DNA from: Arctopsyche grandis
Taxonomy: Eukaryota > Arthropoda > Insecta > Trichoptera > Hydropsychidae
DNA: 64,000 bases
Reading direction: 5' to 3'
Assembly (NCBI RefSeq): GCF_051622035.1
Contig: NC_135360.1
Location: 34,303,206-34,367,205, forward strand
Positions 1 through 64,000 of the stretch are shown here, in pieces. The notes under the pieces are model-generated. The model saw nothing but the letters and a program-made list of their open reading frames with translations, searched no databases and was not told the DNA's origin. The first letter of the stretch is position 1; each line of letters begins with the position of its first letter. The position numbers and the translations under genes were made by a program.

Positions 1-67
1 ATTAGGTTAGGGCGAGTAAAATATCAACCTTTCATTATTTAACTTTATTTAATCATTTATTTCTAAG

Positions 68-668
68 GGTCCGAATTGGAAATGAAGGATTTGAAGAAAG
101 CCTACTTGGAAGGAGAAGGCGATATGGATTACATTACCGATAGCACACCCTTCGCTCGTGTATCAGATGAACCTCGGCTCATAGAAATTCTCCAAGTACT
201 ATTAAATTAACTCATAGATCGTTTCAAAATCAACAGTCCATTTTCAAGTACTTAATTGTGTTGATATTTTCAGAAAATGATCGACGATGGGGAAGTTCCT
301 GAATACGAATTGTTTATAAATGAGCCAGAGAAGAAGAAAGCCACGAGGCACAAGAAAGCAGCTAGGGAAGCTCAAGAAGTAGAAAATCTAAATAAAATGA
401 TCGAAATTCAAAATCAGGAGAAAGGAAAAGGTATATTGTTAGCTTTTTTTTTTACGGCGAGTTGGAATATTTCTAGTTTTATTTGATTTAATATGTTTCC
501 GTAGAGAATGATCTCGCTATGATGATTCGTAAACGGCAGCAGGGTCGTGCCGTCAAGATGGACGACTTTTTCGATCAACTGGCTGAAAAATACGGCGGAG
601 GCGCCAACAGCACGCCCCCGAGGGGCAGACGTTCGAGCGGACGCTCCTCGGCCAAGAAGAAGAAATGA
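68..668 (+). CDS. DNAJC9: DnaJ homolog subfamily C member 9, 3' part (partial)
   Basis: Three exons are visible: about 68-195, 274-430 and 505-668. The 5' end, including the J domain, lies before the window. The translation (SELEMKDLKKAYLEGEGDMD, then DDGEVPEYELF, then a Lys/Arg-rich region ending RSSGRSSAKKKK) follows the C-terminal half of DNAJC9, including the GDMD and GEVPxYxxF segments. DNAJC9 is an HSP70 co-chaperone that also binds histone H3-H4 and helps their deposition. Exon joins keep frame with GT-AG sites; the stop is TGA at 666-668. The basic tail fits a nuclear protein. The gene is convergent with SEC11. Recognition comes from family similarity, not a search. Confidence 0.87.
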
Positions 669-876
669 AACAATCGGTTGTGTGATGTTACACGTGTTTT
701 ACTTTTATATTAATCTAAAACAATACTCGTTATAAATACATTAGTTTTAAATATTGTAATTTATCTCTTGAGAAACATGTATGAAAATTTTCGTTTCTAT
801 TTCCCCACATTAAATTGTTCCTCTGGTTGTTCATGTGTGATTTTGTGTATTATTTTGTTCGCGAATTTTTGCAAAA

Positions 877-882
877 AATAAA
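877..882 (+). promoter_or_regulatory. Possible polyadenylation signal of DNAJC9
   Basis: AATAAA about 210 bp after the DNAJC9 stop codon, in an A-rich stretch. Weak alone, but positioned for a short 3' UTR. Confidence 0.4.
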
Positions 883-1739
883 AAAATAGAAACCCTGATT
901 ATTCAATTGTACTTAAAAATTATTCTCAAACAATTTTTAATATATCTACAACTGAGATTCACAGTTTTCATCTTGATCAATAGAATATCAATGTTTGAGT
1001 TGAAGTGAATATTCTAGTTGTAATATATTTTAACTAGTTGGAATATATTCCGTCTAACCCATGTAAGATGATTCATATAGCGAATTACATTCTAGTCGGT
1101 CAAAATGTACTACAGCTGAAAATACAGTTCAACTATAAGTAAAACGCATATGTTAGGTTTTCGTGAAAACGTCATTCGACAAGAAAATTGAGTTGGAAAG
1201 TCACATTATTACACATACCTTTATTCGTAATATCTAGTATATATTAACGCATTATTGAATTCTAAAGCATTCGTAAAAACTTAAGAGCTATCAGAACTTA
1301 ACTATTATATTACAACTGGCGAACATTGTTGAAAGTGTATTTGCATTTGCAGATATATAATTTACCAGCTGAATTGTATTAGAAAACGCCAGTTGGAATA
1401 TATTACAACTGAAAATACACTTCGACTGTAACATCGATACTTGATTACGAAAAGTTTATATCGAATTCTGTGGCTGTTGTGCAATAAAATTCCTATCGTT
1501 GAATTACAACATATGGAGTATTTTTTACAGCATAGCACGAAGGAATTCTACGATGATATACATACATATAGAATTTATTCATATTTTATTTAAAAAAGGT
1601 TTTTTTTATTTTAATGAATTGTTTATATAAATAAAAATAAAAGATATAGTCCAGTGTTCATCGAGTGAGTCTTAACGAGATAATTTGTAATAAATTAAAC
1701 AAAGTAAGAAGTCTTATGAAAATTGGATATCAGTAATCA
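883..1739. other. Convergent intergenic gap with degenerate repeats
   Basis: No gene seen. Between about 940 and 1440 the motif TTACAACTGAAAATACAC and its near reverse complements recur with variants (around 1015-1050, 1108-1135, 1300-1335 and 1388-1430), so this is probably an old repeat of unknown family. The rest is AT-rich 3' UTR-like DNA of the two convergent genes. Confidence 0.4.
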
Positions 1740-2509
1740 TCATTCTCTATGCACCAACACATACACGGCTAGACAAATCAAAACTATATACTGAAACAAA
1801 AAATAAAATACGTTAGCGAACGGAGCTAAAAGAGAATATAAGATTTCAGTGTGAAAAATTGATACCTTTAGTTTCGGATACTCGTTCATAAAGATGGTCA
1901 CCATCCCGACATACGGTAAGAAACCTCGCGCTCGTCCAACTACGTCCTTAGCGTGAAGCCACAGTTGACCCTGAGCATACAATCCTCGATCGTCGACGCT
2001 ATTATTATCACCTTTGGTTAGAAATTTGACGGTGCCGTTGCTGCAATCAGTTGCAAAGAACAATGTTAGGATGGTGGAGGACTGGCGTTCGCATCCAATG
2101 TATGGGTGACTTACTTTTCGTGCAACTTTAGGACTCTGTGTACGATAGGAATGTCTCTGCCTTCCACTTTGAAGACGACGATTTCGCCGACTCGCACCGG
2201 CTCTTCGGGGTAGTTGGTGAGGAAGAGCAGGTCGCCTCGGTGGAAGGCGGGCTCCATGCTGCCGGAGAGGACGACGACTATGGGACTCTCGCTGCCGGTG
2301 ACCACCATCAAGCCCTTCCATATCATCAGAGCGGACGACACGATCATGCCGACGCTCAGTATTTGGTATATGAGCTGAAAGTAAAAGTGAGCTGCTGTAG
2401 TAGAGTTGGAGCGAAATCGAGCGAAATCGAGCGATCGTACGGTGGGAGAATGGGGCCCGACCTGTCGCTTGTTCATGCGGCGCAAGCCGTCCAACGCGGC
2501 CTCCAGCAT
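1740..2509 (-). CDS. SEC11: Signal peptidase complex catalytic subunit SEC11
   Basis: Four exons on the minus strand (2462-2509, 2115-2374, 1866-2040, 1740-1790) join in frame to 177 codons plus stop; human SEC11A has 179 residues. It cleaves signal peptides from secretory proteins in the ER membrane. A membrane segment is at about residues 18-35 and the catalytic Ser is in SGSMEP (about residue 55). RGDLLFL and the PIVHR box with the second catalytic residue follow, then TKGDNNAVDDR-like and GRARGF boxes and a C-terminal hydrophobic helix ending VLVHRE. The start is chosen because [16 protein letters not shown] matches the family N-terminus. The ORF reading through intron 1 and upstream is not the protein. 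A LINE remnant begins within about 200 bp of the start codon. Confidence 0.95.
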
Positions 2510-2659
2510 CTTGGCGGCTGCGATTCTTCGCGGTTTGGAAGAAGTGATCAGTCACCGTTCACCGTTCACCGGTCAGCAATCGCAGTCACAAATCGACGAT
2601 GTCAGTTTCGGACACCGGTGGCCACACGTCACCGCTAGCCGTTCACGGTGGACCAGTGT

Positions 2660-3964
2660 TGACAATCTCACAACACTAATGCACAACACACTTTATATTA
2701 TAGAAAAAGTGCAAAAAGCATTTCTTCGTTTTCTTTATAAGAAAGAGTATGGGTACTACCCATATCTCTATCCTACTCCTTTCCTTTTGGGCATGCTTGG
2801 GTATGATTCCCTTGAACTTCGGAGAAACTTAAGAAACTCGTTAATTCGTTTCGTTATCCAGCTATTGCGTGGTAATACGTCATGCCCGTTGTTGCTGGAA
2901 CAGTTGGGACTTTATGTCCCTAATAATTATGTGCGTGGTAGACATCATCATTTGATGGTTGTACCTGCTGCTCGCACACTTCTTTTTCGAATGGCTCCTA
3001 TTCCAAGAGCTATTCGACTTCTCAATGAAATCGTTGCTGCTGTCCCTGAATGTGATATTTTCCACCTTGGGGAGCGTAGATTGTCGGATATTATCTTAAC
3101 ATATTTATCTGGTAACCTGCGCTCATCATTACTTTCTTAATTTGAATGTGATGAATGAGTGGAATCTTAATCTACTCTCTTCCATTTGGGCCTCGCTGTG
3201 ATTTTATTTTTTATTCATATTTTGTTTTATTTTATTTTACTTTTTCTTTCTCCTTTGTACATTTTTATATACTATTGTTGCGTACGGGGTGGGTGGAGGA
3301 TCCAAGTAAAAGACCAACAGTCGTATCACAGCATTTATTGATGATTAAGGAGATACACGCAGTGTCACTGCTAAGTCCAGGATCCATGATATCGCCTACG
3401 TACCGCCTTATAAAGGGTAGATCTCTCAGTGCGCCTAATCTGTTTACCTGTTGTATAGTCACGTATTCGGATATGTATTTCCACGACATTGGGTCTTCCC
3501 GTACCGATTCTGAGAAATAACTAATAACGGTCATTGTTTAGCCTAAATGCACTTAGAGTCCAGATATAATCCTGGAAGTAAGTGCAAGCACTTACATAGT
3601 TAATCCAATAACAGATAACCCTTGAACGGTCACATAGTCTCCGGGATTCTATTCGCTTAATTCGCGGCGTACGTAACACTATTTTATTTTTGCTCAGTGT
3701 AAACAAAGAATGGGATTTATGGATTTTATTTTTAATTTTTACACTTTTGTTATTTTTTTTTCTCTCTGAATGATGTACTATTTTCCTTTTTACTTTTTTT
3801 TTTTATTATTTTATTTTACCATGTTTTCTGCTTTTGCTTTTTTCCTTTATTTACAGTTTACTTGTTTTTATATCATGTTTTTATATATTTTTCAAATGTA
3901 GGCCATTGTGGCGCATTAGGTTCTTCCTGTAATGCCACAATGGTCCAAAACTATTAAATAAATA
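2660..3964 (+). mobile_element. LINE 3' remnant (Jockey/CR1-type tail) with a nested solo LTR
   Basis: 5'-truncated non-LTR element. Codons at about 2690-3140 give a C-terminal reverse-transcriptase tail (starting TLYIIEKVQKAFLRFLYKK, ending GNLRSSLLS then stop). A 3' UTR follows, with the inverted pair GCCATTGTGG / CCACAATGG at 3901-3944 and a TAAA-rich tail. The same 3' UTR recurs at 5864-6185. The UTR is interrupted at 3276-3678 by an LTR-type insertion. Clade assignment is from the general look of the tail only. Confidence 0.7.
3276..3678. mobile_element. Solo LTR-like sequence (fossil)
   Basis: A 403-bp insert beginning TGTTGCGTACG and ending CGTACGTAACA, flanked by the 4-bp duplication CTAT (3272-3275 and 3679-3682). 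TG...CA ends plus a 4-bp duplication fit a solo LTR of Ty3/gypsy or BEL type. It sits in the 3' UTR of a LINE remnant, so it is younger than that LINE. No internal coding region is present. Confidence 0.6.
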
Positions 3965-3984
3965 AATATTCCAATTTTATTTTA

Positions 3985-4012
3985 TTCTATTCTATTCTAT
4001 TCTATTGAGCAG
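3985..4012. repeat. TATTC pentanucleotide microsatellite
   Basis: Short run of TATTC units after the LINE tail. Confidence 0.6.
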
Positions 4013-4029
4013 CCTTTAAATTATGGTAA

Positions 4030-4256
4030 ATGGATTACTTCTCAAATGTAAATCGCTAACAGGATAACCGCTCGCTCGGATCTCCTGTCGTACAAAAATC
4101 GGTCGCATAGGAAAATTACCACACAGAAAACTGCCCAAACATTGCTCAGAATATGCTTTTTTTCTACGAGATTTTTATTATTTGACCAATATTTGGGCAG
4201 TTTTACAGGAAATCCGCGCGAGCGGTTATTCTGTTAGCGATTCACATTTGAGAAGT
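4030..4256. mobile_element. Foldback MITE-like repeat, copy 1
   Basis: The arms GATTACTTCTCAAATG and CATTTGAGAAGTAATC bracket about 225 bp, and complementarity continues about 45 bp inward (CGCTAACAGRATAACCGCTCG). The sequence recurs at 4885-5130. Target duplication not clear. Possibly an internally deleted derivative of the element whose coding start is at 4801-4880. Confidence 0.5.
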
Positions 4257-4295
4257 AATCACCAAATTAACGATACATACATACAAATATAAAAT

Positions 4296-4499
4296 GGTAT
4301 TTGGATTATTAGATACATTACGATCGCCCAAAAGACAATTTTTGCCATGAACATCGCGAATACGGAATATTCGGCATTCGAGTTCTCGTTAGTGTGATAG
4401 TTATTGTTAGTATGATGGTCTTTTCGGCTGCCAGATGTTCCGTTATAGAGATTTTAGTGACTTTTGAGCGAACGCTTTGTGACCAATAATCACCGAACC
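4296..4499. mobile_element. Mutator-type MITE, copy 1 (204 bp)
   Basis: Ends GGTATTTGGATTATTAG and, inverted, GGTTCGGTGATTATTGGTCA, giving imperfect ~40-bp terminal inverted repeats. Flanked by the 9-bp near-duplicates ATATAAAAT (4287-4295) and ATGTAAAAT (4500-4508). Four other copies in the window also have 9-bp duplications. Confidence 0.75.
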
Positions 4500-4529
4500 A
4501 TGTAAAATATGAATATTGGCGAAACATTA

Positions 4530-4884
4530 TTAAGGTCTGTTCATACTTAACAGCACTGCACGGCTTCAGCACTGCACGACTCCGTTTCAAATATGTCATT
4601 TAATTACATTTCTATTCATATCTACCTACACGTCACGTTTACAGCAATTTAGCCGAGTGCAAGGCAAAATCGGCTTACTTATACATTAGAGGCCATGACG
4701 ATACGGCGCAATATTGCTTACGTCGTATTGTCGAGTACTTGCAATATGAATGCATACACGTGCATTCGTAGCTACGCGTCAGAATACAAGTCAGCAAAAA
4801 TGTTTCGACGTTTATCGAACGAAAAATTATGTATAATCGCGCTGTTGTTGGAAGAAGAAGCTCAAGAAGGCAACAAAAAAGCAC
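4530..4884 (+). mobile_element. Possible PIF/Harbinger 5' remnant
   Basis: AGGTCTGTTCATACTTAAC with the nearby CAGCACTGCACG doublet looks like a Harbinger-class terminus preceded by TTA. About 270 bp further on, 4801-4880 can encode a short acidic start (MFRRLSNEKLCIIALLLEEE), reminiscent of the N-terminus of HARBI1-like nucleases, before the sequence passes into the foldback repeat. No nuclease domain is present. Tentative. Confidence 0.33.
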
Positions 4885-5130
4885 TCTCGCTCGGATCTCC
4901 TGTCGTACGAAAATTGGTCGCATAGGAAAATTACCACACAGAAAACTGCCCAAACATTGCTCAGAATATGCTTTTTTTCTACGAGATTTTTATTATTTGA
5001 CCAATATTTGGAAATTTCTTTGTGGAAATTTTTCTATGCGATAAATTTTCGTGCCACAGGAGATCCGCGCGAGCAATTTTCGTGCGAGCGGTTATTCTAT
5101 TAGCCATTCACATTTGAGAAGTAATCGCCA
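4885..5130. mobile_element. Foldback MITE-like repeat, copy 2
   Basis: Same interior as 4030-4256 (GGTCGCATAGGAAAATTACC, then ACTGCCCAAACATTGCTC). Its right arm CACATTTGAGAAGTAATC is followed by the same spacer as copy 1, so 4.0-4.5 kb and 4.9-5.7 kb look like a duplicated block. The left arm is absent; the sequence joins the Harbinger-like remnant instead. Confidence 0.5.
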
Positions 5131-5157
5131 AACTAACTATACATACAAATGTAAAAT

Positions 5158-5684
5158 GGTAATTGGATTATTAGTTACATTACGATCACCCAAAAGACAA
5201 TTTTTGCCATAAAAATCACGAATACGGAATATTTGGCACTCGAGTTCTCGTTAGTATTGTGGCGGCTAACATGCCAGTCGTCTCATTCGTTAATCCTCTA
5301 TAGTATGCTTAAGCCCGCTTTAAAGGTCAAGGAATTTGACCCTTAAAGCCCTCAACATGAGGCCACCACCCCCCGAACGAATACAGTCTAAGAGACCCTT
5401 TCGTCGGAGAACGAGACGGTTGTTCATGAATATCGCACAAGAACAACCGCACATCACTGTTCAATTAAAAAAAACCACACTGTACATAACCAAGTAAAAA
5501 AATAAACAACAACGCACGAACACATAAAGCGCGCATGCGTTAGGAAACAATACCTGAAATGTGCCGTGCCTCTATAGTATGATAGTTATTGTTACTATGA
5601 TGGACTTTTCGGCTGCCAGATGTTCCGTTATAGAGATTTTAGTGACTTTTGGGCGAACGCTTTGTGACCAATAATCACCGAACC
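5158..5684. mobile_element. Mutator-type MITE, copy 2, interrupted
   Basis: Same family as 4296-4499, with an exact 9-bp duplication ATGTAAAAT at 5149-5157 and 5685-5693. Its middle is interrupted by an LTR-like insertion (5258-5574) with its own duplication. Confidence 0.75.
5258..5574. mobile_element. Short LTR-like element (fossil), copy 1
   Basis: Insert beginning TGTGGCGGCT, flanked by the 6-bp duplication TAGTAT (5252-5257 and 5575-5580), nested in a MITE. Shares TGTGGCGGCT and AACATGCCAGTCGTCTCATT with the element at 60602-60762. Family unknown; a small LTR or TRIM-type element is one reading. TAGTAT also occurs once inside, so two insertions are possible. Confidence 0.45.
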
Positions 5685-5863
5685 ATGTAAAATATTTATA
5701 TTGGCGAAACATTGTTATGAGTCACTTTTTTTGTATTTAATCAAAAATACATACGCACTAGCTTAGTACGTACTGTTATACACAAAGTTTTAATTCATAA
5801 TTTTACAAATCACAATCGTCAAAATACTGACAACCAAATTATCAATAGGTTTAGAGAAATTAT

Positions 5864-6185
5864 ATGTGATGTATGAGTGGAATCTTAATCTACTCTCTTC
5901 CATTTGGGCCTCGCTGTGATTTAATTTTTTTATTCATATTTTGTTTTATTTATTTTACTTTTTTTTTCTCCTTTGTACATTTTTATGTACTATTTTAATT
6001 GTATTATTATTTTCCTTTTGTAACTGTTTTATTATTATTTTATTTTACCATGTTTTCTGGTTTTCAATTTTTCTGTTTTTTACTAATTTTACTTGTATTT
6101 ATATATTTGTTAAATGTAGGCCATTGTGGCGCATTAGGTTCTTCCTGTAATGCCACAATGGTCAAAAACTATTAATTAATAAATA
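5864..6185 (+). mobile_element. LINE 3' UTR fragment, second copy
   Basis: Matches the 3' UTR of the LINE remnant at 2660-3964 (GTGGAATCTTAATCTACTCT through GCCACAATGGT and a TAAT/TAAA tail) without the LTR insert. This gives the uninterrupted reference for that site. No coding sequence. Confidence 0.75.
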
Positions 6186-6802
6186 AATTGTTTGTAGTTT
6201 TTTTTATTTTTTATAATAGGATCGTTTATAAGAACATGAGAGTTAGATTCGCACCCTCGCGGGTAACTATTACGTGGGCACCCTCGTGGTCAAGATTTTA
6301 GTTTTATTTATTTTTTTAATTGGTTATTTTGATTGTAACCATTTCAATTTATTGAAGATGTTGCCGATAGGGAGTTTAATGCCGTATGACGTATGAAATG
6401 AGATATCCGCATCTTGGGTCGAGTACTTATGGGCACTTATAGAAACTTTTCACTTTAAATGCACCTCTTTTAAAAATGACAAAATAATAATAAAATTAAC
6501 TTGAAGTATATTTCAACAATACGACGTTCATAAATGGCCAACCTCTGACGACTGCACAAGTACCATAGGCTGAAGATAAGATTATGCAAATCGGACCACC
6601 TGCTCTCATCTTTCTTCTTTCATTCATTTTTATCACCGAACACTTGAGTCCGCAAAACGAATAAAAGTCCACCGTACGTGCCGTGCCCATACTCTTATTT
6701 GTCTCTCATTTACTTACCAAAGCAACGGTCGAAACCAATTATTTCATATACATCGCCCACACTACCTTATATTTCTTTACATTTATTTTTTAAATAGAGT
6801 TT
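6186..6802. other. Intergenic, no feature recognised
   Basis: AT-rich DNA. An imperfect duplication CGCACCCTCGCGGGTAACTA / GGCACCCTCGTGGTCAAG lies at 6250-6295. No gene or complete repeat seen. Confidence 0.3.
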
Positions 6803-7250
6803 TGTAACGAACGGTTTTACGCGCGCTTATCTGATCTCGCGGGGGAAGATCTAGAGGGCGTTTACGTCGTTCTTCTTCCAAGGGTCGGGTTATATGGAAA
6901 CGTGGACTAACTGGTCGGGAAGCTGGCTCTGTGGTCCTCTGGTTGGTCGGTCCTCTCACGGCTGAAGTTTCTCCGGAAACGGCGTGAGGAATACAGGGGA
7001 CGTTGGGCTACTCTTGGGAGGGAGTGATGCTGCACTCGACCTCACAGCGGTTCTTCAGCAATATGGTGGATCTCTGGGCCCCGTCTCCCCCTGGAGACGT
7101 GCACAGGAGAGATCTTTCTTCGTCGGTCGATGGCGGGTGAGAGAGCTCGCTCTTCATGCGCGCGCGCCTATAAGACTTTTTCCTGTGTGGCCACTCGAAA
7201 TAAAGGGTGAGTGCTGCCCTATGGGACGATGGGGAGAACGTCACGTTACA
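6803..7250 (+). mobile_element. Solo LTR-like sequence (fossil)
   Basis: A 448-bp insert from TGTAACGAACGG to CGTTACA, with a 4-bp duplication GTTT at 6799-6802 and 7251-7254. It is GC-richer than its surroundings and contains CCTATAAGAC (TATA-like, about 7167) followed by AATAAA (about 7199), the usual promoter and polyadenylation layout of an LTR. Probably Ty3/gypsy-type. The intact duplication suggests moderate age. Confidence 0.65.
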
Positions 7251-7373
7251 GTTTATTATATTTTCCCACCACGGATGACAGAATTTGACCACTGACCAAG
7301 AGATTTTGTTTATAAACCCTGGGCCCGGAGATCGACCGCCAAACCCGGAATCTCACGGGTCAAAATGATTGTG

Positions 7374-7654
7374 TTAGAATTTCGTGTTAAATTGAAAAAA
7401 AATGTCAATTTTCAATATGCGTTCTATGCCTTCCACCATACAAATGGCCGTTGTATGGTGGAAGGGTGAAGGTGCCCCCTCCGGCGCCTTCGCCCCGGCG
7501 CCTTTGCCTCTGGGGACTTTGAATTGAAAAAAATCGAATCGGCGTTTATGAATCGAAAACAAAAAAAATCGAATGTGTTGTCTACGAACCAACGAACGAA
7601 GGTTACATATATACATACATATATGCAAAGTCTCTTTCAAAATTATATATTAGA
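7374..7654 (-). mobile_element. Helitron-like non-autonomous repeat, partial
   Basis: The right end reads, inverted, TCTAATATATAATTTTGAAA then GAGACTTTG, the same terminal motif as the elements at 25490, 43023 and 43340. It is followed by GATTCG-rich sequence and a GC-rich core with repeated GGCGCC(GG)GGCGAAG units at 7470-7515. 7410-7460 also holds a small palindrome of CCTTCCACCATACAA. The other end is not defined. Confidence 0.45.
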
Positions 7655-7674
7655 AGAGATGTGGTGCTCACTGT

Positions 7675-7878
7675 GGTTCGGTGATTACTGGTCACAAATT
7701 ACTCGTCACAAAGTCACTAAAATCTCTATAACGGAACATCTGGCAGCCGAAAAGTCCATCATACTAACGATAACTATCATAGTAACGAGAACATGAGTGC
7801 CAAATATTGTGTATTCGCGATTTTCATGGCAAAAATTGTCTTTGTGACCACCCCAATGTGACGAATAGTCCAATTACC
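7675..7878. mobile_element. Mutator-type MITE, copy 3 (204 bp)
   Basis: GGTTCGGTGATTACTGG ... CCAATTACC, with an exact 9-bp duplication GCTCACTGT at 7666-7674 and 7879-7887. Opposite orientation to copies 1 and 2. This is the best-preserved copy in its flanks. Confidence 0.85.
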
Positions 7879-7887
7879 GCTCACTGT

Positions 7888-8306
7888 ATGTACATGAAAT
7901 ATAATATTTTCGTTTATATTTGTATATTTTTTGTCTCAGTGTACTGCTTCTTTTTTATATTTTATTCTGTATGTGTGCCAATTTAAATAAAATCAAATTC
8001 AATTAAACTGCAGTAGGTAATTGTTAAGCGTTTATTACCACTTTTTCGAAAATTCTGTCGAGACGAATCGATTCAGCGGAGACACAGGACAGTGTAATTG
8101 AAATCGACGAAGCTTTCGACACAACGAAAATCCGAAATCGGCATATTTCGCTCCGGCGTAGAGTGCACGTACGCGTACACGTAATTGAGGCAGAGCACGC
8201 ATATTCGTCGACAGGTTTGACCCTTGACGTGTGGGTCTGCCCGTGAGTTGAGTCAGCGCCGGTTCGGGTGATCGTTGAAAGTCACACTTGTTTGCGGCAA
8301 TCCAAG
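7888..8306 (+). promoter_or_regulatory. BAP31 upstream region and likely 5' UTR
   Basis: No other gene seen. From about 8040 the sequence becomes CG-richer than the AT-rich flank, as expected for a housekeeping promoter and leader. No TATA box stands out. The transcription start cannot be fixed. Confidence 0.35.
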
Positions 8307-9005
8307 ATGAGTCTCCAATGGGCGCTGATCGCGGGCTTCCTCTACTTCGAGATAGCCATAGTGCTGCTGCTGGTGCTGCCGGTCGCCTCCCCTCGCCGCT
8401 GGCAACGACTCTTCAACTCGAGACTTCTGCAGTTCGTGAAGGCGCAGGCCGGCGTGTACTTCGGCGTGCTGCTCGCCATCCTGGGTCTGTTCCTGCTGGA
8501 CGCCATCAGGGAGATGCGCAAGTACTCGGGAGCGCCCGAGCACGGAGACCCGCACCACCAGCACTTGGACGCCGAGATGCAGGGCAACATGAGGCTGTTC
8601 CGGGCTCAGCGCAACTTCTACATCTCGGGGTTCGCGCTCTTCCTCTCCCTGGTGATTCGCCGTCTCGTCATCCTCATCTCGGCTCAAGCCACTCTGCTGG
8701 CCCAGTCCGAGGCTAATCTGCGCCAGGCCCAGAGCGCCACCACGGCTGCCAGGAGTCTGCTGGCCCAGAAAGGATCCGGGGAGGCCGCGCAAAACGACAC
8801 CAACGAAGCTCACGACAAGGAAATCACCGCCCTCAAAGCCAAGGTCGCCTCTCTGGAGACCGACCTCGAAAAGGAACGCAAAGACAAATCGGCCGTCAAG
8901 TCGCAGGCCGAGGGTCTCAACAAGGAGTACGACAGGCTGACCGAAGAGTACAGTCAGCTGCAGAAGAAGATCACCATCGGTTCGACAAGCAGAAAAGACG
9001 AATAA
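8307..9005 (+). CDS. BCAP31: B-cell receptor-associated protein 31 homolog
   Basis: A single uninterrupted frame of 232 residues; family members are about 230-250. BAP31 is an ER membrane protein that escorts other membrane proteins and takes part in ER quality control and apoptosis signalling. MSLQWALIAGFLYFEIA is the family N-terminus, which picks ATG 8307 over the upstream in-frame extension. Membrane segments are near residues 7-28, 45-64 and 104-124, followed by a cytosolic coiled coil (about 165-225). The C-terminus RKDE resembles the dibasic ER-retrieval signal. The codons are GC-rich compared with neighbouring genes, which suggests high expression. Lack of introns contrasts with every other host gene here. 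Confidence 0.95.
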   Translation: MSLQWALIAGFLYFEIAIVLLLVLPVASPRRWQRLFNSRLLQFVKAQAGVYFGVLLAILGLFLLDAIREMRKYSGAPEHGDPHHQHLDAEMQGNMRLFRAQRNFYISGFALFLSLVIRRLVILISAQATLLAQSEANLRQAQSATTAARSLLAQKGSGEAAQNDTNEAHDKEITALKAKVASLETDLEKERKDKSAVKSQAEGLNKEYDRLTEEYSQLQKKITIGSTSRKDE

Positions 9006-9258
9006 TTCCGAATCAAATTGATTTTTTTTTTTTCTATCATTTTGTTTGTTCTTTTTGAGTGCGTTTTTTTCACATCGCTTACACTAATTCTTAAGTTCTT
9101 AGATATTTTTTGTACCCGATTTTTTAACCGAATTTCGTATGATTAGAACTATTGCGTTATGTATCCATTATATTTATGAATTACGATTATTTGTAAAAGA
9201 TGATGTAATGATGTGTATTATATGTGTATGATTACACTGTGTGTGTGATTATTAATCC

Positions 9259-9264
9259 AATAAA
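9259..9264 (+). promoter_or_regulatory. Polyadenylation signal of BAP31 (proximal)
   Basis: AATAAA about 255 bp after the stop codon; another lies near 9592, so alternative 3' ends are possible. Confidence 0.5.
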
Positions 9265-10040
9265 ATCATATTTTTATACTGTTAACCTGTTGACATGTTG
9301 TGATAATTTAATAGATGTTATGATCAGAAATAGATTCTCCGAAATGCAACAATAAATACTGTCCATGTTTAATTGATTTAATAACAGTTTCTAAAATTGA
9401 GATTTCCGGGAGAGGTATAAAATGCATATTTTTGTATGTGTTATTTATGTATGTATACTGTTTGGCTGTTAAGGGATATCCTTGTATTGTAAATATTACA
9501 TATTTAAAATCTTTTTCGTACTAATAAGACTGGTTTTTTTTCTTGTATTTTTATTGTATATGGAATCGAGTATACTCTTTGGGGTGCTAGTTAATAAAGT
9601 TTAAATCGTTACTAATTGTTTTTCATTCGCCCTTTTGTCTTTCCTTGATGATTTCTCCAAAAATTATTGACTACTTCTTGACAATTAATGACATCGTTGA
9701 TTTGATTTTGTATTATGTGTAACGTTAACGGTGAACGAGAGCACACAAAGTTCCAGTTACGTGACCTATTAGATATCATCTTGTTTTATATTTTACATGA
9801 ATGTAACGAGTCAACACTAAACATTTGTGTGAATTGGAATTTAAATGCATGTACATAAGTATTATGTATGTTAGGAACACATTTATTCGTGAAAATGTAT
9901 ATATATTTTAAAATAGATATTATGGTTTATCATCCCCGTAAAAAATAAACATTACTATACAATTATCTACGTATATAATATTAACATATTGATATTAAAA
10001 TTCTAATGTGAAGATTTTTTTTTTGTAATTAGTATAATCA
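9265..10040. other. Convergent intergenic gap
   Basis: AT-rich 3' flanks of BAP31 and of the carboxylesterase. No gene or recognisable repeat. Confidence 0.4.
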
Positions 10041-16457
<6,417 letters not shown>

Positions 16458-17687
16458 ACGACGACTCGACACGAATTGAGCATGCTGACCGATAGCTGAT
16501 CGTTTTTAAGCTAAAACCGGTATTTCACCAGCTTATTCCAAATGTGTATTTGATTTTGTATACACTAATGAGTGATTTTCATTTACCTGTGTTTCCTAAT
16601 TTGTTCTGGCTTCTGGCCCTTCACAAATCTGTATCTAAACAAGACGACCGTGTGGCAGGATTCCAACCATGTACATACATACACATCTATAAATCTACTC
16701 CAAGGTTCTTCTGGGCAGGGGGTTATCTAAAGAGTTCAAATCAATTTAATTATCGATGCTGATTATTTAAATCATCAATTTACAAATAAACAAAAGCAAA
16801 ACCTCGTGTCACGAAACATATCCGATCTCTACTGTCGAACATTGAGTTGAGGAGGGGAATGTCTTAATAGGTATTTTCGGGGCTGATCTCCTTCAGACGG
16901 GGACCCCAAAAATCTGAGCGAAAATAAATGAGGCCCCAAACATCTGAATTCGGATACTACCTGCTACTCACTACGACTTTCACTCCGATTCGTGGAGATC
17001 CTTCCACTTGTTCGTGCTACACCATCAGGCCCAGATATAGGAGGGGTGGGGGCAAAAATTGGTATAAAGAAAAAAAATTATAAGACATGAACGTCTCGTA
17101 CAATTTCAAAACTCCGCGGGAATTGATAAATAATAAATCTTCAAATTGAATTAAAAAAAAGTAATGGTTTCAAACTTTAATTAGGATCGTAGCTACAGTC
17201 AAATTATTAGCAAAAATAGGTTGAGCATTTCGTGGACACAGATATAACAGGGCTGACGAGAGGGAGGGGGAGGAGCCGGGGTAAAGCTTCAGGGGCCTGA
17301 AATAATGCCTGTTATATCATACTTACTTATTCAATTATTTAAAAAAAATAGCATCTTTAAAAGATCTTTTTTTTAGTTTGTCATAGGGCCAGAAATTATT
17401 TAATCTCAAGGCCCGGTATTCCTCTCGGCGACCCTGGATATACATTTAATATTTATATATTTAGAAATTGCAATTTATCAAAAAATAATATTTTTTTAAA
17501 CTTAGTCTACATAATGACGAAGGAAATTTAAGTTGTATATTGTATAAGGGTAATATTTTTTCTGATATCTTTATTTTAAAAATATGTATGTTAATTCATA
17601 GTTTAAGTATAAGTCATCATCCTACATTAAATTAAAATTAGGCCTCCCCCTTAAGAATAAATATTTTGCGACCTCCAAAACGCCCAT
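16458..17687. other. Esterase upstream and intergenic DNA
   Basis: Contains the unmapped esterase promoter. A G-rich stretch at 17040-17060 and another at 17255-17300 (GGGAGGGGGAGGAGCCGGGG) stand out from the AT-rich background. No gene seen. Confidence 0.3.
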
Positions 17688-17696
17688 GCTTTTTGA

Positions 17697-18103
17697 CGGG
17701 TCTACGTGACGAGACAGAATGTTAAACGACAGAAAACGCAAATATCGGAAGGCAAAGATCGAAAATCGAAAGATCTTAAGTCGAAAGATCTTAAGTCGAA
17801 AGATAAAAAAAAATGGTGCATAGTAAACGGTACATACTCACTTAATTTGCGCGAGCAGGATACAACAGGAACAAGAGGAACATGCTTTTCCTCCCGTATT
17901 CTGCGCGCGCACATTAATACGGGAGGAAAAGCCTGTTCCTCTTGTTCCTGTTGTATCCTGCTCGCGCAAATTAAGTGAGTATGTACCGTTTACCATGCAC
18001 CATTTTTTTTTTATTTTTCGACTTAAGATCTTTCAATCTTCGATCTTTGCCTTCCGATATTTGCGTTTTCTGTCGTTTGACATTCTGTTTCGTCACGGAG
18101 ACC
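17697..18103. mobile_element. 407-bp palindromic (foldback) element with 9-bp target duplication
   Basis: Two arms of about 190 bp are near-perfect reverse complements around a short centre at 17895-17925. They read inward from GGTCT(A/C)CGTGACGA through TTTGCGCGAGCAGGATACAA and GGAACAAGAGGAACA to AATACGGGAGGAAAA. Direct repeats GCTTTTTGA flank it exactly (17688-17696 and 18104-18112). A long inverted terminus plus a 9-bp duplication fits a Mutator-like foldback element. Frames running through it are incidental. A 15-bp unit AAAGATCTTAAGTCG is doubled in the left arm only. Confidence 0.85.
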
Positions 18104-18112
18104 GCTTTTTGA

Positions 18113-19333
18113 TATCCTAAATGACATCCCTGGGTGAGGGGAGATTGTATTTTTTGTCATGATTTTTTATATACATACGTTATTATACGTTATTATACGT
18201 TACATATATATTTTTTTATATTCATACGTTATTTTATAATAAGGTTTATAATTTTACAAATACCTACAAATAATCCCTGTCAATAATAAATATGTATGTA
18301 TTATATAGAAGGGGGCAAAAATAGTTTTTGCCCAGGGAGGCGAAAAAGCTGGATCGAGGCGTACATACACATGTACGTTGATTCTTACGTACATTTAATG
18401 TACATGAGTTGGTATTTTTCATAAAGAAACAAATACTTCCATTATGAAGAAAATTAAGTTTTTTAACGCAAACCCAATTTCGAATATGGCTGACTTCACC
18501 ATGCTTGTATTTGTACTATTTTCCATTTGGTTAAGTAATCTTGAGGAAGGTTTTTATCTCTAGACGTTTCTAATTTGTCTTTTTTTACCCTTTAACTGCT
18601 ACGATATATCGTTGTTATGAAAACGCCGAAAACTGCAATTCGAATACTTTCTGTGCGCCAATACGTCAGGGGTGTGAAACAATTTATACATATACAATTG
18701 GCATATAAATATAGCATATAAATTTTAGCATTTCTCGTTAGGATTTTAAAAAACATCGTAACAGTTAAAGGGTTAAAGAAGAGTTCAATGACAAAACATT
18801 TAACGAAAAAATAGTCTAGAAAAAAGTGTTCGAAAAAAAATTGGACTATGAATTTTGTATGGAACCGTCTATCTGGATTTAACAATCGATTGATTTGCAT
18901 TTTGACTATCACATACATACATACATATGTACATATGTAGGTCCTAGATCTTGAGAACAACGAGAGACAACGAATAAATATTTCCCTGTATGTATGTATG
19001 TATGTACATGCATATGTACTTTGTGACTTAATGAAGATAATAATGATAAAAGTTCGGAGTCATATTATATTGAATATATGTAGGTACATATGTACAGCAG
19101 TTTATAAAAGCGGAAAAATTCTATATCTACCTTTATCTGAAAGACTGAAACTATCTCAGAGTCAGGACTTCCAAGAAATTTCTTCTAATGGGTGGTCGAA
19201 ACCTCTAATTTAAGCAATATATTCATAATCATTAGAGCAATCTTAAAATATAACACACCGTTTCAACAGTGTTCAAAGCAAGAAAAGAGGTTTTTCTACG
19301 AAATTAACAATAGCAAAACCATCTTGCAAATTA
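18113..19333. other. Intergenic, microsatellite-rich
   Basis: TACGTTAT repeats at 18175-18205 and CATATGTA runs. No gene seen. Confidence 0.35.
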
Positions 19334-20530
19334 GATAGAGTAAAGAGATTGAAATGGCAACGGACGGGTCACGTGGCTAGAAAAATGGATGAAAGGTGGA
19401 CAAAAGAAGTGCTCGAATGGTACCCGAGCGGAAAGGGTAAAAGGAAGACCGCAGGGAAGATGGGTAGACGAAATTAGGAAAATTTGTGAGGTGAGATGGA
19501 TGAGAGTTGCGCAAAACAGAGACGAGTGGAAGCGTGTTGGAGAGGCCTTCATCCAGCAGTGAGTGGCTGTAGATCAGTGGTTCTCAAGTGCGGCCACCAG
19601 TGGATTTTACTGCGGCCACCAGCGACTTAATAGTAAATAATACTAATATTTAAAAAAAATATATATTTTAAAAACTACAAAAAAATTAACTTAACAATAA
19701 TAGAGACATCATTGACAAACTAAAAAATATAGCGAAAAGCCTTGTGACGGAAGTTGAAAATGATAATTTTTCAATTTTATCTTCTGTTAGTGATTTGATA
19801 GATAAGATGACAGACACAACTTCAAAATTAAAATTAAAACTTATAATAATAGAGTGTCTTAAATCTCTGAATCTGGAACTTGATAAAAGGTTCGAAGAAT
19901 TGAATTTTTTTTAAACTTTCTTTTGTATCTTCCCCTTTTATTATGATGACAAATGAAAATTTCATAGTACTACAAAATAGATTAAAATAATTTTCAGTAC
20001 TGAGATTAATTAACTGGGCTAACGTAAAATATGCATTATTAGAAATTAGTCATGATCAAGTACTTAATAACCATTTTAATAACATTTCGGTTCAAAAATT
20101 TTGGTTGGAAATATACGTTGACAATGAAACAAACCAATATAAAGATTTGGCAACAATTGCTTTATTAATATTGTCTATTTTTCCCACTACCGTATATTGC
20201 GAAAGATCATTCAGTGTAATGCACTTTATTAAAAACAAATTTAGAAACCAGCTGACAGACGCAAACTTAGAAGCAGCAATGCGGCTTGCACTGGAAGAAA
20301 GGAGTATTGAGCAATTTCCATTTGCATCATTATTAAATAAATAGATACCAAAATGTTAAAATTTCTTTTATTTTATGAATAAATTGATCCATTTTTTTGT
20401 AACTTAAATTTATTTGACTAAATTTGGTGCGGTCACCAGACATTTCCATGGGACCACTATTATCACCTGTGCGGCCACGGTAAAATTTCGCCTGAGAACC
20501 ACTGCTGTAGATGATGATGATGATGATGAT
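19334..20530 (+). mobile_element. RTE-type LINE 3' fragment split by a hAT element
   Basis: 19334-19566 encodes the C-terminal tail also seen in the full-length LINE at 35150-38160 (RVKRLKWQ, GHVARKMDERWTKEVLEWYP). It continues after the hAT insertion into the family's TGA-repeat tail at 20513-20530. It is 5'-truncated and frameshifted relative to the full copy, e.g. after EWYP. Confidence 0.8.
19575..20504 (+). mobile_element. hAT-type transposon remnant (930 bp)
   Basis: 12-bp terminal inverted repeats CAGTGGTTCTCA at both ends, with an exact 8-bp duplication CTGTAGAT (19567-19574 and 20505-20512). 20105-20344 encodes the C-terminal hAT dimerisation region (PTTVYCERSFSVMHFIKNKF ... LEAAMRLALEE), similar to ZBED/SCAND3-type transposases. 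Most of the transposase is absent, so it is an internally deleted copy. It inserted into an RTE LINE fragment. Confidence 0.88.
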
Positions 20531-22130
20531 GTACATACATACATACATAGGCTATAATGTTTGTATCCAGATTCATTAAACATATACATATGTACATACG
20601 TACATATGTTGATAGCGTGCTTGTACAAACGTTGGATTTTGAAGTGACTTATTGGAATTGGGAAAATACACGAAATATTAAAGCTGTAGCTTAAATTACT
20701 GGAACTATTATGAAAGTATAACGAAGCTTTTATGGATTTGCATTACCGGTTTAATTGACATTCCTTAGTAAAAGTAGCAGTATGCATAATTCATTTTTCA
20801 ATAATATGTAGATATTCATAATTTTTATATATGTGTAGTATGATATGTATAATATGTAATTTTAAATATATTTTATACAAATTTTATGAATTATATAATC
20901 AGAATACATTCATTATAATGTTCACTTTTAGCATGTAATACTTACGCTCTAATTAGTTATTGTAGGAATATGTCTGTAGTTTACTAGGAAAATTAAAAAT
21001 AATTATAAAACAATACATTTGAATGTGGAAATTAACATGGTATATATGTACATATGTAAATATGTATATGTACAATGTACATGTAGGATTACGTTTTTAA
21101 ATCGAGGAGTGATTAAATAATTATGATTATTAAGTGATTAAATTGATATGCTTGGATCGAGTATGTGTTATGTTGATATGCTGCGTAATAACGCGATCAA
21201 CGAAATTTTAAATTTTTAGCAAGGCCTGGAAATCATTTTTCATTTATAATAATCATTTATAATTTTATATTAGTTTCACACCGTTCGTAATTTCAACATC
21301 AACCTGTACGTTAATTCGAACATACTTTTATGAGAATTTCAGGTTTTGGCGTTTCTTATTTTTTATTATTTTTTTATCTTAGTATCGTCTCTAATGCGAA
21401 ATGCCAGTCTTCAGCCGTTGAATGGATATTGGTTTTCAATTGGTGACGATCAAATCAGGTAAGGGCAATAATCGGACATTGAAAAATCGTGATGCTATTC
21501 AATCATCAGAAGAACCATACTCTGACGGGCTACGTAATCAGTGCACTATATTGATTTTATCCTAATGGAACCACATCTCTGGATTGTGCCCCCCCAAGTC
21601 CACTATAGCAATATTCTCCTCTATGTATGTCCATCTACAGGAGATTTAAGGCACCTTTTTTGTGCCGGTAACAACTAACAGCGAACCTCGTCATTCTCGT
21701 CGCAAACCATTAGTCAGTAATTAAATATTAACTGTATGTACATATGTATTATACATGGTCAAAATAAATAAATGCGATCAAAATTAAATAAATACGACTA
21801 AGATTTCAACCAAAAATCCACAACTCCGACACCGATTCCACAGCCCTAATTTTAACGTAATTACATATGTATGTGCCTTTGGTACATCTCAGATATTTAT
21901 GAGTTTTCTTGTTATAGTATGCGTAATACAGCACCTTTTCCTTGTGTTACAATCTATAGTAAAAAAGAAATTCCGATGTGCCCAGCCCACAACATTATTT
22001 ACATATGTATGTATGTATTTTATTTTTATTTTTATTTTTATCTTTAATTTATACCAAGAAGGCCTGACAGGTAACCCCAATGCGCATCCCTGGCCGGAAT
22101 CATTGTACATTTGATACAAATATTATTAGT
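20531..22130. other. Intergenic, no gene recognised
   Basis: AT-rich DNA with CATATGTA microsatellites and a TTTTTA run at 22020-22042. Nothing else seen. Confidence 0.35.
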
Positions 22131-22156
22131 ATTATACAAAGTACATACTAAATACA

Positions 22157-22470
22157 TATCAATTAATATCCACAGAGACATTTATGGTCAAATTTTTAAA
22201 TTTGCAGCATTTTAAGTTATTCAGTAAATATATATCAATTAACATCTACATATACATTTATGGTCAAATTTGTAAATTTGCAGCATTTTATACAATTCAG
22301 TGAAATGAGTAAGGTTGACATTTTGTTGGAACCGTTTCAATGAAAATCAGATAAATTGGCCAACTTTGATAGGAAACGATCGACCTGGAGTCAGAAATCC
22401 AAGGTCTGGCCAGCAGAAACCAGTTGGATTTGAACCCATGATCACTCTGTTCAAAGCATTATATTTTTAT
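22157..22470 (-). mobile_element. tRNA-derived SINE, copy 1 (diverged)
   Basis: Reverse complement carries GGGTTCAAATCC (tRNA B-box-like, near 22428-22440) and CTGGTT-TGCTGG, followed by a body matching the SINE at 38895-39392 (TCCAGGTCGATCGTTTC, GGCCAATTTATCTGAT). A block of about 75 bp ending GTAAATTTGCAGCATTTTA is tandemly duplicated at 22157-22225 and 22232-22303. Confidence 0.55.
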
Positions 22471-22620
22471 TTTATTTTATTATACATCATCAATTAATCA
22501 AGCACACTCGTCTAACAGATTGCTCCAAAGCGACGAGTGTGCTAAAAGATTAAGAAAGAACAAAAGGAAAAAAGTACATGAAATTTTACAATTAAAAATA
22601 CTTAAATATGGCCATCTACA

Positions 22621-23845
22621 CTTAAAACAGGTAGTGGATTTTTATACATCGCGAAAAACTTCCGTATACGCCTGTTTTCTAGACTTATCCAAGGCCTTCG
22701 ATCGAGTGGATCATGATCTACTTTGGTCCAAACTGTTAAAAAGGGGAGCTCCAAGTCAAATCGTGAGGTTTTTAGCATCCTGGCACCGGAATCAGTTCAG
22801 CCATGTACGCTGGGGGAATTCATACTCTGATCCCGCTTCTTTGAAGTGCGGGGTTAGACAGGGTGGGTCAATGTCTCCTGGCTTATTCAACCTTTACATG
22901 GATGAACTTTCACATCGCCTTCGACAGACTGGAGTTGGTTGCCACATAGGAGGAATATGCAGTAACCACATCAGCTATGCGGATGACATGGTGATCTTGG
23001 CGCCTTCTCCGTCAGCTCTGAATCGCCTCCTGGAAGTTTGCTCGAGTTATGCTGCAGAACATAATATGCGGTATAATACGAGTAAATCCATGGTATTGAT
23101 TTTCCGATACGGTCGAGGTCCTCATTTCGTCCCCAACATTATTTTAGATGAGCGTAATCTTGAAACTGTTAGGGAAGTCAAGTATCTGGGACACTTGCTG
23201 ACGGAGGATCTATCTGATGACCGTGACATCGAAAGACAAAGAAGAGCCATTTGTGTAAGGGCAAATATGCTGGCTAGACGATTTTTCCACTCCAGTGTAG
23301 AGGTTAAGAGACAATCATTTATGTCCTTTTGTACTAGCCTCTATACTGGTGAATTATGGACCAGATACAAGCGGGAGACGATGAGGAAGATAAAGGTACA
23401 ATACAACAACTGTTACCGTGCTCTTTTCGGGTTACCTAGGAGCTGTAGCGCGTCGCAAATGTTTGTAGAAGGGCATGTGCCCCATTTTGAAGCCATTCTC
23501 AGGATGAGAGCGGCCTCTCTACGTCTTCGTATATTTTTATCGCCTAATTGTCTTCTTGCTGCTGCATCTTCTCATTTGCATTCTTCATTGTATGTTCGAT
23601 GGATGGAACTGCTACACCGACCGCCTTGAATAGACATAAAATTATTATTATTTATTATTATTATTTATTATCAGTAATATTTATATATTTACTTATGTAT
23701 TTATTTATTTATTTTTTGTTTACTATTTTTCAATACTTTTTTTTTTATTATCTATATATTATTTATATGGGCGTTGGGGATTGCACTATTCTCCTCATCG
23801 TCTGGAATAAAAGGTATTATTATTATTATTATTATTATTAAATAA
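22621..23845 (+). mobile_element. 5'-truncated LINE with reverse transcriptase
   Basis: The frame to 23629 encodes reverse transcriptase from the palm onward: motif A in CFLDLSKAFDRVDHDLLW, motif B GVRQGGSMSPGLF, motif C YADDMV, then thumb and a C-terminal domain, with stop at 23627-23629. The fingers and endonuclease are missing; similarity begins near LKQVVDFY (22621). The residues before that come from flanking repeat DNA. A 3' UTR ends in a TAT repeat at 23814-23840. The frame is open, so it is not very old. Clade not resolved. Confidence 0.8.
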
Positions 23846-24150
23846 AGAAAAGACAAATAAATAAACATGACATAAAAAATTCTTAAATAATTCATAACTA
23901 AACAAACTATGATAACCACTAGTCTATTCTGCTGGCTATGTACCAGGCGCGAAACTACCATGCCGCATGGGCATGCGGTACATGCGGGTACATTGATGAT
24001 TGGCAATTCTTAAAATTGAGTTGGATCTTTCTGGCAAGTTTAAAATGGCAAAAGCCGAGACAAAAGTATGAAATGAGCATGCGCCCGCTTGGTTTGCAAT
24101 CGTTTGCAGCGCAGGGAAAAATTGTAGGTAATCCAAACAAACCATCCAAT
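23846..24150. other. Intergenic, unclassified
   Basis: Contains a small palindrome CCGCATGGGCATGCGG (23962-23977). No gene recognised. Confidence 0.3.
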
Positions 24151-24151
24151 C

Positions 24152-24409
24152 CATAACTACGCTACAACGCACGGAATACAATCAGATCAATTTAATTATA
24201 AAAATATATCCCACGTTGTTTATTTTGTGTTTTTGAATGCATTGTGCAATTTTTAACGATTCTTGCCCATCTTGCGGTAATATAAACAAATAAATAAGTT
24301 TTTATCGGATATACGTCGAGCACCAAGCATCAAATACGACTGATGCTAAACTTATTTAGGAATGTCTGTGGACAATCGTCACTTGACAACAATATAACGC
24401 CTAAAATAT
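24152..24409 (+). repeat. Interspersed repeat X, copy 2
   Basis: Matches the reverse complement of 14155-14400. Ends near CAATATAACGCC, directly before a LINE remnant. Confidence 0.6.
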
Positions 24410-25034
24410 CTATCAATATAACGCCTATCTGGTCACCTTTTTATTTATCCCATATTAATTGTATTGAGAAAGTTCAACTTAAATTTATTAAATCCTTACG
24501 CTACCTTTTTCTTACCTATACCCATTCTACTGTTTCCGACATTTTAAAAATCCTTTCTTTTAACAATCTTTCTGTCAGGCGACGACACACTGATGCTTTA
24601 TTCTTCTTTAAGCTCATAAATGGTTTCCATGATTGTTCTGATTTACTGAATAAGGTTAATTTTAGAATCCCAGTTCGGTACTCTAGACGCGTTGCACTCT
24701 TTTCACTTGATCCTTTCAATACTAATTCCCAAAAATATTTTTATCTGCAGCGCGTTTATCGTATGTTTAACGGAGAGCTGAATGAGGTTGATCTATTTGG
24801 TATTTCCCTACATAAATTCAGGTCTAACATCAAGAGAATCTTGACCGATTGTTTCATTTCTTCTCCTATACTATTTTTCCAATATTTTCAATATTTTTAT
24901 ACTTTAGTTTAGTTATGTAATGTGCTATTTAATCATATTATAGCTTTCATTCTTTTCCTTTTCATTTATTTATTTTGTATTTACCTTTTTCATTTGTTTT
25001 ATATTTGTAAATTTCAATTTCTTCTTATATTCTA

Positions 25035-25490
25035 TGCGCCCCCTTTGGGGCCCCATGGGGCTGCGCCCCGTGAGGCTGCGCCCCCTTCGGGGCCCCATGC
25101 GGCTAAGCTTCATAAGGCGGCGCCCCATAAGGCTGCGCTCCATAAGGCTGCGCCCCATAAGACTGCGCCCCATAAGGTTGCGCCCCATAAGGCTGCGGCC
25201 AATAAGGCTGTGCCCCATAAAGCTGCGCCCCCTTTTGGGCCCCATGGGGCTGCGCCCCATGAGGCTGCGCCCCCCTGGGCCCCCTTCGGGGCCCCATGAA
25301 ACTACTCGCCTTGCGCCCCCGCGGGGGTGAATCCATTGAATCGAAAAAAACAAATCGGCGCCCATGGATCGAAAAAAAAAAAATCGAATCACGTGTTCGA
25401 TGACGTCACCGATCTACGGACGACGACGACGACCAAGGATACATACATACATACATATATACAAAGTCTCTTTCCAAATTATAGATTAGA
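25035..25490 (-). mobile_element. Helitron-like insertion with GC-rich minisatellite
   Basis: Comparison with the empty site in the second LINE copy (TATTCTATTTTA) shows insertion between A and T without duplication, the Helitron rule. The minus-strand 5' end reads TCTAATCTATAATTTGGAAA, as in its relatives. The expected 3' CTRR is not evident, so the class is tentative. Most of the element is a GC-rich array. Confidence 0.5.
25045..25320. repeat. 15-bp minisatellite, unit ATAAGGCTGCGCCCC
   Basis: At least eight recognisable units at 25110-25240, flanked by longer variants with CTTCGGGGCCCCATG. Because the unit is a multiple of three, all frames stay open and give repetitive peptides (RPIRL-type and others) that are not real proteins. 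Confidence 0.8.
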
Positions 25491-25741
25491 TTTTAAACCT
25501 TTTCCAAATAATTTAATACTATAGTTTAATTATGCAATGTTCTACATATTTTGTCATGCCTTTATTATTTACTTTTTAATTTGTTTTCCTCATATTTATC
25601 TTTTTCATTTTTGTAAAAATCTATTATTGGACTCGGATGTTACATATATTATTTATTTACTATTTGTTTTTTATACATATCTATGTACATCCTGTCTGTT
25701 GATTTTTCAATTAATAAAATAAAAAATAAAAATAAAATAAA

Positions 25742-26472
25742 ACCACTTCTATTATTATAACATTTTTGTGGGCTATGGCCGTTAACGGCGCTGTGGGGGC
25801 CCCCCCGTGGCAGTCGGCAGATAGATTGGTATTGGCAGATCGATACCGGCTGGCTGCTGTCGTTCTCTTCGTTCTCTTCGTTCTCTTCGTTGTCTTCGTT
25901 GTCTTCGTCGTCATCATCGCTGTCAGGTGGCGCTCCACATCATGGCATCTGTTCCGGACGAGAGGTTACCCAATATTCCACACTCGTCCATCTCACATCC
26001 CCATCGCACATCAGAAACACCTACACCTACCCCATTATCAATTCACTCTGCCATTCTCAAAACTTCTTCAAACTTCTCTCTCTCTCTCCACTTCTATCTC
26101 TATCTCCATATCTCTACAGATATGTATTTATGTTCTGTCTCGTATTCGTCCAGTGTCCTGAAGAGCATTGCGCTAAATTGTTGACCATCATACTACCAGC
26201 GATTGGTCAAAACGTCCATGTTTATATGGCCATGTTTATTCGAATCGGAAAATCGATACGTATTTTTGAGGCTTTTGAACTTTGCAAATGTAGACAACAA
26301 AGACGCCTTACAAATATATACACTCGCATTCGGTTTCATTACTACGACTTTGATCATCTGCAACTAGTTATACAATCACAAACAATAACTCGCACACCTC
26401 TATAAACAATTATCGTATTTTTGTTATCAAAATATTGGTAATCAAACATTGTAAACCAGATTATTAGATAGT
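25742..26472. other. Intergenic DNA upstream of RNF25
   Basis: Contains a GTTCTCTTC 9-bp tandem run at 25860-25912 and a CTCTCTC / TCTATCTC-rich stretch near 26075-26110. No gene recognised; the open frames here are low-complexity. Confidence 0.35.
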
Positions 26473-28383
26473 ATGCGATGCAGACTTACAATAGATTCTA
26501 TTCAATCGCAAAGGTACTGAAATCTAAATACACAAATCTATCACAATTGGATAAATTCAAAATCAAGAAAGCCACCGTCGATTATAACGTAAATTAAAAA
26601 TATTTGCTCATTGATTTCGTTAATTTTTTATTTCTACTTTTATCCACTCTGAACCTGATTTACCTGGTCATTCAAAGATTTGCCGACCACCGCTCTAGAC
26701 TGATTATATTTGACATTATTAACTTGTACGGACATACGCCACACGGTTTATGTATTATACAATTGTATGTAACTTAATGTATACTACTGTTATTTGTAAT
26801 TTGGATAAATAAATTGACACATCACCAATTCACCAATCAATCAAATCTAAATCAGAAAGGGTTATCATCTAGCGAATTAAACAAATCGCTTTCTTTCACA
26901 TCCTCAAAATCAAGTTTATTGGTTGTCAATATACATATACGATGTAAAGTGTATATTTTATCGAATTTTAAAAAGGCATCAGCTTTGGAATCACGATTTT
27001 TCGATACATTTACATATGTATAATAGATGCATTTCGGCTTCAAGTACATATGTATTGAGATTTAAGTGCGTTTAATTATCAATTTAAATTATTTCAGGGT
27101 TACTGACGAAATTGAAGCTCTAGAAGCGATACTCATAGACGATGTTATCATTCACCGTAAGAATTCAATTCCGACTGTGATCGAAACAGTCGTTCATCCA
27201 TCCACAGGAGATGACACTGATCAACAATATGTCTGTGTCACTTTGGAAGTCTTGTTGACGTCAAATTATCCAGACACGAGTCCCAACGTGAAGCTGAGGA
27301 ATCCTCGAGGGTTGGACGACTCTGTCTTGGATACTATTAACGCACAAATTCAAGACAAATTATTAGACTGTTTGGGCCAACCTGTCGTTTTTGAATTGAT
27401 TGAGGTAAGTTGAGGTACGGCATTGACGTCCAATTGCGGCATTTTGTAAAATTTCATTTGAATTTACAGCTGATCCGTGAAAATTTAACCAACAGCAACC
27501 TTCCCAGTGGACAGTGTGTAATTTGTCTGTACAGTTTCCTCGCTGGAGACGCATTCACGAAGACTCAGTGCTATCATCACTTTCACAGTCACTGCTTATC
27601 TAGTCACTTGGTTGCCGGCGAGAGAAATTATATTGAAGAATTGGAAAAATTGCCTCTGTGGCAAAAACAACAAGCTCAACCGTACCAAGTATGTGTTTCA
27701 GCTATGAATTTTTTATATTATTCTAAGATGAATGTTTATTCAGATGTTTTGTTTATGTTAGCCGACTTGTCCCGTGTGCCGTGAACCTATCAATTGTGAT
27801 GCGACATCTTTGGGAGGTGCTCCACCGCCACGAGAGCTTTCCGAAGCTCGTAATTTTGAATTAACTAGCGAACTACGAGATCTCCAAGAACGTATGGCAA
27901 CATTATATCAGCACCAACAGAGCCGGGGCGGTATCATAGACCTTAAAGCCAACCGGTCGAAACTTTTACTACTCACCGGTGAAGAAGGAGCCGCATCTTC
28001 AGTTAGTATTAGTCACTTGAGAATTGAGTGTTGTTATGTCTGTGCAAATTGCTGTCGTTCAATTTGAAATGATTAGTATCGAATTTGGGTAGGTTTGATA
28101 TCGTATTATTCTGTTGTAGGCTGACGCGCTGTCGTCCAACAGTCCAGAAGAATTGGAAGAGGTGAACGGTGAGGTCCCACCATTAGAAAACGACGAGGGT
28201 CGAGGCTCGACTTCGTCCAGTCCTCAGAGTCAACGGGGAGCGTACAGAGGTCCATTCCGTGGATACAATCGCAACAGGGGCTTCGGTAATCGCAGAAATA
28301 ACAATCACAACAACAGCAGTAACAATCAAGGACGCGGACGCTCCGTGAACGGATCACAATTCTGCACATCTGCCACTAGATGA
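26473..28383 (+). CDS. RNF25: E3 ubiquitin ligase RNF25 (RWD plus RING)
   Basis: Firm exons: 27098-27404, 27470-27688, 27762-28001 and 28120-28383. The first firm exon needs two bases from upstream. 26473-26513 (ATG, 13 codons plus AG, donor GTACTG) fits in phase and gives a start reading MRCRLTIDSIQSQR; this exon is a guess. RNF25 is an E3 ligase working in ribosome-stalling and NF-kB pathways. The RWD domain (VTDEIEALEAIL ... YVCVTLEVLL ... LRNPRGL) is followed by a RING: CVIC, CYHHFHSHC, CPVC. Then come a coiled segment with RGGIIDL, an acidic Ser-rich stretch and an Arg/Gly/Asn-rich tail. Only about half of the long vertebrate tail is present. Confidence 0.88.
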
Positions 28384-28545
28384 CGATGGCTTCCCGAGAA
28401 TCTAGCCGTCGTGTCTGTCGTCACTTAGCAGACGTCTCGTATTCGGTCGAAATCCATTATGGGGCCTCTCGTTCGTATATCCAACCCCACCTCCAACCCC
28501 TGTTTTTAATATTATTATATATTGTATTAATCAATTTTGATATGT

Positions 28546-28551
28546 AATAAA
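28546..28551 (+). promoter_or_regulatory. Polyadenylation signal of RNF25
   Basis: AATAAA 163 bp after the stop codon, just before the Tc1-type insertion. Confidence 0.55.
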
Positions 28552-28642
28552 TATCCCTGTTATAATTAACGACTGATTGTATATCAAATGATTTTGGGAC
28601 TATCTAAGTACATACATGCATACATAGGTACATACGTATGTA

Positions 28643-30281
28643 CACTACCGTCCATATGTTTAAGACCAAAGTGTTTTTGGAGCATATTTTACACAATTTT
28701 GGACCAATTTAAGAAATATAAACTCAGTTATGTTCAAAAAATACGCATTTATTAAAATAAATAAAGATATTACAACAATTAATAAACATAAAATTATAAA
28801 AAAATAAAAACGTCAAACTGAACTTTCGTCAAAAAACCCACCCTTACTTTTAATCACTGCTGCACATAGTCTCGGCATTCTATTTATTAAATTTTGAAGT
28901 GTGATGTGAGGTATGGACTTCCAACTTTCCTGTAGATGATTCCAAAACTTATTTATGGATGTTGAGCGATGGATTCTGGTTCGTCTGTCCAATTCGTCCC
29001 ACAAAAGTTCTATTGGGTTTAAATCGGGGGATTGAGGAGGCCAGTTCATGATTTTTAAATTATTTTTTTCTTCTTCTTGTTGTAAGAAGTCCATGCATAG
29101 CTTTGATTTATGTTTTGGGTCATTATCTTGTTGGAATATAAAATCATGCCCACATAAGTTCCGGCCGCACGGCAAAACTTGTTCTTTTAAAATTTTCAAA
29201 TACCCTTCTTTTTTTAAAATTCCATTAATTTTGATTAAATTCCCAACTCCAGCTCTTGAGAAACATCCCCATATCATTATGGATCCACCACCATGCTTGA
29301 TTGTTGGCAGCACACAGTCTGGCATCATTTTTTCTTGGGGAGTGCGCCGGACGTAAACTCGTCTTTTCGAACCGAACAATTCAAACTTCGATTCATCGGA
29401 CCAAATCACTTTTGACCAATCTTCAATTGACCAATTACGATGCTGAAGAGCCCAAGCTAGTCTTTTCGCTTTATTATTTCTTCTTAATAATGGTTTTCTT
29501 ACTGCTATGCGCCCTCCCAGCTTCACTTCCATCAGCCGACGTTTAACCGTGGTGACCGATACTTTTTTGAAGGCTGTCTTTTCTATGTCAGAGGCGATTT
29601 TTGGTGCCGTTATCCTTCTATTTCGCTTGCTCAATAATATAATTTGTTGATCCAATGCTTGTGTTGTGATTCTGGGACGTCCTGATTTTGATAAATCCAT
29701 AATGTTGTTAGAATTTTGGAATTTTTTTATCGTCTGTTGTACTGCAGTCTTCGAAATATTCAGATTTTCGGCGATATATCGTTGGGTTTTTTGCTGTTTG
29801 TAAAGAGCAATAATGGCTCCTCGAGTTTCCATGGTGAGATTTTTATTTTTTCCCATATTTCTTCAAAAATTTTTGTCCTCTTTATGTATTATAAATTTTT
29901 CGCTAATACGACTTCAAAGTCTGACTGGTCAGATTAAACTGAACCAAATTCATTTAGGGTTTATTATTTTGAACTGTTTCGATGTCATATCAGCAGGATA
30001 AAATAACAAAAAAAGTTCGTAACATAAACTGCGTATAGTAGAGTTGTCGAATTGCAACATGTGTCGATTCGTCACGCGGTGTCTTTGAGCCCATTTTGAA
30101 CCCTTATATAAAAAAAACAACAAACCAATGGGATAATCCCTGCTTTTTTTTGCTCAAATTAAATCCAAGGGTGTAGGGAAACAAATGATACCCATTTCTT
30201 TGAACTATTTTACGCTAAATTATTTTAATGGACATTAGAAATCGAGTTATAGGTTTGGTCTTAAACATATGGACGGTAGTG
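28643..30281 (-). mobile_element. Full-length Tc1/mariner transposon, DD38E type
   Basis: 1639 bp with a 28-bp perfect terminal inverted repeat beginning CACTACCGTCCATATG, flanked by TA on both sides (28641-28642 and 30282-30283). It carries one uninterrupted transposase gene. Perfect termini and an open frame indicate recent activity. Confidence 0.93.
28813..29856 (-). CDS. Tc1-family transposase (DD38E)
   Basis: 347 residues, start to stop unbroken. It performs cut-and-paste transposition into TA sites. The N-terminal paired-like HTH region (ETRGAIIALYKQQKTQRYIA, then ISKTAVQQTIKKF) is followed by a GRPR-like hook (GRPRITT). The catalytic Asp is in IWSDESKF, the second Asp in QQDNDPKH and the Glu in NPIELLWDEL. 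Thirty-eight residues separate the second Asp and the Glu, because of a QEEEKNN-type insertion. Classical Tc1 has 34; DD38E spacing is known for the Intruder branch. All catalytic residues are present. Confidence 0.93.
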   Translation of the reverse strand: MGKNKNLTMETRGAIIALYKQQKTQRYIAENLNISKTAVQQTIKKFQNSNNIMDLSKSGRPRITTQALDQQIILLSKRNRRITAPKIASDIEKTAFKKVSVTTVKRRLMEVKLGGRIAVRKPLLRRNNKAKRLAWALQHRNWSIEDWSKVIWSDESKFELFGSKRRVYVRRTPQEKMMPDCVLPTIKHGGGSIMIWGCFSRAGVGNLIKINGILKKEGYLKILKEQVLPCGRNLCGHDFIFQQDNDPKHKSKLCMDFLQQEEEKNNLKIMNWPPQSPDLNPIELLWDELDRRTRIHRSTSINKFWNHLQESWKSIPHITLQNLINRMPRLCAAVIKSKGGFFDESSV

Positions 30282-30283
30282 TA

Positions 30284-30766
30284 TGTATGTATGTATGTCG
30301 GTGATGAAAATGCCACATTCGTAATTTTGTACGTATATTTAAGTTTGATGTGGACGATTTGTAAACGCAGTGATCAGACAGCTCAGCGAGCCAATCGAAA
30401 ATATTGGACTTTTAAATATGCAAGCTTTCTATGTATGTATATGTACATACATATTACGTCGATAGCTAGAATAAAAAGTTGACTTACAATGTGCACAATG
30501 CAGTCTCGAAATGTATCCGAAAGATGCATAATCTTATGCTATTACTAACCGCTGTGTGTGAGCGATTTCAAGTACTTCTTTTAAGAAAGTAGTGAAAAAT
30601 AATAACATCTTTTTAACTATAAATGCATACGAAGATTTGATTTATTATTGTTTGGTTAATCTATAAATGAATAAATGAAATATGTTTCCATCCTTTTGGC
30701 ATTAAGATTTGAGCTAAGTGGCACACAATGGGAAAACTTTTGGGTAAATCATGCTTTCACATATCT
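30284..30766. other. Intergenic, no gene recognised
   Basis: AT-rich flank with CATATGTA microsatellite. Confidence 0.35.
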
Positions 30767-31115
30767 ACTTTAGTATGCAATCTACCTTCTCGTTTTTACT
30801 TTAATGTGCGGTCTCAGTTCTCGCGTGTGACAATAAGACTGAATCATACCGACCCTAACAACCTAATCTTAAAATAATAGGGTCAACCCTAACTTAACTT
30901 AACCTGACCCTTAAATAAATAGGTGTTGGCTGCTAAGATATGTTATATGAAGAAATAAAACTTAAAAAAAAAAGATATCAACACCTATTTATGTAAGGGT
31001 CAAGTTAGGTTAGGTTAAGTTAAGGTTGGCCCTATAAAAATCAAAAATTATAATAAACAGGTCGTTGCTACGATACAAATAAATAAATAAAAATAGTCGC
31101 ATTGCATACTAAAGT
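30767..31115. mobile_element. MITE-like inverted repeat with TTAGG-like motifs
   Basis: Outer arms ACTTTAGTATGCAAT (30767-30781) and its exact reverse complement (31101-31115). Inner arms of about 50 bp: GGGTCAACCCTAACTTAACT around 30880-30930 and its inverse around 30980-31035, containing AAGTTAGGTTAGG. A relative of the inner motif is at 41500-41550. No coding capacity; target duplication not seen. Confidence 0.6.
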
Positions 31116-32699
31116 GGCACCAATCATTTACTATAGAGAGATTGAGTGAAGCGAGTATAATGCAGTGATACGTCCAGTGCATTTTGCACAAGGGGTTGCA
31201 CTTTCTCCAATCGTATCGTATGCATTGTGTATATGTACAATAATTAATTTTAACAGTTTCCGTTCAATCAATATCCATTTTATATAGTTGGATATGTATT
31301 TCCCTATTGCACGATCGATCACATTGTATATGTATATGTATGTATGCACATAAAACTGAATAACTTGTGTAAGTACATCCATATACATATGTACAGATGT
31401 GTAGCGTGATTATATGTATTATGATTATTATACGACCTGGTGCTCCGTATTGGATTTTTATCAATACTTTATAACTCTATATTATAAAATTGCTGTCTGA
31501 TACATTCCTAGTCATTGCTAGAGTTAAAACTTTAGCAAATATTTACCAATAAAATATTTGTCATACTTATTGATATTAATCTATAACGATTCATTAAACG
31601 TTTAGAATTAATATTATAAAAATACATATATGTAAATGAATGTGTTTGCATTATTATTATATTTATTATTATATACATATATGTATGTCGAAACGTAACA
31701 TTTGTTTTTTCGCTTTTGAAACCGACAATTTTTTATCGATTGTCACTTTTGTATCGCATGTTTCATCAAATATTGTTTTAAAGAGTAAACATAAATAAAA
31801 TCACACCATTATAAATATTTTATTGAATTTACACGTTACTGCAGTATGTACAATTTATTTTGTATTTTTTCAATATTATTATTATTATATAAGTGTTTTT
31901 GTATATATGTATATTATTGTCATTATACGTTTTTATTTTTGCAACCGTCGTCGTCGTCGCCGCGCTTGTGAACACATTTAGTTTGTAATATTGTAATTAT
32001 TTTTAATTTTTAAAACATAAAAGATTATTTATTGAGTCTAATGGTTGTGAAAATGATTGCATCGATATTCTAATTACAATTTTTTTGTTAGATATTTATT
32101 TAATTTGTATCTAATCGATGATCAATTGATTGCTGCGCGCTGCGTATATTACATAGGATGCACATTCTTCGCATTTTCTTTAAATATTGTACTTATGCTT
32201 TATTTATTATTGCTTGTAATTTATATATTAATTGTGTACATATATAAAATTATGTTCGTTCTTCGAGCAACACCCTCGATACACAGTTTAAACTCATAAT
32301 GTGTAACAATTTATTAATAAATAAATAAAATTGATTGAATACATATATTTTGATATTTTCAATCAACACTTCCGAATCCAATAGATTTGACTGCTCCACA
32401 TGTGTAGAAATCTACCTTATTTAAGTGAACAAACAGATATATGTATCAGTAACAGTGTCAGTTTTTTATATGCATTCATATATTTTTTATATTCATTCAT
32501 TGTTATATGTTTTGTAAGTCGATTCACAAGACCATGCAGGTTACGATGTGATGTTACAATCATACAGCTAGTATGATTGTAAAATTTCGATGCGTTTCTT
32601 TGGATGAGCCCCATCCTCGTGATTGATTGCAGGTTTAAAGACAAATATTCTTCTAAATACATTAGACGCACTGATACCACTGATGCACTAACTAAGTCA
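31116..32699. other. Gene-desert DNA
   Basis: AT-rich with ATT and CATATGTA microsatellites and a CGTCGTCGTCG run near 31948. No gene recognised. Confidence 0.35.
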
Positions 32700-33375
32700 A
32701 TTTACTAATGTTGGAAGCAAAATAATTGGACTCGAGATGAACAGAGCGAAAGCAAAGATTATGATAGTGGATGGACTCGTGAGGACGGATGCTCTTATCT
32801 GATCTTGGGTTTGTGCACGAGTTCATTTATCACAGGTCAATCCTATCAGATGACTGAAGGTGAGATAGGCGTAATGTCGAAGCTGAGTAAAATTTGGAAG
32901 GATCCAGGCTTCACCATGTCTACGAAAATGCGTCTGGTCCGAGTTTTGGTCTTTCCGAAGTATACGAAGTGGAGACATGGACGGTACGAGCTCGAGAAGG
33001 GCAGGGAATAGACGCGTTAGAGATTTGGTGAAGGAGAAGGGGATGTTTAGAATCCCCTGGACAGCAAGAAGAATCGATGCTTCGATCTTGCAAGAGATGA
33101 GGGTTGATGATGGGCTATCTTCCGTATGTTTTAGGCGTATCCTCCAGTTCTTTGGACGCATCGCGAGGTTATACCAGGACAGTCTGGAAAAATTGGTCGT
33201 TCTGGGAAGCGTTGAGGGAAACATGAAAAGAGGATGAACTCCAACAAGATGGATTGACCAGGTCAGGAGTACCATTGGGAAAACGGTTGTCGAAAACTGC
33301 GAGCTTTGGAGTGTCGAGAGTGTCAAGTTTATGGATATTACAAGACAGGAAAGTCACGACCCTCAGACATGATGA
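32700..33375 (+). pseudogene. Decayed LINE reverse-transcriptase tail
   Basis: Broken frames on the plus strand resemble the C-terminal part of RTE-like LINEs: FRIPWTARRIDASILQEM, then RRILQFFGRIARLYQDSLEK and PTRWIDQVRSTIGKTV. Stops and frameshifts separate the blocks (for example after GNMKRG at 33237). Much more decayed than the full-length LINE at 35150-38160. Confidence 0.65.
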
Positions 33376-35147
33376 AAGCGAAGACTAGTGTTGGTCAGAA
33401 ACATTCAATCTCCACAATTAGCTATTTGCAGTGGTTTAACACTTAATCCACGTTTTTCACTAAATACGACGAAAGAAATGGAATTAAAATATTTTGAACT
33501 AAAGTATGTAATGAATGTGTGTAAGTTGGTATCTGCTTTTGCAGCTAGAACTACTAGTACCCATTTTTTTTTTTAAATTTAAATTTAAATTCCTCGTTTG
33601 TGAGTTAATACTATCAGTAACGTTACGTTGTAATGTACCGTTAAAGATTCTTTTGCGAATCTCTAACTTGAAAAAGGGTCCAGTACCCAATCTTCTTCTC
33701 CACGTGCCATGTCTAACTAAATTTCCCATTCGTACTTTATCAATGGCTGCTCAGAATCAGCTTCGGTGCTGTGTACCCAATTGGCCATGGCTATTTTAAG
33801 AATATTTTCAAATCGTTAAATTCAGAATTAAGAGTCTCATCTAACTTCTAACAGTCTAGTCTAACAATAGTTGAGTAAGTAAGTCTTTGTCATGTTTTTA
33901 AATTAGGAAATTGGCTGAATTCCCCTCACGTACAAAATCAGTTAGGCCATGAACACAAAAATAACTCTTTTTGTTTCCATAAAATTTAATTCATCTATAT
34001 ATGTATGTATGTGTTAGGCAGTCTCTCATTTTTGGAATCAATCAAGGTAACTCGTAATGCACCATCTTTGTTTTTGAAAATCTCCAGCACTGACTCCTAT
34101 TCGATCTTCTCACTGACTCCTATTCGATCAATTTCAATACAAAACTGTCCAAATAACCTCTCATTCAAGTGATTATGATTTTGTTGATTGCTTGAATCAC
34201 ATAATGTGCCTAACGACCTACATATGTAATCATCCACTCAGATTTTTGGCGAGGAAGTGTTGACAATGAATGATACAGTGTACATACATAGGATAGCTAA
34301 TACACTCAGCAACGAATCTTTTAAATAAGCCAGAAACCACCTGCAACACTCTATCGTAGCTGTAACAACATTAGTAGCAAATGACAAGATATTATTGTGA
34401 AAAAATCAAATCACTATGACTTAATTAGCTCTTTATAACATATGTATGTATATTATACATACAACAGATGAAATGATAAAACAAGGCCGAAAGGTTTTTC
34501 ATGATTTTCCTAGTTTATCTTCTTTCTTACATAACTACTGCATATTTTATAGGTACATAAGGGTTTCTGGACTCGAATTGAACCGGACCTACATAAACCC
34601 GGGTTTTAAAATCGAGTACAATAATTCCATTGATAACTGGCTGACTTTTTGTTATTAATCCACAAGAATAGTTGAAATATGATTTTTCTAAGTAGAATTT
34701 TATTTAATTATCATATAAAGACAATTTAATATATTATCCCTATAAATTCAATTCAGATTCGTGTAAATACGAGTAAATAATAGTAGCGAGTTTTTAGCTC
34801 GCAATTTTACCGATTTAAAATTCAGCACACTTCCAATTAACTCTTTTATACAAAAATAGCCCGGCTATAGCTTCCAATATTCATTTTGAACAGGAAATTG
34901 ACATATTTTGTAACATTTACCGAACAACACCAAGATATAGAAAAATCGAGCGATTTATAAAACACATATATCTCCGAATTTCGAGCCAATCAACATTTTT
35001 TATTACCAGATTCGTGTTCACTGGGCATAGATCTATAAGAAAAGTCATATCTCGTCTCTGAACCAAAAAAAAACGTCGTCATTTGTCGAACAGTGTAACT
35101 AACAATTTGGCGGGCCGCACAAAAATTCAGTTTGCCCAAGCCTATAT
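33376..35147. other. Gene-desert DNA
   Basis: AT-rich. A 9-mer-rich stretch AAATTTAAATTTAAATTC occurs at 33574-33592. 34080-34140 has a near duplicate CTGACTCCTATTCGATC. No gene recognised. Confidence 0.35.
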
Positions 35148-38100
35148 ATATATCATCATCATCATCATCATTTACAGCCATTCGCCATCCACTGCTGGAT
35201 GAAGGCCTCTCCAACACGCTTCCACTCGTCTCTGTTTTGCGCAACACTCATCCATCTCATTCCGCACATTTTCCTAATTTCGTTCACCCATCTTCCTTGC
35301 GGTCTTCCTTTTACTCTTTTGCCTTCTCTCGGGTACCATTCAAGCACTTCTTTTGTCCACCTTTCGTCCATCCTCCTAGCTACGTGACCCGCCCATTGCC
35401 ATTTCAATCTCTTCACTCTATCCACTATGTCCACTACCCTTGTCATATTTCTCACCCACGTGTTCCGCTTCCTGTCTTTCCTCGTTATGCCAAGCATACA
35501 GCGTTCCATACTTCTTTGAGTGCATTGGATTTTATTTTGCATCTTGGCGTTCAGTGTCCAAGTTTCACATCCATACGTCATCACTGGCAAAACGCATTGA
35601 TCAAAGATCCTTTTCTTCAGGCAGAGTGGCATTTTTGATTTAAAAACAGCATTCATCCGTCCAAATGCACTCCACCCCAATTTCATACGTCTCTTTATCT
35701 CTTCATTTTTACTACCAGACATGTCAATTATTTGACCTAAATATAAATAATTATTTACTACTTCTACTGGTTTATCATCTAAGGGGATGCTATCAGGCAT
35801 GCAATAACTATTGAACATTAGTTTAGTCTTATCTACGTTAATTTTTAATCCTACTTTTCTACTTTCCCTGTCCAGCTGTGTTAGTCTGATAAGTAGGTCA
35901 GCTGAATCACGAGCTACTAAAACTATATCGTCTGCGAACCGAAGGTGACTCAAAAAGCGACCATTGATGCTTACTCCGGCTGTATCCCAATCCAATTTCC
36001 TGAAAACTCCCTCAAGCACCGCATTGAATAACTTGGGCGAGATTGTATCTCCTTGTCTTACTCCTTTTCCTATGCTAAATCTATCTGTACCTGAAAAAAT
36101 TTTAACTGAAGCTGTGGCATTCTTATATATTGTAGCTAACAGTCCCACATAGGGTTCCGGCACTCCCTGTGTTTTTAGAGCGTTAAGTACTGCATTATGA
36201 CTAACTGTATCGAAGGCTTTCTCATAATCGACGAAACCTAGGCACAGTGGCCGTTGATATTCGTTGGCGCGCTCGATTAGTTCGCCAACTACTTGGAGGT
36301 GGTCCATTGTGCTGAAATTTGCCCTAAACCCTGCCTGCTCTATAGGTTGGTTCTCGTCGAGGATATTCTTCAGCCTTTCTGTAATAACCTTCGTGAAGAG
36401 CTTGTAGACCGCTGAAAGTAGACTAATGGGTCGGTAGTTCTTGATATCGCTTTTGTCGCCTTTTTTGTGTATTAAAATGATAGTTGCGTTATTCCATCCT
36501 TCTGGTATAGCTTGGTTCTGGATGCATTTGCTGAAAAGCCTAGCTAAGATATTAATTAGGGGGGGGCCGCCACATTTTAGTAAGTCGATGGGAATATTAT
36601 CTTCCCCTGGGGTTTTACCATTCTTTGCAGTTTTTAGCGCGGCCTCTACTTCGCTAGGCAATACTGCAGGAACCCTTTGGCCGTGTGTCGAATCCAGAGT
36701 GGGGAATTGGCCGTTGTCGTTCTCGTATAGTTTTGCATAGAACGTGTAAACTCTGTCTATGATTTCTTCTCTATTCCTAATTATTACTCCGCTCTCTGAT
36801 CTGATTGCGATCATTTGGTTTTTGCCTAAGAAAAGATCCTGTTTGCACTTTTTCAGGCTACGGTTATTCTTAATGGTATTTTCTATTAGCTTGCTGTTAA
36901 AATCCCTGACATCCCTGACTATTCTCTTCTTAATTTCCTTATTTACTAGATTGTATTCTTGCTTATTATTATCCCTATCTAAATTCCTTTTATGCTTAAT
37001 TAGGTTTTTTGTTTCCGCTGAAATTTTGCTTAATTTAATCTGTTTCCTGAATCCACCTAATTTCTTACCTGTTGAGGTTAGAACCGAACTAATTACAGTG
37101 TTCAATTCCTCGATGTCTGCTTCTGGGTTTAATTTCCCGTATCGATTTCCAAGTTCGAGTTCGAATTCCTTTTTCCTAGACCTTAGTTGAGCGAAATCTG
37201 GAGAGTTACTGCATCCTTTTATTAATTTCCTACGTTCGCAATTTATATTAATGGCCATCTTGGCACGGACTAATCTGTGATCGCTGCCTATATCTACTTT
37301 ACTTAAAACACTAACGTCTTTAACGGAGTGCAGGGCATTTGTTAGGATGAAATCGATCTCGTTTCTGTCTCCTTTAGGACTCTCCCAAGTCCACTTATTG
37401 TTGGTGTTTTTCCTGAAAAATGAATTAGTGATGAAGAGCCTGTTGTGTTCTGCGAATTCTATGAGGCGATCGCCTCTGTCGTTTCTTTGGCCGGTACCAA
37501 AATTGCCTACTGCTCTTTCTGTGTTTGCCTTTTGTCCTATTTTTGCGTTAAAGTCGCCCATGATTATTTTAAAGTGGTGGCGGCTATTATCGTATGCGCC
37601 CTGTAGTTTTTCGTAGAAGTCTTCTATTTCCTCGTCTGGGTGGCTAGATGTGGGGGCGTACACTTGGAAGATTTGACAAGTGTACCTGCTCGAGATTCTT
37701 AATACTACATAGCATATACGTTCCGATATGTCGTTTATTTCTATAATATTTCTTTCTATTCTCTTATTGATAAGAAACCCTACTCCTCCTATTCTACCAT
37801 TTGGTAGCCCTCTCCAGTAGAGACAGTTACCACTTTTTAGGATTATTTGGTTTTCCTGTTTTCGTCTTACTTCGCTAAGTCCTACTAAATCCCATTTGAT
37901 ACTTTCTAGTTCATTCTCTAATGCAAGCACACTTCCTTCACTCGATAACGTTCTTACATTGTACGTGGCTAAATACAGGTTTCTATTAGCTAAGCTATCA
38001 TCCATCGTCACTCTTACCTTGTTGGAGGTTTGGATATTATTTTTCTCGCATTTATCCAAGATGTGTTGAGAAAAAGGCGGTACTTGAGAGAGATTTCCAT

Positions 38101-38160
38101 TCAAGGAGTGAGTTCTTACCGCCATAAACTCTTCTCTGTGGTCAGCTTTGACATATAGTC
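35148..38160 (-). mobile_element. Full-length RTE-type LINE
   Basis: About 3 kb on the minus strand, with one 985-residue open frame and a TGA-repeat 3' tail (35154-35170 on the plus strand read as ATC repeats) that also supplies the stop codon. The exact 5' end is uncertain, close after 38125. 5'-truncated relatives are at 19334 and, more distantly, 32700. No interruption is seen, so it may be recent. Confidence 0.85.
35168..38125 (-). CDS. Endonuclease-reverse transcriptase of an RTE-type LINE
   Basis: 985 residues, uninterrupted. An apurinic-like endonuclease occupies about residues 50-280, with LATYNVRTL, GLSEVRR, IMGDFNAKIG and SDHRLV carrying the catalytic Asn, Glu, Asp and His. A linker leads to reverse transcriptase at about 480-790: IHKKGDKSDIKNYRPISLLS, motif A VDYEKAFDTV, motif B GVRQGDTISP, motif C LRFADDIVLV. 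The C-terminal tail has GHVARRMDERWTKEVLEWYP and GRPQGRW. It nicks the target and copies its RNA at the break. All key residues are visible. The clade is inferred from the domain set, single ORF and tail. Plus-strand frames over this region are shadows. Confidence 0.9.
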   Translation of the reverse strand: MAVRTHSLNGNLSQVPPFSQHILDKCEKNNIQTSNKVRVTMDDSLANRNLYLATYNVRTLSSEGSVLALENELESIKWDLVGLSEVRRKQENQIILKSGNCLYWRGLPNGRIGGVGFLINKRIERNIIEINDISERICYVVLRISSRYTCQIFQVYAPTSSHPDEEIEDFYEKLQGAYDNSRHHFKIIMGDFNAKIGQKANTERAVGNFGTGQRNDRGDRLIEFAEHNRLFITNSFFRKNTNNKWTWESPKGDRNEIDFILTNALHSVKDVSVLSKVDIGSDHRLVRAKMAININCERRKLIKGCSNSPDFAQLRSRKKEFELELGNRYGKLNPEADIEELNTVISSVLTSTGKKLGGFRKQIKLSKISAETKNLIKHKRNLDRDNNKQEYNLVNKEIKKRIVRDVRDFNSKLIENTIKNNRSLKKCKQDLFLGKNQMIAIRSESGVIIRNREEIIDRVYTFYAKLYENDNGQFPTLDSTHGQRVPAVLPSEVEAALKTAKNGKTPGEDNIPIDLLKCGGPPLINILARLFSKCIQNQAIPEGWNNATIILIHKKGDKSDIKNYRPISLLSAVYKLFTKVITERLKNILDENQPIEQAGFRANFSTMDHLQVVGELIERANEYQRPLCLGFVDYEKAFDTVSHNAVLNALKTQGVPEPYVGLLATIYKNATASVKIFSGTDRFSIGKGVRQGDTISPKLFNAVLEGVFRKLDWDTAGVSINGRFLSHLRFADDIVLVARDSADLLIRLTQLDRESRKVGLKINVDKTKLMFNSYCMPDSIPLDDKPVEVVNNYLYLGQIIDMSGSKNEEIKRRMKLGWSAFGRMNAVFKSKMPLCLKKRIFDQCVLPVMTYGCETWTLNAKMQNKIQCTQRSMERCMLGITRKDRKRNTWVRNMTRVVDIVDRVKRLKWQWAGHVARRMDERWTKEVLEWYPREGKRVKGRPQGRWVNEIRKMCGMRWMSVAQNRDEWKRVGEAFIQQWMANGCK

Positions 38161-38830
38161 ATCCTAGGTATCACTTGGATCACTTATGAGTTATTACATG
38201 CCATTTAACAGGGTTACTTTGTAAGTGAAAGTAGTTAGTTATGATAATAATAGATTAGCAATTGTTATACTACTTTTTTACAGATCTTTATCGTGAGACG
38301 CCTCTTTGGAGACAACGGATTTATATATGTGAGTGCGGTTTGCAATTTAATATTTTAATAATAACTTTAGTAAAGTATATAAAATTACACGAATTACTTT
38401 AATATAATTTAAATATGAAAAAGAACTGATAGACAGTTGGGAAACACCGTTTCTGTTTGCTATTATTCTATTAAGTAAAGTTCGTTAAAGATTTTTGGCT
38501 GGAAGCAATTATGTGGAAGATTTATTGCTTCTGTGGGACCGACTTGGCTGGCGAAGGACCCTTTTTTTGTATTCAGGTAGGGAGATGTATCTCGTTTGAC
38601 ACCGATTTGACACAAAAATTAGCACAAAATTTTTCGAAATAACTGATATAAAACCGCTTTTTACGACCGATTTGCTGTTTATTTTTACACTTAAATTATA
38701 CTAGGATGCAATTAGTAAAATAAGTGATTAGATGGTTAAGTTAAATTTCGTGCAATAGCCGGGTTTAAGCGAGTAATAGCGGGAGGAACGCAGAAGCACG
38801 TCCTCCTCACATGACACGAAAGACCGAACT

Positions 38831-38831
<1 letters not shown>
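38161..38831. other. Gene-desert DNA beside the LINE
   Basis: Could include part of the LINE 5' UTR. GCGAGTAATAGCGGGAGG at 38769 is locally GC-rich. No gene seen. Confidence 0.3.

Positions 38832-38890
<59 letters not shown>
38832..38890. repeat. TA dinucleotide microsatellite
   Basis: About 28 TA units without interruption, followed by TATTATTG; adjoins the 3' end of a SINE and may have grown from its tail. Confidence 0.9.
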
Positions 38891-38894
<4 letters not shown>

Positions 38895-38896
<2 letters not shown>

Positions 38897-39392
38897 ACAA
38901 ATCAATATACACTCGCCATTACAGATTTGCTCCAATGCGACGGGTGTACGTTAACGAAATACAGAATACATAAACAATCAGAAATCAGAAATACAGTAAT
39001 ACATACATATACAATCAGAATATATAGCATATAACAATTAATCAGAAATAATAATCATAGAGACATCTATGGATTATTTTTAGATTTTTTTTGGTATACA
39101 ATTTTTATACATATAATAAATACGAAATTATAGAGATGTCTATAGATTTCAGATTACTGTGTATAATTATTACAAATTATACACAGGCAGATTTTGTGAC
39201 AACAGGATTAGATAATACCAATTTTCAGGAACCGATTCAGCAATGATCAGATAAAATTGGCAAACTCTGATATAGAAACGATCGATTTGGAGTCACAAAA
39301 CCCCCAAATCTAACCAGCAGTGGCGAGGACACGAACCTTTGACCTCAGTGGTGCTAAATATATACGCTACCACTAAGCCAAACTGCTGGCTA
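38895..39392 (-). mobile_element. tRNA-derived SINE, copy 2
   Basis: The minus strand begins CCAGCAGTTTGGCTTAGTGG. The A box TGGCTTAGTGG (39370-39380) and B box GGTTCGTGTCC (39327-39337) are spaced as in a tRNA gene, so an internal pol III promoter is likely. The body of about 400 bp includes CGATCGTTTCTATATCAG. The 3' end has GAGCAAATCTGTAATGGCGA. A diverged copy is at 22157-22470. The long body is unusual for a simple SINE. Confidence 0.65.
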
Positions 39393-41212
39393 CATATATA
39401 AAATGTTACATACACTACATGTACATATTATAAACACGTGTAAGTACATATGTATGTACCTGCATACATATGCAGATAAAATAGCGGTCATGTTTCCTCG
39501 ATTGGTCCGATTTATTTCGAACGGATAAACAAACGTGTCCGTCATTGGAGACGATAAATCACCAACAGATGATTCGATTCAATAATTTATATACATATGT
39601 ATGTACGTGTAATAAAAAGCAGCTGACCTCGGTTTATTTTCATATCTATCTCGATAAATAATCTCTGACTTTCTCCTCCATTTTTCATTTTGGTGTAAAT
39701 GTTGCTTATCGCGGTTCACCACAAACCAATTAGACTTATGCGTAGCGATCATATTATACATATTTATGTACAGCTTACAAGTATAATATAATATTAAATA
39801 AAAATCAGATAGACGTTTGTCAGCACGTACCTACATATCTTTATATGGCGATTCGAGTTACATTTGTTTGTTTGGCGCCGATTTACATATAAGGAGCGAA
39901 CCGTTCAGTGCAATTACACATTTTGTGTAATCGCCAATACCTTAATCGGTGAATCCTCTACTTTTATATTATTCTACAGCTTCAGCTCGGTCACCTAACG
40001 AATCGACACATGTTGCTTTTATATGCTAATAAAAAGTTTTAACACTTTTAGTGCGTAAAAAACAGGAGCATTATTTTATGTAGATAATTTGAGTAAATCG
40101 TTTTAACGGTTTAATTTATCCCATGCTGATATCGACGTAAATAACATATCAAAATCAAAATGTATATAAGAACCATTTTAGATATCGCAACAGAATTCGA
40201 ATTTCTTCATACAGCGAAAAAGATAAATACACTATATATGTATGTACGTACTATGTAAATATACATATGTATGTTTGTGTAAAAATCTGAATAATTCAAA
40301 ATCAAATGTCATTAAGGGTTATACATAATATGTACATATTTAGTTATTTATTTTAACATTTTTAAGAGAAACTTACAGCTAATACAAAAATAATAAAATG
40401 AATAGTTATACTTAATCCATTTACAAGTTTCTTCAGATAGCATGAAAAATGTGACTAAAGTAGAATTAGCTAGGAAGGATTTGCCAAATAAAAAATATAT
40501 CAAAAGAATACAAAAAAAAACAATTAAAAATTATCTTAATTGATTACTTCTGCTCTGTGATACATAAAAACATTTAAAGATTATGATAAGTAATAGTATA
40601 AAGTTAAGCGAAAGGGTTGAAAAAACGATCTTGCAATATATATGTATGTACATATGTATATGCACTGTAGTATGTACATATATGTAGTACTGTTCAATAC
40701 TTTTTCAGCATCTTTTTTTAGCGATTTTGCGTCATTCGGTTCATTCACCGCTGAAAGATACATAAAACGGTGTCTGCGAAATTAGTTTTCTCCCGGTTTA
40801 TCATGATCGGTTTCACGCCTTCAATAATAAGATGAATTGGAAAACAATTGATACTCAAGAACTATGTACATATGTATGTATGTATGTAGACGTACAGACA
40901 GATTGGATATGACGCATGCCAAAATGTGCGTCATACATACATATGTACTTCATATTAATTCCATAACTTCTCACTGTGAATTTTAATATTTGCAGGCTTT
41001 TTATATAGCTTCACTCCGTTAGTTCATTAAGTGTTAAAGTTTTTATGTACATAAGCTTGTACTTAATCTTTAATTTCAGAATTTATTACATATAAAGCGT
41101 TTCATGAAGTAATAGCTCGCTAAAACAGGATTTTGTACTTGCATTATCATCGGATGAAATATGTATATCTACATACATACATACATATTTATATATGTAC
41201 ATACTAAGGATT
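39393..41212. other. Gene-desert DNA
   Basis: AT-rich with many CATATGTATGTA runs. No gene or element recognised. Confidence 0.35.
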
Positions 41213-41399
41213 GTAAATAGGTTTTTAAGCTCTTTTTCCTATTATGCTGTAGATTAACATTAGAATAATATAACACTATGATTACTAACCAAATTAAATT
41301 AAATTGTAAAAGAATAGAAAATGATCAGTAGATCAGTAGCTATTAAAATAGATATAAGATGTATTGTGAACATAATTTCGTAATAATAAAAAGCATTTC
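41213..41399 (+). repeat. Interspersed repeat Y, copy 2
   Basis: Nearly identical to 14562-14752, differing by a few substitutions and a small indel; ends CGTAATAATAAAAAGCATTT. Confidence 0.6.
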
Positions 41400-41683
41400 A
41401 GTCAGTGAAAATATATTTTCACTGACGTTTCAGTGAAATCATAACCAGTTACATTTTCAGGGTTGGTTTTATTAATTTAAGATTAGATTTTTAGGGTCGG
41501 TATTATTTAAGGGTTAGGATAGGTTAGGTTAAGTAAGGGTTGGCCCTATTCATTTAAGATTGGGTTGTTAAGGTTAAATTTATAGAGTTAAACGTAGTAA
41601 ATTCATTGTTTGATACATTTTCACTGCTTGAATTGGTGAAAATATATTTTCACTTGAAATATGCTTTCACTGTAACATATACA

Positions 41684-42040
41684 CTAGCTGAACCCGGCAT
41701 GCGTTGCAATGCCACAATGACGCATGCAATTCCCGTTCCCGTTTCCGTTCTCGTTCCCGTTCCCATCTATCGGAAAAACGCAGGCAGCGAACACATTTGA
41801 AATAGCTCAATTGTTTGTTTATTTTACCTTAACAACGCAGGTCACGACCCGAAAGCATTTGAAATTATTGCGTTGCAATGACACTCATTCCCGTTTTTCC
41901 CGTTTCCGTTCCCGTGTTTGGGCGATATTTTCACAGTAATCTTCCCGGACATGCATACAACAAATCCTGAAAGTTCCATCGTAATCGGTTGAGTGATTTA
42001 GGAGCCTATACGAGACAAACAGACATTCAATTATATATAG
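41684..42040 (-). mobile_element. Non-autonomous Helitron-like element
   Basis: Read on the minus strand it starts CTATATATAATTGAATGTCT and ends CCGGGTTCAGCTAG followed by T, i.e. a CTAG 3' terminus. It contains CCGTTCCCGTTTCC repeats and CATCGTAATCGGTTGAG, common in insect non-autonomous Helitrons. No Rep/helicase coding sequence. The 5' TC is not seen. Confidence 0.45.
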
Positions 42041-43022
42041 GTACGTACATACAATATAGATAAGTGTATGAATTCGACTTCATATGTATACTTATGACTT
42101 GTTGACTAGTCTTCAACATTTGTATCGAAAGTGTGAAAACGAAAGTACATATTATGTTGTACGTATTTCTTTTAACATCTGATGTGCGACAAGGTCGTTT
42201 CAATGGGGTCACTGGAGCTTTTCAATTCTACACTTACATACATATGTGTATGTACTGTATTATTTTTAAATGTTCTGGATAAATATTTACTTAATGATGA
42301 GAAAAATCTCTTTTTGGCTTTAAAATCCTTTTCCGTTTGTATGCAGTATGTAATGTATGTATGTCACGATATTGTGAAGGGTAATCTCGTATACCTACTA
42401 CATACATACATACATACATACCTATAACAGCCTTGATTTTATAATTTGTCTGGAAAATTGGCGTTCGCTGAATCACTTTCGTACTCACTTTTATTGTATG
42501 TATGTACATAAGTTCATATGTACATACATCAGTACATCAGAACATTGTACATGCAGTGGTGCTAAATAAAAAAGTATAAAGTAAAAAGTACCAGGGCGGT
42601 GTTTAATTTTTACGACCCCCCCCCCCCCCCCGCTATTTTTGTTACTTAAAAAGTATGTATCCTAATATTGGTAGTATAAATATTTATAAAAAAATCAAAT
42701 GCTAATTAATTTGAAAAGTCAATCAAAATGGTCTGAGTAAGGCTTATTATTTTTTGCAATATAATATACAGTTCTGAATTTTTTTTGGATGATACGATTT
42801 CGGCATCATTCAAAGTGTCTATAACTTTTTCAATAGGTTGTTGTTGGGCTGTTTTTAATTTTTTTTCTGCACTCAAATGGGCATTTGAGAGAGGATACGG
42901 TTTTAGTCACCAAATGTTAAAACGAGAGTCTGCTCATAATATTTGGTATACAAAATTTTATATGAAATACAAGCAAAAATATTTTTTAAGTGTAAATGCA
43001 TATATGTATATTGTATGCAGTA
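42041..43022. other. Gene-desert DNA
   Basis: Contains a poly-C run of about 17 bases at 42616-42632 and microsatellites. No gene recognised. Confidence 0.35.
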
Positions 43023-43229
43023 TCTAATATATGTATAATTTCGAAAGAGACTTTGTATGTATGTTTGTTTGGTTCGTAGAATCCGTGACGTTCAATTTAA
43101 TAAAAAATAAATAAATTTAAATAAAATATAACTATTCAAATAAATTTAATAAAATGTTCACTATTAGATTGTCCATGTTTAAGCGGTTTATACTACAAAT
43201 ACCGAGCGAAGCCAGGTACAAAACACTAG
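43023..43229 (+). mobile_element. Short non-autonomous Helitron (207 bp)
   Basis: Starts TCTAATATATGTATAATTTC, ends GGTACAAAACACTAG, with host A before and T after. That is the Helitron pattern: 5' TC, 3' CTAG, A/T target, no duplication. A TACC...GGTA pair (43198-43218) gives a small hairpin near the 3' end. Confidence 0.7.
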
Positions 43230-43339
43230 TGTACAATATACGTTTAACCGTTATCCAACATCTCAATTGAAATGATAAATGCAAAACAAAGATTTATTTA
43301 TCTAAAGATACAGATTTAAATTATCGAATTATCTACATA

Positions 43340-44196
43340 TCTAATATATAATTTCGAATGAGACTATTGTTGGTTCGTAGAATCCGTGACGTCATCGAAC
43401 AAATTAAAGTTTCTATGCCGACGATATTGATATCGTTGAATATTATTACTTTATCTATGTACATACGTAGTAACAATAGATGAAGTTTAGTGATTATGCG
43501 AAAATTCGAACTCGAGATTTTGACTGATTCGAACTCAGAATCCATTACTGATCACGTTTTCATGATCTAGAAAAAATGTGTGTGTCTGTGTATTTTGAGG
43601 ATTTTTTGAACACCGTTAGTCCTATCGAACCGAAACTTAGTATCGGGTACTGAAATTCTTATCGACACGACGTAAATTTTTTTCAAATTTTTAAGTTGAC
43701 CGGAAATGGTACCTCCCCTTATAGGTGTCCTCTTTTTTTTAAGTTTTTGAATTCAATTATCTCCCAAACCGCTAACTGAATCGGATTAAATCTTTTTTAC
43801 ATGTAATAGAAATAATAATTTTTATCACCTTATATTTTTTAAATATTTTTATCTGAACCGGAAGTAGTACTTTTACTCTAGAGAATCGAGATTTTTTAAT
43901 ATTTTTCTCAGAAACCTTTTGATTTATTGAACTGAAATTTTATATCTAGAAGTTTAAGCGTAATACCAAGTTATGTATAAAATTTGGTAAGCATCCCTCA
44001 ACCGGAAGTGGTAGTTTACTCTTGTTCGATTTTTCTTCCACTATTTTTTTCGACCTATACATGTGTGTTCTTCACGAAAAAAATCAAGTATAATTCTTTT
44101 ATCAATGTGATGATAATAAAAGTTTGGTTAGAATTCGTAAACCGGAAGTAGTATTTTTTTTAAAACAATATTTCATTATTTATTCTCCCTGCATTA
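43340..44196 (+). mobile_element. Non-autonomous Helitron, longer relative
   Basis: Same 5' end (A before TCTAATATATAATTTCGAA) as the 207-bp element 110 bp upstream. The interior contains GTGACGTCATCGAAC and four ACCGGAA(G/A)T-type motifs at about 43691, 43856, 44000 and 44141. The proposed 3' end GCATTAG before TGTACAT resembles the neighbour's CACTAG before TGTACAA but is not canonical. Confidence 0.5.
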
Positions 44197-44408
44197 GTGT
44201 ACATATGTATGTATGTACATATGTACAAAAACTTTTTACTTTATTTTTAATAAACTTCAGATTGAGAGAAAAATTGAAATGTTAAATTTGGTTCAGATCA
44301 CAACGAAGAGAAAGAGGAAAATAGTATGTTGTACATATGTACATATGTATGCATTTATCGAGCGCTCAACATCCAGCAAACACAATCATAAAATCATACG
44401 AAACTTAA

Positions 44409-46834
44409 CCCTTTTGAGTGCTGACGTCTTTTCTGTTGAAAGCCCGCCACGCTGAAAATTTCGCCAACATTTCCAACTAGAATTATTTAGAAATCCAATA
44501 GAAAGCAGGTATAAAAATCGTAGCTAATCCAAACAAACCCTAGATAATTACCGCCGAGGATTTAGAGTTTTGTAAAGGTGTGTTTAGACTCTCTAACAAT
44601 ATAAAATAAACAAAATAAGTCTATTAATAAATGTATTATTCCAAAACTAGTTCCATCTTCTTCATTGTTGTTAAAATGTAATGCTCACAATCTAAATTCC
44701 AAGTCACAATTTAAAATACTCGGAAGTTAGGGATTTCCATCGCGAAATTCTGCTATGGGTATAAATTCAGAAATTCCGGTGTAAAACAGTATTTATAAAC
44801 GTTGACAAATGAATGACACAGATTACAGCCAGAGCCACGCAACCTCTTGATATTCGCGACAGACATTGCATCGGCAGTCAGTAGCTAGGCATCAGCAGTC
44901 GTTAGCTAGTGCGTACATACACCCAGCGCAAAACGAAGCTTATCAGTCACAAATTTTACCGGAATGGCCCATTTTTCGCCCTATTGGGTCTCACTTTCTG
45001 GCAAATTTTGTTTTTATACTTTTACAGTTGTTTTCAGCATACCTCAACGTATTGTTGCCAGAAAAGTTTTAAAGTCAGTTTCCCCCAGACTTTCAAGTCG
45101 TGCGTGTTTTTTTTTTAGTGTTGTGAGCGTTGAGCGTAAAATATGAATTTTTGTCGATCGCCGAGAAATCAAAAATTGTCACTTTCTGGGAGGAAAATTA
45201 TTCTTTTGCGGAAATTTATCGACGAACGGGGACACATTCTACCCACAATAACTGTATTTTTTAAGAAGTATAAAAAAACAATGGACTTAACACCTGTCGA
45301 AAGAGGAAAAATGGCAAAAAAACTGACTTCTCGAGACGGACGGATTTTAAAGAGAATTTTACTTCAAAACAGTCTCAAAACTGCGTCAGAAATTAGGTCT
45401 GAGTTCATTGAAGTTGGAAAAAATAGTAAGCCTTAGAACAGTTCAATATAAACTAAATGAACTTGGTCTATTTTAACGGCGCCGTGTATAAAAAACCCTC
45501 CTCACGAAGAAAATGAAGGATACTCGTCTTTGGTGGGCCAAAGAGAAGAAAAATTGCACAGTTCAAGATTGGGAGACGAATACTTTATCAGATGAATTCA
45601 AATTCAATCTGATTGGATCAGATGGGATGGCGCTAGTACGACGAAAATCAGGCGAACGCTATAAAGAATCGTGCTAAGCGCTGACTGTTTAACATTCGCC
45701 ATGGTATGGTATTGGGGGCCATCACACGGTATGGTGTTGGGTCAATCATTAAACTAGATGGGATAGTCAACTCACAAGAGTGTAAAAAAATCATCGACAA
45801 AAGCGTTATTTCTACATTAGAAGGCTTACCGGGAATGGTTAAGGATCTTGTCTTTCACGATGATTACGCACCAGCGCATCGTTCAAAATTGTATTCAAAT
45901 TGTTTTCACAATTAATTTTAATTATTTTTAATGCCATTTGTTTGTTTATATCACCATTTGTTTTTTTTTTTAATATCGATCAAGATAAAGATAGTTTAGG
46001 TATAAACTCCATTGAATGGCCAGGAAACAGCTCGGATCTAAATATAACCGAAAATATGTAAGCAAAATAGGCAAAAAAATTAGAGATAAGAAACCAAAAA
46101 CCATAAAATAATTAAAATACATTATTTATGACGTATGCTACAATGAAATTAGTGATGAATTATTAAAAAATAATATGAATCACTACTTAAACGAATAAAA
46201 CTATTTATTAAAAACAAAGGGGGTCCCATTAAATATTAATAAAAAAACATTTTTATTTGTATTCCCTACTATTATTTGAAGTCCCCTTGATATGTTGAAA
46301 AGCTTGAAGAAGAAAAAAAAATCCGTTTTTATCGATTTTTTGATTTATGAAATCTACTCCAGGTATAAAAAAAAGTTCATTTTTACTCCAAATTTACAAT
46401 GAAATCGCTTTTTTTTTGCTGCATATTGATGAAGAAGAGTTGTAGAAAGTAATACGAAAACTGTTATTTTAAATTCCTTTCCTAATCTTTTAAAATATAT
46501 CGTTATTTGCATGTGATGCAACTGATAAGCTTCGCTTTGCACTGGTTGTACATAAATAGGTGACAAAACGTTAACTAACATCGGTTTTCTCCCTCGCACA
46601 CGTTAGATTGAGGTGGTGCCCGCGGCAGCAAAACTGAGGCGTCAATCACCTTGCGATGCTCTGGATTACACGACCCATGTTCAATGCTTTTTATTTCAAT
46701 GCTACCTGGAAAGACTTTAGCAGGTAGTATTCTTGTTTACTTTGTATATGGTCAATATACAACGCGTATGGGCGTTTTTCAGGCCCATGGACTTGTTCAC
46801 AAACGCTGATCGGCGTTGGTCAGCATTCAAAGGG
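44409..46834. mobile_element. piggyBac-like non-autonomous element hosting a Tc1-like element
   Basis: Flanked by TTAA on both sides (44405-44408 and 46835-46838). Termini are CCCTTTTGAGTGCTGACG and, inverted, CCCTTTGAATGCTGACC, with further subterminal similarity. TTAA duplication plus CCCTTT ends is the piggyBac pattern. No piggyBac transposase is seen. 44920-46548 is a nested Tc1-like element. Without that insert the host would be only about 0.8 kb. Confidence 0.75.
44920..46548 (+). mobile_element. Degenerate Tc1-like transposon
   Basis: About 28-bp imperfect terminal inverted repeats CACCCAGCGCAAAACGAAGC / CAACCAGTGCAAAGCGAAGC, with TA on both sides. The broken transposase is on the plus strand at 45143-46050. 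Blocks include TPVERGKMAKKLTSRDGRIL (HTH), then LSDEFKFN at the first catalytic Asp and DLVFHDDYAPAHRSK at the second. A WPGNSSDLNITEN block would carry the Glu. Frameshifts and stops occur between the blocks (stop at 45435, stop at 45915). Much older than the DD38E copy. Confidence 0.75.
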
Positions 46835-46838
46835 TTAA

Positions 46839-47070
46839 CCGGTAGGAAGACTCTGAATTTCGCTCTGCGTGAGAAATTGGACGAGTTTTGAAGTACAGGT
46901 GGTGAGTGGTGAGTGGTGAGTAGTGATAGAGAGGTCCTCGTCAGTGGGTCGCCGCCGAGTGCAAGTTTCCTTTTTCAGGCGAATCGCTCGAGGCGGATGG
47001 GTGGGTGGGTGGGTGGGTGGGAGGAGGTCTCCTCGACAGTGTTCGATAGCAGTCGAGGTCTGCGGCCGCG
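46839..47070 (+). promoter_or_regulatory. SWAP70 upstream region with G-run
   Basis: GC-rich stretch before the SWAP70 start. GGTGAGTGGTGAGTGGTGAG triplication at 46900-46921. Six GGG runs separated by single T at 46999-47021, about 50 bp before the ATG, can form a G-quadruplex. Confidence 0.45.
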
Positions 47071-50000
47071 ATGGCTGCTCTGCTGCAGAACGTCACCAAC
47101 GGCATATGGCACGCGTTCAATGCACTGCACAGAGACCACTATGGACTCGTGCACAAGTCTAAGTTGAAGGTACATACATACATACACTCGTACTCCTACA
47201 ACTACTACCCAACACCCAACACCCAACACCCAACACCCAACACCCAATAACCAATACACATTGCCATTGCCATTGTCCGGTTTTCGACCTATCTACCTGT
47301 TTAAGTGTGAGCGGTGTGGTGTACACCTGATCTTCAAAACTTCGATAACTTTACATACAAGTTAGTGTGATATCTGCACAGTCACTGTAGTCACATTCAC
47401 AAGTGTCGTTTGTGAATGTGAGATGAATCACGCACTTCCGCCAATTTAATTAAATTAAGCAGCCGAATCAAACAAACCGGAGGGGAAAAAGTTTTTAGAA
47501 CATGTGTTTTGTGCCAAATGTTTTTACTTTCATATGTATGAATTTAAGTATTATATGAACCGCTATAATTAAAAGAGGCATAAGTCCACTTTTTTTCATA
47601 TCGAGAAATATCTTGCAAAAAATTAAATACAATGTTTTGCGTTTAACAATATTTATTGTATTACGATTATTTTTCACCATCGCATTGGCGGAAGCGATTT
47701 AAATTTCAATCGTTGACTAAGCCGCGCAAAATGGCAAAGTTTCAAAACGATCGGAAGAATGTAGGATATACGTATGTATGTAGGTGTCGGACCAATAAGC
47801 GAAGTGAAATATACATAGAATACTGATGCTATATTCTTCTTTAAGCTCATAAATGGTTTCCTTGATTGTTCTGATTTACTGAATAAGGTTAATTTCAGAA
47901 TCCCAATTCGGTACTCTAGACGCGTTGCACTCTTTTCACTTGATCCTTTCAATACTAATTCCCAAAAATATTTTTATCTGCAGCGCGTTTATCGTATGTT
48001 TAACGGAGAGCTGAATGAGGTTGATCTATTTGGTACATCAATTATATCATCTATCCCTATCCCTACATCAATTCAGGTCTAACATCAAGAGAATCTTGAC
48101 CGATTGATTCATTTCCTCTCCTATTCTATTTTTCCAATATTTCCAATATTTTTATACTTTAGTTATGTAATGTGCTATTTAATCATATTATAGCTTTCAT
48201 TCTTTTCCTTTTCATTTGTTTATTTTGTATTTACCTTTTTCATTTGTTTTATATTTGTAAATTTCAATTTCTTCTTATATTCTATTTTATAACCTTTTCC
48301 AAATATTTTAATACTATAGTTTAATTATGCAATGCTCTACATATTTTGTCATGCCTTTATTCTTTACTTTTTAATTTGTTTTCCTCATATTTATCTTTTT
48401 CATTTTTGTAAAAATCTATTATTGGACTCGGATGTTACATATATTATTTATTTACTATTTGTTTTTTATACATATCTACATCCTGTCTGTTGATTTTTCA
48501 ATTAATAAAATAAAATAAAATAAAAAATAGAATAGCCTTGTAAAAATACTGGTGACCTTTAAATACGTTTAATCTGCTTTTCCGAGATTCTGAACATATC
48601 GAATTAAAAGAAGTGATAACAGTTTGTGAATTAAGTCAAACAGAAATAGTGTTTTTGGAACTGAAAAGTGGATTTATGTATGTATGTATATATGAAATGC
48701 TCGTCGTCGAGAATTTACATATGTAGATAAAAAAAATCAGTTGATAATGAGCTGAATGTGCTTTTACGTGCAGATGTTTGTAATACAAAGAGTATCTTTT
48801 TTATTATTATTTGTACGCATCTTGCATTAATCGTGTAGTCGTGTCGGTGACGAGGTCGATTCGCTTATTGTTTGTCATGAAAATTAAGTACATAGCTAAT
48901 TAAATGTTTAGCTAATGGCATTTGAATAATCTGATGCGAAACATTTTACAATGTATGTAAGATGTAAAATCTATAAGGTTAGATGTATAATATTATATGG
49001 TAGGTATACATTTTTATCTCGTATGATCATATGTACGTACATAAATAAGTTAGTTTATTTCTATACCTTCAATAAGTACATAGAACCTAGTCCTACAGCA
49101 CAACTCACGACGTCATGATTTCAAGGTCTAGACGCCGTATTTTAAGAATTTAGATTCTGCCTTATAAATATTTTATACAAATCTTACTAATTTTAGTTAT
49201 TGAATAAAAAACGCCCAAATCGTTCGTTTTTTTTTATATTTCCGTGTATAACCTACATACATATGTACATATGTATTTAAAGGTTCGGTGATTACTGCTC
49301 ACAAAGTCACTAAAATCTCTATAACGGAACTCTAGGCAGCCGAAAAGTCCATCATACTAACGACAACTATCATACTAACAAGAACTTGACTGCCAAATAT
49401 TGCGTATTCGCGATTTTAATAGCAAAAATTGTCTTTGTGACCACCGCAATGTGACGAATAATCCAATTACCGTATTTAAAAGACTCGGGTCGAAGCGTAT
49501 GTATACATACATATGTACATATGTATGAGGTCAATGTGAATAACTTGCATGTGAAGTTGCATTTTTCATTCTCCTTAATTGTGACATTAAAAAATAATTA
49601 TATATAATTATAACAGACAGACAAAATAGTGATATTATACATATATATGATGATTAGCGAAAATGTATCCTAAAGTCTTAATAAAGTCTAAAGTGTAAAT
49701 AAATGTGTACTGCATAGGTATTTTTGTATCTCTAGCATAAATTTAAGGATTAACCTTTGAAGGACGGAGCGTCCAGATTGAACAAGTGTCCCGAACCGGG
49801 GTCGAGTAAGACCCCAGTATTTTTAAATCAAAATACAGCTTGTCTCACAATACAAATGGGTTCAATATAAATCTTATTAATCATTTTATACATCAACATA
49901 AAAAGTTTTAGTTCTATAGCATGTTTTTGACTATTTTTGTATTAAAAAATAACGACAATCATCGACGTGCTAACGCACATAGGTAAGGCCAACAGGCGAC

Positions 50001-53000
50001 AGCATGAATCAATAGCCACGCGCCAAAAACGACTAGAAATACAAGAAATATAGGGTGTATAGCTTTGAAAACCACATAGTTATTACGAAAGACGTAAAAA
50101 TTGGGACACTTGCATACCCCACTTCGGTGAGGGAGGGTTAATCCGACTTTAACTAGCTTTTATAGAAAAAGTTTTAAAATAAAAATCGACGATCTATGTA
50201 TGCATTTAGCAGCACATTTATATACATACTTACTCAATAATTTTTTTTCCAAGTTAAAATGAATAATAATCATAATAATAACACAAATTGTACACGTTTT
50301 TCAATAGAGAGTTTACAATGTCGCAATCTTTACATTGTTTCGTAAACATATTTTTTTTTGCCAGTGAAAATTATACTTATTAGTGTGTCAAATTGGAATT
50401 GTATGTAATAACAATGGGGACGCTAAATTGTTTGAATAACTCTATACAAGTGTAGACGACAGTTTCAACTGATGATAAACATCTGTGTTTGATCCTACTA
50501 TGACGAATTTCGTACATGTATACATATGTACATATGTACATACATACATACCTCCTTGCGTTATAAATATGTAGTATAATCATATGAAAAATTAACGTTT
50601 ACGAAGCCATTAAACGTGCATACATATGTATGTATTTATGCACGTATATAGTTATTAAAAAAAGAAATGAAACAATTTGATAATCTAACAGCCAACCAGC
50701 GGATGTTCATTATCAGTCGTTCCGATTAATCAACGCTACACCAGTGCGTTACATTGAAATACATATGTATGCATTCAAGATAAGCAAAGTTTAAGATAGG
50801 GTTTTAAATGGTGATTTAAAACTGCAAAAAGCAGATAACGTAAAAATTACTAAGTGTGCAAAATTGCAATAAACGGAGACCAACAACAGCTTTGTATGTT
50901 TGTACGTACATATATACATACAAACATATAATCGAGTTGCTTTATCACATTTTCTTTGCATTACTCATTTGTATGTTCTATTTCTAGATGCCATGCAGCG
51001 ACAGCTCATAATATAATACTGTATCTTAAAAAGGTGTTTCGTGATTAAACAACATCATTGTAGTGTTGATTTTGCAATGCGTCTGCATTTATGTACATAT
51101 AAAGAAAATATCCATTTGCAGTAGGAATTTGAAATTTGTGATTTTATATACATACATACATACATATATACCTACATATGTATGTATATTTAATATATAA
51201 ATTATTATTCATAGTGAATTTTTCAATCTCTGTTCATATACATACATATTTATAAATTCATTTCACAAGTGTTTCATTTTAGAGTTATACAATATTTAAT
51301 TGTTATTAAATAAGGACAATTGAAAATGATTACAGGTATTAACAGCAAACATTGGAACACTTTTGGACTTGTATGGAGTGGAAAGAGGACTCGACCATTA
51401 CAGATCAACGTTGGAACTTGACTTCGAACACTTTAAATATTATTTGCACAAAGAAGTGTTTTCACCGTTGCCGCACACTTTCAGCGCGACAAATTTGAGA
51501 AATTTTGAAGAAAAGATTGAAGAAGTATACATACACTCATAAATAATAGGTACATAATTAATTAATTATAAATTAAAATATCACTCATTAATATATAATT
51601 CGACTTACTTATAAAGGTATGTTGGCTGATATGTCGCAGAAATTATTCCACTAGACAACGACCTATCTTTTCGGAAACTTCAGTATATCAACTGTTTAGA
51701 ATATTTTGCATGCTTGGCGATTTGACACCCGATAAAGATAACCCTAGAAATTTTCAGGTACCACTTGAACTAATGATATGAAATCAAATTGTATGTATGT
51801 ATGTATGTATGTATTTACCGAATGTCGAAATCGTTTTGAAAATGCGTTCTTAAAACCATTTCAGGTTATGCTATCGGCATCGGAGGCTGGATTAGTCGCT
51901 GAACAACTAGTCAATTTATTAGGACTCCCGTGGGATCATTCAGACTGGGAGAATTTCAGCGCGACGATCGGTGCTTTTAGATTAAACACTTTTTTTGCCA
52001 TTTTAGAGAGTAAGTGCAGAACCATAGGTAATGTTGAAGAAGCGTCCATCGCCGAAGCTGTCGAAGAATTGTATCAGACGTTTATCAAAGATGTTATCAA
52101 AAAGGTACGAAATCCACCATTGCCTTGCTTTGCAAATATTGGACCATAAACACATTTCATATTATCATTTGAATATATTTTACAGGGTTTTCTAATGAAA
52201 AAAGGTTATTTGCTTCCGACGCTTCGGGAATACTGGTTCGTTCTGCAGCCGTGCGAAATCTCATATTATAAAACACCCTCTGAACGATTTCTATGCGGTA
52301 CAATCACAATAAATCCAAATTGTTCTTTAGAGAGCATTCAAGGATCGGCCAAGTTGCAGAAATTTCTTTTGACCACATCCGAAAGGGTGTTCGAGCTCGC
52401 CACTCAAGATCACAAGTACCCATAAATGAGCTAAATATTTTTTTTATATTTAAATATTGGCTAAATTAATTATTTACTAAAATTGAATGTCTCCGTTGAT
52501 TTGTAGGAGTCGTCTTCAGTGGACGTCAGCTTTACAGCTAGCCATCGAGCATTCCAACGGCAGACATGGATACCATAGAAGTCAAAAGGCAAAACGTAGA
52601 GAGGAGAACAAGCGTAGGGAGATGCAGGCTGAAGAGGTGAATAAGACGAAAAAGCTATTGCAGGAGGAGATGAAAGCACGCATAGCTGCCGAAATTCAGG
52701 CTCACCAATTGGCCGAGATGGCACAAGAAGACAGTAAACGTTTACAAGAAATGAAAGACACACAAGCCAAATTGGAAAGGTTGCTTGCCGAGGAAACTCA
52801 GGCTAAGCAAGACGAGGAAATAGTACGAGCATTACAAGCAAGGTCAGTTTGAATAATACTTACAAATCAGGACCGCGCCTAGGGGTTCGTCCGCCTGTGT
52901 GCAAACTTAAATCGGCCTCTCTTTAGTTTTATCAGCATTTGTATAAATCATATTAATAAAAAAAAAATTAAGTGCATGCCAGTATAAGCATAGTGTTGAA

Positions 53001-54562
53001 AATTTTAATCATAATAAAAATTAACCCGAAAAACGAACAAAAAACCAAAACGTTTAGTTCTGAACAGGACCACGCGACAAGAGAGACTGAACGTTTTCAA
53101 GTTCATTCATGAAAATATAGTGTTTTTACCCCCAAAATCCCACATCTAGGACATTGTTCTTTCGATGATCAACCAATACTCAACATCCTTGAAGAAATAC
53201 ATCTGGTAGTCGCAAACCTATTAGAACATAAAATACCTAGCGCAAGCTCTATGCGGACCGAAGCAATACCTGCTATCCTGTTATTTCCCCGCATTATATG
53301 TAGTTCGGGTGTGTTACAAGTTGTAACTTGCAACTGCAATCCACAAGACAAACTAAATTCATTTTAAAAAGTACGATGTCTTGCTTCGTATTTTTTATAA
53401 GGAATATAATTTATTCGACTCTCATTTATTTCGGCCGCCTGTATGCGTTGCACACATTTAGACATATGGTAGGCGCGGGCCTGTATGTATGTATGTAGTA
53501 CATATCATTAAATCAAGAAAATTATAACTGCAACTAATTGGCCGTGTTTGTGAAAATGTTAAGAGTTTTGGCAGAAGAGTGGGAGAAGCGGGAAGAATTG
53601 GAGAGACTGCAAGAGGAGCAGCAGAATATGCTCACTACGGAGACTCTCAAGCGAAAGCAATTTGAAAATTTACAAAAAGCCAAAGAATCAGAACTCAAAG
53701 GTAAAAACAGAACAATTACATATATGTAATACAAACAAGTGTCGACACATGTATAATATATGTATACGTACTAGATATGTATATATAATGCAACAAAATA
53801 TTTTCATTAATTTCACAGAAGCGGAAGACCGTATAAGACAGATAGAAAAGAAAAGGCAGATGCTGGACGAGGAATTAAGGCTAGCGCGAAACAAAATAAG
53901 ACACAGCGAGGAATCCCAGCAAATACTCGAGGAAAAACTCATGGTAAAATTTGGATTGAAAAATAATATTTTTTATAGATTTAAACTAGCCGACATTGCT
54001 CCCTCAGGAACGAAACATTGCTTTAAAACAATAGGGAGGGTTTTTAAGGATAGTTGGGGGGTGGACGTAAGGGAGAAATATCACAAAATTCTTTATAAAA
54101 TAATATTTATCTCGAATTATTGAGCTACAGCACAAAACATTATATAATATGACGGGCTGAAAACCAGACTGGTACAAGTGACATTTTTTAAAAAAAGCTG
54201 GTTTAAGTGCTAAAATAATAGCATTATGCAAATAATAGAATTAATAGAATTATGCAAATTCGTCGATCAGTTTAGATGCCTTTACAAACACACAATTTTA
54301 CACTTTTATAGGTACATATATACATACATATGTATGTACACATGTATATAATGTATAGATGGTTAAAAGTATATTAATTTCCCAGGTATTGTGTCCAAAT
54401 AATAAAGAAGGAGATAAAATAAGAAGAGCTGTATCTTTCATGCCATCATCCTGCGACAAAACTGCACCGATACTACAAGCGAGAGCGGCCACGCTTAGAA
54501 GACATTCCAAAAAAGAAAATAATAATATTGTAGTTGCCGAATATCATTCATTCAATTCGTAG
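47071..54562 (+). CDS. SWAP70: SWAP70/DEF6-family guanine nucleotide exchange factor
   Basis: Nine exons: 47071-47169, 51336-51524, 51617-51757, 51865-52104, 52186-52415, 52507-52842, 53564-53700, 53819-53943 and 54386-54562. They total 1674 nt, 557 residues (human SWAP70 585). These proteins bind phosphoinositides through a PH domain and link Rac-type GTPases to actin. The N-terminal EF-hand-like region (IWHAFNALHRDHYGLVHKSK) spans about residues 1-80. The PH domain begins at GFLMKKGYLLPTLREYWFVL (about 224-320). A long charged coiled coil runs about 325-500, including RQDEE-like and LQARVLAEEW segments shared with the family. A Ser/Arg tail follows. Intron 1 is 4.2 kb and carries a LINE remnant and a MITE. 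All joins keep frame. Confidence 0.9.
47200..47252. repeat. CAACACC heptamer minisatellite
   Basis: Six to seven AACACCC units at the start of SWAP70 intron 1, C-rich on the plus strand. Confidence 0.75.
47821..48528 (+). mobile_element. Jockey/CR1-type LINE 3' remnant, second copy
   Basis: Matches 24586-25741 without the Helitron-like insert: LINE C-terminal codons, shared 3' UTR and AATAAAATAAAATAAA tail. The coding part is broken. Lies in SWAP70 intron 1, sense orientation. Confidence 0.75.
48529..49272. other. SWAP70 intron 1
   Basis: AT-rich intronic DNA; nothing recognised. Confidence 0.35.
49282..49471. mobile_element. Mutator-type MITE, copy 4 (190 bp)
   Basis: GGTTCGGTGATTACTGCTCA ... 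AATCCAATTACC, with an exact 9-bp duplication GTATTTAAA at 49273-49281 and 49472-49480. In SWAP70 intron 1. Confidence 0.85.
49481..51335. other. SWAP70 intron 1, distal part
   Basis: AT-rich with dense CATATGTA microsatellites. No coding sequence found. Confidence 0.35.
52868..53483. mobile_element. hAT-like MITE in SWAP70 intron 6
   Basis: Ends CAGGACCGCGCCTAGG and, inverted, CAGGCCCGCGCCTACC, about 14 bp of terminal inverted repeat with the CAGG start usual for hAT. GTGTGCAA recurs inverted further in. A clear 8-bp duplication is not visible. Confidence 0.5.
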
Positions 54563-55346
54563 TGTTCGATGAAAATTTAAATTTATTGCCTATTATGTGT
54601 ATGCAGTGATGTCACCCTAATGGTTTCCATGGGTTTCTGGAAACCCGTTGTTAAAAATCAAAAGTTTAATCTAAAAATTCATATTATTTTTGTCAAAAAT
54701 TATACAAATCTTGAAAATTTAATGAACTTTCATATAATAGTGCCTTGAACGTAAAAAAAAATGTAATTTGGAAACCCGTTGTTCCAAAATTGGAGTGATA
54801 CCACTGTCAGTGTATGTATGTACATATATACAAATGATCACATATGCATATTTTATGTATGTATTACTTATCATACGAAAAAGATTTATGATCGATTTGC
54901 GAAATGATTTTTTTTTTATAATGAATGAGCTTGAATGTGAGATAAAGTCTGAATTATTTTTAATTCATTTTATAACATTAATATCATCATCACTCACCAA
55001 AATCATATTTTTTATATTGAAAATTTATCTTCATATCTATTATTGCCAAAAGGTATTAATATTTTAAATCATTCCAAAACTTTCGACATTATAAATATTA
55101 ATAATGAAATTATTTCTTCTTTTTTAATTTTCGCATTTTACGTTTCTATAATAAAAATTAAATAAATTGTAATAAATAACATGTAATAAAGTGAAATAAA
55201 AAAAAAAATAAGAAAACCATATTTATGTATGTATGTATTAGTAAATTTTTACAAAAATATTCTTAACCCGTTTTATTTTAATTATAGATAAAAAATTTAA
55301 ATACCAATACAAAATAAGAAATACATGTTTTAAAAAAATGGAAATT
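54563..55346. other. Convergent gap between SWAP70 and DRC10
   Basis: AT-rich. TGGAAACCCGTTGTT occurs twice (54639-54653 and 54769-54783). A minus-strand AATAAA at 55272-55277 could serve DRC10. No gene seen. Confidence 0.35.
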
Positions 55347-57364
55347 TTAAACTTGAATTATACTGACCGAGCTGTCTTTGACTTTCTTCTTTTTAGATGC
55401 CAACTTTTTCAGCTGTAATAGAAATAGAAAACAATAGATTTTGGAAAATATTAGCTAATTATCTATATCTGAAAATTATATTTAATTTAAAATTTTAACA
55501 AAAAAATATAGTATATAAGTATACTCGTTTCTTTTCGGCCCGAGCAGCCATAATTTTCCTCCAAGCTCGTTGAATCACCCTGGCAGCGTGCTCCATCAAG
55601 AATGTCGTCATTTTGTGTAACACTTCCTTTTGATATTCCTCTTCCTTTTGAGCCATCAATGGTATGTAGGTTTCTTCTTGCATATCAAACTTTACCTGCA
55701 TTTAAAAACATTTTAATGATTTGTATTAATATAAAATTGTATAACATATTATAATATTTTGATTTACTTGGATAACAATTACCTGTAATTCGGCAAGTTG
55801 TTGTTTTTCTCGTTCATAGCACTCGCTCAAATGATCCAGAGTGGCTTGTTTCGATCCGACATCTCTATCATACTGATCCAACCAATCCTGTAAATCATTT
55901 TCTACATTGCGTCTGATTTTTTTCAATTCATTTTCCATATCCAAGTTTTCTCGAAGCAAACATTCATAGTGTTCGGCAGATTCAGCATCTTTCTCTTTTA
56001 GGATACTCAATTTGTCTTCATGACACTCCTCCGTTAACTTCATTTCATATTCAGTTTCTAATCTATTATATTAAGACGAAGAGAATGAATAATACTGATA
56101 AATAGTCATAGTAAAATGTGAATATAAATTTTCTTACATTATCCTACTTATTTCAGCTTTGCAATTATTTTTCAACAAATCTAACTGCTCTTGTTGTCTT
56201 TTAATAACACCTTCTTTCTCATTAAACTCTTTTTCAAAGTTTTCTTTGATATTATTTAGTTTTTTTGTTGCATCTGAAACATTATAAATGAGAAGAGGAC
56301 TTTCAATTTAATTAACAAAACCAAATAATGTATAAAATATTTTACCGGCGATTTTCAATTTCACTGCTTTGTTCGTTTTATACAAATTCCTCATCAACAC
56401 GTCTCTTTTCAACTTTTCAGCAGCAGTAAGCATTAACTTTTCTCGCATTTTTGTTTTTAATTTAACCAAGGCATTCAAGTATGGGATAACATTGGAAGAG
56501 TTAGAATTTTCCTAAAAAATGAAAAAAAATGTTGAATTACAGTATCACTAACACTAACAATTACAATACAATTTAAGTACCTTTCTGTGGTTTTCTCGTA
56601 GCTGAAAAAGAAAATTAATATGGCATTAAAGTTATTAATACATGTACATATGTATATCAATATAAATTTGTACATCACATTATGTATTTACATATTTATA
56701 GAAAATTTCACTAACATTTTCAATTGTTTTCTTAATTATCGGTTTCAGTTTCGAATAGCCGATAATCATCCATATTATATGTGATAGTACAGGGATAACT
56801 TTAGAACCGGGATCAATGAAAATCTAAAAATAAATTGGGATATTAGTTTAAAATAAAGACAATGCGTATACCTACATACATACATTCAATCATTCACAGA
56901 TTTATAATATATAACAAACACACTTGATGAATCTGATCTTTTGTAATAGTTTCATAATCGCCTTGATCCATATCCAACCCCGAGACACTTTGCTCAAAAC
57001 GAAATCGTTCAATTATTTGAAAATCATCCTCAGATACAGTATCCCGAAGGATGTTTATACTATTTTGATTAGCCTGCGTGAGAAATATTACAATTTCAGT
57101 TTTAAATATAGTCTCTCTCAATATCGATGTTATTCTTTCGTTTTGTATTTGAATTTCCAAATCGACGGCAGAATATTCTAAGTTAATCAAACAGAAGAGT
57201 TATGTATAGTACATATGCTATTAATACATATCGATGAGACAAATATTGTACAAATTTCACTCACCTTTGATGTCTCTTTCGTTATTGTTGAAATTGAATG
57301 AAATTCTTGAAATATTTGATCCGGTATCTGTGCTTAATGTTGAGACATCGCTCATGGAATCCAT
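55347..57364 (-). CDS. IQCD: Dynein regulatory complex subunit 10 (IQ domain protein)
   Basis: Nine exons on the minus strand: 57265-57364, 56924-57177, 56716-56823, 56581-56601, 56346-56511, 56138-56273, 55783-56062, 55525-55695 and 55347-55412. They give 433 residues (human IQCD/DRC10 449). DRC10 belongs to the nexin-dynein regulatory complex that controls motility of cilia and sperm flagella. The protein is largely coiled coil. RENLDMENELKKIRRNVEND followed by WLDQYDRDVGSKQ matches the family's conserved segment. An IQ motif AARVIQRAWRKIMAARAEKK lies near the end, then a Lys-rich tail. The 21-bp fourth exon (LRENHRK) is a microexon. It diverges from DRC2 with starts 383 bp apart. Confidence 0.87.
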
Positions 57365-57747
57365 TTTATTTGTTAGCTGTTATTAATTTTGGTAAATATC
57401 GGAGTACATAAAATGAATTACATATTGTTGTAATCAACATGAATATCTTTTATTTGTAACCAAGCAACCGATAACTGCAGTTTGGAGGACATTGTTTCTT
57501 GTTTAATCGATATTGTTTGAATTTTTATCCATGCATATGGAACTATGTAAGTGTATCGAAAGAGCTAAATTATTTACTCAGTAATCGACAAACAATCCTC
57601 AATTCTATCGAAATAAATGTAAGTTGTTAAATTAATATTCGATTTATTTTTAATCACAAAATATATGTTCAAACCAAAAGGTTTGGTTAGGTAGTGTATA
57701 TATGTATGTATGTATGTAATACTAAACTAATTACTGATTTGTAAAAG
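57365..57747. promoter_or_regulatory. Bidirectional promoter of DRC10 and DRC2
   Basis: 383 bp between two divergent start codons. It carries an X-box-like site at 57456-57468 and no other recognised feature, and must hold both promoters and 5' UTRs. Confidence 0.7.
57456..57468. promoter_or_regulatory. RFX X-box-like site
   Basis: GTAACC-A-AGCAAC fits the GTNRCC(N0-3)RGYAAC consensus for RFX factors, the main regulators of ciliary genes. It lies 92 bp before the DRC10 start and 280 bp before the DRC2 start. Binding is inferred. Confidence 0.6.
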
Positions 57748-60146
57748 ATGGCACCTAAAAAGAAAGGCAAAGGAAACAAACTAGCCAAAATGTCCGATGA
57801 AGAAAGAATGCGATACCTGCAGCATCTGGCCGATATCGAAGAAGAAGCTCGACGTCGAAAAGAAGAGCTCATTGCTCGTTATATGAAAGTATTGATTTTA
57901 TGAAAATAATACATTAATAAAATAAAATCATAATAAAATTAGCACCATGATTGCTTTCATTTAGAACAAATTGAATAAAGAAGAAGTTTTTGCAAGAATA
58001 AACTTGGCAAAAATAAATCTAAACTGGCGATTAATACTCAGACGGCTGAAAATTAAAGACATGGAAAAGGAGGTGCAAATAATGATAACTACTTTCACTT
58101 GGATGATGGATTCAAAGAACGCCGTAATATCGAGACTAATGACATCTTTAGAGGAAGCTGAAGATCAATACTCGAGAATGCTGCAAGCGCATATGGAAAT
58201 GATTAGCCATTTTTTAGGTACAAAAATCTTTTTTGTAGAATTTCAAAATTATATGTATATACACATACATATGTTAAAGTGCATTAAATTATAATATATA
58301 GGTATAAGCGGAGAACGTTTGAAATTTTTCCATGACAATTTTGAACAACAGAAAGACGCATTAATCGAGCAATCGGATAATGAACTTCATTTGATAGAGC
58401 AGAGTCAGAAAGAAGCTGAATATTCCTTGCAACTTGTCATTCATCAACAGGAAGAAAAAATGAAAGACCATATGGGAAAATCGAGCTTGGTCAAAGCTCA
58501 CTTGGCGAATTCGACTAAAATTATGGTAAAGGTGTATTAAGAGAATAAATAAATAAAATTATTTGATATTTTTTAAAATCAAATTAAAAAAACCAGTTAG
58601 AGGAAGATATGAATAATATGGTGCTGCCAAAACAATTGCAACTAGAATCAATTTGGAACGACATGAAATCTGTTTTCACAGACTTTGTGAACTATCACGA
58701 TCCCAAGATTCAACAATACCAGTTGCTCAGGCAAAAGGATGCACTCTTTAGAAAGGAGATCAATCAGCATATGGAACAATTTTTAGTTGTCACTGTAAGT
58801 GTTGATTTTTCAGTATCGTCTGTTGCGTTTCATGCCGTGTAAACAAACATGTTAATTGTTGCAGGATATGATAACTCATTATCAATATCAATTGGAAAAT
58901 TTGACTGAAAATTTTCAGTTTACAACGAGAAATACAAGGGAAAGACGAGATAATATCAATATGTTGTACACAAAAATTAAATTGAATATCACAGAGCAGC
59001 AAGAAAGTGATAAAAATCAACTAGAGATATTGAGTGTTGAAAGTTACAATTCCATTAAGGTACGTTAATTCTCGTATGTTTGCATGTATCATTCATAAAT
59101 TAATGTTTGAAGTAAAGTTTTACAATAGATGAAATAAATATAAATCAAACAACATAAAAAAAATTCATTTAATACAAACAAAGTATAATATAAATCCATT
59201 AGAATGAATTCAGTTTGAATATTTTAATGCACAACTTAATACACATGTATGTAATAATTTTAGAAGTTGGAAGATATGTTTTGCAAAGTACAAAAAATAG
59301 TACAGATGGATTTAAACTGCAGAAAATATGAAATGGAAGGCGAAAAGGTGGTTCCTTGGAATAAATTAGAGCTATCTAAGCATAACGTACAGAATGGTTT
59401 GTCGGAAGATATTATGGTAATGATTTTCATACTAATTTACTAATTTCATACTAGGCTACTTGTCGGATTATAAGCATTTCGTCTTTACGTGCTACGAATA
59501 AAGTAAATGCGTAGATATTATAAAATAGACCCCTCCTGACCAACACATATATTAAACTGAGACAACATTATGAGAGGGTTTGAACGCTTCTAGTGAATTT
59601 AAAATAAACAGTGAAAATAAAAAGTCACTCAACTACACATGTGTTCTTTTGAAGTACTTACCATATACATATTTAATTGTATTTTAAAATGGAAATAAGT
59701 TATTATTTTAGGGAGATATTGAAGCTTTGGACATGCTAGAAAATTTCTGGTTCAAAATAAACAGAGTAACCGTTCATGCGGCAACATTGAAAGCCGAATG
59801 CGACAGCTTAAAACAAGAAAATAAACACTTGAAAAACTGTCTGAAGAACTTTTTGATGGAAGCTGCATTGGGAGACGTAAAAGGATCGAGCACCGAAGTC
59901 GCTGGCAGACCAGCGAGTATGAGAATGTATAGGATTACGCAGCACGCATCAGGAACATGTGAACCGATAGTGTCAGTACATATTATTATACAAAATCTCA
60001 ATAACTACATACATTCAATAATATCATCTACAAAAGATGTACTTTTGCCTAAATTAATTTTAAATTATTACGGTGTTATGGAGATGGATGTTTATCTACA
60101 TATGTACGTTTTAATTACAATCAGCAACAAAAAATCATATTTTTGA
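57748..60146 (+). CDS. CCDC65: Dynein regulatory complex subunit 2
   Basis: Seven exons: 57748-57888, 57965-58217, 58302-58525, 58597-58794, 58865-59059, 59264-59416 and 59712-60146. They give up to 532 residues (human CCDC65/DRC2 484). DRC2 pairs with DRC1 as the core coiled coil of the nexin-dynein regulatory complex on axonemal doublets. The Lys-rich start MAPKKKGKGNKLAKMSDEE matches the family. INLNWRLILRRLKIKDMEKE is the conserved first helix, followed by long coiled coils, CRKYEMEGEKVVPW and LENFWFKINRV. The last exon runs past the conserved end (GTCEPIVSVHIII) into a low-complexity tail, so an unseen splice or a lineage-specific extension is possible. Confidence 0.87.
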
Positions 60147-60595
60147 TTTACCAAAGCGGAGTTTGTCGAACTCCATTTGAATATGACAATGATTTTTGTT
60201 GGCTCGCTGTTTGTTTAAAGAATAAATATAAATTTTCACGAATGGGAGTGCTTGATAATTTTCAAAACATGGTTTTGATTTTTTTTTATTATATGTATGT
60301 ACATATAAAGACATATATGTACATTTAATTTGTATATACATATATAAAATTTACCAAACTTTGGTTTTTTACAAGAGAGAGCGCTACGTTTTTGAAACAT
60401 TTATGCGCTCCCGTTCATTTTGATTCCTGAATGAGTATTAACGAAAAAGCAATTATTTGCAGAAGGCGTCCCGTCACATGTGTAGAAGGTAGCATCTGTA
60501 ACGCTATACAACATGAAAAGAGGCTTAACAAATGGAAAAATGAAAATCGTCAAGCCCAAAAAATTGTCGTGCGACGTTATTGTTGGTAAAATAAA
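60147..60595. other. Intergenic after DRC2
   Basis: AT-rich. The short frame at 60513-60601 runs into the LTR-like insert and is not a gene. Nothing else recognised. Confidence 0.3.
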
Positions 60596-60601
60596 TAAGT
60601 C

Positions 60602-60762
60602 TGTGGCGGCTCGCTTATACGACATGGTCGAGTTTGGTTGCCTTCCTGCGAGTGGGGATCAACTCGGCTGGGTCCGGAGAGCCGCTACTCACTCTGCCTT
60701 CAGCTGTCATAAATAAAACACGTGCATTCAACATGCCAGTCGTCTCATTCGTTCATCCCCCA
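60602..60762. mobile_element. Short LTR-like element (fossil), copy 2
   Basis: 161 bp from TGTGGCGGCTCGC to CATCCCCCA, flanked by the 6-bp duplication TAAGTC (60596-60601 and 60763-60768). TG...CA ends and an internal AATAAA suggest a small LTR. Shares both end blocks with 5258-5574. Family unknown. Confidence 0.5.
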
Positions 60763-60768
60763 TAAGTC

Positions 60769-61100
60769 TACATACATACATACATATGTATATGTAACAT
60801 ATGTAGATGTCATCTACTTACTTCTCATACAACATTAATTAATCAAATAAGTTAAAATAATAATGTCGATTAAGTTTAATGTATTTTTGTACTATTTGTT
60901 TACATAATAAAATATTCAATCAATTAAAGCAAGATATTTTTTCTAAACTTAATGTTTGAATACATGTGCTTATTACTCTGTCAAGGCCGTTGCAATGGAA
61001 TTATGTTTTTCTACTAGTGGGTCGTAGTTATGACGTGGAATTCGGCGTAAGAAAGTAAAATTGTGTCAAAAAAAGAAGCGCAAAATTTAAACTTGTCTTT
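60769..61100. other. Intergenic, no gene recognised
   Basis: AT-rich DNA with CATATGTA microsatellite. Confidence 0.3.
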
Positions 61101-61109
61101 CAGACTTAG

Positions 61110-61292
61110 GGTTCGATTATTGGTCACAAAGCGCTCCCCTAAAAGTCACTAAAATCTCTATAACGGAACATCTTGCAGCCGAAAAATCCATCATACTAAC
61201 GAAAATTCGAGTGACAAATATTCCGCATTCACGGTTTTCATAGCAAAAATTGTCTTTGTGACCATCGCAATGTGACTAATAATCCAATTACC
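61110..61292. mobile_element. Mutator-type MITE, copy 5 (183 bp)
   Basis: GGTTCGATTATTGGTCACAA ... AATCCAATTACC, with 9-bp near-duplicates CAGACTTAG (61101-61109) and CAGATTTAG (61293-61301). Lies 195 bp before the MED4 start codon. Confidence 0.8.
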
Positions 61293-61487
61293 CAGATTTA
61301 GTTAGTTTCGGTTTACAAATTTAGAAACATTTTTCTAATATGGTATACTTTATCATACATGCATTTATGCAATGGTATCGTATCGTTGGCTACACCGAGG
61401 GCACGCGTTAATGTCATTCGACTCTTGGTTGTTGTCAAATTTAAAAAAAAGTCCTATCGTAAATAATTAATCCAACCGTAAATAATT

Positions 61488-62584
61488 ATGGCAGCTCACG
61501 TAGGCACAAGAGACAGATTACTATCGCTCGTCGATGACATCGAACTCATTGCCAAGTAAATACTTTCACAATCAGATGTATCTTTAGTTTGTAGAATCTA
61601 ACCTCAAACTGCACACAAATACTGAATAACTAACTTTTTATATTCATATTTTAGGGAAATAATCGAAAATAGTATCACTCCAAAACCACAAAAGATGTCG
61701 GCATCGGAACACGCACAGATCACTGAATTGCTTCTAGCCAAAGATGCCGAGTTGAAAAAGACGCTCGAATTAGCCGAAGAGCAAGCAAAGATCCACGAGA
61801 AAATGAATAGATTAAAAATGGAAGTTGATAATCAGGTAATCGCTCATATGTAGATTTAAAAAACTTTTCGTCGTCCGATGAATGCTAACGAGGAAATATT
61901 CCAGGATAACGATATATGCCAACTCCAAAAGCAACTGAAAGACGCCGAGCAAATACTAGCGACGTCTCTGTATCAAGCGAGACAAAAACTAGCATCGATA
62001 TTTAAATCTAGAGAAAGACCGGTGCCATCCGAAGAATTGATCAAATTTGCTCACAGGTTCTACACAACTTAATTTTATCAAAACTTTTCTAATGTGAAAA
62101 AACATATTCTAAAAAAAAAAAAACGATGCGCATTTTAGGATAAGTGCTTCAAATGCGATATGTGCTCCACTCTCATGGCAGCCAGGTGATCCACGTAGAC
62201 CTTATCCTACCGATATAGAGATGCGATTGGGACTTTTAGGTCGTCTATGTGAATTGCCGCTCAACGGACACGCCCCATCACTGAGCGATATTCATCGAAT
62301 TACAACTGGAGGCTAGTGTTTATCCTCGAGCAAATAAATTTACATACATACATATGTATTAATATATTCAATGCTCAAATTTGATTGTTTTCACAGAAGT
62401 TCCCGCTTCGGCTGCAAATCAATTCGCGTGGCATCCATCCGGTGAGCTCCATTTGGCTGTCGGAGGAGCTTCCGTTCCGCTGGAAGGTTCTGCAGGTGCC
62501 CGAGGTCCCAAAGACGCTCCACAAGAAGACGTAGAAGTCATGTCGACCGATTCTAGTTCAAGTTCTAGTAGTGATTCTCAATAA
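61488..62584 (+). CDS. MED4: Mediator complex subunit 4
   Basis: Five exons: 61488-61555, 61655-61835, 61905-62056, 62139-62311 and 62397-62584, total 253 residues (human 270). MED4 is part of the Mediator middle module, which couples activators to RNA polymerase [42 protein letters not shown] and the block [20 protein letters not shown] followed by [10 protein letters not shown] are the family signatures. The acidic Ser-rich end [19 protein letters not shown] matches the human C-terminus. Intron 4 appears to start with GC (GGAG/GCTAGT at 62312); no GT donor joins the two exons in frame, and reading through stops at once (TAG). Confidence 0.93.
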
Positions 62585-62727
62585 ATTATTATAAATATTT
62601 TTGACTGTCTTTCTGTGATTCTTTTATAATTATTATACACATATGTATGTACATATATTGTATTTTTAAGTCTTATTATTTTTTGTCAGTTCTATGACTG
62701 ATGATGCATTGTGGAACACGAATCTTT

Positions 62728-62733
62728 AATAAA
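62728..62733 (+). promoter_or_regulatory. Polyadenylation signal of MED4
   Basis: AATAAA 144 bp after the stop codon. Confidence 0.55.
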
Positions 62734-63586
62734 AAAGTTATTGGTTTGATCAAACGTAAAATAAATCTTATTCATTGACACTAACACGCCTTCTCTTTCC
62801 AACTAGAATAATACGTACAAAATAAAAAATGATGTACAATGTGCTCATGTTTTTCGATAGGATGATGTACATATAATGGTATCATTATTTTGTATAACTC
62901 ACAAGTAACTGACATGTATCACTTTGTACTTCATTGCAATTTTATATTAGTAAACCAGAGTTTGCAAGTTTATATTGACTTTTCTGTGGCCCGGAAACGA
63001 TCGCAGACCCTTGTTTTAAATTATAATAGAAAAACTTATGACATTGTATTTAAAATTGCACAGTGAAAGCTTTAAATACATAGTACAAGGGTCAAAAACC
63101 TTAAAGATCTAAATATGTAAATACATTTTACAGTAGCAGTAATGCTGTTGGGTGAGAAAATCTGGCCTTTTATAAATGGATGCAACAAGTTTATGTGTGA
63201 TTTGTGTAGAAAGTAATACATATGTATGTACATACATATATGTAATATGTAATTACTTACACAATGCCTAATAGTTGTTGAAAGAGGGTGATACATATTT
63301 TTCTTGTAAACATCATGCTCAGTTTTATGTAAGAGTTCAGAGTGGCAGTTGCCTAACTATTGAATTTCCTTTAATATAAATTTGTATTACATATACTTAT
63401 GTATTTAATTATTTAAAAATGTTCATATTTCGAAACAGTGTCGATCGATAATTTTGGTTGTATTCAACTGGATCTATTCGATGTTATTTTATGCTTTTTT
63501 AATAAAAAATAAATTCATGAAATAAATAGATTACATGTATGAATGGACATATGTACATATGTATTATGTGTTTGCAAACACAAACA
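62734..63586. other. Intergenic MED4-DNALI1
   Basis: AT-rich DNA, CATATGTA microsatellites; nothing else recognised apart from the DNALI1 proximal promoter at its right end. Confidence 0.35.
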
Positions 63587-63601
63587 GTTGCCCTTAGCGA
63601 C
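63587..63601. promoter_or_regulatory. RFX X-box-like site upstream of DNALI1
   Basis: GTTGCC-CTT-AGCGAC: the left half matches GTNRCC, and the right half matches RGYAAC except G for the first A. It ends 56 bp before the start codon, the usual position for X-boxes of ciliary genes. Confidence 0.5.
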
Positions 63602-63657
63602 TGGGTTGTTTATTTAAAGAGCATGCAAATTGATCGTGTTTCACGAAAAGATTAACC

Positions 63658-63965
63658 ATGGCTGAAAGAATTATCCCATCCGAAGACACGCTAGTCAAAT
63701 ATGAAAATCCAGTATTAGTGACGACGCATCCTGAAAAAAGACCTGTGAGTATCGTATACAAAAACTATTCACAAAACCCGGGATACAAGAGGTTTATCAG
63801 GTTGATTTGAAAACGTAACAGGTGAGGCAGCCGATATCTCCGACTCCTGGCACGTCCTGTGTCACTCAGCTAACAGCCGAGATCAGAAAAGAGACTGAAG
63901 AGATCCTCAATGCAATATTACCGCCGAGAGAGTGGGAAGAGGAAGGGCAAATATGGACGCAACAG
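63658..63965 (+). CDS. DNALI1: Axonemal dynein light intermediate polypeptide 1, 5' part (partial)
   Basis: Two exons, 63658-63744 and 63822-63965, in frame; the gene continues beyond the window. DNALI1 (p28) is a light chain of single-headed inner-arm dyneins in motile cilia and flagella. MAERIIPSEDTLVKYENPVL followed by VTTHPEKRP, and later EEILNAILPPREWEEEGQIW and TQQ, match the human protein closely. The region between is shorter than in human. The next donor GTATCA follows CAACAG at 63965. Confidence 0.9.
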
Positions 63966-64000
63966 GTATCAAAATTAAATATGATACTGAAATAAATGTA

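Follow-up and report, generated by a model that had tools for sequence, protein, structure and literature searches.

Two genes encoding subunits of the nexin-dynein regulatory complex (N-DRC) of cilia and sperm tails stand head to head in the 64-kb stretch of DNA analysed here (the window): a DRC10 (IQCD) homologue on the minus strand and a DRC2 (CCDC65) homologue on the plus strand. The DNA is probably from an insect, an impression that the short introns fit. Both coding sequences are open, and the divergent pair is confirmed. Given this arrangement, we put at roughly even odds (about 0.5) the reading that the 383-bp gap separating their start codons is a compact bidirectional promoter which, mainly through one RFX X-box, would activate both genes in cells that build motile cilia. 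This reading is drawn from one genome.

DRC10 and DRC2 form a divergent gene pair

The DRC10 homologue extends over positions 55347-57364 of the minus strand and encodes 433 aa in nine coding exons (57364-57265, 57177-56924, 56823-56716, 56601-56581, 56511-56346, 56273-56138, 56062-55783, 55695-55525 and 55412-55347), with GT-AG boundaries at all eight introns of the splice model. Using phmmer against 177,635 distinct PDB sequences (E≤10), we obtained four matches, three of which were DRC10 (2.8e-9, 1e-8 and 2e-6), the best alignment (2.8e-9) covering residues 44-420. The fourth was a weak match to its relative DRC9 (0.0087), which was rejected as the identity of this gene given the value of 2.8e-9 for DRC10. 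Such specificity in a coiled-coil protein makes the assignment to DRC10 convincing. Pfam revealed no IQ domain in the whole protein at E≤0.1, and in the C-terminal part at E≤1 it again gave no IQ domain, the sole IQ-like match being IQCJ-SCHIP1 (0.028; 15.1 bits against a cut-off of 28). By its consensus, VIQRAWRKIMAARAEKKR in this protein may resemble an IQ motif. The missing Pfam domain weakens the case for a putative IQ motif and leaves the DRC10 match intact.

The DRC2 homologue was modelled on the plus strand from splice sites at 57748-60146, with seven coding exons (57748-57888, 57965-58217, 58302-58525, 58597-58794, 58865-59059, 59264-59416 and 59712-60146), the 3' end of the last being uncertain. 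All six introns have GT-AG boundaries, and the protein comprises 532 aa when read through to 60146. Its first 476 residues, searched against the same 177,635 distinct PDB sequences (E≤10), returned six matches (7.3e-40 to 2.2e-6), five named DRC2 and the sixth 'Coiled-coil protein, putative'. DRC1 was considered as the identity of this gene and rejected, being found among none of the six. The Pfam domain NYD-SP28 (PF14772) was recovered at 3.5e-23 (82 bits, cut-off 22.1), while the C-terminal domain NYD-SP28_assoc (PF14775) scored 19.4 bits, below its cut-off of 27. Together, the intact models and their family-specific PDB matches bear out the original prediction of two head-to-head N-DRC genes, and at E≤10 in PDB no other named coiled-coil family was preferred for either. 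The gap runs from 57365 to 57747 (GC 26%) and has the predicted length of 383 bp from ATG to ATG. In-frame stops lie immediately 5' of both start codons, which should therefore be sound, barring a leader intron.

Database alignments of DRC2 stop near residue 444, so that only the open frame carries the model on to 60146. A candidate alternative last exon, with an open frame and splice sites, lies at 60463-60589 on the plus strand (reading ...RRPVTCVEGS...) and could be joined to a phase-2 splice donor at either 59927 or 59972. This stretch had no match in PDB or Pfam; it may resemble insect DRC2 C-termini and is a possible last DRC2 exon in place of the end at 60146.

Downstream of the pair, MED4 (Mediator subunit 4) occupies 61488-62584 of the plus strand (Pfam Med4, 2.8e-19 on a hand-joined part, with start and stop codons read) and sits between DRC2 and a further axonemal gene. 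The latter is the start of DNALI1/p28, an axonemal inner-arm dynein light chain, at 63658-64000 on the plus strand, where it is truncated by the end of the window. It begins beyond MED4, 3.5 kb 3' of the reported DRC2 end. Its best phmmer value was 8.4e-13, and the top 6 of 11 matches (E≤1) were DNALI1/p28-type chains, the other five, none better than 0.46, being an unrelated cytokine; Pfam Ax_dynein_light reached 8.7e-6 in the partial protein (26.3 bits, just below the cut-off of 26.4). With DNALI1, three axonemal genes start within 6.3 kb. Upstream of the pair, a PH domain is encoded at 52150-52422, in a gene that is probably SWAP70-like. Other open reading frames surveyed in the window included Sec11-type, Bap31, carboxylesterase and RWD genes as well as transposon frames. 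Across the whole window, Rfam at the gathering threshold gave no matches and a tRNA scan found none.

A candidate X-box lies in the intergenic gap

The gap contains the sequence GTAACC-A-AGCAAC at 57456-57468 on the plus strand, a consensus match that makes it a candidate RFX X-box. Its distance to the start codon is 91 bp for DRC10 and 279 bp for DRC2. On both strands of the 64-kb window, this site alone fully fits three X-box consensuses that appear in PMC3414849 and PMC2375033; these consensuses overlap heavily and are not independent. When 40,000 sequences of 383 bp were simulated under each null, 0.10-0.43% of them had a full match to a given consensus and 0.34-0.53% to any of the three; 1 of 167 real 383-bp tiles of the window holds one. 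Resampled 64-kb sequences contained on average 0.2-0.6 full matches; one match per window is thus unremarkable, and only its position is rare.

The strength of the match depends on the form of the consensus. Of nine published forms tried, the site fits four (RYNNYY.., RTNRCC.., GYNRCC.. and GTNRCC..), including the three tightest, each with a single site in the window. It fails the other five, among them four of the five restricted forms of PMC2375033 and the degenerate RYYNYYN1-3RRNRAC. Under an initial, looser score, the gap site tied among seven sites in 64 kb. The shared promoter of the original prediction gains some support from this candidate X-box in the gap, although the site departs from five of the nine published forms. 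According to PMC3414849, X-boxes of fd3F targets often deviate from those forms, their strength lying in a single half-site, RGYAAC, and that half-site is complete here. An X-box of the degenerate consensus 5' of a single gene does not predict Rfx dependence, as reported in PMC2375033.

Next to the X-box, and sharing two bases with it, is a Fox-type motif (RYMAAYA, here ACAAATA) at 57451-57457 on the minus strand, and a second Fox motif lies at 57433. Fox motifs are common, with at least one within 50 bp at 48% of positions and at least two at 17%, so the one beside the X-box counts as weak evidence. The gap also contains five CGATA/TATCG words (57397-57610, starting at 57397, 57469, 57508, 57554 and 57606) against a window mean of 0.74; at least five occur in 0.8% of 383-bp stretches, for a motif picked post hoc. 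Both the X-box and these words were examined after the gap had been inspected. Among core elements, the 383-bp gap has no TATAAA, no full DRE (TATCGATA) and no CCAAT. It does contain a single TATAWAWR match (57697) and a single Inr match (57416, minus strand), together with one palindromic ATCGAT and two occurrences of TCAGT. A bacterial promoter scan, inapplicable to a eukaryote, found one promoter in the gap against 3.3 expected.

A second X-box candidate, GTTGCC-CTT-AGCGAC, is located at 63587-63601, which places it 56 bp 5' of the DNALI1 start codon. It fully matches the restricted form GYTRYYN1-3RRHRAC, which has nine sites in the window, and five looser forms, and has one mismatch to GTNRCCN0-3RGYAAC. 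Four Fox motifs lie within 50 bp of it, a density of at least four being seen at 1.7% of positions.

These motifs recall how motility genes are regulated in fly chordotonal neurons, where paired Rfx and Fd3F sites drive their expression (PMC3414849, PMC6367277), with DNALI1 (CG6971) among the fd3F targets (PMC3414849). As in those genes, an X-box fitting a quoted consensus and a Fox motif are found upstream of axonemal genes. In contrast to fd3F targets, where the site is usually within 50 bp of the transcription or translation start (PMC3414849), the present locus, known from its sequence, has one X-box between two genes and over 50 bp away from both ATGs. In mouse, ChIP verified Ccdc65 (DRC2) as an RFX2 target in spermiogenesis, and Dnali1 is listed among RFX2-regulated genes (PMC4745085). 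The same gene, DRC2, is thus under an RFX factor in mouse and next to a putative RFX site here, although the mouse data concern testis, and Iqcd is absent from the main text of that paper. On the basis of the fly Rfx/Fd3F and mouse RFX2 data, a single X-box could activate both DRC10 and DRC2 in motile-cilium cells.

We therefore infer from the fly and mouse precedents that an RFX factor binds at 57456-57468 and that this X-box acts in both directions. It would provide the main cilium-specific input to a gap acting as a compact promoter for both genes, possibly assisted by the adjacent Fox site, and DRC10 and DRC2 would both be turned on where motile cilia are built. Drosophila DRC2 (CG30259) is reported in chordotonal neurons only, apparently being absent from sperm, whereas DRC10 (CG13168) is reported in both neurons and testis (PMC6367277). 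By this analogy, the probable common site of expression is the chordotonal neurons, with spermatids a possible one.

Chance adjacency, tissue and stoichiometry

It is quite possible, if somewhat doubtful, that the two genes are instead chance neighbours in a gene-dense stretch and are separately regulated, with the X-box, if used at all, serving DRC10 alone. About 12 kb here holds five genes, and divergent pairs account for 31.6% of D. melanogaster genes (PMC2670823). In addition, close or divergent pairs in Drosophila tend to be rearranged more frequently (PMC3129673). The X-box itself is closer to DRC10 than to DRC2, and the five forms that it fails weigh in the same direction. Against this, chance should produce only about 0.001 divergent pairs of N-DRC genes per fly-like genome, by arithmetic from 11 N-DRC subunits, ~14,500 genes and 31.6% of genes in divergent pairs, although the pair was chosen post hoc; the fall of the window's sole full match to the three consensuses within the gap also argues against coincidence. 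Among a guessed 150 axonemal genes, about 0.2 divergent pairs would be expected. Coincidence is thus an unlikely source of the specific DRC10/DRC2 pair, though not of a pair of this general sort.

The architecture of the locus is ordinary. Divergently paired genes of Drosophila (PMC2670823) are likewise head-to-head protein-coding genes, most of the pairs having starts separated by 0-400 bp, and the lack of TATAAA in the gap is a further likeness. They differ in being mostly housekeeping genes, whereas here both members are subunits of one cilium-specific complex, and in being defined by opposite-strand transcription starts less than 1 kb apart, whereas the 383 bp here are measured between start codons. 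According to the same study, expression is significantly correlated, positively or negatively, in 84.8% of D. melanogaster divergent pairs, and such pairs are conserved relative to gene density, yet more changeable in insects than in vertebrates (PMC2670823). The DRC10/DRC2 locus accordingly adds a further instance to a widespread arrangement and is not novel in type. Among the matches listed in a search of open-licence literature (titles and abstract starts), there was no description of the pairing. DRC2 relatives were also sought in two contig collections, with 5 pattern matches in viral_contigs and 36 in genome_contigs, none of them confirmed; as both collections consist of viral and prokaryote contigs, this absence says little.

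A broader extension of the promoter reading, which we consider improbable, holds that selection has kept DRC10, DRC2 and DNALI1 together as an axonemal neighbourhood within ~9 kb, with one X-box read both ways between the two DRC genes and another at DNALI1. DRC10 and DRC2 are probably unlinked in flies. In lineages where the pair was split, perhaps including flies, nothing would then have tied DRC2 to the testis, and the loss of its expression there would account for its odd chordotonal-only pattern in Drosophila.

The original prediction went further in proposing that the pair secures stoichiometric, testis-restricted co-expression. The Drosophila patterns, with DRC2 reported absent from sperm and DRC10 in both tissues, leave 'testis-restricted' without support (PMC6367277). 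For stoichiometry, the DRC9/10 and DRC1/2 dimers do bind each other (PMC10504270), which lends the idea some substance; the N-DRC dimers are nevertheless DRC1/2 and DRC9/10, so that DRC2 and DRC10 are not dimer partners, and the argument is weakened because the gene pair balances no direct dimer. A testis-restricted bidirectional promoter supplying matched N-DRC subunits for sperm is consequently very unlikely: N-DRC subunits function in sperm tails, RFX2 directly targets Ccdc65 during mouse spermiogenesis (PMC4745085) and the two dimers are in contact, but DRC2 and DRC10 each have another dimer partner (PMC10504270) and knock-down of Drosophila DRC2 is said to affect chordotonal neurons only, with one of five males infertile in the accompanying table (PMC6367277).

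If it is not conserved, the DRC10/DRC2 pair would be a chance instance of a common layout. Should both the pair and the X-box prove to be conserved, the gap would offer a small two-way promoter for dissecting how N-DRC genes are coordinated in insects, and a route to asking why Drosophila dropped DRC2 from sperm.

Repeated words between DRC10 and DRC2

The gap separating the divergent DRC10 and DRC2 genes contains five CGATA/TATCG words (57397-57610). At least five such words occur in 0.8% of window stretches equal in length to the gap, a frequency that applies to a motif picked after inspection of the gap itself. Separately, a possible last exon of DRC2, perhaps missed, lies past the reported gene end at 60463-60589.

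Neighbouring gene and other frames

A Pfam PH domain (52150-52422, plus strand) falls within a gene that we take to be SWAP70/DEF6-like, and that is oriented toward the DRC10 3' end; from open frames, our guess is that it spans about 51.8-54 kb. Pfam also identified signal peptidase-like (2114-2551, minus), Bap31 (8247-9002, plus) and RWD-domain (27066-27410, plus) frames. Mobile-element matches by Pfam included a long, open Tc-type transposase frame of 349 aa (28816-29862, minus) and reverse-transcriptase frames of 996 aa (35171-38158, minus) and 395 aa (22442-23626, plus).

A third axonemal gene

Near the DRC10/DRC2 pair, the first exons of a third axonemal gene, encoding the dynein light chain DNALI1/p28, occupy 63658-64000 (plus). 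Immediately 5' of it are four Fox motifs and a candidate X-box, a putative RFX site matching a restricted consensus (63587-63601).
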